From contig CAKZSI010000069.1 of assembly GCA_937918935.1 (NCBI GenBank), positions 1 through 64,000 on the forward strand: a stretch of DNA of 64,000 nucleotides, given 5' to 3'. The translations under genes were made by a program, and so were the position numbers. The first letter of the stretch is position 1; each line of letters begins with the position of its first letter. Source of the stretch: an uncultured Chloroflexales bacterium (GTDB lineage Bacteria; Chloroflexota; Chloroflexia; Chloroflexales; Chloroflexaceae). Positions 1 to 64,000 of the stretch are shown piece after piece. The notes beneath the pieces were generated by a model, which did not search any database, was not told the DNA's origin, and worked only from the letters and a program-made list of their open reading frames with translations.

Positions 1-1
1 G

Positions 2-190
2 GCGTTCGTCAACTACTACATGAGCCCTGAATTCACGCCGCTGATCCAGACGCCGCAGGTCGGGTATGTGGCGCTGTCGGACGAGCTGTATAAGGCGATT
101 GCCAAGCGCTTCAATGACCGGAAGCTGGGCACGCTGGTCAAGGAAGGCGAGGAAGTCGGTCTGACCCTTGAGCGCTATCTGGGCAAGTAA
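2..190 (+). CDS. pstS: PstS phosphate-binding protein, C-terminal end (partial)
   Basis: The window opens inside this gene; the last 62 codons are visible and end in TAA at 188-190. The residues read as the C-terminal lobe of a PstS-type phosphate-binding protein (SPEFTPLIQTPQVGYVAL, ending LERYLGK). PstS captures phosphate outside the membrane and hands it to the PstCA channel. pstC, pstA and pstB follow on the same strand, which supports the assignment. The N-terminus, signal peptide and most ligand residues lie outside the window. Confidence 0.85.
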   Translation, partial: AFVNYYMSPEFTPLIQTPQVGYVALSDELYKAIAKRFNDRKLGTLVKEGEEVGLTLERYLGK

Positions 191-202
191 ACCGCTCGCA
201 GT

Positions 203-236
203 GCAGGATGAGCAAGAAACATCTTGCTCATCCTGC
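203..236 (+). promoter_or_regulatory. Intercistronic hairpin between pstS and pstC
   Basis: A perfect 15-bp stem (203-217 with 222-236) closes a 4-nt loop 12 bases after the pstS stop. No T-tract follows it. In transporter operons such hairpins protect the upstream message or partly terminate it, so that the binding protein is made in excess over the channel. That role is inferred; the stem itself is visible. Confidence 0.6.
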
Positions 237-289
237 GCCTCTGTGGTAGGCTAAGAGAGGTGTAACGCTATCGTAGAGGAGGAGGTATC

Positions 290-1204
290 GTGGCTGTCAC
301 TGAACTGCGCCGACAACCAAGCCTATTGCGCGCTGCTTTTGAGCGTTTCATTCAAGTGCTGCTCGTGTTTGCAGCGGCTATCTCTATTCTAACCACAGCC
401 GGGATCGTTTTCTCACTGGTTTTTGAAACCATTGCCTTTTTCAGTGAAGTATCTATTGTTGAGTTCTTAACCGAAACCGAATGGACACCGCTCTTCTCGA
501 TCAAGAAATACGGCATTTGGCCCCTTGTAACAGCCACCGTTCTCACATCAGCGATTGCTATGATGGTCGCAGTGCCGCTCGGTCTCATCGCCGCCATTTT
601 CTTGAGCGAATTTGCTTCTGATAATATTCGTCGTACTGTCAAGCCATTACTAGAGATTCTGGCTGGTATTCCGACCGTGGTCTACGGCTATTTTGCCCTG
701 ACCACTATCACTCCTTTTCTCAAGAACTTTATCCCAACTCTCAGCATTTTCAACTCACTCAGTGCTGGCTTAGTTATGGGCGTCATGCTCATTCCATTTG
801 TCGCGTCCCTGAGCGAAGATGCGCTCTCGGCGGTGCCAAACTCTCTGCGAGAGGCGGCTTACGGTCTCGGCTCGACACGCTTCGAGGTGGCGGTAAGAGT
901 TATTACGCCGGCAGCGATTTCCGGCATTGTCGCGTCAATTGTGCTCGCGTTCTCCCGCGCCATCGGCGAGACAATGATCGTCGCAATTGCCGCCGGTCAA
1001 AATCCGCGGCTTACGTTTGATCCGACCGTGCCGGTGATGACAATGACCTCGTACATCGTGCAGGTGAGCCTGGGAGATACGCCATACGGTTCGCTCAGCT
1101 ACTATACGCTCTACGCGGTTGGTTTTACCCTCTTCATCTTCACGTTCATCCTGAATATCTTCAGTTACTGGATGGTTCGTAAGTTCCGGGAGGTCTACGA
1201 TTAA
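290..1204 (+). CDS. pstC: Phosphate ABC transporter permease PstC
   Basis: This is one of the two membrane subunits of the high-affinity phosphate importer. The 304-residue protein has an N-terminal membrane anchor near residues 20-45 followed by a PstC-type permease domain with about five more segments. The EAA-like loop that docks the ATPase is visible as [19 protein letters not shown]. The start is GTG at 290, placed 3 bases after a strong ribosome site, GAGGAGGAGGT. The stop codon shares one base with the pstA start (TAATG), so the two are translationally coupled. Confidence 0.93.
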
Positions 1205-2139
1205 TGTCTGCACAAGAACAAATCAGTGTTACATCTCGAACGAGTGAACAAGCCAGAGGGCAGGATGTGGCCCGTTTGAAATGGCGTCATTTCAAAGGTC
1301 GCATACTCAGTGCGTTGGGATGGTTTAGTATCCTGTTCGGGTTAGGTATGCTTGTCGTCTTGATTTTCGACGTTATCAACAGAGCGACGGGCATTTTCAG
1401 CGGTGGAACGAACTGGTTGACGTGGGATTTCTTCAATAACTTCGACTCGCGCTTTGCTAATCGAGCTGGTGCGAAAGCAGCGATTGTCGGCACGCTTTAC
1501 ACGATTTCGCTCACCATCTTGTTCTCGTTTCCGCTTGGCGTAGCAGCAGCGATCTATCTCGAAGAGTATGCGCGTGACAACTGGTTTTCACGGATCGTCG
1601 AAATTAATATCAGCAACCTCGCCGCAGTGCCGTCAATTATTTACGGTCTGCTCGGCTTGCAAGTCTTCGCCCGCTGGCTGTTCCTTGGCCGCAGTATTTT
1701 GACCGGCGCACTGACATTGGCGCTCCTCGTGATGCCAATCATTATCGTCGCCTCCCGTGAGTCAATTCGCGCTGTACCGTCGAGTTTACGGCAGGCAAGT
1801 TACGCACTGGGCGCAACACGCTGGCAGACCGTATGGAATGTAGTGTTGCCACAGTCGATCGGCGGCATCCTCACCGGAAGTATTCTGGCAGTTTCGCGCG
1901 CGATTGGCGAGACGGCGCCGTTGATCACCATCGGTGCGCTTACCTTCGTTCCGTTCTTGCCCCGTAATATACTCGATATCTTTACTGTCTTGCCGATACA
2001 GATTTTTAACTGGACGTCGCGTCCGCAGGATGATTTCCGTTCGTTGGCAGCGGCTGGCATTCTCGTACTGCTGGCGATTTTGTTAACCATCAACGCGCTG
2101 GCAATCTATTTGCGGAATCGCTATCAGAAGCGCTACTAA
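1204..2139 (+). CDS. pstA: Phosphate ABC transporter permease PstA
   Basis: Second membrane subunit of the phosphate importer, 311 residues. It has an N-terminal cytoplasmic tail of about 35 residues, then six predicted membrane segments with the permease loop [19 protein letters not shown]. It begins on the last base of the pstC stop codon and ends 18 bases before pstB. No phoU follows in this window, so phosphate-dependent control of the system must be encoded elsewhere. Confidence 0.93.
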
Positions 2140-2157
2140 TCCAGATAAAGGCACGTT

Positions 2158-2958
<801 letters not shown>

Positions 2959-3000
2959 TGTTGTCCGGTGGTAACGAACAGATCACGAATAAACGAATGA

Positions 3001-3028
3001 AGGAATGAGCCTGGGTCATTCCTCTTTA
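3001..3028 (+). terminator. Probable terminator of the pst operon
   Basis: An 8-bp perfect stem (AGGAATGA with TCATTCCT, 3001-3008 and 3016-3023) encloses a 7-nt loop and is followed by the T-rich stretch CTTTAT. The stem is modest and the T-run short, so termination may be partial. The facing S41 protease gene ends at 3141, so it may stop transcripts from both sides. Confidence 0.55.
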
Positions 3029-3140
3029 TCTGATGTCCCACAACATCGTCATCGCTGACTATGTTTCTTCTGGACATCGCTATTACCGGCGTGACGCTGT
3101 CGAACTCGGTGTCGGTGCTGGCATGGCTCACCACGCTACC

Positions 3141-4559
3141 CTACGCGCGGCTCGCGGCGATGAGGTCAATCGCCAGGTTGACCTGCGGGTCGCTCTCGAT
3201 AGGAAAGCGCCACCATTCAACATCAACGACCTTATCGGGAAGAATGCCTCGCCCTTCGATCAGCGTGCCATCGGGCAACTGATAGCTCACCGTCGCCAGC
3301 AGCAGGCGCGATCCATCGGCGTAGTCGTAACTGTAGAGGTTCTCGGTATTGCCGGCGCTGGGCGTGCCAACGACCCTGGCGCGACCCAGGGCCTGCAGGC
3401 CGCCGGCGAACATTTCGGCGGCGCTGGCGGTGTCGGGGCCGATGAGCACCACGACAGGCACGCGCTCGATGCCAGCGATGGTCTTCCCGGCGGGAACCTT
3501 CTGTTCCTCATTGACGCTCCGGCCCCGGGTACTGCCGATGCTGCCCCCATCCTGAAACAGGGCCACTGTCTGGAGCATCAGATGGACGTAGCCGCCCGAG
3601 TTGGCGCGCACATCGAGGATCAGCCCATCGAGCGGCCCGTTTGCCAGAAGTTGCTCGACCCCGGCACGCACCTTCTCGTCAACCCCTTCCACGTAGAAAC
3701 TGGGGATCTCGATGTAGCCGATGTTCCGGCCCGGGAGCGTGGTGACACGCACCTGATTGAAGGCATCGGCATTGATCACCTCGCGCCGCACCTCGACCTC
3801 GCGGGGCACTTCCTGGCCGGTGCGCACCGTCAGGCGCACCTGGGTGCCCGGCGCGCCGCGCACGGCGCCGATTGGCCCGTCGGGGCCAAAGGCGGCGGTG
3901 TCGGTGAAGGGAATGCCGTTGACAGCCAGGATAATGTCTCGCGGGAGGATGCCCGCCCGCGCCGCGGGACCATCGGGCGCCAGCGCGGTGATCAGCCCAC
4001 CCTCCTCAACCTCGCGAATCTGCGCACCAATGCCGCCGTAGCGGTACTCGCCGCGGTACTCGGCCTCCTGCGCGGCAACCTCCTGCGGTGACTCGAAGCG
4101 CGAGTGTTCATCGTTGAGCAAGGCGATCAATTCGCGCATCAGGGCGTAGAACGTTTCGGGATCGTCGGCGGCGGCGACCCGGGGCGCGAACTCGACCCGC
4201 GCCTGCTCCCAATCTACTCCGCGGTAGTCCTCGTACACATACGTATCACGCACCGTGGTCCAGACCTGCTCGAAGATCTCGCCACGCAATTCGGCAGAGA
4301 CAGGGGCCAGGGTCGGGGTGGGATCGAGCGGAACGGGTGTGGGGGTAGGCGACGCAGGCGTCGGGCTGGCCGTCGGGGTCGGGGTACGGGTTGCCGTCGC
4401 GGCCGGTGTGGCGCTGGCGGGGGCGACCGAGGGCGACGCGGCAACAACGGCCTCCGCGGCCGGCGTGGGTTCTGGCGCCGGCGTTCCGGGCAGCCAGGCG
4501 CACCCGGCGATCAGCAGGGCGGCGAGCAGGGCGATGATCTGGCGAGAGCGGCAAGGCAT
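3141..4559 (-). CDS. S41-family C-terminal processing protease, lipoprotein
   Basis: Predicted extracytoplasmic serine protease of the Prc/CtpA family. A lipoprotein signal (AALLIAGC) opens the 472-residue protein, followed by a long Pro/Thr-rich linker of about 60 residues. A PDZ-like domain includes GDIILAVNGIPFTD, which is expected to recognise substrate C-termini. The S41 domain carries the serine in PDTASAAEMFAGGL. The start was set at ATG 4559, which places the lipobox close to the N-terminus; an in-frame TTG lies at 4586. The gene stands alone, convergent with pst. Confidence 0.87.
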   Translation of the reverse strand: MPCRSRQIIALLAALLIAGCAWLPGTPAPEPTPAAEAVVAASPSVAPASATPAATATRTPTPTASPTPASPTPTPVPLDPTPTLAPVSAELRGEIFEQVWTTVRDTYVYEDYRGVDWEQARVEFAPRVAAADDPETFYALMRELIALLNDEHSRFESPQEVAAQEAEYRGEYRYGGIGAQIREVEEGGLITALAPDGPAARAGILPRDIILAVNGIPFTDTAAFGPDGPIGAVRGAPGTQVRLTVRTGQEVPREVEVRREVINADAFNQVRVTTLPGRNIGYIEIPSFYVEGVDEKVRAGVEQLLANGPLDGLILDVRANSGGYVHLMLQTVALFQDGGSIGSTRGRSVNEEQKVPAGKTIAGIERVPVVVLIGPDTASAAEMFAGGLQALGRARVVGTPSAGNTENLYSYDYADGSRLLLATVSYQLPDGTLIEGRGILPDKVVDVEWWRFPIESDPQVNLAIDLIAASRA

Positions 4560-4686
4560 TCCGATGTTCTTGATAATCTGGGGCAACCCCAGGTTTCCTC
4601 ACGCCCCTGCCCGTGGGAGGGTTTTGAGGGCCAGGTTACCAGACTTGTATCATCATACCACCGCGCCGCGACGAGTGACATGCAAT

Positions 4687-4715
4687 TTGACGCACCCCTG
4701 GCGACCTGCTATAAT
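4687..4715 (+). promoter_or_regulatory. Strong sigma-70-type promoter for the tRNA pair
   Basis: A -35 box TTGACG (4687-4692) and a consensus -10 box TATAAT (4710-4715) are separated by exactly 17 bases. The predicted transcript starts about 6 bases before tRNA-Leu. This is the closest match to consensus in the window, as expected for stable RNA genes. Confidence 0.8.
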
Positions 4716-4727
4716 CGGAGTTGTCGC

Positions 4728-4813
4728 GCCGAAGTGGCGGAATGGCAGACGCGGCGGTCTCAAAAACCGCTGGGGGCAACCTCGTGTGGGTTCGAGTCCC
4801 ACCTTCGGCACCA
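4728..4813 (+). tRNA. tRNA-Leu (anticodon CAA)
   Basis: An 86-nt class II tRNA. The acceptor stem GCCGAAG pairs fully with CTTCGGC at 4803-4809. The anticodon stem GCGGT/ACCGC holds the loop CTCAAAA, giving anticodon CAA for UUG codons. The long variable arm expected for leucine is present, the T-arm contains GGTTCGAGTCC, and CCA is encoded at 4811-4813. It shares a promoter and probably a transcript with the tRNA-Pro 26 bases downstream. Confidence 0.96.
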
Positions 4814-4839
4814 TCCGCCAGGGCAGGTGCACCAGCAAT

Positions 4840-4916
4840 CGGGGCGTGGCTCAGCCTGGTAGAGCGCCGCGTTCGGGTCGCGGAGGTCGGTGGTTCAAAT
4901 CCACTCGCCCCGACCA
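4840..4916 (+). tRNA. tRNA-Pro (anticodon CGG)
   Basis: A 77-nt tRNA with acceptor stem CGGGGCG paired to CGCCCCG, anticodon stem CCGCG/CGCGG and loop TTCGGGT, giving anticodon CGG for CCG codons. The T-loop GGTTCAAATCC and an encoded CCA (4914-4916) are visible. The ATG of a downstream open frame lies inside this tRNA, so that frame must start later. Confidence 0.96.
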
Positions 4917-4973
4917 GGTTTCGGGGGTGTCTGCAACAAGCAGGCGCCCCGATTTGTTGTATCGAGAGCAGGG

Positions 4974-5444
4974 TTGCTGGTACGATTACAGGCTGGCCTG
5001 TGGGGCATTGCGGGTTTTGCGTATCCGCGGTTCGTTGGCGTCATTGTGGCGCTGTTGCCGCTTCTGCTGGGCGCCTGCGGCGAGGCGACGGCGGTGCTGC
5101 CCCCACGCCCGACGCCCGTGCCAACCCTGGCGCGCCTGCCGAGCGTAACGCCCTTCCCTCCGACCCCTTCGCTCCCGGCGCTTACCCCGACGGCCTCACC
5201 GGCCCCGGCGACGCCCGAAGCGCCCCTGGGTCGCGTCGCCGTGGTCGCCAATCTACGTGCCGGCCCCGGTACGGAACATCCGGTTCTCGCTGTGTTCGAG
5301 GCCGGCGCGCCGGTTCGTTTGCTCGGCCGTTCGGGGGCATGGTACCAGGTCGAGGGGCCAGGTGACCGGCGCGGCTGGATGGTGGCGGAGGTGCTGGAGA
5401 TTGACCCGCTGACCGCGAGCGCCATCCCCGAGATCAGCCCGTGA
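4974..5444 (+). CDS. SH3-domain lipoprotein
   Basis: Predicted surface lipoprotein of about 156 residues. A hydrophobic signal ends in LLLGACGE, a lipobox. A Pro/Thr-rich linker of about 45 residues follows, then one bacterial SH3 domain (VVANLRAGPGTEHPVLAVFEAG, with the RAGPGTEHPVL core and WYQV near the end). Such domains usually bind the cell wall or act as adaptors. An ATG at 4890 is in frame but lies inside tRNA-Pro; TTG at 4974 is the most plausible start, GTG near 5047 is an alternative. No partner is evident. Confidence 0.7.
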   Translation: MLVRLQAGLWGIAGFAYPRFVGVIVALLPLLLGACGEATAVLPPRPTPVPTLARLPSVTPFPPTPSLPALTPTASPAPATPEAPLGRVAVVANLRAGPGTEHPVLAVFEAGAPVRLLGRSGAWYQVEGPGDRRGWMVAEVLEIDPLTASAIPEISP

Positions 5445-5545
5445 GCACGTGAAGCGAGGGCGTCTCTGCGTACCTCGACGTGTCATGGGAGGGGCAAGGA
5501 GGTCCAGTCCCTCCCTGACCTTGCCGCGATTACGAACGCACGGCA

Positions 5546-7498
5546 ATGCACGGCAACGGAAGCGACGCACAACTGGCAAGCCCCTCGCCGTCCGACGGGT
5601 CCCGTCTGGCCCGCCGGAGTCTGAACATTACCAACCGGCTGCGCTGGTCGTTCCTCGTCGGTTCCACCCTGCCGCTGATGCTGGTGGGCACGCTGCTGAT
5701 CGCCATGCTGCTGCAGGTGCAGCAACGGAATGCCTATGCCAGTCAGCAGGCCCTTGCCGATAAGGTTGCCGGCAATATCGCCACCTTTCTCTACGACCTG
5801 GAACAGCAGTTGTTACGCGCGACGCGCGAACTTGACCCCACCGCGCCGGGGGCACAGTTGCGCCCGACAGTGGAGTATCTGGTCAGCAGTTCGCCCGACT
5901 TGCGGGCAATCACGGTAGTCAACGCCGAAGGTCGCGCCGTCGCCATCGGGCGCAGTGAGTTGCTTTCGAGGCTCGGCATCGCAGTTCTGCCGCTGGAACC
6001 GGCGCTGCTTGAGCCGGCGGTGCGGGTCGGGCAGGGTGGCCGCACGACGATTGTGCCTGGAACCGAGGGTGAGCCGGTATTTCAGGTGGTGCTCCCGGTG
6101 CGGGGAGCTAACGGAGACATCCTTGGCGCCATCGGCGCCGAGGTCAGCGCCGCGCGCATCCGCCAGATGCTACGCCTGGGGGTGCAGGAGACCGGCAAGA
6201 CGGTGTACCTGGTGGACGGGAACCGGCGCCTGCAGTTGAGCGACAGCCTGCGGCCCTGGCAGCCACCCGCCGATCTGAGCGCCCTGTATAAGGACGGGCA
6301 GACGGTCGCCGAATATCTCGGCGGCGCCGGGCTACTGGTGGTCGGTGCGCGCGCACCGGTCGCGCCGGTCTCGGCGATGAACTGGTCGGTAGTGGTTGAA
6401 CAACCGTCCAGCGAGTTCTTCGTGGAGGTGTACCGCGGGATCGGTCTGCTCGCGGCGCTGGTGGGGCTGGTGGGCCTGCTGGCGCTGCTCTGGTCGTTCT
6501 ACCAGGCACGGCGCCTGGTTGTGCCGATCCGCGCCTTGACCGCCGGGGCCCAGGAGCTGGCCAGCGGACGCCTGGATCATCGCATTGAGGTGGAGCCAGG
6601 CGACGAACTGGGGCAACTGGCCAGCGCCTTTAACCATATGGCGACGCGGCTCCAACACAGCCTGCGGGAGATCGAATACCAGAACGAGCGCCTGCGCCAT
6701 GGTCTCACCCTGGCCCGCGACATTCAGCAGGGCCTGCTCCCGTCGGCGCCGCCGTGGGGCGCCGATCTGCTGCGGGTGTATGGACGCTCGATCCCGGCGA
6801 GCGAGGTCGGCGGCGATTTTTACACCTACCTGAACCTGAGCGATGGTCGCGTGGCCATTGCCATCGGCGACATCTCGGGCAAAGGGGTAGCCGCGGCCCT
6901 GCTAATGGCGCTCACCAGTTCCACACTGGAATCCCAGGCACGTCTGCTCACCGACCCATCGGAGATGCTGCAAGCCATGCACCAGGCCCTGCGCCAGCGC
7001 CTCCAGGCCAACCAGATGAATGCGGCCGTGCTGATCGCCGTGGTCGACCCGGAGGGACACTCGGCAACCATCGCCAACGCGGGTATGATCGCCCCGCTGC
7101 TGCTCCAGTGTCGCGGCGACGGCCAGGGACAGTGCGGCTTCCTCGACGTGAGCGGCCTGCCGATCGGCACCCGTATCAACGGGCTGTACCGCGATGTGAG
7201 CGTGGAACTGGACCCGGGCGATACGCTGCTCTTCCTGAGCGACGGGATCGTCGAGGCCCATAATGCCGAAGGGGAGTTGTTTGGCTTTGAACGCCTTGAA
7301 CACCTGGTGAAGACCTTTACTCCGGGGATGGACGTGCACGAGGTTGTACAGCGCATCATTCGCGCGGTGCTTAGCTTCGCCGGGAGCGCCGAACCGCACG
7401 ACGACATCACTGTCATCGCCGTGCGATTACCGCTCCGCTCCTCGCCTGCTTCCGCCGGGACGTACACAACGCTATACGCCACGGGTACCGATGTATAA
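5546..7498 (+). CDS. Membrane sensor with Cache, HAMP and SpoIIE-type phosphatase domains
   Basis: A 650-residue transmembrane receptor. Two membrane segments (about residues 35-58 and 295-320) flank an extracytoplasmic double-Cache-like sensor. A HAMP linker follows (VVPIRALTAGAQELASG onward), and residues 400-625 form a PP2C-like SpoIIE/RsbU phosphatase with the metal-binding motifs SEVGGDFYTY, GDISGKGVAAAL, FLSDGIVEA and HDDITVI. RsbU-like phosphatases dephosphorylate anti-sigma antagonists and so switch on partner-switching pathways. No sigma factor, RsbV or RsbW is nearby, so the target is unknown. No clear ribosome site precedes the ATG, so the start is provisional. Confidence 0.88.
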   Translation: MHGNGSDAQLASPSPSDGSRLARRSLNITNRLRWSFLVGSTLPLMLVGTLLIAMLLQVQQRNAYASQQALADKVAGNIATFLYDLEQQLLRATRELDPTAPGAQLRPTVEYLVSSSPDLRAITVVNAEGRAVAIGRSELLSRLGIAVLPLEPALLEPAVRVGQGGRTTIVPGTEGEPVFQVVLPVRGANGDILGAIGAEVSAARIRQMLRLGVQETGKTVYLVDGNRRLQLSDSLRPWQPPADLSALYKDGQTVAEYLGGAGLLVVGARAPVAPVSAMNWSVVVEQPSSEFFVEVYRGIGLLAALVGLVGLLALLWSFYQARRLVVPIRALTAGAQELASGRLDHRIEVEPGDELGQLASAFNHMATRLQHSLREIEYQNERLRHGLTLARDIQQGLLPSAPPWGADLLRVYGRSIPASEVGGDFYTYLNLSDGRVAIAIGDISGKGVAAALLMALTSSTLESQARLLTDPSEMLQAMHQALRQRLQANQMNAAVLIAVVDPEGHSATIANAGMIAPLLLQCRGDGQGQCGFLDVSGLPIGTRINGLYRDVSVELDPGDTLLFLSDGIVEAHNAEGELFGFERLEHLVKTFTPGMDVHEVVQRIIRAVLSFAGSAEPHDDITVIAVRLPLRSSPASAGTYTTLYATGTDV

Positions 7499-7582
7499 TG
7501 AAGAGGGTGTACCCAGGTGAACGGCGCATGCTGGTCGGACCTCAACCAGAGTGCCGGTGTCACACGCGCCCCAGGAGCAGGT

Positions 7583-8782
7583 ATGCGGCTCTACAATACC
7601 CTCGCGCGCGAAAAAGAACCCTTCGCCATCCCCCGGGATCGCCCGGTAACCATGTATGTCTGCGGCGTCACACCCTACGATACCACCCATATCGGCCATG
7701 CGCGCACCTTTCTGACCTTCGATGTGCTGTTGCGCTACCTGCGCTGGAAAGGCGCTGAGGTACGCTACTGCCAGAATGTGACCGATGTGGACGACCCGCT
7801 GTTCGCCCGGGCCGCTCGCGATGGGGTCCATTGGCAGGACCTGGCGCGGCGCCAGGTTGCCCAGTTGCGCGAGGATTTCGCGGAGCTGAATCTGGTCCCG
7901 CCGACCTATTTCCCGTGGGCCAGCGAAGAGATCGGCGCCATGATCCCGATGATCGAGCGGCTGATCGAACTGGGCCACGCCTATGTGGCTGGCGGGAACG
8001 TCTACTTCAGCATCCGTACCGATCCCGACTTCGGCAAAATGGCGCGTATGGGCTACGAAGAGATGCTGGCAACCGCTAACCAGCGCGGCAACGATCCCCT
8101 TGACCCGCGTAAGCGCGACCCGCTCGACTTCGTGCTCTGGCAGAGCGGCAAGCCCGGCGATCCGACCTGGGACAGCCCCTGGGGACCGGGGCGACCAGGA
8201 TGGCACATCGAGTGCAGCGCGATGGCGACCAGGTACCTGGGTAAGCAGATTGACATCCACGGCGGCGGCGCCGACCTGATCTTCCCCCACCATCCCTGTG
8301 AGATCGCCCAGACCGAACCGGTCACCGGCAGGCGCCCGTTCGCGCGCATCTGGATGCACGCCGGCCTGGTCTGGCTCGACGGTGAGAAGATGAGCAAATC
8401 GCTGGGCAATCTGGTCTTCGTGCGTGACGCGCTGCGGGAACATCGCGCCGATACCCTGCGCTGGTACCTGTTGAGCGAGCACTACCGCGAGGAGTTCGAC
8501 TACCACCGTGACGCGCTGGGGCGCTACGCGGCCCTGGTGGATGAGTTCTCGCGCGCCATCCATGCCCGCGGCGGGAATGGTACGGCCCTGGACCTGAGCC
8601 GCGGCTTCGATGAACTGGTGGCGGCAATGGACGATGACCTGAACACCCCGGCGGCGCTGGCGGTGCTGCACACCATGGTCGGCGAGAGCCTGGCGGCCGC
8701 CGCCGAAGGCCGTGACGTGGAGCACGCCACGGCGCTCTTGCGTGAGGCGGCGACCATGTTGGGATTTCGCCTGGCAGCCTGA
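7583..8782 (+). CDS. Cysteine-activating ligase: short CysRS or MshC-like
   Basis: Class I synthetase of the CysRS/MshC family, 399 residues. HIGH appears in TTHIGHART and KMSKS in GEKMSKSLGN. The zinc ligands that select cysteine are visible in VCGVTPY, IECSAM and FPHHPCEIA. The start is ATG 7583 behind AGGAG; an upstream in-frame ATG at 7517 adds a non-conserved stretch. Typical CysRS has about 460-480 residues with a C-terminal anticodon-binding region; here the protein stops after a short helical bundle. The signatures TPYDTTHIGHA and NVTDVDDPL resemble mycothiol ligase MshC, whereas FPHHPCEIA and RDALREH are CysRS-like. Cysteine activation is secure; the acceptor is not. Confidence 0.82.
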   Translation: MRLYNTLAREKEPFAIPRDRPVTMYVCGVTPYDTTHIGHARTFLTFDVLLRYLRWKGAEVRYCQNVTDVDDPLFARAARDGVHWQDLARRQVAQLREDFAELNLVPPTYFPWASEEIGAMIPMIERLIELGHAYVAGGNVYFSIRTDPDFGKMARMGYEEMLATANQRGNDPLDPRKRDPLDFVLWQSGKPGDPTWDSPWGPGRPGWHIECSAMATRYLGKQIDIHGGGADLIFPHHPCEIAQTEPVTGRRPFARIWMHAGLVWLDGEKMSKSLGNLVFVRDALREHRADTLRWYLLSEHYREEFDYHRDALGRYAALVDEFSRAIHARGGNGTALDLSRGFDELVAAMDDDLNTPAALAVLHTMVGESLAAAAEGRDVEHATALLREAATMLGFRLAA

Positions 8783-8945
8783 GCGAGGCGTACTGGCAGG
8801 ATGCTCGCCTTTGTGACCCAATGACGCAGAGGCGCCAGGTGTCAGAATCCACACCTCTACCGCCTTGCGTCTTCGCGCCTTTGCGTTAACCTTTCTGAGC
8901 ATTGCTCGAATCATACCCTGACACGGGGGAAACGCAGGGTCGGCG

Positions 8946-10649
8946 ATGTCTACACCGACACGGACAAAACCGCGCACGACCGGCACACACCGGCGAGGGG
9001 TCAGATGGGCGCCGATGCTGGCCCTGGCGCTCGCCCTGGGGCCGCTGCTCACGGCATGCACCCCGCTCCGGCCCGAGCAGCCGCAGGCGCCCGCCGGCAC
9101 GCTCCGCTGGAGCCTCGAAGGGGTCGTTGACCTTACCCGGCTCGACCCGGCGCGTCCGAGCGGCAATCAGGAGAACATTCCGCTTTACCTGATCTTCGGC
9201 GGCCTGGTACGGCTGAATGACCGTCTGGAGGTGGTCGGCGACGGTGCGGAACGCTGGACCGTCAGCGATGATGGGACCGTGTATACATTCTACCTGCGGC
9301 CCAACCTGAAGTACGGCGATGGCACTCCTGTGGTCGCGCAGCACTTCGCCGATGCCCTGGCGCGTACCCTGGCTCCCGCCACTGGCACGGAGTTCGCGCT
9401 TACCTTCCTGCAGAACGTCATCGGCGCGCGTGAGGTGCGCGAAGGCAAAGCCTCCTCCCTGGCGGGCGTGCGCGCCCTCGACGAGCGGACGCTCGAGATA
9501 CGCCTCGACTCCCCCCGCGGCTACTTCCTCTCGCAACTCACCTATGCTATCAACTATCTGGCGCCGCCCGGGGCGATCGAGGCCGCGGGCGCCGATTGGG
9601 TCGGGCGCGCCTTCGGCACCGGCCCGTTTCGCGTCGTGGATCACCAGCCCGGGAAGCGCCTGGTGCTGGAGGGCAATCCACACTACTGGGCCGGGCCGCC
9701 CGGGGTGGAACGGGTGGAGTTTCGCTTCTTCCCCAACACCGATGCGGCCTTCAGTGCCTACCAGGCCGGCGAGGTTGACGTGATGGGCAGCGTGCAGGCC
9801 GGCGTGCCGGCGCCGCGGCGGGCTGAGACGGACAATCTGCCCGACTTTCGGACAATCAGCGCGCCAGTGACGCGCTATATTGGCTTCAACAATACCCGGC
9901 CGCCCTTCGACAATCTCTATGTACGGCAGGCCTTTGCCCAGGCCGTGGACAAGGAACGCCTGGTGGTCCGGGTGCTCGAGGGCGCGGCCACCCCGGCCCG
10001 GCGTATCCTGCCCGCCGGCTTCGCGGGTACTCGCGAGCCGGTCATACCGCTCGCCTTCGACCCCGTAGGCGCGCGCGCGGCACTGGGTCTGGCTGGCTAT
10101 GTCAGCGGCGCTGAGTTGCCGCCAGTGACATTGACATATGAGAGCGGCGACGCCGACCTGGGCCGCGTGGCCCAGGAACTGCAACGATTCTGGCGTGAGA
10201 GCCTGGGAGTGGACGTGGGCCTCGATCCGGTACCCCGGCAAACCCTGATCGATCGTCTGGACGCCCTGATCGTCAACCCGCGCGCCCCCGACGCAATGCA
10301 AATGTACCTCAGCGTCTGGGGCGCGGATTACCCCGATCCGCAAAACTTTCTCTCACTGCAACTCCACAGCGCCTCGCCCTACAACAACGGGCACTGGCAA
10401 AACCCGCGCTTCGACGAACTGGTGGAAGAGGCCGACCGCAAGAGCGGGCAGAGCGAGCAGGCTGAACGTTTCCGACTGTACCGCGACGCCGAGCAGATCG
10501 CCATCAATGAGGTGGGCTGGCTGCCCCTGTACAACCCTCTGGTCACCCTCGCCATTCGCCCGACGGTGCGCGGCCTGACGCCGACCGTCTCGCCCCAGGG
10601 GATCGTTGCCGTGGACTGGACCCAGGTGCGGATCGTGGAGGGGCAGTGA
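8946..10649 (+). CDS. Peptide/nickel-type ABC substrate-binding lipoprotein (SBP family 5)
   Basis: Predicted oligopeptide-binding lipoprotein, 567 residues. After a positively charged N-terminus, a hydrophobic run ends in LGPLLTAC, a lipobox. The family 5 core follows: TVYTFYLRPNLKYGDGTPV, GTGPFRVVDHQPGKRLVL, and NPHYWAGPPGVERVEF. The C-terminal half has FNNTRPPFDNLYVRQAFAQA. No permease or ATPase gene is adjacent, so it is an orphan binding protein whose transporter is elsewhere. The next gene begins 12 bases later. Confidence 0.9.
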   Translation: MSTPTRTKPRTTGTHRRGVRWAPMLALALALGPLLTACTPLRPEQPQAPAGTLRWSLEGVVDLTRLDPARPSGNQENIPLYLIFGGLVRLNDRLEVVGDGAERWTVSDDGTVYTFYLRPNLKYGDGTPVVAQHFADALARTLAPATGTEFALTFLQNVIGAREVREGKASSLAGVRALDERTLEIRLDSPRGYFLSQLTYAINYLAPPGAIEAAGADWVGRAFGTGPFRVVDHQPGKRLVLEGNPHYWAGPPGVERVEFRFFPNTDAAFSAYQAGEVDVMGSVQAGVPAPRRAETDNLPDFRTISAPVTRYIGFNNTRPPFDNLYVRQAFAQAVDKERLVVRVLEGAATPARRILPAGFAGTREPVIPLAFDPVGARAALGLAGYVSGAELPPVTLTYESGDADLGRVAQELQRFWRESLGVDVGLDPVPRQTLIDRLDALIVNPRAPDAMQMYLSVWGADYPDPQNFLSLQLHSASPYNNGHWQNPRFDELVEEADRKSGQSEQAERFRLYRDAEQIAINEVGWLPLYNPLVTLAIRPTVRGLTPTVSPQGIVAVDWTQVRIVEGQ

Positions 10650-10661
10650 CCATCGCATGGC

Positions 10662-13220
10662 ATGACTGATATGTCCGCTCGCCGCGCGACTTCCTATCCT
10701 CCACTGCCCCACTTCAGCCGCTGGCGGCGCCGGCGGGTCTCGGCGTTTCGACGGCGCCACCCTGTACTGGCCTTTATTGGCCGCCTGGCCCTGGCCTTCG
10801 TCAAACTGACCCTCGTGGCCCTGCTGCTCGCCGCCGGGGTCGGGCTGTGGCTCTACCAGCGGTACGCTCGCGATCTGCCCGATCCGGCGCAGATCGGCGA
10901 GCATCGCAGCTTTGAAACCACGCGCATCTACGCCCGCGATGGCACGACCCTGCTCTACGAACTGGTTGGCCCCGAAGCGGGCCGGCGCACCCCGGTGGCC
11001 TTCGAGCAGATCCCGCAGGTGCTCAAAGACGCAACCATCGCCGTGGAAGACGCCGGGTTTTACCAGAACCCCGGCGTCGATCTGCAAGGGATCATCCGCG
11101 CGGCCCTCCAGAACTACCAGAGCGGCGAAATCGTTAGCGGCGCCTCCACCATTACGATGCAACTGGTGCGGAACATGCTTCTCGACGCGGAGGAGCGCAG
11201 TGAACGGAGCTACGAGCGCAAGCTGCGCGAGGCCATCCTGGCCTACCGTGTCAGTCGCGCCTATGGCAAGGACCAGATCCTCAACCTCTACCTCAACGAA
11301 GTGTACTACGGCGCCCAGGCCTACGGCGTCGAGGCGGCCGCGCAGGCTTATTTCTCCCGGCACGTCTGGGAGTTGACCCCCGCCGAGGCCACGCTGATCG
11401 CCGGCCTGCCCCAGGCGCCCACGACCTACAACCCCTTCACCGACTTCGCCGCCGCGAAGGCCCGCCAGCGCGTGACCCTCGACCTGATGGCCGAACATGG
11501 CTTTCTGAGCCGCGCCGAGGCCGAGCGCATCTACGCCGAGCCGATCACCCTCGTGCCACCGCGCACCGACCTGATCGCGCCGCACTTCGTCTTCTACGTG
11601 CGCGACCTGCTGGAGCGCCGCTACGGCCCCGATCTGCTCTACCGCGCCGGGCTGCGGGTGATCACCAGTATTGACCTGGCCTGGCAGGCCGAGGCCCAGC
11701 GCATCGCCCGCGAGCAGATCGAGGCCCTGCGGGTGCGCAATGCCTCCAACGCCGCCGTGGTCATGCTCGCCCCCGACGGGCAGATCCTGGCCATGGTCGG
11801 CAGCGTTGACTACAACGCGCCCGATGGGCAGGTCAACGTCGCTCTGGCCCGCCGCCAGCCCGGTTCGGCGCTCAAGCCGTTCGTCTACGCGGCTGCCCTG
11901 CAACGGGGCTGGACGCCGGCCACGGTGATCTGGGACACGCCGAGTCGCTGGGTCAACGCCAATGGCGTCGTCTACGAGCCGCGTAACTACGACAACGCCT
12001 TCCACGGGCCGCTGCGCCTGCGCATGACCCTGGCCAATTCGCTGAACATCCCCGCGGTCAAGGCACTGGAACACGTCGGGGTGGAAAATTTCGTCGAGGT
12101 GATGAGCCGCCTGGGGATCACCACCTTCGACGATCCCGGGCGCTTCGGGCTGGCGATGGCCCTGGGCAGCAACGAGGTGCGCCTGCTGGAACTAACCGCG
12201 GCCTACAACGCCCTGCGCAACGGCGGGCGATACGTGGCCCCGGTTGCCGTGCGCAAGGTGACCAACAGCCGCGGCGAGGTGCTGGAACGCTGGCAGCCCG
12301 ACCAGGGTCGCCCGGTGTTCGGCCCGAACAGCGAGCAGATCGCCTACCTGATCACCAGCATCCTGAGCGACAACCAGGCCCGTCGTTACATGTTCGGAGC
12401 CAACAATGTGATGGAACTGCCTGAAGTGATCGCCGCGGCCAAGACCGGCACCTCGAACGATTTTCGCGACTCATGGGCGCTGGGCTACAGCACCGAGGTG
12501 ACCATTGGCGCGTGGGTGGGCAACAACGACGCCTCGCCAATGGAGGAGGTGGCCGGGGCCAACGGGGCCGGGCAGATCTGGCGCGAGTTGATGCTGCGCT
12601 ACCACCTCGGGCATCCGGCCACGCCCTTTCCGCGCCCCGCGGGGATCGAAGAGATCCCCATCTGCGCCGACACTGGCGGGCGAGCCGGGCCAGGCTGCCC
12701 GCGCTCGATCACCGAACTGTTCATCGCTGGCACCGGGCCAAAAGAGGTGGACGTGGTCTACCAGACTGTGCGCGTCGGCGGCGACGGGACCTGTCTGGCT
12801 GCCTCCTACACGCCCGTCGCCGAGGTGCGCGAGGTGCAGTACCCCCTCTACCCGCCGGAGTTCCGCGAGTGGGCCGCGCGCAACGCCCCGCAGCCGCCGA
12901 CCGAGGTCTGCCCGCCGCCCCGGTCCCCGATCGTGGCGCGTCTGGCGCCCATCGGCGCCAGCGGCGTGGTCACCGGAACCCAGGTCTTCATCAGCGGCAC
13001 GGCGCGCGGCCCCTTCAGCCTCGAAGTCGGCCCCGGGGGCGCCCCAAACACCTGGCAGACCATCGCCCAGAATCCGATACCGGTGGAGGACAGCCTGCTG
13101 GGGGTCTGGATCACCAGCGGCCTGGCGCCCGGCGACTACACCCTGCGTCTGCGGGTGATCACCGTCGAGGGGCTCAGCGTCACGACGGAGCAGGTGGTGC
13201 GCTACGCGCCGGGGAGGTGA
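10662..13220 (+). CDS. Class A penicillin-binding protein (transglycosylase/transpeptidase)
   Basis: Bifunctional peptidoglycan synthase, 852 residues. A cytoplasmic Arg-rich tail and one membrane anchor (about residues 38-65) precede a GT51 glycosyltransferase domain with the catalytic Glu in VEDAGFYQNPGVD and the motif GASTITMQLVRN. The transpeptidase domain has the acylated serine in GSALKP (Ser402), SLN in LANSLN, and KTGTS beginning at Lys594. A C-terminal extension of about 150 residues contains a beta-sandwich-like module. It acts outside the membrane to polymerise and cross-link glycan strands. It may be co-transcribed with the preceding binding protein. Confidence 0.93.
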   Translation: MTDMSARRATSYPPLPHFSRWRRRRVSAFRRRHPVLAFIGRLALAFVKLTLVALLLAAGVGLWLYQRYARDLPDPAQIGEHRSFETTRIYARDGTTLLYELVGPEAGRRTPVAFEQIPQVLKDATIAVEDAGFYQNPGVDLQGIIRAALQNYQSGEIVSGASTITMQLVRNMLLDAEERSERSYERKLREAILAYRVSRAYGKDQILNLYLNEVYYGAQAYGVEAAAQAYFSRHVWELTPAEATLIAGLPQAPTTYNPFTDFAAAKARQRVTLDLMAEHGFLSRAEAERIYAEPITLVPPRTDLIAPHFVFYVRDLLERRYGPDLLYRAGLRVITSIDLAWQAEAQRIAREQIEALRVRNASNAAVVMLAPDGQILAMVGSVDYNAPDGQVNVALARRQPGSALKPFVYAAALQRGWTPATVIWDTPSRWVNANGVVYEPRNYDNAFHGPLRLRMTLANSLNIPAVKALEHVGVENFVEVMSRLGITTFDDPGRFGLAMALGSNEVRLLELTAAYNALRNGGRYVAPVAVRKVTNSRGEVLERWQPDQGRPVFGPNSEQIAYLITSILSDNQARRYMFGANNVMELPEVIAAAKTGTSNDFRDSWALGYSTEVTIGAWVGNNDASPMEEVAGANGAGQIWRELMLRYHLGHPATPFPRPAGIEEIPICADTGGRAGPGCPRSITELFIAGTGPKEVDVVYQTVRVGGDGTCLAASYTPVAEVREVQYPLYPPEFREWAARNAPQPPTEVCPPPRSPIVARLAPIGASGVVTGTQVFISGTARGPFSLEVGPGGAPNTWQTIAQNPIPVEDSLLGVWITSGLAPGDYTLRLRVITVEGLSVTTEQVVRYAPGR

Positions 13221-13360
13221 GACGACCTGTGGAGGTATGGAGCGCCTGCCCGGCAAATCGACTTACACCTCCACACTCTACAGCTCCACAGTTCTACAGA
13301 CCGGTCATAGAAAGGCGTAGCACAAGCGTCAAGCTGAACATCCAGGTCTGAACCGATCCC

Positions 13361-15892
13361 CTACCCCCTGATCGTCGCCCCGATCTCCCTTTCCAGGCCA
13401 GAGATAATCTTCTTGCGCACCCGGGCCAGTTCTTCATCGGTCAGGGTACGGTCAGGGGCGCGAAAGGTCAGGTGGTAGGTAAGGCTGCGACGGTCAGGGC
13501 CGATCTGCGGCCCGCTATACACATCGAAGAGAGTCAACGACTCGAGGAGCGGGCCGGCCCCCCGGCGGATGAGCGCCTCAACGCGCTCGGCCGGCGCGTC
13601 AGCCGGGGCGACGATCGAGAGATCCTGCACCGTGGCGGGGAAACGGGACAGTGACGTAAACGTCGGCGGTCGGGCCGCGCCGAAGAGCGCGTCGAGGTCA
13701 AGCTCGGCGGCCACCGCCCTTGGCACGCTCAGGCCCAGCCGTTCACGGACGGCCGGGTGCAGTTCGCCGAACACCCCCACCCGCACGGCGGCATCGCCGG
13801 CCTCCAGTAGCAGCGCCGCGGAGCGACCGGGGTGGAAGCGCTCATCGTCGGTCAGCGGAACGTAGCGCAACTGGCCGGCAAGACCGAGGCGCGTGGCCAG
13901 CACCTCGACCACCCCCTTGAGGTCGAAGAAATCGAAGGGTCGTCGGTCGGCCCCCTGCCAGCGTTCCGGTTCACGCGGGCCAGCCATGGCGAGCGCCAGA
14001 CGGCGCGGTTCATCGGGCAGCCAGTGACCATCCACGCCGAGAGGCTCAGGTTTGAGGTAGACACGCCCGATCTCGAACAGCAGCGCCCGCTCGCGCTCGC
14101 GGAGGTTGAACTCCAGGGCCGCGGCCAGCGAGGGCAGCAGCGAGCGGCGCATGTAGGTCCTCTCAGGGGTATTGGGATTGGCCAGCTTGAGGTAGCGCGC
14201 GGCAACCGCCTCCGAGGGCGCCAGTGCCGCCACGAGGTTCATATCAATCAGGGAGTGGGTGATCAGTTCGGTCAGCCCCGCGCCGACCAGCACCTCGCGC
14301 ACGCGGCGTTCGAGCGCCAGTTCGGGGTGGATATCCGAGGGGGGCAACTCATCGGCCAGGCGGGTGACGGGGATGCGGTCGTAGCCGTAGAGCCGCGCCA
14401 CCTCCTCACACAGGTCGGCGGTAATGGTCACATCCTGGCGGAACGAGGGCACGTCCACCAGCACGGCTGGATCGTCGCCCTCACGGAGGACGCAGCCGAA
14501 GCCGAGACGCCCGAGCACCTCGGCGATGGCCGGGGCGGACAGATCGATGCCCAGGATGCGCCGTACCTCCGAAGGGGTCAGTTCGAGCGTCAGCGGTTGC
14601 CAGGGACGTGGATAGGCATCGATCAGGCCCTGACCAATAGTGGCCCCGGCGTAGCGACGCATCAACTCCAGACAGCGGCGCTGCGCGATGGGCGGGAGGG
14701 CATAGTCAACCCCGCGCTCGAAGCGCCGCGAAGCCTCGCTGGGCAGTTTCAACCCCCGCGCCGTCTTGCGGATCTGCACCGGCTCCCAGATCGCCGCCTC
14801 CAGCAGGACCCGCGTGGTATCCTCGCGCACCTCGGAGAACTCGCCGCCCATCACCCCCGCCACCGCCAGCGGCCCGGTCGCGTCGCAGACCAGCAACGGG
14901 GCCCGTTCCAACCCGCTCTCAGGGCCGGGGGTCAGATCGCGGTCCTTGCCGTCGAGGGTCGTGAGGCGTTCACCGGGGCGGGCCAGGCGCACGATCAGAT
15001 GCTGGCTGGCGACCCGATCGGCGTCGAAGGCATGGGTCGGCTGGCCCCACTCCAGCATGACGTAGTTAGAGATATCCACCACATTGTTGATCGGGCGCAT
15101 CCCGGCGTGCAGGAGGCGGTGCTGCATCCAGCGGGGCGAGGGGCCGACACGGACGTGCTCGGCCAGGCCGAGGGTAAAACGGGGGCAGAGTTCGGGCGCC
15201 TCGATGGTCACGGCGGCGCGCCCGGCAACGGGCGGGCCTTCGACCAGCACCTGGGGATCAGGGAGGGAGAGCGGCGCGCCGGTGAGCGCGGCGACCTCGC
15301 GGGCAACGCCGACGATCGAGAGGGCGCGGGCATAGTTGGGCGTGATCTCAATCTCCAGCACCACCTCGCCGAGCACATCGCGCGCCGGCACGCCCACCGG
15401 CGCGTCGTCGTCCAGGATGAGCACACCCTCATGATCCTCGCTGATGCCCAACTCCTTCTCGGAGCAGAGCATAGCATCGCTCATCACCCCACGCACGGGG
15501 CGACCCTTGAGGGTGGTGATCACCCGACCTTCGGCATGCCCATCGTAGAGCCGGGCGCCCTCGCGGGCGAAGACGGCCTTTAGCGGATGGGCGAGCCGGC
15601 CCTGGCCACGATAGGGAAACAGATTGGGTGCGCCGGTTACCACCGTATGCGGTTCGGGCGCGCCGTAGTCTACCGTGGCGAGCACCAGGCGATCGGCGTT
15701 GGGGTGGGGCAGGACCTCGAGGATGTTACAGGTGACGATCTTCTCGGCGTCCCACGGCAATTCAGCGCCTTCGACCCCCACATAATGCACGGCAGCGACC
15801 TCAAGGCCGCTGAAGGTCAACAATCGGGCGAGTTCCTCGGGCGGCAAATCCACCGCGACGAACTCTTTCAGCCAGCTCAACGGTACTTTCAT
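13361..15892 (-). CDS. pheT: Phenylalanyl-tRNA synthetase beta subunit
   Basis: Large subunit of PheRS, 843 residues, which charges tRNA-Phe together with PheS. Domains in order: N-terminal tRNA-binding OB domain (about 40-155), B3/B4 editing domain, B5 DNA-binding-like fold, a catalytic-like core with LERRVREVLVGAGLTE, and a C-terminal ferredoxin-like anticodon domain ending in VRKKIISGLEREIGATIRG. The start is ATG at 15892 (MKVPLSWLKEFV), the family's usual N-terminus; a longer frame adds 19 non-conserved residues. pheS, normally immediately upstream, is not here, so the two subunits are encoded apart. Confidence 0.96.
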   Translation of the reverse strand: MKVPLSWLKEFVAVDLPPEELARLLTFSGLEVAAVHYVGVEGAELPWDAEKIVTCNILEVLPHPNADRLVLATVDYGAPEPHTVVTGAPNLFPYRGQGRLAHPLKAVFAREGARLYDGHAEGRVITTLKGRPVRGVMSDAMLCSEKELGISEDHEGVLILDDDAPVGVPARDVLGEVVLEIEITPNYARALSIVGVAREVAALTGAPLSLPDPQVLVEGPPVAGRAAVTIEAPELCPRFTLGLAEHVRVGPSPRWMQHRLLHAGMRPINNVVDISNYVMLEWGQPTHAFDADRVASQHLIVRLARPGERLTTLDGKDRDLTPGPESGLERAPLLVCDATGPLAVAGVMGGEFSEVREDTTRVLLEAAIWEPVQIRKTARGLKLPSEASRRFERGVDYALPPIAQRRCLELMRRYAGATIGQGLIDAYPRPWQPLTLELTPSEVRRILGIDLSAPAIAEVLGRLGFGCVLREGDDPAVLVDVPSFRQDVTITADLCEEVARLYGYDRIPVTRLADELPPSDIHPELALERRVREVLVGAGLTELITHSLIDMNLVAALAPSEAVAARYLKLANPNTPERTYMRRSLLPSLAAALEFNLRERERALLFEIGRVYLKPEPLGVDGHWLPDEPRRLALAMAGPREPERWQGADRRPFDFFDLKGVVEVLATRLGLAGQLRYVPLTDDERFHPGRSAALLLEAGDAAVRVGVFGELHPAVRERLGLSVPRAVAAELDLDALFGAARPPTFTSLSRFPATVQDLSIVAPADAPAERVEALIRRGAGPLLESLTLFDVYSGPQIGPDRRSLTYHLTFRAPDRTLTDEELARVRKKIISGLEREIGATIRG

Positions 15893-15953
15893 ACAGCCCT
15901 CGCAACGGGAAACCCGAAGGATTGTAGCCCGCGCGCGGGTAGCCGTCAAGCAG

Positions 15954-15990
15954 GGATGGGGAACCCGGCGTTCCTCATCCCCCTGCCCGG
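15954..15990. repeat. Intergenic palindromic repeat copy
   Basis: Copy of the dispersed GC-rich repeat found throughout the window. The core GGGGAACCCGGCGTTCC is followed by CCCCCTGCCCGG. It lies between the pheT start and the stop of the next leftward gene. Confidence 0.5.
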
Positions 15991-16018
15991 TGCAAGGACT
16001 GCGCCCTCTCAGCCCCCC

Positions 16019-16513
16019 TCAGTCACGACCGATGCCCGCCTCGGTCAGGAGGCGCACCACCCGCTCGAGGCGATTGAGGGCCCGGGCTAGCAACAGGGCC
16101 GCATCGGCGATAATCGCTTCGCTAAGAGCCGGATTGGTGTTGACCTTGTCGCGCACAGGCCGCAGCACCTGCTCCATCGTATCGAGAAAGTCGCTTGCCT
16201 GATACAGGGCGGTTTCGGCATCCTCGCGCTGTTTGGAAGCCACCATCGGCCAGCGGCCATGGATCGGTTTGGCGCGGGCCATCGAGAGAAAGCGCGCCAC
16301 CCGATCGGCCCGCGTCAACGCATCTGAGACGTAGCGTTCGGTGTCGGTAACCAGGACGAGGGTGAGACTTTGATTGCCATGAACCCTGGCCCGGGCTGAG
16401 TCGAGCGTGGTCTGGGCCCGTTGCAGGATCTGTACCGCCTCATCAGCAGCCTGGATCGCCGCTTCCCGTTCGCTCTCCGCTTCGATTGGCCATCGTCGAG
16501 GAATCGTCGGCAT
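16019..16513 (-). CDS. Unknown helical protein
   Basis: About 164 residues, almost entirely helical by composition (EAAIQAADEAVQILQRA and DAALLLARALNRLERVV), with no cysteine pair or recognisable catalytic motif. I do not recognise the family. The start at ATG 16513 is preceded by GGAGG three bases away, and it overlaps the end of the upstream membrane-protein gene by 71 bases, suggesting translational coupling. The two genes probably form one unit. Confidence 0.55.
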   Translation of the reverse strand: MPTIPRRWPIEAESEREAAIQAADEAVQILQRAQTTLDSARARVHGNQSLTLVLVTDTERYVSDALTRADRVARFLSMARAKPIHGRWPMVASKQREDAETALYQASDFLDTMEQVLRPVRDKVNTNPALSEAIIADAALLLARALNRLERVVRLLTEAGIGRD

Positions 16514-16895
16514 AAGCCTCCACAGGCGCCTGTTCCCGGGTTGCGGCATAGCGCAGGAGTTCAATCTGCCGCACCATCGCCTCACCGATCTGCCAGAGGA
16601 TGATCGGCGTGCCCGAGGCGATAAAGCCACGCCAGACCGCCGCCTCATACTGGCGCCAGTCCATATCGGGCTGCCGGCGGGCGGCGATAGCCACAGGAAC
16701 CAGCGTAATCAGGACCCCACCGGCCACTTCGGCCCAGGTGTGGTCGGGCTTGATGGGAAGGCGGCGCTCGAGATAGCTGAGCGCCACCGCATAGGCGGTC
16801 GAGAGTCCCAACGTCAGCAGGGGCGTGCCGAGCATCGGATCGCCTGAGGTCTGCTTGGCCTGGGACACGTCACGCTTCAGTTGAAACCGGGTCAT
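16443..16895 (-). CDS. Unknown small membrane protein
   Basis: A 150-residue protein with two probable membrane segments (about residues 21-40 and 55-75), separated by YLERRLPIKPDHTW, and a soluble tail. AAAGGAA precedes the ATG at 16895. I do not recognise the family; the layout recalls small holin-like or membrane-adaptor proteins, but nothing confirms that. It is divergent from the MraZ operon, so the 398-base gap to the right must carry promoters in both directions. Confidence 0.6.
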   Translation of the reverse strand: MTRFQLKRDVSQAKQTSGDPMLGTPLLTLGLSTAYAVALSYLERRLPIKPDHTWAEVAGGVLITLVPVAIAARRQPDMDWRQYEAAVWRGFIASGTPIILWQIGEAMVRQIELLRYAATREQAPVEAYADDSSTMANRSGERTGSGDPGC

Positions 16896-17173
16896 TTTCG
16901 GGTTCCTTTCGGTATCTTGCAGGGAAGATTACACAGGGTTTCAGAGCTTCTGTCCAGGATGCAAACAGGCCAGTGCGGACGCTCCTGTTTGAGCGTTGTG
17001 ACGCCAGTAACCCCTCCTTTCCCTTCTGTACGCCGTGGCAACGCCTGGTGCACACCGGGTGACGGACCACCGCGGGCATCTCTCGCCGCCGCTGATTATC
17101 CTACGACAAGAAGTAACTCTTTGCAAGCCCTCATCAGGACCCTAAACGAGATCAAACAGTTGTAAAAAGACGC

Positions 17174-17202
17174 TTAACAAAGTTCTTATGATATGCTATA
17201 GT
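17174..17202 (+). promoter_or_regulatory. Promoter of the MraZ-NACHT-CHAT-gasdermin operon
   Basis: A -35 box TTAACA (17174-17179) and -10 box TATAGT (17197-17202) are separated by 17 bases, in an AT-rich island that stands out from the surrounding GC-rich DNA. The predicted start point is near 17209, inside the phased CCC array, so a bound repressor would block initiation. The rest of the gap (16896-17173) holds no gene that I can support. Confidence 0.7.
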
Positions 17203-17205
17203 ATA

Positions 17206-17275
17206 CCCCAGTTAATACCCAATAATTACCCTTAAATATCCCTGATTAAGCTCGAAAATTGCCCTGTTCGAGCCC
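17206..17275 (+). promoter_or_regulatory. Helically phased CCC array, probable MraZ operator
   Basis: CCC triplets begin at 17207, 17218, 17229, 17240, 17262 and 17273, all in one 11-bp register; the slot at 17251 is degenerate (CTC). The first four sit in AT-rich context such as TACCCA and TACCCT. On the other strand each is a GGG half-site. Known MraZ operators are direct TGGG-type repeats at roughly one helical turn just upstream of mraZ. Position, spacing and the adjacent mraZ gene suggest autoregulation; binding itself is inferred. Confidence 0.65.
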
Positions 17276-17293
17276 GCTGGCGGAGGCAAACGT

Positions 17294-17734
17294 ATGTTCA
17301 TCGGCACCTTTGAGACCCCGGTCGAACCATCCGGCCGGATCGTGATCCCACCCGCGTTTCGCGCTGCCGCCCTGGAGGGCCTCACCGTGACCCGCGGCTT
17401 CGACCGCTGCGCGCAGGCGTTTCCCACCCCCATCTGGCATGACCTTGCCCGGCGCATTAACGCGCTGCCGCTCTTTGTTGACGCCGCACGGCAGGCCCGG
17501 AGCCTGCTCTTTGCCGCTGCCACCGAACTGACCCCCGATGCCACCGGCGCAGTGCTGCTGCCCCGCCCGCTCCTGGCCCACGCCGGGATCGCCTCGACCG
17601 TCGTTCTGGTGGGGATGGGCGCCTTCTTCGAACTCTGGTCACCCGAGGCATGGAACGCCGCCAGCGATCATTTGCTGCACTCGGTGAGCCGGTGGACTGG
17701 CGCCGATCTGCCGCTGGCTCTGGCGGCCATCTAG
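17294..17734 (+). CDS. mraZ: MraZ-like transcriptional regulator
   Basis: A 146-residue protein of MraZ length and layout. It begins MFIGTFETPVEPSGRIVIP, matching the family start, and the second half ends in LVGMGAFFELWSPEAW, the typical MraZ second-repeat ending. MraZ is a ring-forming AbrB-fold DNA-binding protein that represses the division and cell-wall (dcw) cluster. The first DNA-contact motif keeps its arginine (PSGR). The second (DATGA, residues 82-86) has alanine where arginine is expected, so one half may bind weakly. GGAGG precedes the ATG. It is followed not by rsmH but by immune-like genes. Confidence 0.85.
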   Translation: MFIGTFETPVEPSGRIVIPPAFRAAALEGLTVTRGFDRCAQAFPTPIWHDLARRINALPLFVDAARQARSLLFAAATELTPDATGAVLLPRPLLAHAGIASTVVLVGMGAFFELWSPEAWNAASDHLLHSVSRWTGADLPLALAAI

Positions 17735-17837
17735 TAGGGTCGAGGTATTGGCTGCACCAATGCTTCGGCCCGACCGTCTGCGAGCAGGGGCACTGGCTAC
17801 CAGCAAACAGCGATCACCGCCCACGTAAGGAGGCCCT

Positions 17838-18056
17838 ATGCCATTGATCTTCCACACCCCTCCCGATGCCGCACCGCGCACCTCTGGCAGCGCCGCCCTG
17901 GCCCGCGTTCGCCTGCGCCAGGCCCTCACCCGCGACCGCGGCGCCATCCCGGCCCCTTCCGCCGCCGAGGTGCTCGCCCGACTCCTCGACGAGCCGCTTC
18001 CGTCAGGCGTCGAGCAAACGCTACCTGTTGCGCCTGCCCGCGGGGGACGCCAATGA
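17838..18056 (+). CDS. Small 72-residue protein of the MraZ-NACHT operon
   Basis: A short frame starting at ATG 17838 behind a near-perfect ribosome site (AAGGAGG). It ends in the ATGA overlap with the NACHT gene, so translation of the two is coupled. The product is Ala/Arg/Pro-rich (ALARVRLRQALTRDRGA, then AAEVLARLLDEPLP) without a membrane segment or known domain. The strong ribosome site and 4-base overlap argue that it is a real gene. It could be an adaptor, inhibitor or leader peptide; I cannot tell which. Confidence 0.6.
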   Translation: MPLIFHTPPDAAPRTSGSAALARVRLRQALTRDRGAIPAPSAAEVLARLLDEPLPSGVEQTLPVAPARGGRQ

Positions 18057-21000
18057 GTGACCTGGCTGCCTCTCTGGGCACGTCCATCGTGGCCGTGGCG
18101 GCGGCGCTCGCCGACGCTGCTGCCGCCGACCCCGAGGCCACGCTGCTTACCGCCCGGCTCAGCGGTCTCACCGCGCTCGGCGAGGGACCGCCCGCCGCGG
18201 CGCTGGGCCGCGCCATCGCCCAGGCCGAGGCGCGCCTGCGCGACGAGCACCCCGCCGCCGCCGGGCCGCTCATTGCGCTGCTGCGCGATCCCCATCCCGC
18301 CGCGGCACGCTTTCGTGCCGCCGCCGTGGAGGAGTTGCTGCTCGCGGGCGAGCCGGATCTGGCGCGTCTTGTTGAGGTGTACCGCCGCGAGGTGCGCACC
18401 GCTCTCGCCGCCGCCGGGAACGAGGCGCCACCCTGGCGCCTCATCGGCCCGCCGTTGATCCGTCTGCTCGGCGATCTGCTGCCCGCGGCGTGCGCCGGGC
18501 AGGCCCGGCTGCGCCGCTGCCTGCCCGACGAGGCCGAGCGCGCCCTGATCGACCGCCTGCGCGCCGCCCGCCTCGCGGCGTTTCCTGCCGAACCGTCTGG
18601 CCAGAGTATCGTCGCGACTTCCGGCGCCTCCATCGCCCAGGTGCGGCAGACCATCGTCCACGGCGATCTCTACACCCTGCCCGGTTCACCCGCACCTGAT
18701 CTACCCCTGCTCTACGCCCACTACCGCGCCTTCGTCGCCGAGACGTTCGGTTCGCTGGATTTTCGCGGGATGATGCAGGTGCAGGCGGCCACACGCATCC
18801 CCCTCGAGCGGATCTACGTTCCGCTTATGGGTCGCGCGCCACAGGATGAGCACATCCCCGACGCGCCTCGCGCCTCCCTTCACGAGTTCGTGCGCGCCCA
18901 GCCGCTTCTGGTGGTGCTCGGCGACCCCGGCAGCGGCAAGAGCACCCTGGTGCGCTACCTGCTGTTGACCCTCACCCGCGGCGACGCGCGCCGCGACCTT
19001 GGCCTCGACCCGCTCTGGCTGCCGATCTTCTTTCCTGTGGCCTCCTTCGCCGCCGCCCGCTCCCGGCCCGGCGCGGGCGATCTGTCTCCCCTGGAGTATC
19101 TCAGCGCCTACTACGGCGGCCTCTCCCAGCCCGACTACGGTCCGCTGTTCGCGCGCGCCCTCACCATGGGCCGCGCCCTGGTGCTCTTCGATGGTCTCGA
19201 CGAGGTGCGCGACGACCGCCAGGCGATCGTGCGCGCCCTCGAGGCGTTCGTGCGCGAGTGGGACGCCCCCGGCAATCGCTTTGTGGCCACCTCACGCATC
19301 GTCGGCTACCCGGAGGCGCCTCTCGACCCCGACCTGTTCGCCGTAGTGACCATCCAGCCCCTCTCTGACGACCTGATCCGCGCCTTTATCGAACGCTGGA
19401 GCCGGGTCTACGCCGCGATGGGCACGCCGTCGCTCGCCACCGACGGCGATCTGCTCCACGACCTGATGCGCGAGGCCGCCAGCGCCGAACTGGAGCGTCG
19501 CGTTGCCGCCCACAGTGCTGCACTCACCACAGCGGTGTTTTCGACGCCCCGGGTCACCGACCTGGCGCGCAATCCGCTCTTGCTGACCATCCTGGCGCTG
19601 ATCCACAACCAGGGCACTCGGCTGCCCGATCGCCGGGCTGATCTCTACCGTCTCTGCGTTGAGGCCCTGGCCGAGACCTGGAACCGCACCCGTTCGTTGA
19701 GCGGACGACCCATCGCCGTTCAACTCGGCGATGAGCAGATCGACGAGCGTTTCGTAGTCAATGTGCTCGGCCCGGTGGCCCTCTGGCTCCACGGCGAGCG
19801 CGCTGGCGGTCTGATTGAGCAAGACGAACTGGAGCGCCACATCGCCGTCACCCTCGCCCAGAGCGACGGTCTGCCCCGCCGGCGCGCCCGGCGTCTGGCC
19901 CGCGAGTTCATCGAGTTGATGCGCCGCGATACCGGGCTGCTCATCGAGCGCGGCTACCGCCGCTTCGCCTTCGTGCATCTGACCTTCGAGGAGTACCTGG
20001 CCGCCCGCGGGCTGCTGGAGTCGGTGGTGGTCGAGCGCCCCGATGACCTGCTGCAACGCTACGCCCTCGACCCGCGCTGGCACGAGGTGCTGCGTCTAGC
20101 TATCGCCTCGGCCTCGCAACGCGAGGCGCAGCGCCTGCTGCTCACGTTGCTGGCAACACCAGCCGGAGATGAGCAGCGCGGTCTACCCGCGGTGCTGGCC
20201 GGCGAATGTCTCCTCGATGCCGGGCGCAATGCCGCCGGCGGGCGCGCCTGGGAAGCCGGCCTGGGGGCGCTGCTGGCCGTCGTGGCCGATCCCGCTGCGC
20301 CGCTCAACATCCGCGTCGCCGCTGGCGAGGTGCTCGGACGTCTCGGTGATCCGCGGCTGCTCGACCCGGCCACGGGTCGCGCCGTGGGCGCCAGTGGAGC
20401 GGCGATCCCCGATTACTGGTGCGACGTGCCCGCGGGCACGTTCTGGCATGGCGACGAGCGCCAGCGGCGCGGGCGCCGCGCCGCCCTGAAACCGGTCGAA
20501 CTGCCCTACGCCTTTCGCATCGCCCGCTACCCGGTGACCAATGCCGAGTTTGCCCGCTTCATCGCCGCCGGTGGCTACAGCGACCCGCGCTGGTGGAGCG
20601 TGACGGGGTGGGCCTTCCTGGGACCAGACGGCCATCGCGCCCCGCCCGAGGAGCGTGGCGCGCCCATCGCGCAGCCCGGACTCTGGACGGTCGCCAGCTA
20701 CAACGGCCCCACGCAGCCGGTGGTCGGCGTCTCGTGGTACGAAGCGGCGGCCTTCTGCACCTGGCTGACGGCCGAGGGCCGCGCCGCCGGCTGGCTCTAC
20801 CCCGGCGAGATGTTGCGCCTGCCGACGGCGCTCGAATGGGAACGGGCCGCGCGCCACCTCGACCAGCGCCGGTACCCCTGGGGCGACGATCCGCCCGACA
20901 CGGGCCACGCCAACTTCGCCGCGTGCGCCCTGCGCGCTCCCTCACCCATTGGCTGCTTTCCCGCCGGCGCCGCGGTCTGCGGGGCGCTCGATCTGGCCGG

Positions 21001-21220
21001 CAATGTCTGGGAGTGGACCTGCAGCCTGGCCGACGCCCTGGAGGAGCGCGGGCCGCGCACCGATGTGGCGCTCCACGAAACCCCGGCGATCAAAGGCGGG
21101 GCCTTTAACTGGGAGGCCGAGGGGCTGCGCTGTGGCGCTTACAACCGTTTCCCACCCACCCAGCGCTACAACTTGCTGGGCTTTCGTCTGGTGTGGGTTG
21201 CCGCCGAGGAGGGTGTATGA
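18053..21220 (+). CDS. NACHT-family STAND NTPase with C-terminal FGE-like domain
   Basis: A 1055-residue NLR-like protein. Residues 1-280 are helical with a linker (SGASIAQVRQTIVHGDLY) of the type found before NACHT domains. The NTPase has Walker A GDPGSGKST (about 290-298) and Walker B LVLFDGLDEV (about 377-386), followed by helical and HEAT-like sensor segments (about 650-780). Residues 790-1050 form a formylglycine-generating-enzyme/C-type-lectin-like domain: FRIARYPVTNAEFARF, VVGVSWYEAAAFCTWL, LRLPTALEWERAAR, LDLAGNVWEWTCS and a final LGFRLVW. Such NTPases act as ligand-triggered assembly switches; the FGE fold may recognise the ligand. ATGA overlaps join it to both neighbours. Confidence 0.92.
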   Translation: MSDLAASLGTSIVAVAAALADAAAADPEATLLTARLSGLTALGEGPPAAALGRAIAQAEARLRDEHPAAAGPLIALLRDPHPAAARFRAAAVEELLLAGEPDLARLVEVYRREVRTALAAAGNEAPPWRLIGPPLIRLLGDLLPAACAGQARLRRCLPDEAERALIDRLRAARLAAFPAEPSGQSIVATSGASIAQVRQTIVHGDLYTLPGSPAPDLPLLYAHYRAFVAETFGSLDFRGMMQVQAATRIPLERIYVPLMGRAPQDEHIPDAPRASLHEFVRAQPLLVVLGDPGSGKSTLVRYLLLTLTRGDARRDLGLDPLWLPIFFPVASFAAARSRPGAGDLSPLEYLSAYYGGLSQPDYGPLFARALTMGRALVLFDGLDEVRDDRQAIVRALEAFVREWDAPGNRFVATSRIVGYPEAPLDPDLFAVVTIQPLSDDLIRAFIERWSRVYAAMGTPSLATDGDLLHDLMREAASAELERRVAAHSAALTTAVFSTPRVTDLARNPLLLTILALIHNQGTRLPDRRADLYRLCVEALAETWNRTRSLSGRPIAVQLGDEQIDERFVVNVLGPVALWLHGERAGGLIEQDELERHIAVTLAQSDGLPRRRARRLAREFIELMRRDTGLLIERGYRRFAFVHLTFEEYLAARGLLESVVVERPDDLLQRYALDPRWHEVLRLAIASASQREAQRLLLTLLATPAGDEQRGLPAVLAGECLLDAGRNAAGGRAWEAGLGALLAVVADPAAPLNIRVAAGEVLGRLGDPRLLDPATGRAVGASGAAIPDYWCDVPAGTFWHGDERQRRGRRAALKPVELPYAFRIARYPVTNAEFARFIAAGGYSDPRWWSVTGWAFLGPDGHRAPPEERGAPIAQPGLWTVASYNGPTQPVVGVSWYEAAAFCTWLTAEGRAAGWLYPGEMLRLPTALEWERAARHLDQRRYPWGDDPPDTGHANFAACALRAPSPIGCFPAGAAVCGALDLAGNVWEWTCSLADALEERGPRTDVALHETPAIKGGAFNWEAEGLRCGAYNRFPPTQRYNLLGFRLVWVAAEEGV

Positions 21221-22584
21221 AGCCATCCCCTGTCCGCGCCGATCCACGGCTGATCTTCTTACCGCGCCGCGACGGCGTCACCCTGCGCTGGGAAGCCGAC
21301 GTACTCGGCGCCCGCGCCAGCCGTATGGCGCCGCCCTTCCTGCGTGACGACCTGGCCCTGGTGCTACGGGCCCTCGACGCCCTGCAGGACCCGGCCTACC
21401 CCATCGCCTGGAACGACGATCAGGAGCAACGCTTCGCCTTCGGCGCAACCGAGCGCGCCCGGCTGGCCGCCCTGGAGCTCTGGGATGCGGCGGAGCGCGT
21501 ATCCGCCGATGCGCCCCGGCGCGTGGGCCGCCGGCTCTTTCACGCCCTGACCGCCGACCCCGCCGGCGCCCGCGCCCTGGCCACGCTGCGCGATCACGCC
21601 ACGGCCCTTGGCCACCCCCTGCGCCTGGAGTTGTGCTTCCCGCCCGAAGCGACCGACCTGGCCGCCCTGCCCTGGGAACTTCTCTGGGACGAGGGGCCGC
21701 TGCCCCTGGTGCTGGCCCACGACGGCGCCGGCAGCATCGCGCGGCGGCTGGACCTGCCGCAGGCCCTGCCGCCGCGCCGCCAGGCCAGCGGCCCGTTGCG
21801 CATTCTGGCTATCTCGCCCCGGGCCGGCATCAGCCCCGAGTTGCGCCAGGTCGAACGCGCCGCCCGTCTCGATACCTGGCAGCCGCTGATCGACGCCGGG
21901 CGCGCCAGGGTGATTGAAGTAGAGCCGGCCAGCCGGGTCATGGTGGTGCAGGCCCTCGGCGCCGGCCCACCACCCGATGTCGTGCATTTCTACGGCCACG
22001 GACGCTACCTCAACGGCGAGGGGGCGCTGCTCCTCGATGACGGCTCCGGCACAGCCTGGACGCCCGCCACCACCCTGGCGGCCCTCTTCGGCGGGGTCGC
22101 GCTGGTGGTGCTGCACGCCTGCCAGGGGGCCATGCTCGGCGTGAGCGCGCCCCTCGTTGCCGGGGTGGCCCAGGCCCTCTGCGCCAACGGCGTACCTGCC
22201 GTGCTGGGGATGCAACTCAGCGTGCGCGCCAGCGCCGCCGGGCGCGTCGGCGCCGTGCTCTACCAGGCCCTCGCCGCCGGGCGCAGCCTGCAAGACGCCG
22301 TTGCCCTTGCCCGACGCGCCCTGTTCGTCGAGGAAGGCGATCGTGTCTCCTGGTTCGTTCCGGCCCTCTACCTGCGGGACCGCGACGGGGGGCCGTTTTA
22401 CCTCCGCCCGCCCGCCACCGATCCCACCGGAGAGGCGGCGCCACCCGCCGCCCGGCAGATGGTGCTGGCCCACGGCGGGCAGATCCGCACCCTGCGCATC
22501 CAGGGCCGCGCCGGCTCGGCCCAGCGCGTCGTCGCCCTCGACGGAGGCCACATCAGCGGCGTGTCAATGGAGGATCGATCGTAA
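21217..22584 (+). CDS. CHAT-domain caspase-like protease
   Basis: A 455-residue protein whose C-terminal half is a CHAT peptidase (caspase clan). The catalytic His lies in HFYGHG (His261) and the Cys in LHACQGA (Cys302); both are present, so it is predicted active. The N-terminal domain contains LAALPWELLWDEG, the usual entry motif of CHAT proteins. It starts at ATG 21217, overlapping the NACHT stop by four bases, which implies a stoichiometric pair. CHAT proteases coupled to NLR-like NTPases cleave partner proteins on activation; the likeliest substrate here is the gasdermin-like protein at the operon end. That pairing is inferred. Confidence 0.92.
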   Translation: MKPSPVRADPRLIFLPRRDGVTLRWEADVLGARASRMAPPFLRDDLALVLRALDALQDPAYPIAWNDDQEQRFAFGATERARLAALELWDAAERVSADAPRRVGRRLFHALTADPAGARALATLRDHATALGHPLRLELCFPPEATDLAALPWELLWDEGPLPLVLAHDGAGSIARRLDLPQALPPRRQASGPLRILAISPRAGISPELRQVERAARLDTWQPLIDAGRARVIEVEPASRVMVVQALGAGPPPDVVHFYGHGRYLNGEGALLLDDGSGTAWTPATTLAALFGGVALVVLHACQGAMLGVSAPLVAGVAQALCANGVPAVLGMQLSVRASAAGRVGAVLYQALAAGRSLQDAVALARRALFVEEGDRVSWFVPALYLRDRDGGPFYLRPPATDPTGEAAPPAARQMVLAHGGQIRTLRIQGRAGSAQRVVALDGGHISGVSMEDRS

Positions 22585-22590
22585 CACGCC

Positions 22591-22633
22591 AGGGGAGGGT
22601 TTGGGGCAACCAGGTTGCCCCAAACCTTCCCCT
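22591..22633 (+). repeat. Strong hairpin inside the operon, repeat-family copy
   Basis: Arms of 20 bases (22591-22610 and 22614-22633) pair with a single G-T wobble around a 3-nt loop. It lies in the 193-base gap between the CHAT and amidase genes. No T-run follows, so it is more likely a message-stabilising or attenuating structure than a full terminator. The sequence belongs to the window's dispersed palindromic repeat family. Confidence 0.7.
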
Positions 22634-22777
22634 CGGCAAGATAGAGAAACCCGTTTGCCCCACATGCCCCTCCCGCCGGAGGGTCCGGGAGGGCGCAGCC
22701 CTTCCAGGAAAGAACCTCTCGTTGCGCGGCGAAGCCGCATGCGCCCTTGACGACCGCATACCGGAGGAACAAAACCA

Positions 22778-24631
22778 ATGCATATCGAATGGCTCGGCAT
22801 GACCCGCCAGCACTACCAGCCTGGCGCCCTCACCCGGGTGCGTATGGTGGTGATCCACGCCACTGCCGGGCGCGCCCCCGGCGACCTCAACTGGCTACGC
22901 CAGGGCGGCGATGAACACCGTCCCGTCTCGGTTCACTACTACATTGGTCGCGATGGGCGGGTTGTGCAACTGGTCAAAGAGGAAGACATTGCCTGGCATG
23001 CCGGCACGAGCGTCTGGGCTGTTGATGGGCGCGTTATGCAGCATTGCAACCGCTTCTCGATTGGTATTGAGCTGGAAAACCTTAACACCGGGCGCGATCC
23101 CTACCCCGAAGCCCAGTATGCCGCCGCGCTGGAGCTAACGCGGGATCTGGTGCGCCGCCACAACGTGCCGCGTGGCCAGCTCGTCCGCCACCTGGACATC
23201 GCGCCAGGGCGCAAGACCGATCCCGCCGGTTTCCCCTGGGAACGTTTCGTCAGCGAGGTCTACGCTGGCACATCCGAGGCCAACGACGACCCGCAGGCCC
23301 AACTGCGCGCCCTGATGCGTGACCTTGCCTACCGGGCCGCCGGTTCGGCGCTACCCGCCGTATGGCCCCTGTACGAAGCCGCCCGCGCCGCACATCTCGG
23401 CATGCCCATCGCCAGTCGCAGCGGGCGTCCCCAGGCTGCCAGCCCCGCGACGGCCCAGGACGACCGCGACCGCGCAGTGCGTCTCCCCGGCCAGGCACCG
23501 CTGATCATCGAGGTGTACGCCCGCGACCTGCTCTACGCGCCCCTGACCAGCGACGAGCGCCCCCGGGCCAGCGCCATCCGCCGCTTGAACGAGACGCCTC
23601 CCGGCCCGCTGCGCGAGGCCCTGGTTGGAGAAATGTTCCGCGCTGCCGATCCGGTCAATGGCTTCCGGCCCGACTGGGCCTTCCACCAACGCTGGCAACT
23701 GCGCGCCAGCGACCTGGGGGCGCCCATCGGTCCCAACCATCGCATTGTGGTGGGGGGGAAGCCCTTTGCCTGCCAGCACTTCGCTCTGGACAGCCTCTGC
23801 TCACCGGTGGGCGCCTGGCGCACGATCTACCACCTGAGCGAACTGAGCAGCGGGGGGAGCGGCGCCCCTCAGCCCGCGGCGCTGCGCGTCGCCCTGCTCG
23901 ACGACCTCTACCGTGCCCGCGCCGGGCGACGCTACGACCCGACGGCGCTCCTTATACGGCAGGCCGAGACCCGGCGCCTGGGCGCACCTCTGGCGCCGCC
24001 CGAAGTGGCGATGGTCGCGGGCCGTCCGTACCTGCTGATGGCCTTTGCCCTCGATGTCCTGGCCTGCCCATTGCCGCGCCTCACCTGGCCCCTCGACCAG
24101 CCATTGCCCGCCGAGACGCCGGCAATCGCCCTCGACGACGCCCCGGCGCTCCTGGGCGCGCCCGTCCCACAGTGGACGGAGCGTCTGCTGGGCGCCGCCG
24201 CGGCGCCCGCGCTGCACGACCTGCTCCTTGACGCACCCCGGGGCCATGACCGCCCGGCGCCCGACACCCTGCTCATCAGCACGGCGCCCGGCCCTGCCGC
24301 CACCGATCTGCGCCTGGAAGCCGGAAACGCCCGCTGGCACTACTACGTCACGACCTCCGGCGCGATCTACCGTCTCGGTGACGAACGTGCCAGCGCTGGC
24401 GCCCCGGCGCCAACCAGACGCGCCGTATGCATCGCGGTCGAAGGGGGCGCCACTGCCGCCGGCCCGACCCAGCGCGCCGCCCTCGCCTGGCTGGTACGCA
24501 CCCTGGCGAACGCCTGGCACATTGCTCCGCAGCAGATTATCGCCACTGACAGGGCATCGTCAGGCTCGGGCGTGCGCCGGACCAATACAGAACGACATCC
24601 TGTTGAGATTGGAGGAGCAAACGATGTCTGA
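22778..24631 (+). CDS. PGRP/Amidase_2 protein with a second, degenerate amidase domain
   Basis: A 617-residue protein. Residues 20-165 form an N-acetylmuramoyl-L-alanine amidase of the PGRP/AmpD type, with zinc ligands His27 (VVIHATAG), His138 (RHLDIAPG) and Asp148 (RKTDP), plus EDIAWHAG; it should cut or bind peptidoglycan stem peptides. Three copies of an unnamed repeat follow (about 205-253, 312-343, 400-430; LGxP, then FALDxL and CP or AP). Residues 495-607 resemble a second amidase domain (HYYVTTSGAIYRLGDE) but lack the first His (LLISTAPG) and the last ligands, so it can only bind. No signal peptide is seen. GGAGG precedes ATG 22778. It overlaps ftsZ by 8 bases. Confidence 0.85.
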   Translation: MHIEWLGMTRQHYQPGALTRVRMVVIHATAGRAPGDLNWLRQGGDEHRPVSVHYYIGRDGRVVQLVKEEDIAWHAGTSVWAVDGRVMQHCNRFSIGIELENLNTGRDPYPEAQYAAALELTRDLVRRHNVPRGQLVRHLDIAPGRKTDPAGFPWERFVSEVYAGTSEANDDPQAQLRALMRDLAYRAAGSALPAVWPLYEAARAAHLGMPIASRSGRPQAASPATAQDDRDRAVRLPGQAPLIIEVYARDLLYAPLTSDERPRASAIRRLNETPPGPLREALVGEMFRAADPVNGFRPDWAFHQRWQLRASDLGAPIGPNHRIVVGGKPFACQHFALDSLCSPVGAWRTIYHLSELSSGGSGAPQPAALRVALLDDLYRARAGRRYDPTALLIRQAETRRLGAPLAPPEVAMVAGRPYLLMAFALDVLACPLPRLTWPLDQPLPAETPAIALDDAPALLGAPVPQWTERLLGAAAAPALHDLLLDAPRGHDRPAPDTLLISTAPGPAATDLRLEAGNARWHYYVTTSGAIYRLGDERASAGAPAPTRRAVCIAVEGGATAAGPTQRAALAWLVRTLANAWHIAPQQIIATDRASSGSGVRRTNTERHPVEIGGANDV

Positions 24632-25751
24632 TCAGCCAACGACCCGTGTCAGCGCCGACCTGCGGGAGGTTGCCGACAACGTGATCGTCTTTTCCCGACC
24701 AGAAGACGTCGCCGCGCGCCCTTCGCTTTTTCTGGCCCAGCTTCCGCTCGACTCCGCTCCGGTGAAGATCCGGGTCGTCGGCGTGGGCGGAGCGGGCGGC
24801 AACGTCATTGACCGGCTGGCCGGCGAACGCATCCCCAGCGTGGACACCCTGGTCGTCAACACCGACCGGCAGGCCCTCGGCGCCAGTCGGGCCACCCGCC
24901 ACCTGGTACTGGGCGAGACGGTGACCCGCGGCCTTGGTGCAGGGGGAGACCCGCTGGTGGGCCGCCAGGCCGCCGAGGAGAGCGCGGCCTCGCTGCGCGA
25001 GCGTCTACGGGGCGCCGACATGGTCTTTATCGCCGCGGGCATGGGGGGAGGAACAGGAACCGGCGCAGCGCCGATCGTCGCGCGCGTGGCCCGCGAACTG
25101 GGCGCCCTCTGTGTTGCCCTGGTCACCCGGCCCTTCAGCTTCGAGGGGCGGCGACGCGCGCAGATCGCTACCCAGGGCATCGTCACCCTGCGCGAAGTCG
25201 CCGATACGCTGATCATCGTGCCGAACGATCGACTGATCCAGGCTGCTACGCGCAGCACCTCCATCCGTGAGGCGTTCGACATGGCCGATACCGTGCTACG
25301 GCTCGGTGTGCAGGGCATCGCCGAACTGATGGTACAGCGCGGCCTGATCAACGTTGACTTCGCCGATGTGCGCGCCGTGATGGAACGGGCCGGCATGGCC
25401 CTGCTGGGCATTGGCGCGGCACGGGGCCACAACCGCGTCGTTGAGGCCCTGCGCCGCGCCACCGCCTGCCCGCTGCTGGAGGGCCGCCTCGAAGGCGCGC
25501 GCCGGCTGTTGCTCAACATCACCGGCGGCAACGACCTGGGTCTCCTGGAGGTGCACACCGCCGCCGAACTGGTGGCCCGCACCATTGACCCCGACGCCAA
25601 CATCATCTTCGGGGCCACGATTGACCCGACCCTGACCTCCGGCCTGGTCAAGGTCACCCTGGTCGCCACCGGCTTTGCCGACGTCGAGGCGCCGGAGACC
25701 CTCCCACGGGCCGGGGCGCGGGGAAACCCGCTTTCCCCGGGTTCGCGTTAG
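24624..25751 (+). CDS. ftsZ: FtsZ GTPase embedded in the NACHT-CHAT operon
   Basis: A 375-residue tubulin-fold GTPase. The signature GGGTGTG is at 141-147, and the T7 loop keeps the catalytic set N243, D245 and D248 (NVDFADV). FtsZ motifs such as RPFSFEGRRR and VDPDANIIFG-like DPDANIIFG are close to consensus, so polymerisation and GTP hydrolysis are expected. It has a 46-residue N-terminal extension, and the tail after residue 350 is only about 25 residues, without the conserved C-terminal peptide that binds FtsA-type anchors. ATG 24624 follows GGAGGAG and overlaps the amidase stop by 8 bases. No other dcw genes surround it. It could be the cell's main FtsZ or a paralogue dedicated to this system. 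Confidence 0.93.
   Translation: MSDQPTTRVSADLREVADNVIVFSRPEDVAARPSLFLAQLPLDSAPVKIRVVGVGGAGGNVIDRLAGERIPSVDTLVVNTDRQALGASRATRHLVLGETVTRGLGAGGDPLVGRQAAEESAASLRERLRGADMVFIAAGMGGGTGTGAAPIVARVARELGALCVALVTRPFSFEGRRRAQIATQGIVTLREVADTLIIVPNDRLIQAATRSTSIREAFDMADTVLRLGVQGIAELMVQRGLINVDFADVRAVMERAGMALLGIGAARGHNRVVEALRRATACPLLEGRLEGARRLLLNITGGNDLGLLEVHTAAELVARTIDPDANIIFGATIDPTLTSGLVKVTLVATGFADVEAPETLPRAGARGNPLSPGSR
25719..25739 (+). repeat. Palindromic repeat encoding part of the FtsZ tail
   Basis: CGGGGAAA and TTTCCCCG form an 8-bp stem around CCCGC. It is a copy of the window's intergenic repeat, but here it lies inside the coding sequence and supplies about residues 366-372 (RGNPLSP). A second copy occupies about 25816-25841, in the gap before the next gene. 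Confidence 0.6.
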
Positions 25752-25909
25752 GTACGGGCGAAAGATGTTTCGCCCATGCCTGATACCGATCTACTCTCCG
25801 CATCGCGCAGGGGCCTGGGGAAACCCGGGCGCCCCACCCCCCTACGGCAGCCCCCCCGTGGGCCCGGCCGGCCCGGAGCTATTTCACATCGGATGACAAG
25901 GAGCAAACT

Positions 25910-26773
25910 ATGAGCCTGATCCGTCTCTGCCGCGAGGACCCGCTGGTGAGCCTGGTGTACGAACTCTTTGGCGCCAACATCGTGCGCGTGCCCGATGCCC
26001 GGGTGCGCCCGCTGACCGTGGTGGTGCACCGCGACGGGCGCAGCTTCTTCCGCGGCGCCCTGCTGCCCCTCCTCACCGACAGCCGGCCCCTGGGCGTCCC
26101 ACCCGAGGAGACCGAACTCACCGACATCTCGGGGCGTCGCTCGCGCCGCGTGGCCCTCGATCTAGGCCTGCACATCCTGCGGGGCTTCCTCAAGGGCTTC
26201 GGCGTGCCTGCCGCCGAACTGACCGCCGGGATCGAGGGGGCGGCCCATATCCAGTTCGCCTTTCCCGATGTGCGTCGCCTGGCCCTCGATGTCAACGCCC
26301 TGGGCTGGGCCATAGCCGGGCGCTGCATCGACCGGGCCAACCCCGCCGCCGCCATCCTCTTTGAACACCCGCGCTACGATCTGCTGCTGATCGACTCGGT
26401 GCTGATCAGTCGCTACATCACGATAGTGCTCACCGGCGCGCGGGGGCAACGCCTCAACGTTGACGTCTCGGCGCTCCAGCACCTCCTGGCCGAACTTGGG
26501 GGCCACGTGAACGCCTCCAACGCCGGCGAGATCGAGATGACCCTTGAAAGCCCCCACGCCCTCACCTTCGCCTTCTCCTGCGTGCGTCTGTTCTTTACCG
26601 ACGAGGGGCTTATCAGCATCATGCCACCCGATCACAGCCGGCGCACCCTCGGCCCCGCCGACCTGGCCAGCCCCCTGGTTGCCCGCCCCTCACCTGATCG
26701 CATCCAGCTCAGCCCTGGCCCGGGTCTGGTGCTATGGGATCGCTGGCCGTCGGAACAGCCGGTCGCAACCTGA
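25910..26773 (+). CDS. Bacterial gasdermin-like pore-forming protein
   Basis: A 287-residue protein resembling bacterial gasdermins in length and pattern. The N-terminus, with Cys7 next to DPLV (LCREDPLV) and then IVRVPDARVRPLTVV, matches the family's opening, where an N-terminal Cys is lipidated. LTDISGRRS, LDLGLHILRGFL, HIQFAFPDV, LLIDSVLISRYITIVLTG, LAELGGHVN and LTFAFSCVRLFF follow in the family's order. Gasdermins are held inactive by a short C-terminal segment; proteolysis releases a membrane-pore-forming domain. The last 45 residues here (from about Asp241, with Arg244-Arg245) could be that segment. The co-encoded CHAT protease is the candidate activator. AGGAG precedes the ATG. The family call rests on remembered pattern, not a search. 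Confidence 0.75.
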   Translation: MSLIRLCREDPLVSLVYELFGANIVRVPDARVRPLTVVVHRDGRSFFRGALLPLLTDSRPLGVPPEETELTDISGRRSRRVALDLGLHILRGFLKGFGVPAAELTAGIEGAAHIQFAFPDVRRLALDVNALGWAIAGRCIDRANPAAAILFEHPRYDLLLIDSVLISRYITIVLTGARGQRLNVDVSALQHLLAELGGHVNASNAGEIEMTLESPHALTFAFSCVRLFFTDEGLISIMPPDHSRRTLGPADLASPLVARPSPDRIQLSPGPGLVLWDRWPSEQPVAT

Positions 26774-26804
26774 TACGACCGGCGCCCCTGCCAGGAAGGG
26801 GATA

Positions 26805-26868
26805 GGGAAAGCGGGTTTCCTACGCCCCTCCCGGCCTACCGGCAGGAGCGTAGGAAACCCGCTTTCCC
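26805..26868. terminator. Bidirectional inverted repeat ending the operon
   Basis: Perfect 21-base arms (26805-26825 and 26848-26868) flank a 22-nt centre in the gap between the gasdermin gene and the convergent desulfurase gene. It is the longest perfect palindrome seen in the window and a member of the dispersed repeat family (core AAAGCGGGTTTCC). Position suggests a two-way transcript end; no T-run is present. Confidence 0.65.
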
Positions 26869-26875
26869 CACGGTG

Positions 26876-28132
26876 TCAGGTGCGCGCCGAGGCCAGGCCA
26901 TCGAGCACCTCAAGAAAGTAGTCCACTTCCTCGGGCGTGTTATAGTGGGTCAAACCCACGCGCACCAGCCCGCCCCGGTCCTCAACGCCGAGCCGCTCGG
27001 TCAGACCCAGGGCGTAGAAGTTGCCGTCCCAGACGAAAACACCCCGCTCCGCCAGGCCCTCGGCCACGGCCCGTGGGGGCAGGTTCGCCAGGCGAAAGGC
27101 CACCGTGGGCGTGCGCTCATTGAAACGCGCCACATCGCGGATGCCGTAGAAGGTCAATCCAGGGATGCGCAGCAATCCCTCGACCAGTTGCTCGGCCAGG
27201 CCGCGTTCGTAGGTCTTGATCGTCGTCATCGCCCGCACCAGGGCCGCGCGCCGCGAGTGAAGCCCGACGGCGTCAGGCGCCGTTCCCAACGACGCCAGGT
27301 ACTCAATCGCCGCCGTAGTTCCGGCCAGGCCTTCGTGGTTCTGCGTGCCGGTCATCCAGCGCTCCGGGCTTTGCTCGGGCGCCGGGCGCACCTTGTAGGG
27401 CCGCAGCCGCTCCAGCAGTTCGCGCTTGCCATAGAGCGCCCCCACGTGCGGTCCGAAAAACTTGTAGACGCTGCACGCCAGAAAGTCGCAGTCCAACGCG
27501 CGCACATCAATCGGCCCGTGGGGGGCGTAATGAACTGCGTCAACGTAGGTCATTGCGCCCACGCTGTGCGCCAGACGGATCACGCTCTGCACATCACTGA
27601 TCGAACCGACGGCGTTCGAGGCGTAGTTCACCGCCACGATTCTGGTGCGCTCGTGCACCTTCGCTGCGAGATCGGCCATGTCGAGGGTGCAATCCTCGAC
27701 GTGCACATCAACCTCGCGGATGATCGCCCCGCGCTCCTCCAGAGCGCGCCAGGGGGCCACATTCGCATCGTGGTCGAGGCGCGTCACCACCACTTCGTCG
27801 CCCGGACGCAGGTCGCGACCCAGCGCCCGGCTGACCGCGAAGGTCAGCGTGGTCATATTCGGCCCGAAGATGGTCTCTTCGGGAGCGCAACCGAGCAGGT
27901 CGGCCACGGCCCGATGCGCCGCCGCGATGGTCTCATCAGTGCGGCGGCTGGTAGGAAAGGCCCCGTGGGTATTGGCATTGCTGGTGGCCAGATAACTGGC
28001 CATGGCCTCGATGACCGACTGCGGCGTCTGGGTCCCCCCCGGGCCATCGAAGAACACCACCTCACGCATCCCGCACTGCTGGGCCAGCGCCGGAAACAAC
28101 GGTCGCACGGCGTAGGGATCAAAGAGCAGCAT
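26876..28132 (-). CDS. Cysteine-desulfurase-like class V aminotransferase
   Basis: PLP enzyme of the cysteine desulfurase/selenocysteine lyase group, 418 residues. It begins with the substrate-binding stretch VVFFDGPGGTQTPQSV. The PLP aspartate and histidine lie in YVDAVHYAPHGPID, and the Schiff-base lysine in CSVYKFFGPHVG. The variant DGPGGTQTP opening matches the 'cysteine desulfurase family' paralogues rather than IscS or SufS, and no iron-sulfur cluster genes are nearby, so the sulfur acceptor is unknown. It is convergent with the gasdermin operon. Confidence 0.87.
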   Translation of the reverse strand: MLLFDPYAVRPLFPALAQQCGMREVVFFDGPGGTQTPQSVIEAMASYLATSNANTHGAFPTSRRTDETIAAAHRAVADLLGCAPEETIFGPNMTTLTFAVSRALGRDLRPGDEVVVTRLDHDANVAPWRALEERGAIIREVDVHVEDCTLDMADLAAKVHERTRIVAVNYASNAVGSISDVQSVIRLAHSVGAMTYVDAVHYAPHGPIDVRALDCDFLACSVYKFFGPHVGALYGKRELLERLRPYKVRPAPEQSPERWMTGTQNHEGLAGTTAAIEYLASLGTAPDAVGLHSRRAALVRAMTTIKTYERGLAEQLVEGLLRIPGLTFYGIRDVARFNERTPTVAFRLANLPPRAVAEGLAERGVFVWDGNFYALGLTERLGVEDRGGLVRVGLTHYNTPEEVDYFLEVLDGLASART

Positions 28133-28263
28133 CGGCTCACCTTCTTCCGTTGTCGCGCTGCCTCGCTTCTACCAATTCCTGTTGAAAAGGGGCGCGCGCC
28201 GTAGCGCCAGGTCTCACCGGGACGCCAGATACGGCAATCCAGGGTCCACAAGTCGAAATGGTA

Positions 28264-29154
28264 TCATTCTTCCCCAAGCAACGCCCGCACGGGCTGGAAA
28301 TGCAGCTTCGCGTAGCGGGCCAACCCTTCGGGGCCCTCGCGGGCGATGATCCAGCGCGCCGCCCGCTCCAGCAGCGGGCGATCCGCGGCGCCGGCCGGCA
28401 ACGGCCCCTCCCACCCCGCCAGAGCGCCCAGGCGGGCCAGTTCCTCCTGAAAGCGCGCCGTCGCCAACACCGAGGCCGCCGCCACCGCCAGGCTGCGGCC
28501 CTCGGCGTGGTGGGCCTGGCGCGGGCGCGGCAAAGCCGCCACGGCAAAGGCCGCCTCCAGGCGCGCGGCGCCCTGCGCGAATTGGTCACAGATGATCGCG
28601 CTCACCCCCGTCTGCGCCACCACCGGCGCGGCAGTGGCGGCGTAGAGTTCCGCCAGCAGCACATTGACATTGCCAGCCGCAGCGTACCGCTCATTGTACG
28701 CCAGCGGCTCGAGTACTGTGACGGCACGCGCCGCGGCGGGGATGAGGTATCCAATCGTTGCAGCCAGATCGGCCATGCGGCCGCTGGCGACGGTCTTGCT
28801 ATCGCGCACCCCTGCCCGGACCAGGGCCGGGGCCACTGCCGGATCGACGCACACCGCTGCCACCACCAGCGGCCCGAACCAGTCGCCCTTGCCCGACTCA
28901 TCCAGGCCGATCTCCGCATGCTCAACCACGAAGCCCGCCGTCACGAGCGCCAGTTCTTCCAGCGCGCGCCGCAGCGGCGTATTGCGCCCGCCCACGACGG
29001 TACGCCCCTGTTTAGGATAGTAGTTCAGGGTGGCCTGATCGCGACCATCCTCGACCAGCACCTGCGTGCCGTAGGGGATGGGCTTCCCGAGGCGCCAGCG
29101 CCATCCCCTGGCTTCGATCGCCTCTTGCAGCGCGGCGAGGCGCGGATCTTCCAT
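28264..29154 (-). CDS. rnhC: Ribonuclease HIII
   Basis: Endonuclease that removes RNA from RNA-DNA hybrids, 296 residues. The N-terminal substrate-binding TBP-like domain includes YPKQGRTVVGGRNTPL. The catalytic domain begins with IGLDESGKGDWFGPLVVAA, the DESGKGD motif that separates RNase HIII from HII; VRDSKTV and LAVAAASVLATARF follow. ATG 29154 is behind GGGGAAAGGT. A TTG at 29172 is also in frame but lacks a ribosome site. The desulfurase gene starts 131 bases downstream. Confidence 0.9.
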   Translation of the reverse strand: MEDPRLAALQEAIEARGWRWRLGKPIPYGTQVLVEDGRDQATLNYYPKQGRTVVGGRNTPLRRALEELALVTAGFVVEHAEIGLDESGKGDWFGPLVVAAVCVDPAVAPALVRAGVRDSKTVASGRMADLAATIGYLIPAAARAVTVLEPLAYNERYAAAGNVNVLLAELYAATAAPVVAQTGVSAIICDQFAQGAARLEAAFAVAALPRPRQAHHAEGRSLAVAAASVLATARFQEELARLGALAGWEGPLPAGAADRPLLERAARWIIAREGPEGLARYAKLHFQPVRALLGEE

Positions 29155-29877
29155 ATCTTGACCTTTCCCCAATTACCGTACTTTCATAGAGCGTCACAGT
29201 TCGCGGGATTCTCATCCCTCTCCGTCTCCCCCGTTGGGGGGAAAATCAGAGAGGGGGCGGGTCGGCGCGAGACAGCAACCCGGGCATCGCCCTGCGAAAA
29301 CCCTGGCCTGGCGCCGGAGGGTGGAGCAATCCGCGTCCCCACCCTCCTCCACCCGGCGCCGCGGCGCCGGCACGCCCTTCGCACAATAGATAGGGACTGC
29401 CCGGGAAGGCCTGGCCCTCCTCAACCCTTCCGTGGGTGGCCCGTCTGGGGAAGGCGATCATAGGAGGAACCCCCACCATTGTCAAGCGGCAATGTCCGAC
29501 AGGGAGGCGGCGAAACCGGGTTTCCCCGTCAACGCCATTTGGTCATTTTGCACATACGGAGCGGACAGCATTTCGGGCACGGTTACCATTGTTTGAGGTT
29601 CCGAATTTGCTACTATTACAGTAACACTCAAGATTGGACAAAGCATAAACATTCTCTTTTCAAGGGGGTGACAGGCCGGTGTGCCCTCCTTCCCTGCGAC
29701 GCGGCAGCCGTAGAGGTTGGCTCACCACACTCGTGTTTCAGTGGATTGTGACAGGTCGCTCACGCCGTGCCTGCGCTGGTACCAGGTTTGTGCCAGTGCT
29801 CCTTGCGCGAGCGAAAACGGGAAACGCTTCGGTTATCCTACCACCGCTCTGATGTAGACACGACAGGGAGTCTTACC
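29155..29877. other. Long intergenic region between rnhC and amt
   Basis: No gene is supported in these 723 bases. Visible structures are a composite hairpin (29216-29222 with 29249-29255, enclosing CTCCCCC/GGGGG) and a dispersed repeat copy at 29510-29528. A relatively AT-rich stretch at about 29580-29660 sits 220-300 bases upstream of amt and is the best place for its promoter, but I could not fix -35 and -10 boxes with good spacing. Confidence 0.5.
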
Positions 29878-31281
29878 ATGCGACTGACGTGGCAAAAAGC
29901 CGGAATTGCACTGGCAGCGGGTCTCGGCCTCTGGGCCATTACCGGCGGCAGGGCCTTTGCTCAGGAAGGACCCTCGACGGCCGAACTGGCCGTGGCGATG
30001 GACACGTTCTTTCTCTTTATCTGCGCGGCACTGGTCTTCTTTATGCAGGCCGGCTTTGCGATGTTGACCGCGGGCCTCACCCGCTCGAAGAATACGGCGA
30101 ACATCCTCTTTAAGAACCTGATGGACTTCGTCATGTGCTCGATAGCCTTCTGGGCGATTGGCTGGGGCATCGCCTACGGCACCTCGGCCGGGGGTTTCAT
30201 CGGCACCGATCAGTTCTTCCTCCCCGCAGTGACTGAGGAGGGCAGCGTGCCGGTGCTCGCGAGCTGGTTCTTCCAGGTGGTATTCGCCGGTACCGCAGCG
30301 ACTATCGTCGCTGGCGCCATGGCTGAGCGCACCAGGTTCACCGCTTACCTGGTCTACAGCTTTATCATCTCGCTCTTCATCTACCCTGTCGTCGTGCACT
30401 GGGTCTGGAGTGGTGCTGGCTGGCTTAACCATTACGCCGGCAATACCGAGGGTAACTGGGGCTTCACCGATTTCGCCGGCAGCACGGTGGTGCACAGCGT
30501 CGGCGGCTGGGCCTCGCTGATGGGCGCGATCATCCTCGGGCCGCGCCTGGGCAAGTATGGCCCCGATGGCAAGCCCCGGACCATTCCCGGCCACAATATG
30601 TCGCTCGCCGTGCTGGGCGTCTTCATCCTCTGGCTGGGCTGGTTCGGCTTCAACCCCGGCAGCCAGCTCGCCATCGCCTCGCAGGGTAATGCCGATGCCG
30701 TGGCGATGGTCGCCGTGACTACCAACCTGGCGGCGGCCGCCGGCGCCCTGGGCGCGCTCTTCACCGCCTGGCTGCGCTACGGCAAGCCCGACCTGGGCCA
30801 GACGCTGAACGGCGTCCTTGCCGGTCTGGTGGCCATTACCGCCGGCTGCGCCTACGTCTCCCCGCTTTCGGCGATTATCATCGGCGTCATCGCCGGCCCG
30901 ATTGTGGTGCTGGGCGCCGAACTGCTTGACCGGATGAAGGTCGATGACCCGGTCGGCGCCGTGCCCGTGCACCTGATGGCCGGCATCTGGGGCACCCTGG
31001 CCGTGGGTCTGTTCGCGTCCCTCCCCGGCAATACTGGCACCACCGGTCTCTTCTTCGGCGGCGGCGCCACCCTGCTGATCTCGCAGTTCGTCGGCGTCCT
31101 GGCTGTCGGCGTCTGGACCGCCGCCCTCGCCGGCTTGATGTTCCTGGTCATCAAGGCCACCATCGGCCTCCGCGTGAGCAAGGAGGAGGAAGAGGCTGGT
31201 CTGGATATCGGCGAGCACGGCGCGGTTGCCTACCCCGATCTGGCGGGCGCGAGCGTGCGCGCCGCGGGTACGGCCGACTAA
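29878..31281 (+). CDS. amt: Ammonium transporter (Amt family)
   Basis: Trimeric ammonium channel, 467 residues. A signal peptide (LAAGLGLWAITGGRAFAQ) precedes eleven membrane helices. The family signatures include FFMQAGFAMLTAGLTRSKN near the start, DFAGSTVVHSVGGWASLMGA with the first pore histidine, and PVHLMAGIWGTLAVGLFA with the second. ATG 29878 follows AGGGAG; the longer open frame upstream is non-conserved. No glnK/glnB gene is adjacent, which is unusual because PII is often paired with amt. A strong terminator lies 53 bases after the stop. Confidence 0.95.
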   Translation: MRLTWQKAGIALAAGLGLWAITGGRAFAQEGPSTAELAVAMDTFFLFICAALVFFMQAGFAMLTAGLTRSKNTANILFKNLMDFVMCSIAFWAIGWGIAYGTSAGGFIGTDQFFLPAVTEEGSVPVLASWFFQVVFAGTAATIVAGAMAERTRFTAYLVYSFIISLFIYPVVVHWVWSGAGWLNHYAGNTEGNWGFTDFAGSTVVHSVGGWASLMGAIILGPRLGKYGPDGKPRTIPGHNMSLAVLGVFILWLGWFGFNPGSQLAIASQGNADAVAMVAVTTNLAAAAGALGALFTAWLRYGKPDLGQTLNGVLAGLVAITAGCAYVSPLSAIIIGVIAGPIVVLGAELLDRMKVDDPVGAVPVHLMAGIWGTLAVGLFASLPGNTGTTGLFFGGGATLLISQFVGVLAVGVWTAALAGLMFLVIKATIGLRVSKEEEEAGLDIGEHGAVAYPDLAGASVRAAGTAD

Positions 31282-31333
31282 GCTGGCACAGGGTACAGGG
31301 AGAACATACATCCTCCCTGATCTTTGTCCAGGC

Positions 31334-31369
31334 AGAACCACGGGGAAGCCCCGTGGTTCTGTGTGTTTT
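31334..31369 (+). terminator. Intrinsic terminator of amt
   Basis: A perfect 12-bp stem (31334-31345 with 31349-31360) closes an AAG loop and is followed by GTGTGTTTTG. This is a textbook rho-independent terminator. From 31380 to 31577 only two further GC-rich hairpins are seen (31380-31419 and 31444-31462), which may end the convergent AP2 gene. Confidence 0.85.
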
Positions 31370-31577
31370 GAAAGGTATGCGCGCGTCAGGTGCTCTCCAT
31401 TGTGGGGCACTCGACGCGCGAAAGGTTCTCCAGGAAAAAGTTCGGGGGGCCAGTGGCCCCCCAGATGAAACGCAAAGAACAGGGATCTGCACGTAAGGCA
31501 CATCGCGCCCACCTTAAGTCTGTGGCACAGTGGCGCGAGTCGGTACCATCACTCTTCAGTTCAGTGCCTCAGTGCCA

Positions 31578-32261
31578 TCAATGCTCTATCGGGCTGCGCT
31601 GGCGCTGGCGCTCGTAACGCTCCCGCGCCCGGCGCGCCAGGCTCAGGGCGCGCTTCTCGCCGTGCTTGGCAATCGAGTACGAGGTTCGGCGAATACGGTT
31701 ACCCTCACGCCAGGTGGCTTCATAGACCTCGCGCCCATCCTTGACGGTACGGCGCACCCCTACGATACCGGTGCTGGTGCGGGAAACCCCGATCACCTGC
31801 CGCTCGGTGCGCGGCTTCCCCAGCTCCTGCTCGGCCTTGTTGCGCCACTCCAGCGCCGCGCTCAGCGCCGCCAGCCGATCACCATACACCGAGTCGGAGA
31901 AGAACTTGCTGCGTCGCTGCTTGTTCCAGGTGACCCGCACGAAGTAGCCAAAGGTGCGCTTGGCCGGATGGTCAATGCGGGTAATGCCCTTATGCCTGGT
32001 GGTCTTCGGGCGCAGGCGCGGGGGGAGGCGGCGCGTGTCAGCCGCGGCAATCGCCCGCAGAGCGTCCTCAGCCTCCGAACGAGCCAACGAGCCGTGCTCC
32101 GAACGCAGTCTGGCGATCAGCTCAGCTTCAATTTCCGGCGGCGGGCTGTAGCGTAGCGCCGCCAGCGGGTCGTCGGAAGGGGCCGGTTTGACCATCGGTT
32201 CGGCATTGTCCGTGCGCGCGTCAGGGACAGTAGGGGGCGCCGGAGGATTTCGGCGAGGCAT
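31578..32261 (-). CDS. Protein with two AP2/ERF-type DNA-binding domains
   Basis: A 227-residue protein with a disordered, Pro-rich N-terminus and two AP2-like modules. The first (about residues 100-160) has FGYFVRVTWNKQRRSKFFSD and then YGDRLAALSAALEWRN. The second (about 175-225) has GIVGVRRTVKDGREVYEATW and then SIAKHGEKRALSLARRARE. This is the three-strand plus helix pattern of AP2 domains in bacterial and apicomplexan proteins. DNA binding is likely. ATG 32261 follows AGGAG; ATG 32279 is in frame but lacks a ribosome site. Bacterial AP2 proteins are often relatives of homing endonucleases, but no nuclease domain is visible. Confidence 0.75.
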   Translation of the reverse strand: MPRRNPPAPPTVPDARTDNAEPMVKPAPSDDPLAALRYSPPPEIEAELIARLRSEHGSLARSEAEDALRAIAAADTRRLPPRLRPKTTRHKGITRIDHPAKRTFGYFVRVTWNKQRRSKFFSDSVYGDRLAALSAALEWRNKAEQELGKPRTERQVIGVSRTSTGIVGVRRTVKDGREVYEATWREGNRIRRTSYSIAKHGEKRALSLARRARERYERQRQRSPIEH

Positions 32262-32477
32262 CGGTGTCTGACTCCTCATTGCACTATATTCGTCTAGTTG
32301 TTGCACACACTCTGCATATAGCATACCAGAAATCTGTTACCATGGAGGCGCATATGAGGAAAAGTTCTTCAGATCTCAAGTATGTTTTCCCGTAGCGCCC
32401 CGGACCGGCGGGAGGGTCCGGGAAGGCGCGGTCGTTCCGCACCCTCTCCGGGTGACCATCGCCGGTTGGAGGAGTTT

Positions 32478-32516
32478 GGGGAAAGCGGGTTTCCCCACGC
32501 CCCGGCCCGCCGGGGA
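32478..32516. repeat. Intergenic palindromic repeat copy
   Basis: A clean copy of the dispersed repeat: GGGGAAAGCGGGTTTCCCC (a 19-base near-palindrome) followed by ACGCCCCGGCCCGCCGGGG. It lies in the 312-base gap between the AP2 gene and the ABC ATPase gene, which otherwise holds only the terminator at 32528-32548. Confidence 0.65.
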
Positions 32517-32527
32517 TAAACAATTGA

Positions 32528-32548
32528 GCGCAACCCTCGGGGTTGCGC
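32528..32548 (-). terminator. Terminator of the ABC ATPase operon
   Basis: A perfect 9-bp stem (GCGCAACCC with GGGTTGCGC) closes a 3-nt loop. Read on the minus strand it is followed by TCAATTGTTTATCC, a moderately T-rich tail, 26 bases past the ABC ATPase stop. Confidence 0.7.
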
Positions 32549-32573
32549 CCACGACGGGGAGATCGTTGCCGTG

Positions 32574-33557
32574 TCAACTCGTACCGCCGTGGGCCGAGTC
32601 AGCGGTCACCCGCAGAAAGATCTCTTCGAGATTGCTCACCTGCCCGGCAAAGTGGGTCACCTGGATTCCACCGGCCAGCAAACGGGCCAGCAATGCACTT
32701 ACGGCCCGGTCATCGCCATCAAAGTCGATCTGCAGATGGGGCGGATCGTCTTCGGGCAATGGCCGCGCGTCGATCACGTGGGGATCTCCGCGCGCGAGTT
32801 CCGCGGCCGCCGCCAGGGCCGCGGCCATACCACCTTCGCCGGTGGCCAGCAGGCGCACCTCGAAGACGCGGTGGGGCTGCATTTCGCGCATAATCGTGGC
32901 GACATCGCCCGAGGCCAGCAGGTTGCCCCGCTCGATAATCCCGATGTGGGTGCACATCTCGGCCAGTTCGGTGAGAATGTGCGAACTGATCATAATTGTC
33001 TTGCCCATCACCCGCAGCTCTTTGAGCAACTCGCGCAACTCCACCCGCGCCCGCGGATCGAGACCGCTCGCCGGTTCGTCGAGGATGAGCAGCAGCGGAT
33101 CGTGGAGCATCGTGCGGGCCAGGCTCAGGCGCTGCTTCATGCCCCGCGAGAGGCCCATCACATCGGCGTCGCGCTTGTGGCTCAACTCGACCAGGGCCAG
33201 CAGGTCGCCAATCAGGCGCGCCCGCCGCTCTACCGGCACATCGTAGGCCGCGGCGAAGAACTCCAGATACTCCTGCGCGGTCATCCGGTCGTAGACGCCG
33301 AAGAAATCGGGCATGAAACCTACGGCGCGCCGCACCGCCGCCGGCTCGCGCCGCACCGAATGGCCTGCCACGTGCGCCTCGCCGTCACTGGGCGCCAGCA
33401 GGGTGGTCAGAATGCGCATGGTAGTGGTCTTGCCGGCCCCGTTCGGCCCGATGAAACCGTAGATCGCCCCCTGCGGAATGCTCAGGTTCAGATGATTGAG
33501 CGCCAGCGTGGCGCCGTAGCGCCGGGTCAGATCGCGGGTCTCTACAATTGGCGTCAC
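32574..33557 (-). CDS. ABC transporter ATP-binding protein (ABC-2 type)
   Basis: ATPase of a probable exporter, 327 residues. Walker A is GPNGAGKTT, the signature is LSRGMKQRLSLARTM (SRGM instead of SGGQ, common in ABC-2 exporters), and Walker B is LLILDEPASGLDP with switch His in SSHILTE. A C-terminal domain of about 100 residues follows. It overlaps the upstream membrane-protein gene by four bases (ATGA). No multi-helix ABC-2 permease is next to it, so the membrane partner is the 33554-35491 product or is encoded elsewhere. Confidence 0.92.
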   Translation of the reverse strand: MTPIVETRDLTRRYGATLALNHLNLSIPQGAIYGFIGPNGAGKTTTMRILTTLLAPSDGEAHVAGHSVRREPAAVRRAVGFMPDFFGVYDRMTAQEYLEFFAAAYDVPVERRARLIGDLLALVELSHKRDADVMGLSRGMKQRLSLARTMLHDPLLLILDEPASGLDPRARVELRELLKELRVMGKTIMISSHILTELAEMCTHIGIIERGNLLASGDVATIMREMQPHRVFEVRLLATGEGGMAAALAAAAELARGDPHVIDARPLPEDDPPHLQIDFDGDDRAVSALLARLLAGGIQVTHFAGQVSNLEEIFLRVTADSAHGGTS

Positions 33558-35491
33558 GGTCGCGCTCCGTTGTGATGTAGCCTGATGATCACCAGAGTTT
33601 CCCCTTGCTGGCCGACACTGTTGTCATGCACGCTGATGGCCAGCGTTGGGCGCTCGATCCAGCCGAGCAGGTAGACGCCTCGCGTATCGGGATGGCCCTG
33701 CTGGCTCTGCACGGAGGGATTGCCCAGACTGAAGCGATCGAAGCCAAACAGCGAGGTCAGCACCTGATTACGGTAGACGAGGCCAGCGTCGCTCGACTGG
33801 AACTCAAAGGGAAAGTTCTGCTGGTTGAGGCGTAGATCAACGGGCGCTGCCATGCCTGGCTGTAGATCGCCGATAGAGCCCGACGCCGCACCGACGATGA
33901 TCTGCGCGTCGCGCAGCGGTACGTCGCCGCCGAGCCGCACCTGCCCGCGCAAAAACCCGCCTTCGACCCGCAGATCGCTCTCGACCTGCGGCACGTCGCC
34001 AACCATCTGTTCAACCATCATACTGCGCAGGGATCCGACGTCAATCAACAACTCGGGAACGCTGCTACTCGTCGCATCCCGGCGCACCGTCAGCGGGTCA
34101 ACTTCAAAGCTCCCCAGACTCGATGGCGTAATCAGGCTTTCGGCGGCGAAATCGAGGCGGTAGCTCCGGCGCGTGGGAGAGAAGATGCCGAAGAACGCGG
34201 TTGCCTGACCGGTGGCCCCCCCCTCGAAGCCCTGAACGATCGCCACCTGCACGACCCGGGCCTCCGGGCCGCGCAAGGCAACACTGCCGCCGTAGGTCAG
34301 CCCCAGGGTGGCAATGGCGATCAGCGGCGTGGTAACCCAGGCCAGTTCGACCCGCCGGAGCCGGCGCAGCAGCAGGAAGTTCAGCGGACCAATCACCGCA
34401 ATGTAGGCCACCATCAGCGCCAGCACGAGCCACGGCGAGGGCAGCCAGACGAGGCCACGTTGCAGCGTTTGCCGCAACAGATTATCTCCCCGCCAGCGGA
34501 AGGCGGGGCCGATGTGCGCCCGTGGCTCTATCTGGAGCGCCTGTTCCCAGAGCACCGCCTCGCCGGACCAGACGCGCAGCGCGGCCAGATCAAAGGCCGC
34601 GAAGATGATCTGGCCAGCCCCTTCCGCACGGGCGGTGAGCAAACCGGCCCCATCGAGGGCGCGTGCGCCCTCCCGCAGGCGCACCTCATTGACCGTCAAC
34701 GGGGGCAGTTCCGCGGCCAGTTCGGGGCGCTGGGCGAAGTCGGCCAGCCCAGCGGCGGGGGCGTTGGCCCGCAACGTGCCCACGTCCACGGGCGACACGT
34801 CGGCCAGGCCCGCCAGGGTACGTTCGGCCCGCAACCCGCCCCCGAGGATCAACTGGCCGCCCATGCGCGTCCAGAGCAGCAGCGCCTCGCGCTGAGCCGA
34901 ACTCAGGCCATCGGTCGCCAGATCGTGGATGAAGATAGCGTCAAGGCCAGCCAGCAGGGCCGCATCATCGGGCAGCAGATCCGGCGCCAGGCGCACCACT
35001 GCCGTGTTGGCGTCGGGCGTGAATCGGGCTGCCTGCAGGCTGTTGAGCACCGTCGCATCGGAACTGATCACCGCCAGCGTCGGGCGCTCCATGCCAATGC
35101 GGTTCAGCAGGATCGACTCCTGCGCCACTGGCTCGTCATCGATCCGCAGGGTCAACCGGACGCGGTTACTCGAACCGGTGATCACCACCGGGAGCATCAC
35201 CCGCTTGCGCGCGCCGCGGGGCAGGTCGAGAACGTACTCGAATGACCCGGCGGCACTATCGCCCGGTACGATCCACGACAGCACCCCGACGCTATCGCCG
35301 CCGGTGTTGGTGACCGTGATCGCCACAGGGAACCAGAAATTGGCACGGTACGTGCCGGCGCCATCATAGCCGGCCTGCGCCTCGAGGGTAATCGAAGGAG
35401 GCGCCTGCGCCCGTGCGGGCGTTCCGACAAAGACTATGCCGATGAGCAGGAGGACGAGGAGGAAGCGCCAGAAGGTCACCAGTATCTCCAT
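33554..35491 (-). CDS. Large exported membrane protein of unknown function
   Basis: A 645-residue protein. A signal peptide (RFLLVLLLIGIVFVGTPARAQ) is followed by a beta-rich domain (EAQAGYDGAGTYRANFWFPV), a Rossmann-like or GATase-like middle (VVRLAPDLLPDDAALLAGLD, and ILGGGLRAER), two or three membrane helices around residues 375-435 (LALMVAYIAVIGPLNFLLL), and a second beta-rich domain. The layout is that of exporter-accessory proteins encoded with ABC-2 ATPases. The start was set at ATG 35491, just before the signal peptide. Function is inferred only from the coupled ATPase gene. Confidence 0.8.
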   Translation of the reverse strand: MEILVTFWRFLLVLLLIGIVFVGTPARAQAPPSITLEAQAGYDGAGTYRANFWFPVAITVTNTGGDSVGVLSWIVPGDSAAGSFEYVLDLPRGARKRVMLPVVITGSSNRVRLTLRIDDEPVAQESILLNRIGMERPTLAVISSDATVLNSLQAARFTPDANTAVVRLAPDLLPDDAALLAGLDAIFIHDLATDGLSSAQREALLLWTRMGGQLILGGGLRAERTLAGLADVSPVDVGTLRANAPAAGLADFAQRPELAAELPPLTVNEVRLREGARALDGAGLLTARAEGAGQIIFAAFDLAALRVWSGEAVLWEQALQIEPRAHIGPAFRWRGDNLLRQTLQRGLVWLPSPWLVLALMVAYIAVIGPLNFLLLRRLRRVELAWVTTPLIAIATLGLTYGGSVALRGPEARVVQVAIVQGFEGGATGQATAFFGIFSPTRRSYRLDFAAESLITPSSLGSFEVDPLTVRRDATSSSVPELLIDVGSLRSMMVEQMVGDVPQVESDLRVEGGFLRGQVRLGGDVPLRDAQIIVGAASGSIGDLQPGMAAPVDLRLNQQNFPFEFQSSDAGLVYRNQVLTSLFGFDRFSLGNPSVQSQQGHPDTRGVYLLGWIERPTLAISVHDNSVGQQGETLVIIRLHHNGARP

Positions 35492-35507
35492 GCCGAAGCA
35501 ACCGGCC

Positions 35508-37001
35508 TCACGCCGATCCCGGATTGATCTCTTTGTAGCGCTTCTGCGCCTCGTGGTACTGCGCAAGCAGATCAAGCGTATCGTTGAGGTTCTTCTCCCG
35601 CTCGCCACGCTTGAAATTGACAATGTATTCGTTAATCGTGCTGACTACCTGATTGGGGCGAGGCACGCGCAAAAACGTAAACTTGCCGCCAGCACCCGCC
35701 GTCTCCAGCAACACATCGCCATACCCCAGCAAGTTGCTCACAAAGGTCGTCTCAAAGCTGACATTCGTAATCGCCCCCAGGCTGGCCTGCCGCCGATCCT
35801 CCGGGCCAAAGGGCTTCTTTTCGATATCCACTACGTTGGTAGGGGAAAGGATGTACTTGTCGTTCCGGTAGTCCTCAAACTCCCACGCTGCCCAGAGTAT
35901 ATAGGCGACCACGACGAGAAACGTGGCCAGGAGAATCCAGCCCGCCTCCAGTTCCAGATAACTATTGGCCAGCGCGACGACGAACAACCCCCCTGCCAGC
36001 AACAACGTCGGCCCAATCTGGGCCTGGAGCATAAAGAGCCAGTGGGGCCTCCATGTAATCGTCGAGGTCTTCTCATCAACCTCGGGATTGTCGGGGAAGA
36101 GGGTGCTGAGCCAGCGTGCCGGACGGGTCTGTTTGATCACGGTCGTTGTCTTGCCAGGCGATGCTTTCTTGCCATAAACGCGCTCGTCAATCATGCGCTG
36201 ATAATCCGCGGCGGTCATACGCTTCCGCAGGGCGCGCACCTGGTCCATAATCTGCCGTTGCATCTCCATTGGCTGGCTGGCCGACTCAAAGACAATATTG
36301 CCGCCAAAGCGCGCCGACTTCACGGTGATCGTGCCATACTTGAGGATGTGCTGGGGATAGGTGTTGGTTTTCGCATTCACGTCCTGCACATCTTCGAGAA
36401 AGATCTGCTGCTGGACGCGCTGTTCGATCAGGCGCGGGATGAACACCTGGTCGTTGTCGAAGACCACCCGTTGATTGGTAAGGATCAATTCGTCGTTCAG
36501 CCAGTCATAGAACGTGAATAGCAACATGAAGACGCTGGCAAGGGCCAGGATGATCAGCAGGATGTTCCACACATCGGTGCGCTGCGCCAGCGCCAGTTCC
36601 GCCTCAATGGCGAAGATACGACCACCGGTATAGCGATAGTAGAGGAGCAGAAGCACGACGCCAGCGGTCAACAACAACACCCGGCGCGGTCCCCGCGTCC
36701 TGGGGCCGCGCACGTACAGTAACAGCCAGACAAACAACAAACCGCCGGCAATGAAGGCCAGCAACCAGTTCAACGCATCGAGGCCGATGGGTGAGCCGGT
36801 CTCGTACACCAGGAACGTGCCCCCTGCGGCCCGATACATCACTAACCCGCCAAACAGAACCAGCGCCATCAGCGGAAGAATCATGCGGGTGAGCAAGACG
36901 ATCCAGTGACGCCCGATCACGAAGAGGATCTTCTCATCGGGGCCGAGGTCAATCGCCGCCTCGGCATCGAGCTCCAGCAGTTTGCGCAGCCAGTTCACCA
37001 T
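35508..37001 (-). CDS. Membrane protein with two bacterial PH-like domains
   Basis: A 497-residue protein with two repeats, each a pair of membrane helices followed by a bPH2-like beta domain. The first PH-like unit contains LTNQRVVFDNDQVF and LEDVQDVNAKTNTYPQHILK; the second has SPTNVVDIEKKPFGPEDRRQ and VLLETAGAGGKFTFLRVPRP. ATG 37001 (MVNWLRKLLELD) fits an AGGAG site; the longer frame upstream crosses a repeat. Such proteins are common in Chloroflexota and Bacillota and lack a defined role. It lies 16 bases upstream of the exported protein gene and probably heads that operon. Confidence 0.82.
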   Translation of the reverse strand: MVNWLRKLLELDAEAAIDLGPDEKILFVIGRHWIVLLTRMILPLMALVLFGGLVMYRAAGGTFLVYETGSPIGLDALNWLLAFIAGGLLFVWLLLYVRGPRTRGPRRVLLLTAGVVLLLLYYRYTGGRIFAIEAELALAQRTDVWNILLIILALASVFMLLFTFYDWLNDELILTNQRVVFDNDQVFIPRLIEQRVQQQIFLEDVQDVNAKTNTYPQHILKYGTITVKSARFGGNIVFESASQPMEMQRQIMDQVRALRKRMTAADYQRMIDERVYGKKASPGKTTTVIKQTRPARWLSTLFPDNPEVDEKTSTITWRPHWLFMLQAQIGPTLLLAGGLFVVALANSYLELEAGWILLATFLVVVAYILWAAWEFEDYRNDKYILSPTNVVDIEKKPFGPEDRRQASLGAITNVSFETTFVSNLLGYGDVLLETAGAGGKFTFLRVPRPNQVVSTINEYIVNFKRGEREKNLNDTLDLLAQYHEAQKRYKEINPGSA

Positions 37002-37193
37002 AGGGGCCTGCTCCTGCGGCAACGCCGGCCTACATGCTATGGCGCCCGGGCAAGCCAGACGCCGCTTGCGACCGGCTCTATAGTAGCACGCCCGGCGACC
37101 CGACGGCAAGCCGTGGCTCAGGTTCCCCGGAGCTTGAGCAACATCCGTCTCCGCCCCCGGGGTGTGGGGCGGCTGCGCCGCCAAAACCAACGA

Positions 37194-37222
37194 AAAACCC
37201 GGGTTTTGGGGCAAGCCCCAAA
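37194..37222. repeat. Palindromic repeat upstream of the PH-domain gene
   Basis: AAAACCCGGGTTTT (37194-37207) is a perfect palindrome and overlaps a second inverted repeat, TTTGGGGC/GCCCCAAA (to 37222). The latter matches the core of the hairpin at 22591-22633. The copy lies 33 bases before the stop of the PATAN gene. Confidence 0.6.
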
Positions 37223-37254
37223 GGTTTTGCAACGGCCCTGCTGGGAACGGGCTC

Positions 37255-37971
37255 TTAACCAGATCCGCGGAGGAGTTGCAGGATCGCGTCTTCGACCGAG
37301 TGGTACGGCCGTTCCTGGGGATTGGCGGGGGGCGCGTCAGCCTGGGACGACGTTTGCGCGGACGAACTGGAGCCGAGGAGTTGATCAAACAGCCCGGTCC
37401 TGGGTGCGGGCGGTGCGGGCGCGGGTGGTTCGGCGGGGGCGGTGACCAGTTCGATCACCCCATCGAGGCTCAACTGAGCCGCAATCTCGGCCACATCGAT
37501 CGCGGCCCAACCCAGGCGAGCGGCGATGTCGCGGAGGGACACACGCCCGTCGACCACGGCGAGCAACGGATGGTGGGCCGGATTGACGTGACGATCGATC
37601 CAGGCCGGCGCGACCAGCAGCCGTGGCACGCGCTCAAGATCGGGCACGTAAGCGCGTATCTGGCGCCAGCGGGCCGCGGACCGTTCGGCGTTCTGCAGGT
37701 AATAGTCAGGGGCGCCCCACAGCGACTTCTCTTCCGACACGGTATCGGTGACAAAACTGAAGAGCGCCTCATCGATCGCCAGCAATTCGGCCAGTGCGTC
37801 CATTCCGCGAGCAAGCCCGCGCTCGGCGTGGTACAACCGCCCCTCGCGAAAAAAGAGATGCCCGGTCTTTCCCGATCCGTAGATGTTTAATACCCCGGTG
37901 ACCGAGCTAAATGTGACCATGTCGATCAGTTCCCGCAGCGGGAACGTGCCAAGCGAACCTTCCAACTTCAC
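37255..37971 (-). CDS. PATAN/DUF4388-domain protein
   Basis: A 238-residue cytoplasmic protein. The N-terminal PATAN-like (DUF4388) domain is recognisable in LEGSLGTFPLRELIDMV, GVLNIYG, GHLFFREGRLYHAE and ALFSFV. The second half has a winged-helix-like part (GRVSLRDIAARLGW, VIELVTA) and a Pro/Ser-rich tail. PATAN proteins are signalling adaptors in gliding and two-component networks. GTG 37971 lies behind AGGGAG with a 6-base spacer; the upstream frame is not conserved. No receiver domain is attached. Partners are not identifiable from the neighbours. Confidence 0.72.
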   Translation of the reverse strand: MKLEGSLGTFPLRELIDMVTFSSVTGVLNIYGSGKTGHLFFREGRLYHAERGLARGMDALAELLAIDEALFSFVTDTVSEEKSLWGAPDYYLQNAERSAARWRQIRAYVPDLERVPRLLVAPAWIDRHVNPAHHPLLAVVDGRVSLRDIAARLGWAAIDVAEIAAQLSLDGVIELVTAPAEPPAPAPPAPRTGLFDQLLGSSSSAQTSSQADAPPANPQERPYHSVEDAILQLLRGSG

Positions 37972-38344
37972 GATATGCTCCCTGGCGATGATGGTGCGAC
38001 GCGGAACAAAGTGGCACAGGCAGCCATCTCTGATCCTAGCATCCATCAACGTCCCGGCGCAACATGACGCGGGTACTTTCGTACCATAGTTCACCTGGGA
38101 GAATTGCCGCCATAGTGGGCGCTGGCAGGAAGGATCGGGAGGGCCAGGCCCTCCCGAAGTGAGATCGCCCACCATCATCAGTGTGGTGAACCACCAGGAC
38201 GGACAGGGCCATGGTACAACGGTTTCAGTAAAGTGTGTGCAAGAGTAAGCCTGCCGGATGATAAAAGTTTCTTCATCGGTGAGGGGTCAAGACCGCTGGC
38301 TGGCGCGTCACTGCGCCTGTGCTGCGCCCGTCGCGGCGCCGGTC

Positions 38345-38794
38345 TCAGACGCGGCTGTAGGGGGGGATATCGTAGATGTAGTTCTCGAGTTGTTCGATAA
38401 TAAAGCTCTTCTCGGCAATCAGATCGGCCACCACGTCACGGATGGAAACGATGCCAAGAATACGGCCATCGTCGAGCACGGGCAGGTGCCGCAGGTGCTT
38501 GTCGGTCATTAGCGCCATACACTCCTCGACCGTCTGTTCGGGGCGCACATAGAGCACCCGCTCAGTCATAATCTCGGCGATGGGTGTCGTAGCCGGGTTG
38601 CGCCCCTGCAACACCGCCTTTCGCACCACGTCGCGCTCGGTGACGATGCCAACCAGACGCCCCTGCACAACCACCAGCAGTGCGCCGACGTCGTGCTCCG
38701 CCATCAGACGCACCGCCTCTTCCACGGTCCGATCCGGTGTGATGCTCCATACGCCCCTGGTCTTCCCCTCCAGCAACCTCCGCACAATTTTCAT
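38345..38794 (-). CDS. Two-CBS-domain protein
   Basis: A 149-residue protein made almost entirely of a CBS pair (Bateman module): TVEEAVRLMAEHDVGALLVV with GIVTERDVVRKAV, then TVEECMALMTDKHLRHLPVL with GIVSIRDVVADLIAEK. Such modules bind adenine nucleotides and regulate other proteins. ATG 38794 follows GAGAGG; a longer frame upstream is spurious. It stands alone, and its target is unknown. Confidence 0.9.
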   Translation of the reverse strand: MKIVRRLLEGKTRGVWSITPDRTVEEAVRLMAEHDVGALLVVVQGRLVGIVTERDVVRKAVLQGRNPATTPIAEIMTERVLYVRPEQTVEECMALMTDKHLRHLPVLDDGRILGIVSIRDVVADLIAEKSFIIEQLENYIYDIPPYSRV

Positions 38795-38894
38795 TGCATG
38801 CCTCTCACTGGCGCAGCATAATATGTGACAATTGCCACAATAATTATTATACCCCAGGTTTTTCTGGGATTTCGCTGCGTGCACTGAGATGACC

Positions 38895-38931
38895 GTGGGA
38901 AAACCAGATTCCTCCACGCTCCTGCCCGTGG
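38895..38931. repeat. Intergenic palindromic repeat copy
   Basis: Diverged copy of the dispersed repeat with the core GTGGGAAAACCAGATTCC and the tail CCACGCTCCTGCCCGTGG. It lies between the CBS gene and ctaA. Confidence 0.5.
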
Positions 38932-39009
38932 AAAGACACCGGAGGTCTCTACACCTCGACCTCACGGAAGAGTCTGTGAGGGCAAAAGCCTCCCAGATCC
39001 GAAGATGGG

Positions 39010-39975
39010 CTACGGGCGGGCGGGGGCGGAGCCGGTCCGGGGCAATGGCGCGGGTGCGGTCCTTTCTTCGGGCACAGCGAGGGCGACGGCACTCAACAGC
39101 ACCAGACAGATCCAGGTCGCATCGGCCATGAGCAGGTGCACCAGTTGCATCCACACCGGCGCCTTGAGAGTGACATTGAGGCCGCCGATGAGGATCTGGA
39201 GGAAAACCAGCCCCACCAGGCCCCAGGCAAAGCCGCGCGCCAGAGGCTCGGGGCGACGCGCAGTGACGGCCTGGGCCAGGAAGAGGGTGTAGATGCCAAC
39301 CAGCGTGCCAATAATCGGGTGAATGACGCGCATCTGCACCAGCGGATGGCTCGCAGCGCCGAGTGGCTGGTTGAGACCTCCGGGCAGCACGCCGTGCTGC
39401 AGCAGGGTGTCGCCCAGAGCGGTCACCGCCCCGCTCGAGCCGACCAGCGCCGTGCCCACCAGACCTGCTCCCAGCAACCACGGCAACCAGCCATGCCCCT
39501 GTAGACTGACCGGCGCGCCTCCTGAGGCCCACCAGGCTGTCAGGGTCAACGCCCCAAGAAGCAGGAACGTATTAACGAGGTGCAGGGCCATCGCCACGGC
39601 ACGGCTGGCCGAGGCATTGTGGGCGACGAGTTCAAAGAGCACCAACCCGGCCCCGAGCAGCGCTTCGAGCAGCATAAAGACCATAACCGCCAGCGCGCCC
39701 CGCCGAACGCGGCGCCCGCGCTCGTAGGCCCGGAAGGCCCACACCAGCAACGCCACTGCGCCCAGCAGCGCCACACCGCTGGTCAGCCGGTGGGTGAACT
39801 CGATCAGCATCTCGGTGCTCGGCGCGCGCGGAATGACCTGACCATCGCACAGGGGCCAGTGATCCCCACAGCCCGCACCGGAGCCGGTAGCGCGCACGAA
39901 CGCACCCCACAGAATGACCAGCAGATTGTAGGCGACATTGGCCCACGCGAACGCAGCAAACCGCAAGCGGAGCAT
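39010..39975 (-). CDS. ctaA: Heme A synthase (CtaA/COX15)
   Basis: Membrane enzyme that oxidises the methyl group of heme O to a formyl group, giving heme A for aa3-type oxidases. The 321-residue protein has eight helices in two four-helix bundles. Heme ligand regions are visible: FVRATGSGAGCGDHWPLCDG near the start (with the Cys pair), EFTHRLTSG, MALHLVN, and HPIIGTLVGIYTL. AAGAGGTCGTC precedes ATG 39975. No oxidase genes are adjacent. It indicates aerobic respiration. Confidence 0.92.
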   Translation of the reverse strand: MLRLRFAAFAWANVAYNLLVILWGAFVRATGSGAGCGDHWPLCDGQVIPRAPSTEMLIEFTHRLTSGVALLGAVALLVWAFRAYERGRRVRRGALAVMVFMLLEALLGAGLVLFELVAHNASASRAVAMALHLVNTFLLLGALTLTAWWASGGAPVSLQGHGWLPWLLGAGLVGTALVGSSGAVTALGDTLLQHGVLPGGLNQPLGAASHPLVQMRVIHPIIGTLVGIYTLFLAQAVTARRPEPLARGFAWGLVGLVFLQILIGGLNVTLKAPVWMQLVHLLMADATWICLVLLSAVALAVPEERTAPAPLPRTGSAPARP

Positions 39976-39996
39976 GACGACCTCTTCTCAGATACC

Positions 39997-40099
39997 AGGG
40001 AAAACCAGATTTCCCTTCCCCCTGCCTGCCGGGGAACCGAGACCACGTTGCGATGCGGCAACTGATCGAGGACTCCTTCCCCCTGCCCGCCGGGGAACC
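39997..40099. repeat. Two adjacent repeat copies upstream of ctaA
   Basis: Two related units (39997-40039 and 40075-40099) share CCTTCCCCCTGCC-GCCGGGGAACCGA. The first also carries the core GGGAAAACCAGATTTCCC. Confidence 0.55.
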
Positions 40100-40140
40100 G
40101 AACCAGTGCAACTTTTCAGGTTGCATTATGATAGCACACC

Positions 40141-40169
40141 TTGACACGCACCGCTGACTGGAATATACT
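40141..40169 (+). promoter_or_regulatory. rRNA promoter
   Basis: Consensus -35 TTGACA (40141-40146) and -10 TATACT (40164-40169) with a 17-base spacer. The predicted transcript begins near 40176 at a perfect 7-bp hairpin (CCGGGAT/ATCCCGG, 40175-40181 with 40186-40192). The 16S gene begins about 225 bases downstream. Confidence 0.8.
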
Positions 40170-40263
40170 AACAACCGGGATGTGGATCCCGGTCTCACTC
40201 CAGCGCGGAGGCAGACTGAGCAGTGTAAACATTCGGGTCTGGACAATGCTGTCGTCCTCCCGA

Positions 40264-40297
40264 CTAGGGTCACCGCCGGTGACGCTAGTTTTTTATT
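40264..40297 (+). terminator. Terminator-like hairpin in the 16S leader
   Basis: An 11-bp stem with one mismatch (40264-40274 with 40278-40288), a GCC loop and six T residues directly after it make a good intrinsic terminator. It lies between the promoter and the 16S gene. No second promoter is evident downstream, so either the polymerase must be modified to read through, or a separate RNA of about 120 nt ends here. Confidence 0.65.
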
Positions 40298-40326
40298 CAC
40301 TGCGCACCCCATCCCGTGCACCTTAC

Positions 40327-40344
40327 CAGACGAGTGTAGTCACG
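40327..40344 (+). other. 5' arm of the pre-16S processing stem
   Basis: These 18 bases are exactly complementary to 41933-41950, just past the 16S 3' end. Pairing would loop out the whole 16S RNA, as in the RNase III processing stems of rRNA precursors. Confidence 0.8.
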
Positions 40345-40398
40345 TGCGTGCCCGTCCGTCCGGCAGCCGCATATGCGGGTGTCGGTACGACAATCATT

Positions 40399-41884
<1,486 letters not shown>

Positions 41885-41932
41885 CTAGGGAGCCGGCCCC
41901 GTCAGGGGCGGCTATGGCGGGTACGAGCCCCG

Positions 41933-41950
41933 CGTGACTACACTCGTCTG
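41933..41950 (+). other. 3' arm of the pre-16S processing stem
   Basis: Perfect complement of 40327-40344. It lies 49 bases after the mature 3' end and 26 bases before the terminator, so the entire stand-alone transcript can fold into a processing stem. Confidence 0.8.
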
Positions 41951-41976
41951 TGAAGGTGCATGCACACTCTTTCGGG

Positions 41977-42016
41977 AGAGGCGCGGAGGGCACTGCTCTC
42001 CGCGCCTCTTCTGTTC
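41977..42016 (+). terminator. Terminator of the 16S transcript
   Basis: A perfect 12-bp GC-rich stem (41977-41988 with 41998-42009) is followed by TCTGTT. It ends the 16S unit and may also serve the convergent TPR gene that stops at 42043. Confidence 0.8.
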
Positions 42017-42042
42017 CGCCCGCGGCGACGGTCTCGTTCAAG

Positions 42043-45000
42043 CTACGACTGCATCTGCTGCTGTAGCATACGGTTGGCAGCGATCACCAGCGCCTCCACC
42101 CGCTCGACCTCGACACCTTCAAGCTTGAGCATGCGGTTGTACAACTGGATGGCCTGAGCGTACTCCTGCCGGCGCATCAGCATGTCGCCGAGCATGTAGT
42201 AGGCATCAAGGTCCTTCTGGTCGAGGCCGATGATCTGGTGCAACTCGGCAATGGCGTTCTCGTAGTCGCGCTGCTGGGCAAAGATGCGCGCGATCTGTTT
42301 CTTCTCGCGGATGGCCTCATCCCGACGCGAGGCCAGGGTGTACATCAGGGCGAGCCACTGGCGCGCATCCACGTCATTGGGGGCGATCTGTACGATGCGG
42401 TCGTACATCTGGCGGGCCTTCTCGTGGTCGCTGAGCATCCAGTAGACGTGCGCAGCCTCCTGAAGCGAGGCGACCGCATCTTTGAGTTGCCCGGCTTTGC
42501 GTTGCAGTTCGGCAGTGCGCGCCAGACCCTCCAGCCCCTTCTCGAGGTAGCCGCGGCGCAACTGCATGCGGGCCAGGCGGCTGCTCACCGCGATGTGATT
42601 AGGGGCAAGCTTCATGGCGTACTCGAGCATCTCGATGGCCCGGTCGAGTTGCTGGCGCTGCTCGTAGTGGGTCGCCAGGTCGTTGAGCTGGGCCAGGGCC
42701 TCGGTGAGCTTGCCCTGGCGGAAGTAAATGTCGGCGAGCTTGGTGTAGATCGCCCGATCGTAGGGCAGCAGGTGCTTTGCCTCGAGCAAAGCCCGTTCGG
42801 CGCCCGCCAGATCGTCGCTGGCGGCATAGGCTTCGGCCATGCGGCGCACCAGGTCGCCCCGGCTCAAGGGTGTAGCAAAGGCGTGCTTCGAGGCGCCGCC
42901 GGGCGCGCCCGGTCCCGCTGCGGCCTGGGCCCGGCGTAGATGCTCCAGGGCCTCTTCGGCCTGTCCCAGGGCGATGCAGCTATCCGCGGCAGCTTGATGC
43001 ACCAGCACCGGCGAGAGGAGCGGATCGACTGCGTCGGCGAGCAAGGCAATGGCCTGCTCCAACTCTAGCAGGGCCGAGGTGTGCTGCCCGGCATGCTGCT
43101 GGATAATCGCCAGCAGGTAGTGCAGGATCGGCGCGTCGGCCAGAAGCAACGCGCCGCGATACTCGGCCTGTACCGAGTTAAACTCCTGCGGCTGCTGCTT
43201 GAGCAGATCCAGCACCGTGGCGAACGAGTCCCACACAGCCTCTGGCTGGTCGCCCATCAGGGCCAGAGTGAGGTTCAGGCGCGCCACGGCCACCGGATCG
43301 TCGGGCCGGCCAAGTTCAAGGGCCTTGCGGAACTCCGTCAGCGCGGCCTCGTACCGTTCGAGCTTAAGCAGGGTGAGGCCGTACTGAGTATGCACGTGGG
43401 CATCGCGGGGGGCGAACTGGACGAGGCGGCGGTACTCCTCAAGGGCCTTATTGGTCTGCCCCAGGCGCACGTAGGTATTGGCCAGGAGGATCGATTGCGC
43501 CACCGCTTCGTCGGTCCGCCCCGCGCTGCGGAGTAACTCGGCCAGGCGGGCACGGGCATTGATCGTGTCGGGCGAGAGTTCGATGAAGCGGAAGTAGACG
43601 TCAATGGCTTTTTCAGGCTCGCCGCGCACGCGGAAGGTGTCAATCAACAACTGGTACTTGGCCAGGGCCTCTTCGGGCCGGCCCTCGCGCTCGTAGACTT
43701 CGCCCATACGCAGATGAATGGGCAGGTAGTCAATGTCGAGGCGGATGACCTCCATGCAGGCGTCCAGTGCGGCGTCGAGCAGTCCCTGGTCAAGGTACTT
43801 GCCGCTGAGTTCGACCCAGCCTTTCACGTCTTCGGGGAGACCGGTTGTATCAAGGGGGGTAGCCGGGGCAAAACTCGGCGCGACCTCGGGCAGGCTCTCC
43901 AGCAATAACAGCGGTTCGGGACGGGGTTCGGGGCCGGGAGCGGTCAATTCTTCCGTGGTTGTGGGACGATGATCGCGGAGGAAGTCGGTAATCGGGCGGA
44001 TCTTGCCCCAACTCTCGGCCATGGGCGGCTCCTCAACCGGGGGACCTTCGGGTTCCGCCGGTTGGGACAGCATGCCGGTGCCCATTTCACGGAGCTTGGC
44101 GAACATGTTGCGATCGGCCAGATCCTTGGAGCGCTGCTTGAACTCCACGGCCCGCTCACGTCCCCAGCGCTTACTCTCCAGGAAGCTGGCCAGGGCGCCG
44201 TAGAGGGCTGCGGCGTGGGCAATGTCGCCGATCTCCTCGAACGTTGTCGCCGCGTACTCGTACATCTGGATGAGATCCTCGGACTCGGCCTTGCCGATCG
44301 ACTCCAGATCCACCAGGGCGATGGTTTGCTCGAACTCCTGCGCCGCCTGCGGCAACTGGCCAAGCTCGCGGTAACTCAGGCCCAGGGCGAAATGGGCCGA
44401 CAGGGCATACTCCGCATCGGAGGCGGCCCGCGCCAGCACGTCTACGGCGGCGCGGTGGTCACCGCGCTCCTGGTAGATCAGACCGAGCGAGTAGAGTACA
44501 TCGGCCCGTTGCAACCCGGCTTCCAGGGCCTGTTCGTAGAGCGCGGCGGCGCCGTCAATGTCGCCCGCCTCCTGAGCCTTCTGCCCCTGCTCGACCAGTT
44601 TCTCGACCTGAAACTGCTGCGAGCGCAACGCACCGGTGACCCCGTGCTGGCCAGGACGGGCCTCGGGAACCGACAGGGCAGCAGGGCCACGGGCGCTTTC
44701 CAGGCCGGCCTCGCGGGCCATGGCGTCGCGCAGGGTGACGATCAGGTCCTTGGCCTCGCGGCTGTCGGGGTCGAGGCGAAGGGCAGCCTCGGCGGAGGCG
44801 GCAGCCTGGTCAAGATGATGGTCGGTGAAACTCTGCCGGGCCAGCGTCAGATGCTCACGCGCCGCCTCGGGGTGCGCCTGCATCTCTTCGTAGAGCCGCG
44901 CCAGGCGCAGGCGCTGCTCGCGATCCTCCGGGCGCAGTTTGAGCAATTCGCGCAAAGCCTCCACCGCCTGGGCAGGCCGGCGCTGGGCCAGGTGCAGATC

Positions 45001-45309
45001 GGCGAGGCCACGGAAGCTCTCGACCGCCGCCGCGACGTTACCCTGGCGCTGGTAAACCTGGGCGATATAGCCGAGAAAGAAGGGGTTCTGCCGGTCCGCG
45101 GCGCGCAATTCCTCGAAGAGTTGCAGCGCGCGTTCGAGCTTGCCGGAATGAAAGAGGGCCACGGCCGCCGCCGTGCGCGCGTCGGCATCCTGGGGAAACT
45201 CCTGAAGGGCGCGAACCGTGGCGCGCAGCGCCTCGTCCCACTGACCCTGGCGCGCCGCCTCACGGCTCTGCTCCATCGCTCGGTCGAAGATTGCGCGGTT
45301 ACCTGCCAT
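42043..45309 (-). CDS. Large tetratricopeptide-repeat protein
   Basis: A 1,088-residue soluble protein built almost wholly from TPR helices (for example ALRATVRALQEFPQDADART, VLYSLGLIYQERGDHRAAVD, PIHLRMGEVYEREGRPEEAL and YYMLGDMLMRRQEYAQAIQL). An acidic/Pro-rich spacer of about 80 residues near 390-470 splits the array into two superhelices. No enzyme domain, signal peptide or membrane segment is seen. TPR scaffolds hold protein complexes together; the partner is unknown. The gene is convergent with the 16S gene and has no operon partner. Confidence 0.88.
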   Translation of the reverse strand: MAGNRAIFDRAMEQSREAARQGQWDEALRATVRALQEFPQDADARTAAAVALFHSGKLERALQLFEELRAADRQNPFFLGYIAQVYQRQGNVAAAVESFRGLADLHLAQRRPAQAVEALRELLKLRPEDREQRLRLARLYEEMQAHPEAAREHLTLARQSFTDHHLDQAAASAEAALRLDPDSREAKDLIVTLRDAMAREAGLESARGPAALSVPEARPGQHGVTGALRSQQFQVEKLVEQGQKAQEAGDIDGAAALYEQALEAGLQRADVLYSLGLIYQERGDHRAAVDVLARAASDAEYALSAHFALGLSYRELGQLPQAAQEFEQTIALVDLESIGKAESEDLIQMYEYAATTFEEIGDIAHAAALYGALASFLESKRWGRERAVEFKQRSKDLADRNMFAKLREMGTGMLSQPAEPEGPPVEEPPMAESWGKIRPITDFLRDHRPTTTEELTAPGPEPRPEPLLLLESLPEVAPSFAPATPLDTTGLPEDVKGWVELSGKYLDQGLLDAALDACMEVIRLDIDYLPIHLRMGEVYEREGRPEEALAKYQLLIDTFRVRGEPEKAIDVYFRFIELSPDTINARARLAELLRSAGRTDEAVAQSILLANTYVRLGQTNKALEEYRRLVQFAPRDAHVHTQYGLTLLKLERYEAALTEFRKALELGRPDDPVAVARLNLTLALMGDQPEAVWDSFATVLDLLKQQPQEFNSVQAEYRGALLLADAPILHYLLAIIQQHAGQHTSALLELEQAIALLADAVDPLLSPVLVHQAAADSCIALGQAEEALEHLRRAQAAAGPGAPGGASKHAFATPLSRGDLVRRMAEAYAASDDLAGAERALLEAKHLLPYDRAIYTKLADIYFRQGKLTEALAQLNDLATHYEQRQQLDRAIEMLEYAMKLAPNHIAVSSRLARMQLRRGYLEKGLEGLARTAELQRKAGQLKDAVASLQEAAHVYWMLSDHEKARQMYDRIVQIAPNDVDARQWLALMYTLASRRDEAIREKKQIARIFAQQRDYENAIAELHQIIGLDQKDLDAYYMLGDMLMRRQEYAQAIQLYNRMLKLEGVEVERVEALVIAANRMLQQQMQS

Positions 45310-45346
45310 GGCTCTGTTCTTTGCGCGTGGAATGCGATTCTCGAAT

Positions 45347-45444
45347 GGGGAAACCGGGTTTCCCAGGTCTCCCTGGCCTACGGGGATGTCACGCCCCCCA
45401 ACACCAGTTGGATAGTGGGGAGAAGCGGTTTCCCCACGCCCCTG
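45347..45444. repeat. Two repeat copies between argF and the TPR gene
   Basis: Copy one is GGGGAAACCGGGTTTCCCA at 45347-45365. Copy two (45417-45444) has GGGGAGAAGCGGTTTCCCC followed by ACGCCCC. Together they fill most of the gap between the TPR start and the argF stop. Confidence 0.65.
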
Positions 45445-46380
45445 CTACACCCCCAACAACGAAAGAATCAACGCCTTCTGCACGTGCAGACGATTCTCGG
45501 CCTGCTCGAAGACCACCGACTGCGGGCCATCGATCACCTCGGCGGTCACCTCTTCGCCACGATGGGCGGGGAGGCAGTGCATAAACACGGCCCGAGGGGC
45601 GGCCCGGGCCATCAGGGCCGGGTTCACCTGATAGGGGGCGAAACTCGGACGGCGGCGTGCGGTTTCGTGCTCCTGCCCCATCGAAGTCCAGACATCGGTA
45701 TAGACCGCATCTGCGCCGCTGACGGCCTCGGCCGGGGCGGCGCTGATGGCGATGCGAGCGCCGCTGGCGCGGGCAAGGCCCTCGGCGCGTTCGAGGATCT
45801 CCGGGTCGGGCCGGTAATCGGGGGGGCAGGCCACGGCCAGATCCAGCCCGAGGGTCGCCCCCAGCAGCAACAACGAATGGCAGACATTGTTGCCATCGCC
45901 CACATAGGCCAGGCGCAGCCCCTGCAGCGCCCCAAAATGTTCGCGGAGGGTAAGCACATCGGCGAGGGCCTGGCAGGGATGCTCGCGATCCGAGAGGGCA
46001 TTAATCACCGGGACCGAGGCGTAGCGCGCCAGCGTCTCGACCGTGGCGTGCTTGAAGACGCGTGCGGCAATGGCCTGCACCCAGCGGCTGAGGTTTCGCG
46101 CCACATCGGGCACGCTCTCGCGCCCGCCCATATCAATGTCGTTCGCCGAGAGGTACGATCCGTGGCCGCCGAGCTGGGTCATGCCCGCCTCAAAGGCCAC
46201 GCGGGTACGCAAGGATGGCTTTTCAAAGACGAGGGCAAGGGTCTTCCCCTGGAGGGGCAACCCGGCGTGGGCCCCACCGCCGTTGGTGCGAAACTCGGCC
46301 TTGAGCCGGGCAGCGCGATCCAGCAGGGCCTCGGCCTCGGACCGGCTCAGATCGCCCGCAGACAGATAGTGCTGTAACAT
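45445..46380 (-). CDS. argF: Ornithine carbamoyltransferase
   Basis: Arginine biosynthesis enzyme that joins carbamoyl phosphate to ornithine to give citrulline; 311 residues, the usual length. The carbamoyl-phosphate loop is FEKPSLRTRVAFEAG, followed by HPCQALADVLTL. The ornithine-binding and catalytic cysteine motif is FMHCLPAHRGEEV. ATG 46380 (MLQHYLSAGDLS) follows GGGAGCGAGAG. No other arg gene is adjacent. Confidence 0.95.
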   Translation of the reverse strand: MLQHYLSAGDLSRSEAEALLDRAARLKAEFRTNGGGAHAGLPLQGKTLALVFEKPSLRTRVAFEAGMTQLGGHGSYLSANDIDMGGRESVPDVARNLSRWVQAIAARVFKHATVETLARYASVPVINALSDREHPCQALADVLTLREHFGALQGLRLAYVGDGNNVCHSLLLLGATLGLDLAVACPPDYRPDPEILERAEGLARASGARIAISAAPAEAVSGADAVYTDVWTSMGQEHETARRRPSFAPYQVNPALMARAAPRAVFMHCLPAHRGEEVTAEVIDGPQSVVFEQAENRLHVQKALILSLLGV

Positions 46381-46541
46381 CTCTCGCTCCCCGTCACCAT
46401 GGTGCTCAAGCCGCACCGTAGCATGCAGGAATCCATGATAGCAGAGGATTATTACGAGCATTTGGAGGAAGGCCCGCCCGATGCCGATGGAACTTCCGCC
46501 TTCGACGATGGAACTGGAGGGCCAGAGCGCCCAACACGTTT

Positions 46542-46578
46542 GCGCTGGTTCTGGCGGCTATGCTGCCAGAACCAGCGC
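46542..46578. terminator. Perfect hairpin between argF and the helicase-loader gene
   Basis: Arms of 14 bases (46542-46555 and 46565-46578) pair perfectly around a 9-nt loop. It is 65 bases beyond the stop of the leftward loader gene and is its likely terminator, although no T-run is present. The rest of 46381-46642 holds nothing I can assign. Confidence 0.6.
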
Positions 46579-46642
46579 CAAAGCAGAGTCTGGGAATCGC
46601 CCCGAAGACGTCGCATCAGGCCTGGCCCGCCGGGCGCGGCGA

Positions 46643-47497
46643 TCAGGCATTGCCATCGCGGCGACCCATGCGCTGCAAATGGTGCGCCTTTTTCTGTTCA
46701 AAGCGCTGGGCAGTTGGCGTGCGCCGGTAGTCATCGGCGTCAATAATGATGATCTCATCGCACAGATCACGATCGGTCATCCGCGAGAGAATGCGAGGCT
46801 CGATATCTCTGGGTTCGCGATTGCTGGTAATTACCGTGGGCAGGCGGTAGTTGTAGCGGTGATTGAAGATCTGGAAGAGCTTCTCGCGGGCCCACGGGGT
46901 CGCGTTCTCAGTGCCCAGATCATCGAGGATCAGCACCCCGGCGCTGCGTACCTGTTCAAAGCGCTCATCGTAGCCCACCTCGCTGTGGGGGCCAAAAGTG
47001 GAGCGCAGATGATCGAGCAGGTCGGGCACGACGGTGAAGAGCACCTCGTTGTGATTGGCGAGGAGCCGGTTGGCGATGGCGGCAGCCAGATGCGTTTTAC
47101 CGCAGCCATAGCCGCCGAAGAGGATCAGCCAGCCCATGGGATGTTCGGCGAACTTGAGCGCCCGGGCATAGGCCCGCGCCACCCCGCGCACCCCGGCGTC
47201 AAAGTTCTCGAAGGTCTTGTTGAGAAACGGCCCGAGGTTACTCATGGCCCGCAGCATTTCGCCACGCCGCCGGAGGCGCTCGGCCGTGCGGCAACTACAG
47301 GGCCAGAGACGGCCAAAATCGGGGTGGCCGTAGGGCACGTCGGCCACCAGGTATCCGGCGCCCTTGCAGCGCGGGCAGGGCGGATCAGAGATCGGTGTCG
47401 TCGCTGCCGCGCCGGAAGAGATCTCCGAAGGCGCCGCCGGTGTATTTTTCCACATCGATAGGTCGTTCGGCGCGATGCGCCGCATCGTGTCGTCCAT
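46643..47497 (-). CDS. DnaC/DnaI-like helicase loader ATPase
   Basis: AAA+ ATPase of about 284 residues that probably loads the replicative helicase. A four-cysteine zinc site (CPRCKGAGYL, then WPCSCRTAE) precedes the ATPase domain, as in DnaI. Walker A is LFGGYGCGKTHLA, Walker B is VLILDDLGTEN, and sensor 1 is PTVITSNREP. ATG 47497 gives a 113-base overlap with the upstream DnaD-like gene; ATG 47455 would reduce this to 71. The overlap and order suggest the two proteins act together in primosome assembly. Confidence 0.88.
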   Translation of the reverse strand: MDDTMRRIAPNDLSMWKNTPAAPSEISSGAAATTPISDPPCPRCKGAGYLVADVPYGHPDFGRLWPCSCRTAERLRRRGEMLRAMSNLGPFLNKTFENFDAGVRGVARAYARALKFAEHPMGWLILFGGYGCGKTHLAAAIANRLLANHNEVLFTVVPDLLDHLRSTFGPHSEVGYDERFEQVRSAGVLILDDLGTENATPWAREKLFQIFNHRYNYRLPTVITSNREPRDIEPRILSRMTDRDLCDEIIIIDADDYRRTPTAQRFEQKKAHHLQRMGRRDGNA

Positions 47498-48098
47498 GGG
47501 CCGCCCACCTCTCAAGGACCTTACGAATATAGCGCCAGGAACGGGCATTGGCGCGCACGGCCTCACGCATGGCCTCTTCGATCCATTCGCGGGGGTAGCG
47601 TTCTTCGGCCTCGCGCAGTTCATCAACCAGCATCGGGGTGATCAGGCCGATGTTCTGTTCGTACAGGCCGAGGAGCGAGGGCCGCTGCATCGGCGCCTCG
47701 GTGGCCGGGGCGAGCGCGACCTGCGCCCGGGCCAGGCGCTCGACCCAGGCCCGGTTGGCGGCGGTGTGCACCAGGTACCAGTTGCCCACACGACCATCGG
47801 CAGGCAGGGCCACGTGTAGCAGCGTTCCCCGCCGAACGGCGGCCTCCAACCCCTCGGCCAGCAGATCTTCAAACGGGCGCAGCTTCGAGACCGAACGCAA
47901 CGAGCGGCGCAGCAGTCGATCGGCCAGCAACTCCTCCCAACTCAAACGACGGGGTGTGACCCGCTGCCGGCTCAGACGGTAAAAGATGTGCAGGGTCACT
48001 TTCAGCTCGCTGGGGAGGGTGATCGCGGGAAGCACCTCGCTGAACAACTCCGGCGGCAGACCCACAAGCGTGTCGGTTGAGAAGCCGGTGAACCCCAT
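47385..48098 (-). CDS. DnaD-domain primosome protein
   Basis: A 237-residue protein resembling DnaD/DnaB-type primosome components of Gram-positive bacteria. The N-terminal half is winged-helix-like (LPSELKVTLHIFYRLSRQ). The second half carries a DnaD-type domain: YEQNIGLITPMLVDELREAE, then WIEEAMREAVRANARSWRYI. GGAGGAGG precedes ATG 48098. With the overlapping DnaI-like gene it makes a helicase-loading pair. A divergent promoter for the MFS gene lies upstream. Confidence 0.85.
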   Translation of the reverse strand: MGFTGFSTDTLVGLPPELFSEVLPAITLPSELKVTLHIFYRLSRQRVTPRRLSWEELLADRLLRRSLRSVSKLRPFEDLLAEGLEAAVRRGTLLHVALPADGRVGNWYLVHTAANRAWVERLARAQVALAPATEAPMQRPSLLGLYEQNIGLITPMLVDELREAEERYPREWIEEAMREAVRANARSWRYIRKVLERWAAHGRHDAAHRAERPIDVEKYTGGAFGDLFRRGSDDTDL

Positions 48099-48187
48099 GG
48101 GCCTCCTCCGCACCCGTTCACTCCTGCCCGCTATGTTACCACATCCTCGCGGCAAAAGCAGCCAGCAGACAAAATCTGTGCAAAGGG

Positions 48188-48216
48188 TTGACAAAGCCAT
48201 TTCATCGTGGTATCCT
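48188..48216 (+). promoter_or_regulatory. Promoter of the MFS exporter gene
   Basis: -35 TTGACA (48188-48193), 17-base spacer, -10 TATCCT (48211-48216). Directly downstream, GGAAATATTCC (48223-48233) is a near-palindrome that could be a repressor site; that role is speculative. Confidence 0.65.
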
Positions 48217-48260
48217 TCACAGGGAAATATTCCTATAGGCAAAGTACCGGGAGAGAGACC

Positions 48261-49544
48261 TTGAAATCCAATCGTGCCTCACTGACGTTTATTTTTCTGA
48301 CCGTCTTCATCGATCTGCTGGGCGTTGGCATTGTCCTGCCACTGCTTCCATTTTATGTTAAGCTGATCGAGGAAACGGGCACGCCCTGGCTGGCGGCGAA
48401 TCACGCGCTCATCGTCGGGGCGCTGACGGCCTCCTATTCGCTGTTCCAGTTCCTCTTCGCGCCAATCCTGGGTGGCCTGTCGGACCGCTTCGGGCGCCGT
48501 CCAGTGCTGCTGCTGAGCCTGCTCGGCGCGGCCTTCTCCTACGTCCTCTTCGGCCTGGCCGATAGCCTGCGCGGCTTTGGGGCCGAGGCCGTGCTGGCTG
48601 TGCTCTTTGTCTCGCGGATCATCGCCGGGATCACCGGCGGGAGCATCAGCGCCGCGCAGGCCTACATCGCCGACGTGACACCTCCAGAGGAGCGTGCCCG
48701 CGGCATGGGTCTGATCGGCGCCGCCTTCGGGTTGGGTTTCATGCTCGGACCGGCTATGGGCGGTCTGCTCAGCCTGGTTAGCCTGAGCACCCCGGCCTTC
48801 GTCGCTGCGGCCCTGGTGTTTGCCAGCGTGGTCTTTGGCTACTTCCGGCTGCCCGAGTCGCTTCCCGTCGAGCAGCGCGCGCAGCAGTTACAGAGCATCA
48901 ATCCGTTCAAGCGTTTGTACGCTGTGATTGGCCTGGAGGCGATCCGTCCCCTTCTGCTAGGGATGGTGATGCTTAACTTCGCCTTCGCCGGGCTGCAGAG
49001 CAATTTCGCCGTGTTCGCTAACACGCGCTTCGGCTTCGGCCCGACCGACATTGCCTTCGTCTTTGCCTTTATCGGCCTGGTGGCGGTGGTGATGCAGGGC
49101 TTCCTGATCCGCAGGCTGGCCCCGAGGTTTGGTGAGGCGCGCCTGGCGGTCAGTGGCCTGACACTTATGGCCCTGGCCTTCGGGATGATCGCCTTCGTCC
49201 CCGCCGGCTGGATGCTCTACCCGGCCACCGCGGTCCTGGCTATTGGCAGTGGTATGGCCACACCCAGCCTGACCAGCCTGATCTCGCGGCGCGTCTCGCC
49301 GCAGGCCCAGGGATCGGCCCTGGGGGGGGTGCAATCGCTCAACAGCCTGATGATGGTGGTTGGTCCCCTGTTCGCTGGCGCCATGTTCGACGCCTTCGGG
49401 CCGGTGGCGCCTTACCTGTCGGGGCTACTGGTGGTGACCGGCGCCGCCGGGGTGTTGACGCTGGGCCTGTGGCCCGTTCTGGGTCAGGGCGTGCCGGTCG
49501 AGCAGGGCGCGCCGGTCGAGGCCGAGCGTGTCGCTGCGCAATAA
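48261..49544 (+). CDS. MFS exporter of the TetA-like group
   Basis: Twelve-helix drug/proton antiporter of 427 residues. Motif A of the superfamily is clear (GGLSDRFGRRPVLLLSLLGA), and antiporter motif C-like glycines are seen in IGAAFGLGFMLGPAMGG. The opening FLTVFIDLLGVGIVLPLLPF is typical of TetA-like proteins. The start is TTG 48261 behind GGGAGAGAGA; no better ATG exists near the first helix. The substrate cannot be read from sequence. A promoter and possible operator precede it. Confidence 0.88.
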   Translation: MKSNRASLTFIFLTVFIDLLGVGIVLPLLPFYVKLIEETGTPWLAANHALIVGALTASYSLFQFLFAPILGGLSDRFGRRPVLLLSLLGAAFSYVLFGLADSLRGFGAEAVLAVLFVSRIIAGITGGSISAAQAYIADVTPPEERARGMGLIGAAFGLGFMLGPAMGGLLSLVSLSTPAFVAAALVFASVVFGYFRLPESLPVEQRAQQLQSINPFKRLYAVIGLEAIRPLLLGMVMLNFAFAGLQSNFAVFANTRFGFGPTDIAFVFAFIGLVAVVMQGFLIRRLAPRFGEARLAVSGLTLMALAFGMIAFVPAGWMLYPATAVLAIGSGMATPSLTSLISRRVSPQAQGSALGGVQSLNSLMMVVGPLFAGAMFDAFGPVAPYLSGLLVVTGAAGVLTLGLWPVLGQGVPVEQGAPVEAERVAAQ

Positions 49545-49574
49545 GCTACGGGCGCCACTGCCTGAACCGGTAAA

Positions 49575-49615
49575 GGGGTAGGGAGAGAAATATTGTTTCT
49601 CTCTCTACCCCTATC
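49575..49615 (+). terminator. Terminator of the MFS gene
   Basis: Arms of 16 bases (49575-49590 and 49596-49611) pair with one mismatch around a 5-nt loop. The stem contains a purine run facing a pyrimidine run. Confidence 0.7.
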
Positions 49616-50043
49616 CGTATCTTGCGATTACAATACGCCGTGGGGGCTGCGAAACCCGCTTTTTCCGCCTCCAACCGGCGTCGCGGCCGCCGCCCTCTCG
49701 CGGACAGGGGCACGGGGGACCCTCTCAGATGGAGGTGTTTCGAGCGCGAAGGGGTTTTCGGCATTCCAATGCGCTTCCGATCCTCACCCCCGTGCCCCCC
49801 TCTCCCTGAGCGGGCGGGGGGAGCTGGGCGTCCCAATGCCCCAGATGGTGAATGTGACGCGAGGATGCAGGAAAACCCTATACCTGAGAGCGCAGTGAAC
49901 CCCGGTTTCCCCGCATTCTTCCAACCTGCACCGGGCAGCCGGACGGCCTCCGATGGTCAACGGGCAGTTCCCAGAAGAGCTTTGTCCTCCCGGACCCTCG
50001 GCTGGGGGCCGATTCTCACATCAGAAACCAGGGAGATGCAACC
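49616..50043. other. Intergenic region with a long-range inverted repeat
   Basis: No gene is supported in these 428 bases. A 12-base inverted repeat, GGGGCACGGGGG (49707-49718) and CCCCCGTGCCCC (49787-49798), spans 92 bases. A partial dispersed-repeat core (GAAACCCGCTTTTTCC) lies near 49650 and another (AACCCCGGTTTCCCC) near 49898. Confidence 0.5.
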
Positions 50044-51288
50044 ATGCCAACCCCGATTCCTCAGGCGGAGCTTGCGCGCTACGCGGACGTGATTGTTCAG
50101 GTGGGGTTGAACCTCCAGCCCGGCCAGCGGCTGATTATCCGTGCCGATCTGGCTACGGCCGACCTGGTGCGGGCCGTGGCGCGGCGGGCCTACCAGGCCG
50201 GGGCGCGCCTGGTGGACGTGACCTGGAGCGATGAGCAACTGGCGCTGATCCGCGTCCAGAGCGCAGCGCGCGACACCCTGAGCGAAGCGGTGACATGGAT
50301 CCCGCAGGTTTCGGCCGAGTATATGCGCGCGGGTGACGTTCGGCTGGCTATAACCTCGGAGACGCCTACACTGATGATCGATCAGGACCCGAAGGCGGTG
50401 AGCGCCATGAAGCGCGCCGAGGCACAGGCGGCGCAAGAGTTGTTCGCCCTGCTGCAACGCAACGCCTCCGTCTGGACGGTAGTGGCCTACCCCTCGCCAG
50501 GCTGGGCGGCCCACGTCCTGCCCAACCTGCCCCCGGAGGAGCAGGTGAGCGAACTGTGGCGGGCCATTGCCAGCATCTGCCGGCTGCACGCCGATGATCC
50601 CGTGGCGACCTGGAAAGCGCACGTCGCCGATCTGGAGGCCCGGGGCGCCTACCTCACCGCGCGGGCCTACAGCGCGCTCCATTTCCGCGCCCCCGGAACC
50701 GACCTGCGCGTCGGTCTGGCGCCGGGCCATATCTGGGCGGGCGGCGGCGCTATCAGCGAGCGCGGCCAAGCCTTCGTGCCCAACCTGCCGACCGAGGAAG
50801 TCTTCACCCTGCCGCACCGTGAGCGTGTAGAGGGTATGGTGCGGTCGAGCCGGCCCCTGGTCTACGGGGGGAACGTGATCAGCGACTTCAGCCTGACATT
50901 CAAAGACGGACGTGTTCTACAGGCAACGGCAGCGCAGGGAGAGGAAGTGCTGCGACGACTGCTGGCCACCGACGAGGGCGCCGCCTATCTGGGCGAAGTG
51001 GCCCTGGCGCCAGGCAGTTCGCCCGTCGGGCAGACCGGGCTACTGTTCGCCAACACCCTCTACGACGAAAACGCCTCCAGCCACCTCGCCCTCGGCGGGG
51101 GCTACCGCTTCTGTCTCTCGGGCGGCAATAGCATGTCGGCGGAAGAGTTTCGGGCGGCAGGAGGCAACCTCAGCGTGATCCACGAAGATTTCATGATCGG
51201 CTCGTCGGCGATGGACGTGGATGGCATCACCGCAACCGGCGGCGCCGAGCCGGTTATGCGCGGGGGCGAGTGGGCCTTTCGTGTGTAG
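50044..51288 (+). CDS. Aminopeptidase, M29 family
   Basis: Cytoplasmic metallo-aminopeptidase of the thermophilic M29 family (AmpS, aminopeptidase T), 414 residues. Family signatures include the N-terminal YADVIVQVGLNLQPGQRLII, the metal-site region FVPNLPTEEVFTLPHRERVEG and YDENASSHLALGGGY, and near the end IHEDFMIGSSAMDVDG. These supply the Glu, His, Tyr and Asp ligands for two metal ions. It recycles peptides in protein turnover. Stands alone. Confidence 0.93.
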   Translation: MPTPIPQAELARYADVIVQVGLNLQPGQRLIIRADLATADLVRAVARRAYQAGARLVDVTWSDEQLALIRVQSAARDTLSEAVTWIPQVSAEYMRAGDVRLAITSETPTLMIDQDPKAVSAMKRAEAQAAQELFALLQRNASVWTVVAYPSPGWAAHVLPNLPPEEQVSELWRAIASICRLHADDPVATWKAHVADLEARGAYLTARAYSALHFRAPGTDLRVGLAPGHIWAGGGAISERGQAFVPNLPTEEVFTLPHRERVEGMVRSSRPLVYGGNVISDFSLTFKDGRVLQATAAQGEEVLRRLLATDEGAAYLGEVALAPGSSPVGQTGLLFANTLYDENASSHLALGGGYRFCLSGGNSMSAEEFRAAGGNLSVIHEDFMIGSSAMDVDGITATGGAEPVMRGGEWAFRV

Positions 51289-51313
51289 ATCCTCCCATAA
51301 CCGGTTGGCAGGG

Positions 51314-51485
51314 CATGGAGCAAACTGATTTCCCTATGCCCTGCCCACGCTGGAGTGCGTATGGGGCAAGTGGTTTCCCGCCTGCCCGCGCTGGAGGGAA
51401 CGTGGGGCAAGCGGTTTTCGCCACGCCCCCGCCCGCGCTGGAATGAGGGTGGGAAAACCGGGTTTCCCCACGCCCCCGCCCGCGG
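51314..51485. repeat. Short tandem array of the dispersed repeat
   Basis: Four units of about 36-48 bases (starting at 51314, 51362, 51403 and 51450) each carry a CAA/AAA-x-TGGTTT or CGGGTTT core followed by CCTGCCCGCGCTGGA or CCCCCGCCCGCG. The last unit is a clean copy (GGGAAAACCGGGTTTCCCC). It shows that this repeat can also expand in tandem. It ends 84 bases before the kinase gene. Confidence 0.7.
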
Positions 51486-51568
51486 AGAGGAGAACCGGCA
51501 AGGAGGGCGCATCACGCGGCGGATCGCGGCGGTACAACAGAGGAAGACTGCATGACTCGAGGACGACG

Positions 51569-52546
51569 ATGCCGCACGACCTTCCGCCCCTCCGGCCCGG
51601 ACACCGAATCAACGAGTTTGTGATTCTCCGGCCCATCGCCGCAGGCGGCACGAGCACGCTGTACCTGGCGCGACCGGCGGGCCGCGGCGATCTGCGAGAA
51701 CATGCCGCCCGGCTGCCGGGGCGCCTCTGCCCCCGTTGTGGCGGCGCTGGATTGGCCGCCCTCAAACTTGCCCATCCCGGCTACCAGGCCAACCTGCACG
51801 ACGAACACGACTTCCTCTCTCGCCCAGAGTTGCGGCACCCGCACCTGGTGGAGCTTTACAGCCGCCGGCGCCCCGACGAGCCTGGCCCGCGCGACCTGGG
51901 CCTGGCACACCTGCCCGAGGGTAAGGCCGGCGACGGCTATACCGTACCCTACCTCGCTCTGGCCTTCGAGCCGGGGCCGACCCTGGCCCATCTGCTGCGC
52001 CAGCGGCGCGGCTGGCCGCTCGACCCAACCCTGGCGGCGCACATCGCCCATCAGATCGCCCAGGCCCTGCGTCACTTGCACGGCCACGACCTGGTCCATC
52101 ACGATGTCAAGCCCGGGAACATCATCCTGCGCCCCACGCGGGGTATCGCCGACGTTGCATTGATCGATCTGGGTGCGGCGGAGTCGTTGCGCGCCCCGCG
52201 CCAGCGGAGCATCTATGGCACCCGACACTACCTGCCGCCTGAAAGGTTAAGCGGCGGCGGCCTGGAAACGCTCACCCCGCACGTTGACGTGTACGGGCTG
52301 GGGCGCGCACTGCAGGAAATGCTGACCGGCGCCCTGGAAGACGAGGACGGCGCCGCTGAGCGCGGCGCCAGAACACCGTGGACGGGTCGCCCGACCATCT
52401 CCGCCGAACTCGTCCACCTGGTGCGCGACGCCACCGCGCAATGCCTGGCAGAACGCCGGCGCCGCGTGCCGTCGATGCATACGTTCATCGAGCGCCTGGA
52501 AGCGACGCCGGAGTTCCGACGAGCGCTGGCGCCCGCGCGAAGGTGA
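51569..52546 (+). CDS. Serine/threonine protein kinase
   Basis: A 325-residue soluble kinase. The Gly-rich loop is in PIAAGGTSTLYLA; a CPRC insertion (LCPRCGGAG) precedes the lysine in AALKLAHPG. The catalytic loop is HHDVKPGN (Asp179) with His for the usual Arg, and DFG is DLG (Asp200). GTRHYLPPE is the activation-segment end. Both aspartates and the lysine are intact, so it is predicted active. There is no membrane segment or sensor domain, unlike most bacterial kinases. ATG 51569 follows GAGGACG. Confidence 0.85.
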   Translation: MPHDLPPLRPGHRINEFVILRPIAAGGTSTLYLARPAGRGDLREHAARLPGRLCPRCGGAGLAALKLAHPGYQANLHDEHDFLSRPELRHPHLVELYSRRRPDEPGPRDLGLAHLPEGKAGDGYTVPYLALAFEPGPTLAHLLRQRRGWPLDPTLAAHIAHQIAQALRHLHGHDLVHHDVKPGNIILRPTRGIADVALIDLGAAESLRAPRQRSIYGTRHYLPPERLSGGGLETLTPHVDVYGLGRALQEMLTGALEDEDGAAERGARTPWTGRPTISAELVHLVRDATAQCLAERRRRVPSMHTFIERLEATPEFRRALAPARR

Positions 52547-52738
52547 CCGGGCCGCAGGATCAGCTCCAGGTTGCCATCGCTGGCAGGATCAAGGAGTCGT
52601 GGGGACGCCATGCTTACCGCAGAGGGGGCGGAGAAGGGGTTTTGTGAAACCCTCTCCCTGCCCTCTGATGTGGTGCGGTTGCACCGTACCCCCGGGCTTG
52701 CCCCAAAGACTCTGCAACCCCCGGCAAGTCCCCACACA
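52547..52738. other. Repeat-containing spacer upstream of uvrA
   Basis: No gene is seen. The stretch 52621-52720 holds diverged members of the palindromic repeat (GAAGGGGTTTTGTGAAACCCTCTCC region and GGGCTTGCCCC). Confidence 0.45.
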
Positions 52739-52767
52739 TTGTTGGCCTCCCCGATCGGTGGTATACT
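52739..52767 (+). promoter_or_regulatory. uvrA promoter
   Basis: -35 TTGTTG (52739-52744), 17-base spacer, -10 TATACT (52762-52767), 80 bases before the uvrA start. No LexA-type palindrome was recognised over it. Confidence 0.6.
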
Positions 52768-52847
52768 ACTCGCACGGTCGTTCAACTCCAGCGCCGCCGC
52801 GACCCCAGGCGGCGCTTTCGTCTGCGCGGCAGGGGTGGAAATAGCCT

Positions 52848-55916
<3,069 letters not shown>

Positions 55917-55997
55917 ACGCCTTTTCGGATACCCGGGGTATCCGATTTCTTGCGGGGAGGGCCGCGCCCTTCCGCATCCTCCCCGCAGGCAGGGGGG

Positions 55998-56020
55998 TGG
56001 CGAAACCGGGTTTCCCCACG
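55998..56020. repeat. Intergenic palindromic repeat copy
   Basis: GAAACCGGGTTTCCCC with the ACGCTCC tail, in the 175-base gap between uvrA and the metal ATPase gene. The flanks contain related GC-rich inverted segments. Confidence 0.6.
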
Positions 56021-56091
56021 CTCCGCCAACCGGGCGCGGAACGCCGGTTCCGGCAAGGGCCGCCCCCTCCCGGACCCTTGCGTTTGAGCAC

Positions 56092-58251
56092 ATGGTGAAG
56101 CCACAGGCGATCGTTATGGCCGAGACGATTGAGATCCCTGTTTGCGGCATGGACTGCGCCGAATGCGCCGCGCACGTCGAGCGGGCCATCGGCGGCCTGC
56201 CCGGGGTCGAGGCGGTGACGGTGCTGCTGGCGGCGGAGAAGGCCATCGTCCACGCCGATCCCGCCCGGGTCACGCCCGAGGTGTTGCGGGCAGCAGTGGA
56301 AGCGGCGGGGTACCAGGTCCCTGCCGCCCCGACGCCGCAGGGCCGCGGCGAGGCGGGCGCGGCCGTGGCGCGGCGCGCGCTGATGCTCTTCGGCCTGATC
56401 TTCGGAGCGGTGCTGTTCGTGGTGGTCGTGGGCGAATGGTTCGGCCTGCTCGAAACGATCACCGCCAGGGTGCCGTTCTGGATCGGCGCTGGCCTCGTCC
56501 TGCTGGCCGGCTGGCCGGTCTTTGCCGGGGTGATCCACGCGGCGCTGCACCGGCAGGTGACTGCCCACACGCTCATGAGCCTGGGGGTGCTGGCGGCGCT
56601 GGCCGTAGGCGAGTGGGCCACGGCAGCGGTAGTGGTCTTCTTCATGCGCGTCGGCGATGGCGTGGAACGTTTTACCGCTGAACAGGCGCGGCGAGCGGTG
56701 CGCCGACTCGACGCGCTGGCCCCGCAGACCGCCCGCGTTGAACGCGAGGGCGCCGAGGTGGAACTGCCCATCGCTGCCGTGCGACCCGGCGATGTGGTCG
56801 TGGTGCGACCCGGCGAACGCATCCCCGTGGATGGCGAGGTCATCACCGGCCAGGCGACGATCAACCAGGCGGCGATCACCGGCGAGCCGATGCCGGTAGA
56901 AGCCGGGCCGGGGATGAACGTCTTTGCCGCCACCATCGCCGAGTTGGGCAGCCTGCGCGTGCGCGCGACCCGCGTGGGCGAGGCCAGCACCTTCGGCAAG
57001 ATTGTGCGCCTGGTCGAGCAAGCCGAGGCCCGGCGCGCCGACGTGCAACGCCTGGCCGACCGCTTCGCCGGGTGGTTGCTGCCGGTGGTCGTAACTCTGG
57101 CCGCGCTGACCCTGCTCCTCCGGCGCGACCCGCTGGCGACGGCTGCGGTGCTGGTGGTGGCCTGCTCGTGTTCGTTCGCCCTGGCTACGCCGGTGGCGGT
57201 GCTGGCGGCCATCGGCGGGGCCGCTCGCCGCGGCTTGCTGATCAAGGGCGGACGGTACCTTGAGGCCCTGGCGCGCGCCGATGTGCTGCTGGTGGACAAG
57301 ACCGGCACCCTGACCCTTGGACGGCCACGCATCACCGAGGTGATCGCCCTGGGCGAACGCTCGGAGGCCGAGGTCCTGGCGCTGGCCGCGGCCGCCGAAC
57401 GCTACTCCGAGCATCCCCTGGCTGAAGCGGTGCGTGTGGCGGCAGTTGAGCGCGGCCTGGTCATCCCGGCGCCGCAACGCTTCGCGGCCCTCCCCGGGCA
57501 GGGCGTGCGCGCCGAGGTGAACGGTGTCGATGTGGACGTCGGCAATGCCCGGCTGCTGCCGCCCGGCTTCAGCCTGCCGCCCGTGGCGGAGAGCCTGGCG
57601 GACGCCGGACGGACGCTGTTTATTGTTACCATTGACGGCATGCCGGCGGCCGTGCTGGCCGCAGCCGATGGCGAGCGCCCCGAAGTGGCCCGCGCCCTGG
57701 CCGAGGCGCGGCAGGCGGGCATTCGTGAGATTGTCATCCTGACCGGCGACAGCGCGCCCGCCGCCGCAGGTCTGGCCGAACGTTTCGGCGTCGGGTACCG
57801 GGCCGAACTGCTGCCCGAGGACAAGATCGCCATCGTGCGCGAGTATCAGGCCCGTGGGCGCCGGGTGGTGATGGTGGGCGATGGGATCAACGATGCCCCG
57901 GCGCTGGCGCAGGCCGATGTGGGCGTGGCCATGGGGGTTGCCGGCAGCGACATCGCCCTCGAGGCCGCCCACGTGGCGCTGATGCGCGACGACTGGACGC
58001 TCCTGCCCGAGGCGCTGCGCCTGGCGCAACGCACGATGCGCGTGGTGCGCTTCAACCTGGGCTTTACCGTGGTCTACAACCTGGTCGGGTTGAGTCTGGC
58101 CGCCATTGGTCTCTTGCCGCCGATGCTGGCCGCCGCGGCCCAATCGCTGCCCGATCTGGGCATTCTGGCCAATTCGGCCCGTCTCCTCCGCACACGCGAG
58201 CCGGCCAATCCACCCTCCCAGACGCCAGAGTTGCAGTCGAGGGCGGCATAA
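56092..58251 (+). CDS. Heavy-metal P1B-type ATPase with CSC metal site
   Basis: Membrane pump for a soft or transition metal, 719 residues. An N-terminal HMA domain has the metal motif GMDCAEC (Cys22, Cys25). The actuator has GEP in ITGEPMPVE, the phosphorylation site is DKTGTLT (Asp402), the SEHPLAEAV motif is the P1B HP signature, and the hinge is GDGINDAPALAQADVGVAMG. The transmembrane metal motif, normally CPC, reads Cys358-Ser359-Cys360 (ACSCSFALATPVA). ATG 56092 or 56116 (MAETIEIPVCG) could start translation. The ion is not predictable; the layout is closest to Zn/Cd/Pb pumps. Confidence 0.9.
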   Translation: MVKPQAIVMAETIEIPVCGMDCAECAAHVERAIGGLPGVEAVTVLLAAEKAIVHADPARVTPEVLRAAVEAAGYQVPAAPTPQGRGEAGAAVARRALMLFGLIFGAVLFVVVVGEWFGLLETITARVPFWIGAGLVLLAGWPVFAGVIHAALHRQVTAHTLMSLGVLAALAVGEWATAAVVVFFMRVGDGVERFTAEQARRAVRRLDALAPQTARVEREGAEVELPIAAVRPGDVVVVRPGERIPVDGEVITGQATINQAAITGEPMPVEAGPGMNVFAATIAELGSLRVRATRVGEASTFGKIVRLVEQAEARRADVQRLADRFAGWLLPVVVTLAALTLLLRRDPLATAAVLVVACSCSFALATPVAVLAAIGGAARRGLLIKGGRYLEALARADVLLVDKTGTLTLGRPRITEVIALGERSEAEVLALAAAAERYSEHPLAEAVRVAAVERGLVIPAPQRFAALPGQGVRAEVNGVDVDVGNARLLPPGFSLPPVAESLADAGRTLFIVTIDGMPAAVLAAADGERPEVARALAEARQAGIREIVILTGDSAPAAAGLAERFGVGYRAELLPEDKIAIVREYQARGRRVVMVGDGINDAPALAQADVGVAMGVAGSDIALEAAHVALMRDDWTLLPEALRLAQRTMRVVRFNLGFTVVYNLVGLSLAAIGLLPPMLAAAAQSLPDLGILANSARLLRTREPANPPSQTPELQSRAA

Positions 58252-58267
58252 CCGGACGAATCGGGGT

Positions 58268-58295
58268 TTGCATCTGTACCAATATGCTGTACAAT
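58268..58295 (+). promoter_or_regulatory. rpoA promoter
   Basis: -35 TTGCAT (58268-58273), 16-base spacer, -10 TACAAT (58290-58295). It gives a leader of about 105 bases before the rpoA ATG. An unused AAGGAGCC lies at about 58314 within the leader. Confidence 0.6.
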
Positions 58296-58405
58296 AGTTG
58301 CAGTGTGATCGCAAGGAGCCATCACGAGTATTTTGGGCGACGCTGCTGCGTGCGCCCACATTGTCGTTTATCCCCATTGCGCGACAGAATACGACGAGAG
58401 AGCCA

Positions 58406-59422
58406 ATGCCAAAAACGGAGTTGCTGGTCGCCCAGCCACGGGTCCATCTGGTCGCAGCGGGCGTCAACTATGGCCGGTTTGCCATCGAGCCGCTACAGGT
58501 GGGGCACGCCGGTCCCCTCGGAAACGCCCTGCGTCGCGTCTTGTTATCCTCCATTCCCGGCGCAGCGATTACCCGCATCAAGATCGGCGGAGTGATCCAC
58601 GAGTTTTCGACCATTCCCGGCGTGCTCGAAGATGGCACGCAACTGGTCTTGAACGTCAAAGGCATCCGCCTGCGCTCATACTCCGAGCGCGCGGTGACGA
58701 TGCAGGTGATCAAGCGCGGTCCCGGTCCGATCTATGCCCGCGACATTGACGCCCCCAGCACGGTTGAGATTGTCAACCCCGATCATTACCTCTGCACGAT
58801 TGACGACGACTCGGTGCTGGAAATGCAACTCACAGCGGAGCGAGGGCGGGGCACAAGCCTGGCCGATAACAACAGCGGCCTGAACATTGGCGAGATTGCC
58901 GTTGATGCGCTCTTCAATCCCGTTCCACAGGTGAACTTTCTCGTCGAGCGCATCGGAGGCGAGGAGGATCAGGGGTTCGAACGCCTGGTAATCGAGATCT
59001 GGACCGATGGGACGATCAAACCCGGCGACGCGCTGGGCCATGCCGCTCAGGTGTTGAGCCAGCACTTCGGGCGCATCGCCGCCTTCGATCAGCCCGAGCC
59101 GGTTGCCGAACTGCCCACGCCCGCCGGTCGTGCCATTCCTCCCGATGTTTACAACCGCACGATCGACGAACTGGGCCTCAGTACACGCACCTACAACAGC
59201 CTGCGTCGCGCCGATATCACCACCATCGGGCGATTGCTCGAACTCGATGAGCGCGCGTTGCAGAGTATTCGTAACCTTGGCCCTAAGGGGGTAGAGGAGA
59301 TCCGTACCCACCTCGCCAGAGCCGGCTATCTCGAGGGTGGCGAACAGCCTGCCCTGCCCGAAGGTGATGACTCGGCCACCGACGAACTGCTGCCCGACAG
59401 CACCGAGTCCGCGATGGCCTGA
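58406..59422 (+). CDS. rpoA: RNA polymerase alpha subunit
   Basis: A 338-residue alpha subunit. The N-terminal assembly domain has GNALRRVLLSSIPGAAIT and the insert with NIGEIAVDALFNPVPQVNF; the C-terminal domain (DNA and activator contacts) has LGLSTRTYNSLRRADITTIG and LQSIRNLGPKGVEEI. ATG 58406 follows GAGAG; the longer frame is non-conserved. In most bacteria rpoA sits between rpsD and rplQ in the ribosomal cluster. Here it is alone with its own promoter, between a metal ATPase and rho. Confidence 0.95.
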   Translation: MPKTELLVAQPRVHLVAAGVNYGRFAIEPLQVGHAGPLGNALRRVLLSSIPGAAITRIKIGGVIHEFSTIPGVLEDGTQLVLNVKGIRLRSYSERAVTMQVIKRGPGPIYARDIDAPSTVEIVNPDHYLCTIDDDSVLEMQLTAERGRGTSLADNNSGLNIGEIAVDALFNPVPQVNFLVERIGGEEDQGFERLVIEIWTDGTIKPGDALGHAAQVLSQHFGRIAAFDQPEPVAELPTPAGRAIPPDVYNRTIDELGLSTRTYNSLRRADITTIGRLLELDERALQSIRNLGPKGVEEIRTHLARAGYLEGGEQPALPEGDDSATDELLPDSTESAMA

Positions 59423-59442
59423 GTCCGGCCTCGCCCTCCTCT

Positions 59443-59466
59443 AACGTTCACCTCTGAACGTTTCCC
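59443..59466 (+). terminator. Terminator after rpoA
   Basis: A perfect 8-bp stem (AACGTTCA with TGAACGTT) closes a 4-nt loop 20 bases after the stop. The following TCCCTG is not T-rich, so strength is uncertain. Confidence 0.55.
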
Positions 59467-59866
59467 TGTCGCGCACAGGCGCGGCCGGCACTTGTGCCGC
59501 CTTGCGCCCCAAATACACCCTTGCGCCTGCCGGGGGCCGGTCTCCCCCGTCTCGAAGGGGACCATGCCGCTTTCCGCTGATCGATCCACAACGCTGGTGG
59601 CGCATGTAGCAAGTTCCTAAGCGGGAGGGCCCGGCAAGGCTCTGCCCTCCCATACCTTCTCTGCTCCGGCGGGGTGTGGGAGACATGGTTCGCACCTACG
59701 TTACTGTTAGAGGGGCGCGAGGAAGTTATGCCTCGCCGTAACCTCCGTTCCGCCCGCGACGGTAGACTCGTTCTGGCCACGCCATGGCGCGCGCCCGCCG
59801 CAGGCGGAACAACCGGATCGCCAAGGGCTGTGCCCACCGCACCTCCTCCCGACGGTCACGCAACAT

Positions 59867-59903
59867 GCCACGGAGCGAAAGCATGATCTCGATGCACCGT
59901 GGC
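59867..59903 (+). promoter_or_regulatory. Structured element in the rho leader
   Basis: GCCACGG (59867-59873) pairs with CCGTGGC (59897-59903), and an inner GCAT/ATGC stem sits above an asymmetric internal loop AGCGAAA. It lies about 100 bases before the rho ATG, inside the 578-base rpoA-rho gap. The gap also holds a repeat-like region at 59625-59680 and a short frame from 59728 that I do not trust. rho messages are commonly autoregulated through their leaders, which makes the element of interest. Confidence 0.4.
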
Positions 59904-60000
59904 GATGGGGGCTACGGTCTCGCTGCACGGCCCGTCAGGTGTGAGCCTTCTCGTATCGCAGTAATCAGTTCACTGTATCTCCTGGGAGTATAACAAGTAT

Positions 60001-61218
60001 ATGGCACGTACATCAAAGAAAAGCGCTGCCACGGATGGCGCCGCGACCCAGAATGGCGCGGCCCAGAATGGCGCCGGCGCCGCGGTTGAAAATGTCCAAC
60101 CCCCTGAGAGCGCCGCAACCGCGACTGGCAGCGGCATTCTTGAGATCGGCTCCGAAGGCTTCGGGTTCCTGCGTGGCCCGCGCCTGCTGCCCGGTCCTGA
60201 CGATGTCTATGTGGCCCAATCGCAGATCCGGCGCTTCGGCCTGCGCACTGGCGATCATATTACCGGGCGCGTGCGCCCGCCGCGTGAAGGCGAACGCTAT
60301 CCCTCGCTCCTCTGGGTCGAGAAGGTCAATGACGTTCCTACCGACGAGGCCCAGAAACGGCCCGTCTTTGAACGCCTGACCCCTGTCCATCCGTTTCAAC
60401 AACTGGTGCTGGCTACCGAACCGAATATCCTCTCCACCCGCCTGGTTGATCTGATCGCCCCCATCGGGCGCGGGCAACGCGGGCTGATCGTCGCCCCGCC
60501 CAAGGCGGGTAAGACGATGCTGCTCAAGGCGATTGCCAATGGGATCACCACCAACAACCCCGATGTCCAGTTGATCGTCTTGCTCATCGGTGAACGCCCT
60601 GAGGAAGTCACCGATATGCGTCGCTCGGTCAAGGGCGAGGTGATTGCCGCCACCTTCGATGAGCCAGTCGAGGATCATATCAAGGTCGCGGAACTGACCC
60701 TCGAACGCGCCCGCCGCCAGGTAGAGCACGGTCGCCACGTGGCGATCCTGATGGATTCGATCACCCGTCTTGCTCGCGCCTACAACATCGCCATGCCCTC
60801 GTCGGGACGTACACTATCCGGTGGTATTGATCCTGCCGCGCTCTATCCGCCCAAGCGCTTCTTCGGTTCGGCGCGGGCCATCGAGGAGGGCGGCTCGTTG
60901 ACGATCATCGCCACCTGTCTGGTGGATACCGGCAGCAAAATGGATGACGTCATTTTCGAGGAGTTCAAGGGCACCGGTAACATGGAGCTCAACCTCGATC
61001 GCAAACTGGCCGAGAAGCGGATCTTCCCCGCCATTGACATCCAGCGCTCCAGCACTCGCCGTGAAGAGTTGCTCCTCGATCCAGTCACGCTGCGCCAGAC
61101 GTATGCCCTGCGGCGCATGGTCAGCATGGTTGGCGATAACGAGGGTACCGAACTGATGCTCGCGCGTATGGCGAAGACCAAAAATAACGCCGAGTTCCTC
61201 GCGACCCTGGGGAAGTAA
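60001..61218 (+). CDS. rho: Transcription termination factor Rho
   Basis: Hexameric RNA-dependent ATPase, 405 residues. The N-terminus has a short low-complexity stretch (QNGAAQNGAG) before the RNA-binding cold-shock-like domain with EGFGFLRGPRLLPGPDDVYV. Walker A is APPKAGKTMLL (about 165-175), Walker B is HVAILMDSITRLARAYN, and the Q- and R-loop segments follow (PSSGRTLSGGIDPAALYPPK). It is somewhat shorter at the N-terminus than E. coli Rho. The start ATG 60001 lies close behind CTGGGAGTATAACAAGTAT. Confidence 0.96.
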   Translation: MARTSKKSAATDGAATQNGAAQNGAGAAVENVQPPESAATATGSGILEIGSEGFGFLRGPRLLPGPDDVYVAQSQIRRFGLRTGDHITGRVRPPREGERYPSLLWVEKVNDVPTDEAQKRPVFERLTPVHPFQQLVLATEPNILSTRLVDLIAPIGRGQRGLIVAPPKAGKTMLLKAIANGITTNNPDVQLIVLLIGERPEEVTDMRRSVKGEVIAATFDEPVEDHIKVAELTLERARRQVEHGRHVAILMDSITRLARAYNIAMPSSGRTLSGGIDPAALYPPKRFFGSARAIEEGGSLTIIATCLVDTGSKMDDVIFEEFKGTGNMELNLDRKLAEKRIFPAIDIQRSSTRREELLLDPVTLRQTYALRRMVSMVGDNEGTELMLARMAKTKNNAEFLATLGK

Positions 61219-61332
61219 CCAGATAAGCCCTGTTTGCCTGTGTAGACAGGGATGACGATGCGGAACGAATCACGCCCATTCCGCACAACCCGCGCTTTGC
61301 CCGCTCGTCCGTGAACGTGAGAGCCGTGCCTC

Positions 61333-62466
61333 ATGCGCAGCAACCCTCCGCGTGACGCTTTCTGGCAACAATGGCTGCGCCCGTGGCGATTGATCGGTCT
61401 TGTGTTCCTGCTGGCCAGCCTGAGTTTCTGTGGGGTACCTATCGCCCAGGCGCCGCTGGTTCCGCATGCTCCGCCGGACCCGGCAACGCCCATGGTGGCC
61501 CCCACGCTTACGGCCATACCGACGGTTGAAGCGGCGCCAACGGCTATGCCCGATCCCGCCGCACCACGCCGCGTTGGCCTCCAGGTGGGCCACTGGCGCA
61601 TCGAAGAACATCCCGACGAGCAGGCCAGGCTCCGCCGCTTCTCGGGGGCCTACTACCGCGGGTACGACGAGTGGGAACTCAACATCATTATCGCCAGGCA
61701 GACCATGGAGCGCCTCGAGGCCGCAGGCGTGGCGGTTGATCTGCTCCCCGCCACCGTGCCGCCGGGCTATCTGGCCGATGGGTTCGTTTCGATACACGTA
61801 GACGGCGCCACGGGCGCGCAGGCAACCACCCGGCGGGGCTGGAAGATCGCCACGCCGTTTCGCGCCTCCGCCGCTTCAGACGCCCTGGCCGAGGCGATCA
61901 GCGCCGCCTATCCCCGTATCACCGGATTGCCCGAGGACCCCCTCGGCCCCTCCTACGACATGCGCGCCTACTACGCCTTCGCCTACTATCGCTACCATCA
62001 CAGCATTGCGCCCGAAACTCCGGCAGTCATTCTTGAAGCCGGTTTTATGACCCATCCGGCGGATCGCGAACTGCTCTTCGGACGGCCCGACCTGATCGCG
62101 GAGGGCATCGCCCAGGGCGTCCTGCGCTACCTGGCAGCCTATGATCCGTCCGACGCAGCGGCCCGCACGCCGGTGGGGCGCGCGCTGCTGCGCCCGGCGC
62201 GCGAAGACGCGCCCCTCTACGCGCGCCCCGACCAGCAGAGCGCCGTCGAGCGCACCCTGGTCCGCGACGAGCGACTGGCGCCTATGGCCGAAACTGGCGG
62301 CTGGGTGCTGGTCTTCACCCATGGCGGGAACTGGGATCTCGGCTGGGTACGGACGGAAGACGTCGAAGAAACCGGCGAGGCGCTGGCCCCGCCGGTTGCA
62401 CCGGTCCACTCCCCGCAGGGCCGAAGCGGCGGCTGCGCCCTGGCTTCAGCCCTGCGAGTCCTATAA
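61333..62466 (+). CDS. N-acetylmuramoyl-L-alanine amidase (Amidase_3), exported
   Basis: A 377-residue zinc amidase that cleaves peptide stems from peptidoglycan. A signal anchor (LIGLVFLLASLSFCGVP, possibly a lipoprotein) and a Pro/Ala-rich linker precede the catalytic domain. Zinc and catalytic residues lie in LQVGHWRIEEHP, YDEWELN, FVSIHVDG and VILEAGFMTHPADRELL. The C-terminal 90 residues look SH3-like (DERLAPMAETGGWVLVF). It differs in family from the Amidase_2 protein of the NACHT operon. It lies 114 bases after rho and may share its transcript. Confidence 0.88.
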   Translation: MRSNPPRDAFWQQWLRPWRLIGLVFLLASLSFCGVPIAQAPLVPHAPPDPATPMVAPTLTAIPTVEAAPTAMPDPAAPRRVGLQVGHWRIEEHPDEQARLRRFSGAYYRGYDEWELNIIIARQTMERLEAAGVAVDLLPATVPPGYLADGFVSIHVDGATGAQATTRRGWKIATPFRASAASDALAEAISAAYPRITGLPEDPLGPSYDMRAYYAFAYYRYHHSIAPETPAVILEAGFMTHPADRELLFGRPDLIAEGIAQGVLRYLAAYDPSDAAARTPVGRALLRPAREDAPLYARPDQQSAVERTLVRDERLAPMAETGGWVLVFTHGGNWDLGWVRTEDVEETGEALAPPVAPVHSPQGRSGGCALASALRVL

Positions 62467-62699
62467 CGAGACCTTCTCCTTGTAAGAGAAGTTCCGAGGG
62501 GCCTGCGGCCCGGCTGAGAAGCAAGTTCGTTGGAATACTAGAAGCAATATCTTGCAAATAAGACAAGGCTCCTGGCACAGCCCCCCCTCCCAACCTCCCC
62601 CCGCTGGGGGAAGGAGCGGGGCAGCGCGCGGCGGGTCACGCCCTGGTGAGCGTCGGTATGCCTCCGGACCACTCCAACAGGGAGCGGAGGAGCTAGAAG

Positions 62700-62722
62700 C
62701 CCTCCCCCGGCGGGGGAGGGCT
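62700..62722. terminator. GC-rich hairpin between the amidase and the pucC-like gene
   Basis: CCCTCCCCC and GGGGGAGGG form a 9-bp stem around a 3-nt loop in the 293-base convergent gap. A related, imperfect hairpin (CCTCCCCC/GGGGGAAGG) lies near 62594-62614, so the gap holds two copies of a repeat. Confidence 0.6.
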
Positions 62723-62759
62723 GGGAGGGGGCAACGCGCTTAGGTAAAACGTATTGAGA

Positions 62760-64000
62760 CTAGAAGATAATCTGATCGACATTCGCCTGGTCAAGGCTCG
62801 ACCAGGGCGTGCGCACCACCCCGCTGCGGATCTGGCGCCCGAGGCGCAGCACGGCGAGCAGCACCACCGACAACGCCAGCAAACTCATCGAAGTGGCATA
62901 AACCGCGGTGTAGCCGAGGGCCACATCAGCGGTAGCTCGCTGCACCAGATCGCGCATCAGACCGCCGCCGATGGTGCCGAAGCCCTGCGCGAGGGCCTGG
63001 GTGATGCCCCACAGCCCGATGAAGAGACCGGCGTGGTTCTTGTCCACCAGGCTCATCACCAGAGCCAGGGCCCCCACGATGAACACGCCCCGCCCCGCAC
63101 CAATCAGCGTGGCTCCGGCGCGGAAGGGGTTCACCAGGGCCCCGCTGCTGGAGAGCGTTACCACCAGAAAGCCCGCCAGACCCACCAGGCAGCCACCGGC
63201 AATCAGCGGCACTGGCGAGCGCCCGCGCCACAGCAGCACCGCTGCGAAAACGATCCCTAGCAGCATCCCCGCGCCCCACAAGGCGGTGAGCCGGGTGGTC
63301 TGCGCCACGCTCATCCCCAGCACCTGGCCGCCATACGGCTCCAGCAGCACATCGTGCGTGGCGAAGCCCAGGGTCGCCAGGAAGAGCACGATAAACAGGT
63401 TCCGCAGCGGGCGCTGAGCAGCCAGCAAGCGCACCGACTCGAGCAACGTCTGGCGCACCTGGATCGGCTCACCGACATCTTCGAGCTTGCCGTCGGGTTT
63501 AAGCCGCTCCTGGTTGTACATCGCCACGAACGTCAGGGCCACAAACACCACCGCCGACCCCTGCATCACCTGGATCAGGCGGATGTGGTCGTAGCGGACC
63601 AGCAACTGGCCCATCACGATCGAACTGACGATTGTACCCAACACCAGCATGATCCACAACACCCCGAGGACCTGACCACGCTCGCGTGAAGGGGTTATGT
63701 CGCTTACTGTCGCCAGATAGATCGTCTCGACCGCATTCACGCCGATGCCGTAGGCCAGGAAAATCAGCGTGCAGACGATCATGGCAATGGGAAAGGTAAG
63801 CGCCCCATCGCCGCTCAGGAGGATCAGCGAGAAGGGCGCCGTTGCCAGGCCGCCGTAGGTGAGCATGGCGCCAAAAACCAGGTAGGGTGTGCGCCAGTTG
63901 CCTGCGGCCCGGTCAACATCGGAGCGAAAGCCAATCATCGCCCGCGCCGGCGACACGAAGTAGTGGATGGCCAGCAGGAAACCCACCGCTACGGCAGGGA
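62760..64000 (-). CDS. PucC-family MFS transporter (5'-truncated)
   Basis: The gene runs off the right edge; about 413 residues are visible without the N-terminus. The sequence matches the PucC/LhaA/bacteriochlorophyll-delivery family rather than a drug exporter: VSPARAMIGFRSD, then RTPYLVFGAML, GGLATAPFSLILLSG and TRLTALWGAGMLLG. In phototrophs these proteins assist assembly of light-harvesting complexes or pigment delivery. No bch or puf gene is visible, but the family is largely confined to phototrophs. A GTG at 63986 is not the true start, because the frame stays open and conserved to the edge. Confidence 0.82.
   Translation of the reverse strand, partial: PAVAVGFLLAIHYFVSPARAMIGFRSDVDRAAGNWRTPYLVFGAMLTYGGLATAPFSLILLSGDGALTFPIAMIVCTLIFLAYGIGVNAVETIYLATVSDITPSRERGQVLGVLWIMLVLGTIVSSIVMGQLLVRYDHIRLIQVMQGSAVVFVALTFVAMYNQERLKPDGKLEDVGEPIQVRQTLLESVRLLAAQRPLRNLFIVLFLATLGFATHDVLLEPYGGQVLGMSVAQTTRLTALWGAGMLLGIVFAAVLLWRGRSPVPLIAGGCLVGLAGFLVVTLSSSGALVNPFRAGATLIGAGRGVFIVGALALVMSLVDKNHAGLFIGLWGITQALAQGFGTIGGGLMRDLVQRATADVALGYTAVYATSMSLLALSVVLLAVLRLGRQIRSGVVRTPWSSLDQANVDQIIF

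What the first reader, a model, noticed from the sequence alone, without database searches (positions are those of the whole stretch)
17174..26773. A seven-gene operon uniting MraZ, NLR-like NTPase, CHAT protease, PGRP amidase, FtsZ and a gasdermin
Seven co-directional genes share one promoter; most are joined by 4-8 base overlaps. NACHT NTPase, caspase-like protease and gasdermin are the known parts of a cell-death module. The same transcript adds a peptidoglycan-recognition protein and two division-cluster proteins (MraZ as the regulator, a GTPase-competent FtsZ). I know of no described system with this set. Hypothesis: the NTPase and amidase sense wall damage, muropeptides or phage lysis products; CHAT is released, cleaves the gasdermin, and the cell dies. 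FtsZ may be a guarded target, a decoy for phage inhibitors of division, or a means of directing lysis to the septum.
Basis: partly seen in the sequence, partly recalled or inferred. Interest (0 to 1): 0.95.

Follow-up and report, generated by a model that had tools for sequence, protein, structure and literature searches.

The report
Gasdermin death operon with division genes
A family of filament-forming photosynthetic bacteria carries a conserved, probable cell-suicide operon that joins a membrane-pore protein and a cell-wall-cutting enzyme to spare copies of two cell-division genes, which suggests that self-destruction is tied to cell division.

Summary
The operon is real. It encodes MraZ, a 72-aa protein, NACHT-FGE, CHAT protease, Amidase_2, FtsZ and a bacterial gasdermin. 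Only 3 of its 6 junctions overlap. MraZ and FtsZ are paralogues; other copies lie on another contig, with ftsA.

In Chloroflexaceae, 24 of 41 genomes have an intact gasdermin and one a relic. In 22 of the 24, CHAT, amidase and gasdermin follow in order; FtsZ2 lies between the last two in 20 of 23 judgeable loci. Gene trees follow housekeeping FtsZ, selection is purifying, and flanks (pheT, an aminotransferase) are shared by several genera, though not shown in others. That points to vertical inheritance.

CHAT and amidase active-site residues are conserved. A small protein is found in 20 of 20 loci holding its region. The promoter carries an 11-bp-periodic MraZ-box-like array.

Best reading: a MraZ2-regulated programmed-lysis module in which NACHT-FGE triggers CHAT, CHAT cleaves the gasdermin, the pore lets a cytosolic amidase reach the wall, and FtsZ2 couples this to division. 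Nothing is bench-tested.

MraZ2, the small protein, the operator and the FtsZ2 changes were not found in print in my searches.

The parts
17174..17202 (+). sigma-70-like promoter, TTAACA-17-TATAGT with TG; the TGCTATAGT core is found in 18 loci (window included)
17205..17242 (+). MraZ-box-like operator: four CCC spaced 11 bp
   Evidence: 12 ACCC pairs at 10-11 bp in 18 loci against a shuffle mean of 0.18, max 3
17294..17734 (+). mraZ2, paralogue of the mraZ on contig C28
   Evidence: PF02381; second copy; family copy numbers
17838..18056 (+). small conserved ORF (72 aa), possible adaptor or inhibitor; homologue in 20 of 20 loci that hold the region
18053..21220 (+). NACHT-FGE STAND NTPase with an N-terminal helical domain; Walker motifs intact
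21217..22584 (+). CHAT caspase-like protease (ATG start; His/Cys pair in 24 of 24 aligned)
22588..22637 (+). hairpin of 23 pairs in the CHAT-amidase gap
22778..24631 (+). AmpD/AmiD-like zinc amidase with middle LGxP-type repeats (seen by eye) and a degenerate second amidase domain; no membrane segment by hydropathy
24624..25751 (+). ftsZ2, paralogue; GTP-binding and T7 motifs intact, C-terminal peptide lost in this species
25910..26773 (+). bacterial gasdermin; Cys7 invariant in 12 of 12 aligned; Arg245 near the pore-domain/tail boundary in 22 of 23
16019..16648 (-). possible associated gene c4: adjoins the operon in 20 of 20 loci that hold the region, no Pfam hit
16443..16895 (-). possible associated gene c9: overlaps c4, adjoins the operon in 20 of 20 loci

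Best explanation
A resident, mainly vertically inherited programmed-lysis operon. Shown by sequence: the genes are one linked unit in Chloroflexaceae; CHAT and amidase active-site residues, the GTP-binding loop of FtsZ2 and the gasdermin family signature are conserved under purifying selection; MraZ and FtsZ are dedicated paralogues; the promoter carries a periodic MraZ-box-like array. Inferred: MraZ2 represses the operon. On an unknown cue the NACHT-FGE protein (in Chloroflexus another part, perhaps FtsZ2 or the small protein) activates CHAT. CHAT cleaves the gasdermin near the conserved PPDxxxR-L segment and frees its pore domain. The gasdermin pore works as a holin and lets the cytosolic zinc amidase reach and cut peptidoglycan as an endolysin would. 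FtsZ2, which usually keeps a division-protein-binding type of tail, ties arming or placement to the division machinery.
For: Linkage and order: CHAT (cut by the contig edge in L051-L053), amidase and gasdermin in order in 22 of 24 intact gasdermin loci; the other two, L044 and L050, end at contig edges. FtsZ2 between amidase and gasdermin in 20 of 23 judgeable loci. Gene trees follow housekeeping FtsZ (Mantel r 0.69-0.88, 0 of 2000 permutations each). pheT beyond the neighbour c4 in 11 of 17 judgeable loci, an aminotransferase downstream in 11 loci. dN/dS 0.02-0.27. CHAT His/Cys 24 of 24 aligned. Amidase H27, Y54, E98, H138, K146, D148 invariant in 15 of 15 aligned (of 30 found), no membrane segment by hydropathy. 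AmpD, AmpDh2 and AmiD are the best structural and profile matches of its first domain. Gasdermin boundary Arg in 22 of 23 (8sl0 chain of 237 aa). Operator array. FtsZ2 and MraZ2 were found only in genomes with other operon genes.
Against: No experiment. Two lineages (g2, g15) keep NACHT-CHAT-amidase with no gasdermin found, so the gasdermin is not indispensable to the unit. FtsZ2 is missing in both Viridilinea and one g11 locus. The FtsZ2 tail is lost in the window and three congeners. pheT is not found near the operon in 6 of 17 judgeable loci (two Chloroflexus, Viridilinea, O. fontis, g2, g15), so the site is not shared by all. O. fontis lacks MraZ2 yet keeps the box array, and 8 of 18 promoters lack an exact ACCC pair. 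The hairpin could uncouple the distal genes in this genus. Lack of a signal peptide rests on hydropathy and aligned N-termini only.
Confidence: 0.53

Rival explanations
1. Anti-phage abortive-infection system proper: the NACHT-FGE senses a phage product, and FtsZ2 is a decoy or guard against phage division inhibitors. Same machinery, but the trigger and selection are phages.
For: CHAT and gasdermin have PADLOC models, and NACHT and gasdermin proteins are described as anti-phage in PMC9612521 (passages). Two operon-less Oscillochloris genomes carry 10 and 15 NACHT-FGE matches, as in sensor families that diversify. pheT is not near the operon in 6 of 17 judgeable loci, so relocation or rearrangement has happened.
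Against: Tree congruence and purifying selection. Among five proteins from each flank, PADLOC matched only an aminotransferase (SspA/DndA models) and an ABC-transporter ATPase. Gasdermin not found in plasmid, phage or viral-contig collections at the sensitivity used. Chloroflexus keeps the effectors without the sensor.
Confidence: 0.32
2. The amidase is a sensor, not an effector: an AmpD/PGRP-like protein that binds or trims recycled muropeptides and feeds CHAT, as PGRPs do upstream of animal immunity.
For: Amidase and CHAT stay together where no gasdermin is found (g2, g15). PGRPs appear among the fold matches. A degenerate second amidase domain could bind ligand.
Against: Zinc ligands and catalytic residues are invariant in 15 of 15 aligned, which a pure receptor would not need.
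Confidence: 0.2
3. Non-lethal role: controlled secretion or cell separation at filament septa, with the gasdermin as a local conduit and FtsZ2 as its scaffold.
For: FtsZ2 tail kept in 16 of 20; tree congruence; the family is filamentous (recalled).
Against: The two bacterial gasdermin pores studied are 130-330 angstrom wide (PMC9612521 section 5), hard to survive; CHAT-NACHT control suggests a one-way switch.
Confidence: 0.06
4. Chance juxtaposition or assembly artefact.
For: The window is a contig of an 85-contig assembly.
Against: The same order in independent assemblies of six genera, including three single-contig genomes.
Confidence: 0.01

Closest known systems
bGSDM operon of Oscillochloris trichoides in the review 'What bacterial cell death teaches us about life' (PMC9612521), Fig 2 (legend read; figure not held)
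   Same: The legend, for four operons together, lists caspase/CHAT, C-type lectin/FGE, NACHT, amidase and tubulin (FtsZ); Oscillochloris is a genus in which this operon was found here. The holin-endolysin analogy is theirs.
   Different: MraZ, the small ORF, the operator, FtsZ paralogy, the family-wide survey, the Chloroflexus form without NACHT and FtsZ2 decay are not in the section and passages read.
Lysobacter-type and Runella-type bGSDM defence operons (named in PMC9612521; details recalled)
   Same: Protease-activated gasdermin with NLR-like or caspase-like partners.
   Different: No FtsZ or MraZ (recalled); here the genes follow the species tree within one family.
STAND NTPase plus FGE/C-type-lectin conflict systems (PMC10907252, passages read)
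   Same: STAND NTPase with a C-terminal FGE domain; CHAT effectors; multicellular bacteria.
   Different: Gasdermin and amidase output; no diversity-generating retroelement was searched for here.
Phage holin-endolysin lysis
   Same: Inner-membrane hole plus a leaderless wall hydrolase of the amidase class.
   Different: The hole is a protease-gated gasdermin, encoded by the host.
dcw cluster (mraZ...ftsZ)
   Same: MraZ and FtsZ families; MraZ-box-type promoter.
   Different: Separate locus; paralogues; no other dcw genes in the operon. Another mraZ and an ftsA-ftsZ pair lie about 19 kb apart on contig C28.

Membership tests
Bacterial gasdermin (bGSDM) | Profile match above curated cut-off and match to solved bGSDM structures | tested here: met
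Bacterial gasdermin (bGSDM) | N-terminal cysteine for palmitoylation | tested here: met
   Cys7 invariant in 12 of 12 aligned; the modification itself is not testable
Bacterial gasdermin (bGSDM) | Short inhibitory C-terminal tail removed by the operon protease | tested here: inconclusive
   conserved tail and boundary motif; cleavage not testable
CHAT protease | His-Gly and Cys catalytic pair | tested here: met
   24 of 24 aligned: 23, the last (an alignment gap there)
NACHT STAND NTPase | Walker A and B | tested here: met
   Walker A in 12 of 12 (a 13th is truncated), Walker B in 13 of 13
Zinc amidase (Amidase_2, AmpD/AmiD type) | Zn ligands and catalytic residues | tested here: met
   15 of 15 aligned; profile; roles of the residues recalled from AmpD and T7 lysozyme
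Canonical FtsZ | T4 GGGTGTG and T7 NxDxxD | tested here: met
   window intact; T4 in 22 of 22; T7 changed to QLDFSH in 8 of 8 Chloroflexus
Canonical FtsZ | Linker and C-terminal conserved peptide | tested here: not met
   absent in the window and 3 congeners, present in 16 of 20
MraZ dcw repressor | Tandem MraZ domain and MraZ-box array | tested here: met
   PF02381 with two stretches; periodic array; but below the NCBIfam equivalog cut-off, 81.1 against 98.35; binding not testable
dcw cluster | Linked rsmH, ftsI, mur genes | tested here: not met
   none among the operon genes; another mraZ and ftsA-ftsZ on C28, genes between them not annotated
Anti-phage defence system | Protection from phage | not testable with these tools
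   none
Anti-phage defence system | Mobile, patchy occurrence in defence islands | tested here: inconclusive
   trees congruent, no clear defence neighbours, but pheT flank shared in only 11 of 17 judgeable loci

The most novel reading that the evidence does not exclude
A division-gated death programme for multicellular filaments: FtsZ2, co-assembling with or reading out the division ring, licenses a gasdermin-amidase lysis unit so that chosen cells die and the filament breaks. In Chloroflexus the operon lacks the NLR-like sensor and FtsZ2 has lost its hydrolysis loop (QLDFSH) while staying under purifying selection, as if it had become a GTP-locked switch in the sensor's place. No gasdermin with a developmental role in bacteria appeared in the papers I saw.
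Probability: 0.14. Interest if true: 0.92.

Novelty: new variant of a known kind. Interest (0 to 1): 0.65.

Why it matters
It is a gasdermin system that follows the species tree across a bacterial family and carries its own division-gene paralogues. It gives a tractable case for two open questions: what bacterial gasdermins do besides phage defence, and whether the endolysin-like genes beside gasdermins act as true endolysins. A small protein found in every locus that holds its region is an obvious adaptor or inhibitor candidate. The CHAT-gasdermin boundary, the FtsZ2 loop change and the operator make direct bench predictions.

Tried and rejected
Rejected: (1) the operon is the dcw cluster (another mraZ and ftsA-ftsZ lie on C28). 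(2) Fast-moving defence island as the simplest reading, though relocation is not excluded. (3) c4/c9 upstream as one frameshifted gene: they look like two overlapping conserved ORFs. (4) LGFP family for the amidase middle repeats: a recalled lead, no Pfam hit at E up to 1. (5) A holin-like replacement of the gasdermin in g15: the 85-87 aa ORF between CHAT and amidase stays below 1.6 on the Kyte-Doolittle scale over 19 residues and has no Pfam hit, so not claimed. (6) Loss of MraZ2 explains decay of the boxes in Chloroploca: contradicted by O. fontis, which lacks MraZ2 and keeps the boxes. (7) One site beside pheT in all genera: I first believed this; a check against each locus showed 11 of 17 judgeable, so the claim was cut back and the odds moved slightly toward defence.

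Led nowhere: the fold of the NACHT N-terminal helices has no PDB match with E at or below 0.001. Direct repeats in the promoter by the repeat finder: none. Paper searches: MraZ + gasdermin gave 32 papers, of which the 10 listed look unrelated by title; Chloroflexus + gasdermin gave one review on acylation in tumours; Chloroflexus aurantiacus + FtsZ + filament + cell division gave 7, none on this by title.
Full report
WHAT IS THERE. Order on the + strand: MraZ 17294-17734; 72-aa ORF 17838-18056; NACHT-FGE 18053-21220; CHAT 21217-22584 (ATG start); amidase 22778-24631; FtsZ 24624-25751; gasdermin 25910-26773. Overlaps are 4, 4 and 8 bp; gaps are 103, 193 and 158 bp. Gasdermin identity is firm: NCBIfam 184.9 bits (cut-off 100), PADLOC bGSDM 9.8e-72, PDB 8sl0/7n51, although Pfam gave no hit. 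One sigma-70-like promoter precedes the set, at 17174-17202.

PARALOGUES. The genome has a second ftsZ beside an ftsA gene (PF14450, 8.4e-36) on contig C28, with a full linker and DLDIPPFL tail, and a second mraZ about 19 kb upstream of it. The window copies are therefore paralogues. In a tree of 98 FtsZ proteins the 22 operon FtsZ2 form one clade (support 0.968); FtsZ2 plus the Chloroflexales housekeeping FtsZ are split from the other FtsZ sampled (0.988), while the split between the two groups is weaker (0.722). Two or three ftsZ genes are common in the phylum, so duplication as such is not unusual. Linkage to a gasdermin is the odd part.

DISTRIBUTION. bGSDM was found in 25 of 150 relatives, all in the window's family, the window's own genome included; one of the 25 (G009) is a fragment. 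In 400 genomes of the phylum it was found in 19, 18 of them in this family. The family has 41 genomes held. The amidase is in 30 of 41 at E <= 1e-20; G013 matches only in part, and in g14 it stands without the other operon genes in the stretches fetched. Two FtsZ_C matches were found in 21 of 41; FtsZ2 was also seen in G040 and G025. MraZ2 was found in 20 of 41 by my reading. FtsZ2 and MraZ2 were seen only in genomes with other operon genes. Named loci put the operon in Chloroflexus, Oscillochloris, Chloroploca, Viridilinea and unnamed Chloroflexaceae. G031 is probably C. aurantiacus J-10-fl by its genome length (recalled).

CONSERVED ORDER. Of 24 loci with an intact gasdermin (window included), 22 show CHAT, amidase and gasdermin in order; in three of these (L051-L053) CHAT is cut by the contig edge. 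The other two (L044, L050) end at contig edges. FtsZ2 lies between amidase and gasdermin in 20 of the 23 that can be judged; it is missing in both Viridilinea and in one g11 locus. FtsZ2 and gasdermin overlap by exactly 4 bp in 9 loci (10 if the longest ORF start is taken in L047). All eight Chloroflexus loci lack NACHT-FGE; of four Chloroflexus genomes searched, two have only matches of 32-35% identity elsewhere and two have none at 1e-30. Genera g2 and g15 keep NACHT-CHAT-amidase with MraZ at the far end and no gasdermin found. In G009 two gasdermin pieces in different frames remain beside pheT, with the same penicillin-binding-protein gene beyond it as in the window: a likely loss at the home site.

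SMALL ORF. A profile built from 15 copies matches just upstream of NACHT or CHAT in 20 of 20 loci that hold that region. Fifteen match by construction. Of the five others, L045 is strong and four are weak (6.6e-10 to 4.7e-5, for an ORF set restricted to these loci; their start codons were not checked).

INHERITANCE. Trees of CHAT, amidase, gasdermin, FtsZ2 and NACHT track housekeeping FtsZ (Mantel r 0.74, 0.80, 0.88, 0.69, 0.83 on 23, 26, 22, 21 and 13 genomes; 0 of 2000 permutations each; shared splits 11/20, 15/23, 11/19, 10/18, 8/10). This does not exclude exchange within the family. Surroundings: the ORFs c4 and c9 adjoin the operon in 20 of 20 loci that hold the region (divergent in all but L140), so they may belong to it. 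Beyond them pheT follows in 11 of 17 judgeable loci (g1, Chloroflexus, Chloroploca) and not in 6 (two Chloroflexus, Viridilinea, O. fontis, g2, g15); three more end at contig edges. A class-V aminotransferase lies downstream in 11 loci (g1, Chloroflexus, g11). The site is thus shared by several genera but not by all. dN/dS in up to eight species pairs is 0.02-0.27 for operon genes and 0.01-0.07 for housekeeping FtsZ. No gasdermin hit in plasmids, phages or viral contigs at the sensitivity used. Of five proteins from each flank, PADLOC matched only the aminotransferase (SspA/DndA models) and an ABC-transporter ATPase.

ACTIVE SITES. CHAT His/Cys in 24 of 24 aligned. Amidase H27, Y54, E98, H138, K146, D148 in 15 of 15 aligned; roles recalled from AmpD and T7 lysozyme. 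The amidase model (mean pLDDT 76.9) matches AmpD, AmpDh2 and AmiD, then endolysins and PGRPs; a degenerate second amidase domain is seen by profile. No membrane segment was found in the amidase or gasdermin by hydropathy. The gasdermin has Cys7 in 12 of 12 aligned and a PPDxxxR segment near where the 237-residue chain 8sl0 ends, with Arg245 in 22 of 23 (the copy of G032 fell out of this set): my candidate CHAT site, an inference.

FTSZ2. GTP loop GGGTGTG in 22 of 22. T7 loop NVDF(A/G)D in 14, but QLDFSH in all 8 Chloroflexus, the same genus whose operon lacks NACHT-FGE. The PPFL-type tail is kept in 16 of 20 and lost in the window and three congeners. dN/dS of FtsZ2 is 0.06-0.21, so it is not decaying.

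REGULATION. A TGCTATAGT core, a pattern I chose after seeing the sequences, occurs upstream in 18 loci, not in g2 or g15. In the 70 bases after it, ACCC pairs at 10-11 bp number 12 against a shuffle mean of 0.18 (max 3), in 10 of 18 regions. The other mraZ promoter of this genome has a GTGGG array with 9-12-bp spacing. So the operon probably has its own MraZ operator. Against: O. fontis has the array but no MraZ2, and 8 of 18 regions lack an exact pair.

MECHANISM. The best reading is programmed lysis with the gasdermin as hole and the amidase as wall cutter. That analogy is already proposed in PMC9612521 (section 5 read in full); the two bGSDM pores it describes, 130-190 and 240-330 angstrom, should pass a 617-residue enzyme. 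What is added here is that the amidase is catalytically intact and apparently leaderless in the 15 sequences aligned, and that the unit carries division paralogues and follows the species tree. The trigger is unknown.

PRIOR ART. The Fig 2 legend of PMC9612521 names Oscillochloris trichoides (spelled 'trichodetes') among four bGSDM operons and lists caspase/CHAT, CTL/FGE, NACHT, amidase and tubulin (FtsZ). The figure is not held, so assigning amidase and FtsZ to that operon is my inference from the Oscillochloris loci here. Searches for further description: (listings). PMC10907252 and PMC13236601 were read in passages only.

VERDICT. A real, conserved system; a new variant of a known kind. Its death-module reading is likely, its division link striking and unexplained.

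Noticed in passing
window 16019-16648 and 16443-16895, - strand: Two overlapping conserved ORFs, c4 and c9, without Pfam hits (c4 tested directly, c9 through its relative in L047), adjoining the operon in 20 of 20 loci. c4 occurs in 27 of 41 family genomes, two of them (G019, G021) without any operon gene found.
   Followed up: partly
G030:C46 and G033:C112: Two Oscillochloris genomes without the operon have 10 and 15 NACHT-FGE matches, some clustered.
   Followed up: no
L139 2259-2516, L140 10402-10665: g15 has an 85-87 aa ORF with hydrophobic stretches between CHAT and amidase, in loci without a gasdermin.
   Followed up: partly
upstream of mraZ2 in Chloroflexus loci L032-L039: A palindrome TACTACA-N-TGTAGTA (variable in places) lies upstream of the operon promoter; it resembles BlaI/MecI-type operators (recalled) and may serve the divergent gene.
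   Followed up: no
L143 1497-3368 (G013): A relative of the amidase, with similar LGxP-type repeats by eye, sits beside a histidine kinase-like gene (by eye) and away from the other operon genes.
   Followed up: no
L144 6838-10545 (G442): The one gasdermin outside the family in the phylum sample is next to a 940-aa CHAT protein with a periplasmic-binding-protein-like domain.
   Followed up: partly
L145 (G014:C215): G014 has a second NACHT-CHAT-amidase stretch on another contig, cut at both ends.
   Followed up: no
window 28330-28428, - strand: ARAGORN calls a tRNA-Arg inside the RNase HII gene; Rfam does not support it.
   Followed up: no

What the first reader, a model, noticed from the sequence alone, without database searches (positions are those of the whole stretch)
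17206..17275. Eleven-bp phased CCC array over the operon promoter
Six CCC triplets fall in one exact 11-bp register over 67 bases, starting at the predicted transcription start. The downstream gene encodes a MraZ, whose known operators are direct GGG-containing repeats at about one turn. Period 11 and six or seven half-sites are longer than the usual three or four, which would suit a MraZ ring wrapping DNA.
Basis: partly seen in the sequence, partly recalled or inferred. Interest (0 to 1): 0.75.

Follow-up and report, generated by a model that had tools for sequence, protein, structure and literature searches.

The report
Eleven-base operator repeats before gasdermin operon
A row of CCC motifs repeating every 11 bases is a conserved control site, present at both promoters of a suspected cell-suicide (gasdermin) gene cluster in green filamentous bacteria; the neighbouring MraZ-like protein first credited with reading it is probably not its only reader.

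Summary
CCC occurs at six of seven positions of one 11-bp register (17207-17275), just after an extended -10; no other place in the window reaches this, and none of 5000 shuffles reached even five. The register is conserved: thirteen MraZ-paralog promoters share CCC repeats at 11 bp (consensus AACCCRAYAAG), whereas canonical mraZ promoters in the same and related genomes carry GGG repeats at 10 bp. A second array of the same box lies at the divergent promoter (16894-16926, minus strand).

The operon is MraZ2, p72, NACHT-FGE, CHAT, amidase, FtsZ paralog, bacterial gasdermin. A model of the array, searched in 24 genomes, matches at E<0.14 only at this locus, and it then finds the up150 promoter in three genomes not used to build it.

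The MraZ reading is weakened. Four near-complete genomes have the operon without MraZ2, yet their arrays are as strong as elsewhere and box cores are conserved among three of them. MraZ2 has lost three of the four conserved basic residues of the MraZ GR motifs.

Best reading: a locus-specific, multi-box operator of a cell-death operon, read by a tandem-binding regulator still to be identified. MraZ2 as reader or partner is not excluded.

The parts
17206..17275 (+). 11-bp phased CCC array (7 slots, 6 CCC) overlapping the predicted transcription start of the MraZ2-gasdermin operon
17174..17202 (+). extended -10 promoter TTAACA-17-TATAGT of the operon; GCTATAGT is shared by orthologous promoters
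16894..16926 (-). second array of the same box (3 units, best 3-box score of the window) at the divergent promoter, overlapping the start codon of up150
17294..17734 (+). MraZ2, a diverged second MraZ
17838..18056 (+). p72, small conserved protein of unknown role
18053..21220 (+). NACHT ATPase with C-terminal FGE-sulfatase/C-type-lectin-like domain
21217..22584 (+). CHAT protease of the gasdermin-associated type
22778..24631 (+). N-acetylmuramoyl-L-alanine amidase (Amidase_2)
24624..25751 (+). FtsZ paralog, start approximate (a second FtsZ lies at G000:C28:187668)
25910..26773 (+). bacterial gasdermin
16443..16895 (-). up150, divergent conserved protein without Pfam match
16019..16570 (-). up209, conserved second gene of the divergent unit (start approximate)

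Best explanation
The array is one of two facing multi-box operators of a CHAT-gasdermin cell-death locus. The unit is an 11-bp direct repeat, AACCCRAYAAG on the coding strand. A regulator binds head to tail along one face of the DNA. Boxes after the -10 overlap the transcription start and, on the up150 side, the ribosome site and start codon, so their occupation should keep both divergent units off until the regulator is released or changed; boxes found before the -35 in some genomes could add activation or looping. Shown here: existence, register, conservation, locus specificity, and presence at both promoters. MraZ2 would then be an accessory or degenerate ring protein of the system.
For: CCC-CCC spacing in 13 paralog promoters peaks at 11 (22 pairs) with no GGG pairs, against GGG-GGG at 10 (146 pairs) in 49 other mraZ promoters. 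Observed 24 pairs against a shuffle mean of 1.5, maximum 7; divergent side 14 against 1.4, maximum 8. All 36 model matches with E<0.14 in 24 genomes lie at this locus, in 17 of 17 operon genomes (the model was built from these regions). Independent hits at up150 in G019, G028 and G018. A matrix trained only on MraZ2 genomes scores 34.1, 26.6, 30.2 and 27.8 in the four MraZ2-less genomes against shuffle maxima of 9.0-15.5. Among three MraZ2-less species, box cores differ at 0/40, 2/88 and 1/56 sites against 41/464, 53/454 and 42/447 elsewhere. The two MraZ2 absences sit inside the MraZ2-bearing tree.
Against: No reader is identified. A factor with a single-locus regulon is usually encoded nearby, and MraZ2 is the only DNA-binding-type family found in the locus. 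MraZ-family genes are linked to the system repeatedly: first gene in 15 loci, last gene in G005 and G028. Absences rest on two losses only, and the remaining canonical MraZ could read the boxes. The window's own + array is a weak match to the family model (E=0.13).
Confidence: 0.5

Rival explanations
1. MraZ2 is the reader: an autoregulatory MraZ operator with a changed code (11-bp period, reversed polarity). Arrays in MraZ2-less genomes are relics.
For: MraZ2 is the first gene after the array in 15 loci. Known MraZ sites are tandem repeats just after the -10. The MraZ fold is kept (Z 19.2 to 1n0e; 17.8 to 9sz7, titled MraZ with its 4-box promoter). All 13 paralogs form one clade, 100/99.
Against: Equal array strength and conserved box cores without MraZ2. 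K13, R/K83 and R86 of canonical MraZ are lost in 13 of 13, and G031 and G035 also lost R15 although their boxes are unchanged.
Confidence: 0.25
2. MraZ-family code in general: MraZ2 where present, canonical MraZ (alone or in mixed rings) where it is absent, so the division regulator also controls a death operon.
For: Canonical-type MraZ is the only MraZ found in the four MraZ2-less operon genomes. Promoter architecture resembles canonical mraZ.
Against: Canonical operators are GTGGGGAAAA at 10 bp on the other strand, also in G008 and G022 of the MraZ2-less set. The base before GGG in the gasdermin box is mostly T or C, with no conserved GTG.
Confidence: 0.13
3. No protein reads the motif as such: it is a leader-RNA element or intrinsically curved DNA.
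For: Many boxes lie in the 5' leader and AT-rich stretches are phased with the CCC.
Against: Boxes also lie upstream of -35 (G007, G012, G022, G029, G036) and keep a specific sequence beyond AT content.
Confidence: 0.07
4. Chance in CCC-rich DNA.
For: Four phased CCC occur at 7 places in the genome; the last boxes fit the consensus poorly.
Against: 0 of 5000 shuffles reached five of seven; conservation across at least five genera.
Confidence: 0.02

Closest known systems
MraZ boxes of the dcw promoter
   Same: Tandem direct repeats about one turn apart, just after the -10, over the start of an operon led by a MraZ-family gene.
   Different: 11 bp instead of 7+3=10 bp (PMC7761207 passages); opposite polarity; core CCCRAYAAG instead of GTGGGGAAAA; also at a second, divergent promoter and at loci without MraZ2.
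SARP operators (heptamers with 4-bp spacers, 11 bp)
   Same: 11-bp direct repeats in one orientation, bound cooperatively on one DNA face (PMC5930380 passages).
   Different: Different sequence; here mostly after the -10; no SARP-type regulator found in the locus.
OmpR/PhoB-type 11-bp boxes
   Same: Tandem 11-bp repeats (recalled).
   Different: No cognate response regulator identified; no genome-wide regulon.
Bacterial gasdermin operons (Oscillochloris)
   Same: NACHT, FGE/C-type lectin, CHAT, amidase and FtsZ around a gasdermin; an Oscillochloris operon is among those in the Fig 2 legend of PMC9612521 (section 5 read).
   Different: That legend names no MraZ and no regulatory site.

Membership tests
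MraZ operator | direct repeats with a 10-bp period | tested here: not met
   period 11 in paralog promoters; 10 in canonical ones
MraZ operator | GTG/GTGGG core | tested here: not met
   box AACCCRAYAAG; reverse complement reads (T/C)GGGTT, no conserved GTG
MraZ operator | lies just downstream of the -10, over the start site | tested here: met
   literature passages
MraZ operator | bound by a MraZ protein | not testable with these tools
   needs a binding assay; indirect evidence is against MraZ2 as sole reader
MraZ protein family (MraZ2) | two MraZ repeats above Pfam cut-off and MraZ fold | tested here: met
   80 bits, cut-off 23; Z 19.2, rmsd 2.9, 137 aligned
MraZ protein family (MraZ2) | equivalog score of TIGR00242 | tested here: not met
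   81.1 bits against cut-off 98.35
MraZ protein family (MraZ2) | conserved basic residues K13, R15, R/K83, R86 of the GR motifs | tested here: not met
   R15 kept in 11 of 13, the other three not seen as basic in any of 13 among the residues listed; canonical 48-49 of 49
SARP/OmpR-PhoB-type operator | 11-bp direct repeats in one orientation | tested here: met
SARP/OmpR-PhoB-type operator | cognate winged-helix regulator | not tested
   no candidate seen in the locus; genome-wide search for candidates not done
bacterial gasdermin operon | gasdermin above curated cut-off with CHAT/caspase-like protease in the operon | tested here: met
   NCBIfam prok_gasdermin 184.9 bits, cut-off 100; PADLOC bGSDM 239.5 and chat 253.7

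The most novel reading that the evidence does not exclude
A MraZ-family protein whose usual DNA-contact residues have decayed has been recruited to a CHAT-gasdermin-FtsZ-amidase death operon, possibly more than once, and an 11-bp repeat code, distinct from the 10-bp code of canonical MraZ in the same cell, ties that operon to a division-type regulator. The cell's division control and its gasdermin suicide would share a regulator family insulated by helical period.
Probability: 0.3. Interest if true: 0.75.

Novelty: new variant of a known kind. Interest (0 to 1): 0.58.

Why it matters
How bacterial gasdermin operons are kept silent is little described: two paper searches (8 papers listed each) showed no regulator of a gasdermin operon, though most subscription journals are not held. 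Here is a conserved, locus-specific operator at both promoters of one such operon, with a natural test set of genomes that have or lack the MraZ-like gene. It makes the question of what represses a bacterial gasdermin directly testable, and it warns against naming a reader from the adjacent gene alone.

Tried and rejected
MraZ2 as a simple explanation: lowered after the MraZ2-less genomes. A wider regulon: the two-box pattern with up to one mismatch gave 87 matches in 13 genomes against 212 for the backward control, and all 12 zero-mismatch matches lay at this locus. Weak model matches elsewhere were looked at: G010 upstream of mraW at a contig end (the stretch may be coding), G021 before an SH3-domain gene, G011 before a possible kinase (HATPase 16.7 bits, below cut-off), and two in G019; none recurs, so none is claimed. 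Distant gasdermin loci: 11 loci were scored, of which L118, L155 and L156 lack the promoter region and L153 is a degenerate locus; L136 gave 17.6 and L134 gave 6.0, A-rich stretches just before the gasdermin gene in two Saprospirales MAGs, left as a lead. Genome-wide CCCN8CCC x4: not informative alone.

The gasdermin structure model was poor (pLDDT 56) and was not used. The count used a misplaced region for G002 (over-long up150 frame); one search uses a corrected start. G003, G014 and G026 have truncated loci and were not counted for MraZ2. Of the MraZ matches, nine (G007, G029, G039, G046, G048, G054, G058, G060 and G018:C137) were not given, and two more without a usable start (G028, G018:C127) were dropped from the tree and the spacing counts. 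The matrix was trained on the same regions it scores; searches are the tests that avoid this. The paper with the MraZ-DNA structures (9sz7, 9r4j) was not found in the library; only entry titles were seen. Searches gave no further MraZ operator paper beyond those.

Full report
Observation. The window reads CCC at six of seven slots of one 11-bp register from 17207 to 17275, four bases after TATAGT of an extended -10 promoter. No other place in 64 kb has six of seven at periods 7-15, and 0 of 5000 dinucleotide shuffles of the segment reached five.

Gene context. The window genome has two MraZ genes: a canonical one on contig C28 and this one, here MraZ2. Behind MraZ2 lie p72, a NACHT-FGE protein, a CHAT protease, an amidase, an FtsZ paralog and a gasdermin. 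The gasdermin scores 184.9 bits against a curated cut-off of 100. The order is kept in relatives, with up150-up209 (and pheT where the locus reaches it) on the divergent side; the NACHT-FGE gene was not found in the Chloroflexus-like loci, and fragmentary loci show only part of the order. A similar Oscillochloris operon is among those in the Fig 2 legend of PMC9612521 (section 5 read), so the operon itself is not new.

Conservation of the array. Search of 61 genomes with MraZ2 gave matches in 57. A tree of 62 rows puts 13 MraZ2 in one clade with support 100/99 against 49 others. In the 13 MraZ2 promoters CCC pairs peak at 11 bp (22 pairs, then 10 at 22 bp) with no GGG pair; in the 49 others GGG pairs peak at 10 bp (146), and 39 of 49 have three or more GGG in a 10-bp register. 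Against shuffles, 24 CCC pairs at 11 bp were seen where the mean is 1.5 and the maximum of 1000 is 7; 12 of 13 promoters have such a pair. The unit derived from 19 intergenic regions is AACCCRAYAAG. Most promoters hold two to four good boxes; the window has the longest CCC register but poor flanks in most boxes.

Second operator. The divergent up150 promoter has the same boxes: 14 pairs at 11 bp against a shuffle mean of 1.4, maximum 8. In the window the best 3-box site is this one, 16926-16894 on the minus strand, and the reported array is the next separate site, both with the all-genome matrix and with a matrix trained without this genus (23.8 and 13.7). In several genomes further boxes sit just upstream of the -35.

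Locus specificity. A sequence-only model of three boxes was searched in 24 whole genomes, 17 with the operon and 7 without the gasdermin operon. All 36 matches with E<0.14 lie in this intergenic region, in 17 of 17 operon genomes; the best E in the other seven is 0.34. These sequences helped build the model. In one search (13 genomes, 12 of them new and G005 again) the three best matches are the up150 promoters of G019, G028 and G018, none of which was in the model; the next, in G010, has E=0.014. G005 has a related operon but no model match; its matrix score is 13.5. G021 has a distant up150 (40%) and no array there.

Natural deletions of MraZ2. G008 (Candidatus Oscillochloris fontis, L130) and G007, G022 and G029 have the operon with no MraZ2 in place. 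Genome-wide, Pfam MraZ finds in each only one MraZ gene above cut-off; those of G008 and G022 sit among the canonical ones in the tree, while G007 and G029 were not in the tree. A matrix trained only on MraZ2-bearing genomes still finds arrays of 34.1, 26.6, 30.2 and 27.8 bits there, where 300 shuffles each reached at most 15.5. Between the three related species, box cores change at 0/40, 2/88 and 1/56 sites against 41/464, 53/454 and 42/447 elsewhere (one-sided Fisher p 0.03, 0.003, 0.03; not independent). In a five-gene tree these genomes fall inside the MraZ2-bearing group at two places, so two losses are the simplest account.

State of MraZ2. It keeps the MraZ fold (model pLDDT 85.8; Z 19.2 to 1n0e and 17.8 to 9sz7, titled MraZ with a 4-box promoter). 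Of four basic positions nearly invariant in 49 other MraZ (K13, R15, R/K83, R86), MraZ2 keeps R15 in 11 of 13 and the others in none of the aligned segments shown. That these residues touch DNA is recalled, not tested. MraZ-like genes at the far end of the related operons in G005 and G028 also lack one or both GR arginines.

Interpretation. The array behaves as an operator dedicated to this locus and present at both of its promoters. MraZ2 as its reader fits the gene order and the position after the -10, but not the persistence without MraZ2, the residue losses, or the change of period, polarity and core. Tandem 11-bp repeats are the textbook form of SARP sites (PMC5930380 passages) and, from recall, of PhoB-type sites; such a reader is proposed, not shown. 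Repression is inferred from boxes lying on the start site.

Limits. No binding data exist. Relatedness lowers the effective number of independent cases to about five to eight genera and two MraZ2 losses. Several genomes are fragmentary. The MraZ2 absence in G019 is not counted because that assembly is 88% complete and shows no MraZ at all.

Noticed in passing
window 17294-26773: MraZ2-led operon ending in a bacterial gasdermin with CHAT protease, amidase and FtsZ paralog; it looks like a programmed-death or phage-defence operon of filamentous Chloroflexota.
   Followed up: partly
canonical mraZ leaders, e.g. G000:C28 upstream of 168391, G032:C1379, G014:C709, G049:C349: GAAC-N4-GTTC palindromes (LexA-like of the B. 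subtilis type, label recalled) lie just after the 10-bp MraZ boxes, seen by eye; this suggests damage control of the dcw cluster.
   Followed up: no
middle of the intergenic region in relatives (degenerate near window 17098-17118): An imperfect palindrome TACTACA-N-TGTAGTA recurs between the two divergent promoters, perhaps the site of another regulator.
   Followed up: no
L187 (G005), L188 (G028), G018:C127/C137: Related operons carry a MraZ-like gene as the last gene instead of the first; no gasdermin match was seen in these loci.
   Followed up: partly
L190 (G019) 1636-1604 and 408-376, minus strand: up150-up209 pair without the operon on that contig, with one array before up150 and a second array 1.2 kb away near the contig end.
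   Followed up: no
L192 (G010) 9698-9666, minus strand: Three AACCTGATAAA-like repeats at 11 bp upstream of mraW in the dcw cluster of a genome where no MraZ was found; the contig ends there, so it may be coding or chance.
   Followed up: partly
L136 9877-9909 and L134 near 9901: Box-like A-rich repeats just before the gasdermin gene in two Saprospirales MAGs.
   Followed up: no
window 17250-17273: GCTCGAA/TTCGAGC inverted repeat in the leader covers the fifth to seventh slots, so some late CCC may belong to a hairpin (by eye).
   Followed up: no

Follow-up and report, generated by a model that had tools for sequence, protein, structure and literature searches.

The window examined here (the whole stretch of DNA, 64,000 nucleotides) carries on its forward strand an operon consisting of a MraZ paralogue, a small ORF, a NACHT-FGE gene, a CHAT protease gene, an Amidase_2 gene, an FtsZ paralogue and, last, a gasdermin (Table 1). 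Several adjoining genes of the operon have short overlaps (18053/18056, 21217/21220 and 24624/24631), and the FtsZ and gasdermin genes share 4 bp in several relatives, such as the locus L054. The original prediction had placed a CHAT protease before the gasdermin. This protease is real, lies upstream and has kept its His and Cys residues (His in HFYGHG, from residue 265, and Cys in HACQ, from residue 308), but the two genes are not adjoining: the 617-aa Amidase_2 protein and the FtsZ paralogue are encoded between them. These two genes, the MraZ paralogue and the NACHT-FGE gene were all absent from that earlier account.

Table 1. Features of the gasdermin operon and its immediate surroundings (positions are those of the window)
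Feature	Position	Strand	Basis
Divergent coiled-coil-like protein, travels with the locus	16019-16513	-	Recurrence beside the locus
Divergent small membrane-type protein, travels with the locus	16443-16895	-	Recurrence beside the locus
Promoter with putative MraZ operator; TGCTATAGT followed by CCC boxes at 17207, 17218, 17229 and 17240	17194-17243	+	11-bp period
MraZ paralogue made of two MraZ halves, 146 aa	17294-17734	+	Pfam MraZ 80 bits, two stretches
Small conserved ORF, 72 aa	17838-18056	+	ATGA overlap with NACHT gene; HMM matches in this position in most loci
NACHT NTPase with C-terminal FGE-sulfatase (C-type-lectin-like) domain, 1055 aa	18053-21220	+	Pfam NACHT 44.5 bits, FGE-sulfatase 140.6 bits
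Short stretch of the NACHT protein similar to the CHAT C-terminal repeats	18602-18646	+	Same site in most NACHT homologues; weak HMM scores
CHAT protease, ATG overlapping the NACHT gene stop	21217-22584	+	Pfam CHAT 78.5 bits (cut-off 24); PADLOC chat 253.6 bits
Two 22-aa repeats, CHAT C-terminus	22453-22581	+	In NACHT-bearing loci; absent from eight g3 loci without NACHT
N-acetylmuramoyl-L-alanine amidase, 617 aa, with a catalytic domain, two repeats in the centre and a second, degenerate amidase-like domain	22778-24631	+	Pfam Amidase_2
FtsZ paralogue, 375 aa, C-terminal conserved peptide lost	24624-25751	+	TIGR00065 381.6 bits; GGGTGTG and NVDFADV intact
Bacterial gasdermin, 287 aa	25910-26773	+	PADLOC bGSDM 239.5 bits; NF051890 184.9 bits; Foldseek 7n51 E 8.3e-16
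Cys7 codon, predicted acylation site	25928-25930	+	Conserved in all 19 Chloroflexaceae homologues
R245-T246-L247, best candidate cleavage site	26642-26650	+	R245 18/19, L247 19/19; low-pLDDT linker begins here
Tail at the C-terminus (residues 248-287), a variable linker ahead of a conserved plug near PGLLxWD	26651-26770	+	Alignments; pLDDT
Inverted repeat past the gasdermin, made of the dispersed element	26806-26867	.	11 exact core copies in the genome

The last ORF of the operon is a genuine bacterial gasdermin (bGSDM). It matches the PADLOC bGSDM profile with an E-value of 9.8e-72 and the NCBIfam prok_gasdermin family (NF051890) with 184.9 bits, against a curated cut-off of 100; searches of Pfam and of phage family profiles gave zero matches. 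The nearest solved structures by PDB sequence match are those of the Vitiosangium gasdermin (7n51 and 8sl0, E-value: approximately 2e-13). An AlphaFold model based on an alignment of 20 relatives (mean pLDDT 72.8, pTM 0.75) has the fold of a gasdermin N-terminal domain: its best Foldseek match in the PDB is again 7n51 (TM 0.69), and every one of the best 29 PDB matches is a gasdermin or a gasdermin-containing complex. Profile and fold thus both confirm the gasdermin-like effector that had been proposed from the letters of the sequence. The bGSDMs of Vitiosangium, Bradyrhizobium and Runella (7n51, 7n50 and 7n52) have this fold and a short C-terminal tail in common with the window gasdermin, at 12-22% identity in structural alignments; the window protein has a longer tail than they do (approximately 40 residues past L247) and a different operon. 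The genome carries one gasdermin copy, and a scan of genome contigs with the gasdermin as query found two near-identical relatives and nothing else.

Acylation of an N-terminal cysteine is a feature of most known bGSDMs (PMC9612521). Cys7, which had been singled out as suited to lipidation, is present at that position and is kept in all 19 aligned Chloroflexaceae gasdermins, and its predicted acylation fits the pattern of the known proteins. The last 45 residues, described earlier as Pro-rich, contain 8 prolines. The suggestion of a protease-removable tail holds in outline: past L247, a linker of variable length is followed by a conserved end that may act as a plug (consensus DRVxLSxxPGLLxWD, weaker in g5 and g8), and pLDDT falls below 50 at residues 241-253, 258-263 and 277-287. 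The exact cut points offered with it, R244-R245 or R259, were a guess, although all three arginines do occur where the prediction placed them. R245 is conserved in 18/19 of the family gasdermins, but R244 (10/19) and R259 (14/19) are poorly conserved and were dropped as cut sites. Known bGSDMs are cleaved after Leu or Arg approximately 20 residues before the end, as against the tail of approximately 40 residues found here, and in one of them a Leu and the adjacent Gly are both essential (PMC9612521). L247|G248 fits this pattern, and either this bond or R245 is a better supported candidate than R244 or R259. The conservation of R245 and L247 (19/19) is consistent with tail cleavage and pore formation.

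The C-terminal repeats of the CHAT protease are approximately 22 aa apart and follow the consensus QxVIAxxGGxIxxL, although they are weak in two loci (L077 and L078). No such repeats were found in eight loci of genus g3, which we take to be Chloroflexus, and NACHT is absent from this genus. Residues 184-198 of the NACHT protein form a stretch that resembles the CHAT repeats, and most NACHT homologues have it at the corresponding site. An HMM made from the CHAT repeats gives it weak scores, however (E-value: 1.6-9), and a motif link between the CHAT tail and NACHT is at most suggestive. The arrangement resembles BASS amyloid signalling, which connects NLRs and effectors in filamentous bacteria, in its short repeated motif at the effector C-terminus and its possible NLR copy; this likeness is one of motif layout, clear on the CHAT side, and the NACHT-side match is weak here. 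BASS motifs have also been reported with CHAT domains (PMC7889193).

The amidase (Pfam Amidase_2, 145.9 bits) is catalytically intact as judged by its zinc and catalytic residues: H27, E98, H138, K146 and D148 are invariant among 19 sequences that are 45-85% identical to that of the window. It matches many phage endolysin families, its best PHROG matches being lysis amidases and endolysins, and its structural model matches AmpD (E-value: 6e-7) as well as AmiD, endolysins and PGRPs. No signal-peptide-like stretch was seen at its N-terminus on inspection by eye, and the enzyme would therefore stay in the cytosol and depend on a hole for access to the wall. The presence of PGRPs among its structural neighbours can be read in another way, with the amidase and the FtsZ paralogue acting as sensors or decoys in place of effectors: the amidase fold would bind muropeptides in the manner of animal PGRPs, the FtsZ paralogue would be bait for phage proteins that attack FtsZ, and binding would release NACHT and CHAT and then the gasdermin. 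A pure receptor, however, would not need the catalytic residues that are invariant here. Residues 274-437 of the amidase (23597-24088) form two repeats that are also found in a second amidase-type protein of approximately 650 aa in the same genomes (for example, G000:C14:25274-25774) and are perhaps a wall-binding module.

The FtsZ paralogue scores well above the cut-off of its family (TIGR00065, cut-off 295.2 bits). It is not the only FtsZ available for division, as the genome has a second, canonical FtsZ at C28:187032 and a canonical MraZ on the same contig (C28:168391). In a tree of FtsZ sequences, one branch with 96/96 support separates the 13 canonical proteins from all 22 paralogues, although long branches are present. 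GGGTGTG is kept in all of the aligned paralogues. The T7 loop reads NVDFADV in g1, g2 and g5 and QLDFSHV in g3; the latter has lost the catalytic Asp, which should impair GTP hydrolysis. The g3 paralogues are nonetheless under purifying selection, as a non-hydrolysing decoy might be, but the catalytic loop is kept in the other three groups, and we regard the sensor or decoy reading as unlikely. Canonical FtsZ docks to membrane anchors through its C-terminal peptide. This peptide ([IVL]PPFL) is lost in four g1 members, the window and three others, so we term the window protein an FtsZ paralogue rather than a division FtsZ; the remaining complete paralogues in the alignment retain it, namely those of g2, g3 and g5 and the g1 member L060. 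L060, L061 and L062 are among these.

A dispersed palindromic element with the core GGAAACCCGCTTTCC occurs in 11 exact copies in the genome, compared with 0 for the reversed control. Its sites in the window are 25722-25736, 26806-26820, 26853-26867 and 32480-32494, and the first of these overlaps the terminal part of the FtsZ paralogue gene (3' end), whose product lacks the C-terminal peptide.

Upstream of the MraZ paralogue, TGCTATAGT is present in 14 of the 14 examined loci having both MraZ and gasdermin, and GCTATAGT is found additionally in four loci without a MraZ gene. ACCC boxes lie downstream of TGCTATAGT at a spacing of approximately 11 bp; their mean longest run is 1.93 as compared with 0.78 in 500 dinucleotide shuffles (highest 1.14), a figure that is not a probability since the loci are related. 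The promoter with two boxes has one exact match in the 4.6-Mb genome, and the region upstream of the canonical mraZ contains GTGGG repeats. In other bacteria, MraZ is a repressor of the cluster that encodes it and recognises conserved boxes, described for Mollicutes as direct repeats (PMC8475190). By analogy, we infer that the MraZ paralogue regulates its own operon through the putative operator, which offers a direct handle on regulation.

In a Chloroflexota sample (n=400), a gasdermin was found in 19 members, of which 18 belong to the same family as the window organism, and a survey of the Chloroflexaceae found gasdermins above the cut-off in 24 of 41 genomes. Wherever contigs are long enough, the gene order is MraZ, small ORF, (NACHT), CHAT, amidase, (FtsZ), gasdermin; the series CHAT-amidase-FtsZ-gasdermin recurs on one strand in the gasdermin-bearing genomes where contigs allow, and the CHAT gene is found in all family gasdermin loci with enough contig. 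The MraZ gene is absent in L062-L064 and L055. FtsZ is absent in the gasdermin loci L071 and L084 (g8) and L083 (g230), and is thus not essential to the pore step. In three genomes the module lacks a gasdermin: G347, which has FtsZ and MraZ; G414, which has MraZ; and G214, where the contig is short. Since these relatives keep amidase, CHAT, NACHT and MraZ, the amidase may have a role that is independent of the pore. Outside this pattern, a divergent gasdermin in another Chloroflexota family adjoins a 940-aa CHAT protein (L070, G334:C34, 6838-10545), and the amidase, FtsZ, MraZ and remaining genes are absent there. At L087 (G402:C94, 7685-8913) the gasdermin extends across two overlapping frames, owing to a broken gene or an assembly error, and no operon partners were found beside it.

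For every operon gene, dN/dS lies between 0.05 and 0.32 in within-genus comparisons (0.07-0.26 for the gasdermin between genus members), and by this measure the operon is under purifying selection. These ratios and the profile matches rule out a chance match or a pseudogene. It is extremely improbable that the gasdermin has lost its function and is now a relic in decay: the FtsZ C-terminal peptide lost beside a dispersed repeat and the broken gasdermin frame of the relative G402 could be taken as signs of decay, but the window frame is intact and selected, and both operon and promoter are conserved.

The g1 and g3 loci have common flanks, with pheT upstream and an aminotransferase-type gene (26876-28132 in the window) downstream, which points to vertical inheritance of the locus in these two groups. 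The same flanks disfavour a mobile defence island; g2, g5 and g8 share the divergent gene pair only. A constant chromosomal site in g1 and g3, a single gasdermin copy and presence in 24 of the 41 genomes of a filamentous family would also suit a developmental programme that has nothing to do with phage defence and that sacrifices selected cells so that filaments break or cells with failed division are removed, with MraZ coupling it to the division state; that the operon has its own paralogues of two division genes, MraZ and FtsZ, agrees with this. We consider it somewhat unlikely, however, for three reasons. First, the NACHT, FGE-type and CHAT domains are characteristic components of conflict systems (PMC10907252). 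Second, a related gasdermin operon gives protection against phage (PMC9612521). Third, patchy loss within the family suits defence better than essential development.

The mechanism that we favour, and think probable, is a protease-controlled lysis of the holin-endolysin type under NACHT and CHAT. The MraZ paralogue would keep operon expression low through the CCC-box array until a trigger is detected by the NACHT-FGE protein, which would recruit CHAT with help from the short repeats in the CHAT tail. CHAT would then cleave the gasdermin near the conserved R245/L247 site and free the plug, and the gasdermin, predicted to be acylated at Cys7, would form large inner-membrane pores as in other members of its family. 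Through these pores the cytosolic amidase could pass and cut the wall, as a phage endolysin does after the holin. The FtsZ paralogue most likely links lysis to the division site or blocks division, and the outcome would be the sacrifice of single cells of a filament, most likely upon phage infection. Gasdermin membership, the recurrent gene order, the invariant amidase residues, low dN/dS, MraZ with its promoter, the separate FtsZ clade and the CHAT tails all argue for this model; the gasdermin-less relatives, the gasdermin loci without FtsZ and the docking peptide missing from the window FtsZ argue against it. The likeness to phage lysis lies in a membrane hole combined with a cytosolic wall-cutting amidase related to endolysins, but the system proposed here is host-encoded and protease-controlled, with a gasdermin in place of the holin, and the comparison is a working analogy in which the pore is not homologous. 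More tentatively, a host-encoded lysis programme of filamentous Chloroflexaceae may have captured the mraZ and ftsZ paralogues, a miniature of the cell-division cluster, so that pores and amidase are triggered by the division state or at the septum, a form of pyroptosis wired to the divisome. Taken as a whole, the operon conserved in these filamentous green bacteria, with its sensor, protease, amidase, spare FtsZ, spare MraZ and gasdermin, suggests a built-in lysis programme that is coupled to cell division.

Like the window organism, Oscillochloris belongs to the Chloroflexales, and it is a filamentous phototroph. The bGSDM operon of Oscillochloris trichoides is included in Fig. 2 of a 2022 review, the legend of which names caspase/CHAT, CTL (FGE), NACHT, amidase and tubulin (FtsZ) with gasdermin for its four operons, and the review suggests holin-endolysin mimicry for such operons (PMC9612521). 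Because this gene set matches and the two organisms are of one taxonomic order, the Oscillochloris operon is very probably of the same type as that of the window. Neither the operon architecture nor the basic lysis idea is therefore new, as the review drew the one and suggested the other (PMC9612521). The text of the review does not speak of MraZ, an operator array, family-wide distribution, FtsZ changes, CHAT tail repeats or gasdermin-less relatives, and experiments on this operon are absent from that account (PMC9612521). A literature search on gasdermin with Chloroflex-, FtsZ, MraZ or Oscillochloris gave no further study among the papers listed. In the literature so searched, made up of papers other than the primary bGSDM reports, no mention was found of the MraZ paralogue with its operator, the fixed locus across the family, the changes in FtsZ, the repeats of the CHAT tail or the gasdermin-less relatives. 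In the CARD-NLR gasdermin system of Lysobacter enzymogenes, a gasdermin is likewise activated by proteolysis under an NLR-like protein and death occurs through membrane pores; that system uses CARD domains, and no FtsZ or MraZ paralogue is described for it in the summary considered here (PMC13236601). The review raises two questions about bGSDMs, namely the nature of their trigger and whether they themselves are the last effectors to act (PMC9612521). If the wiring proposed here is true, bGSDMs act together with a wall hydrolase and division proteins rather than alone, and both questions become testable.

Two minor observations were made elsewhere in the window, both on the minus strand. ARAGORN reports a 99-nt tRNA-Arg (gcg) at 28330-28428, which is probably a false positive as it lies within an ORF on the same strand (28264-29172). 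A 248-aa ORF at 31578-32324 contains a stretch (GVRRTVKDGREVYEATWREG) that, judged by eye, is AP2-like.
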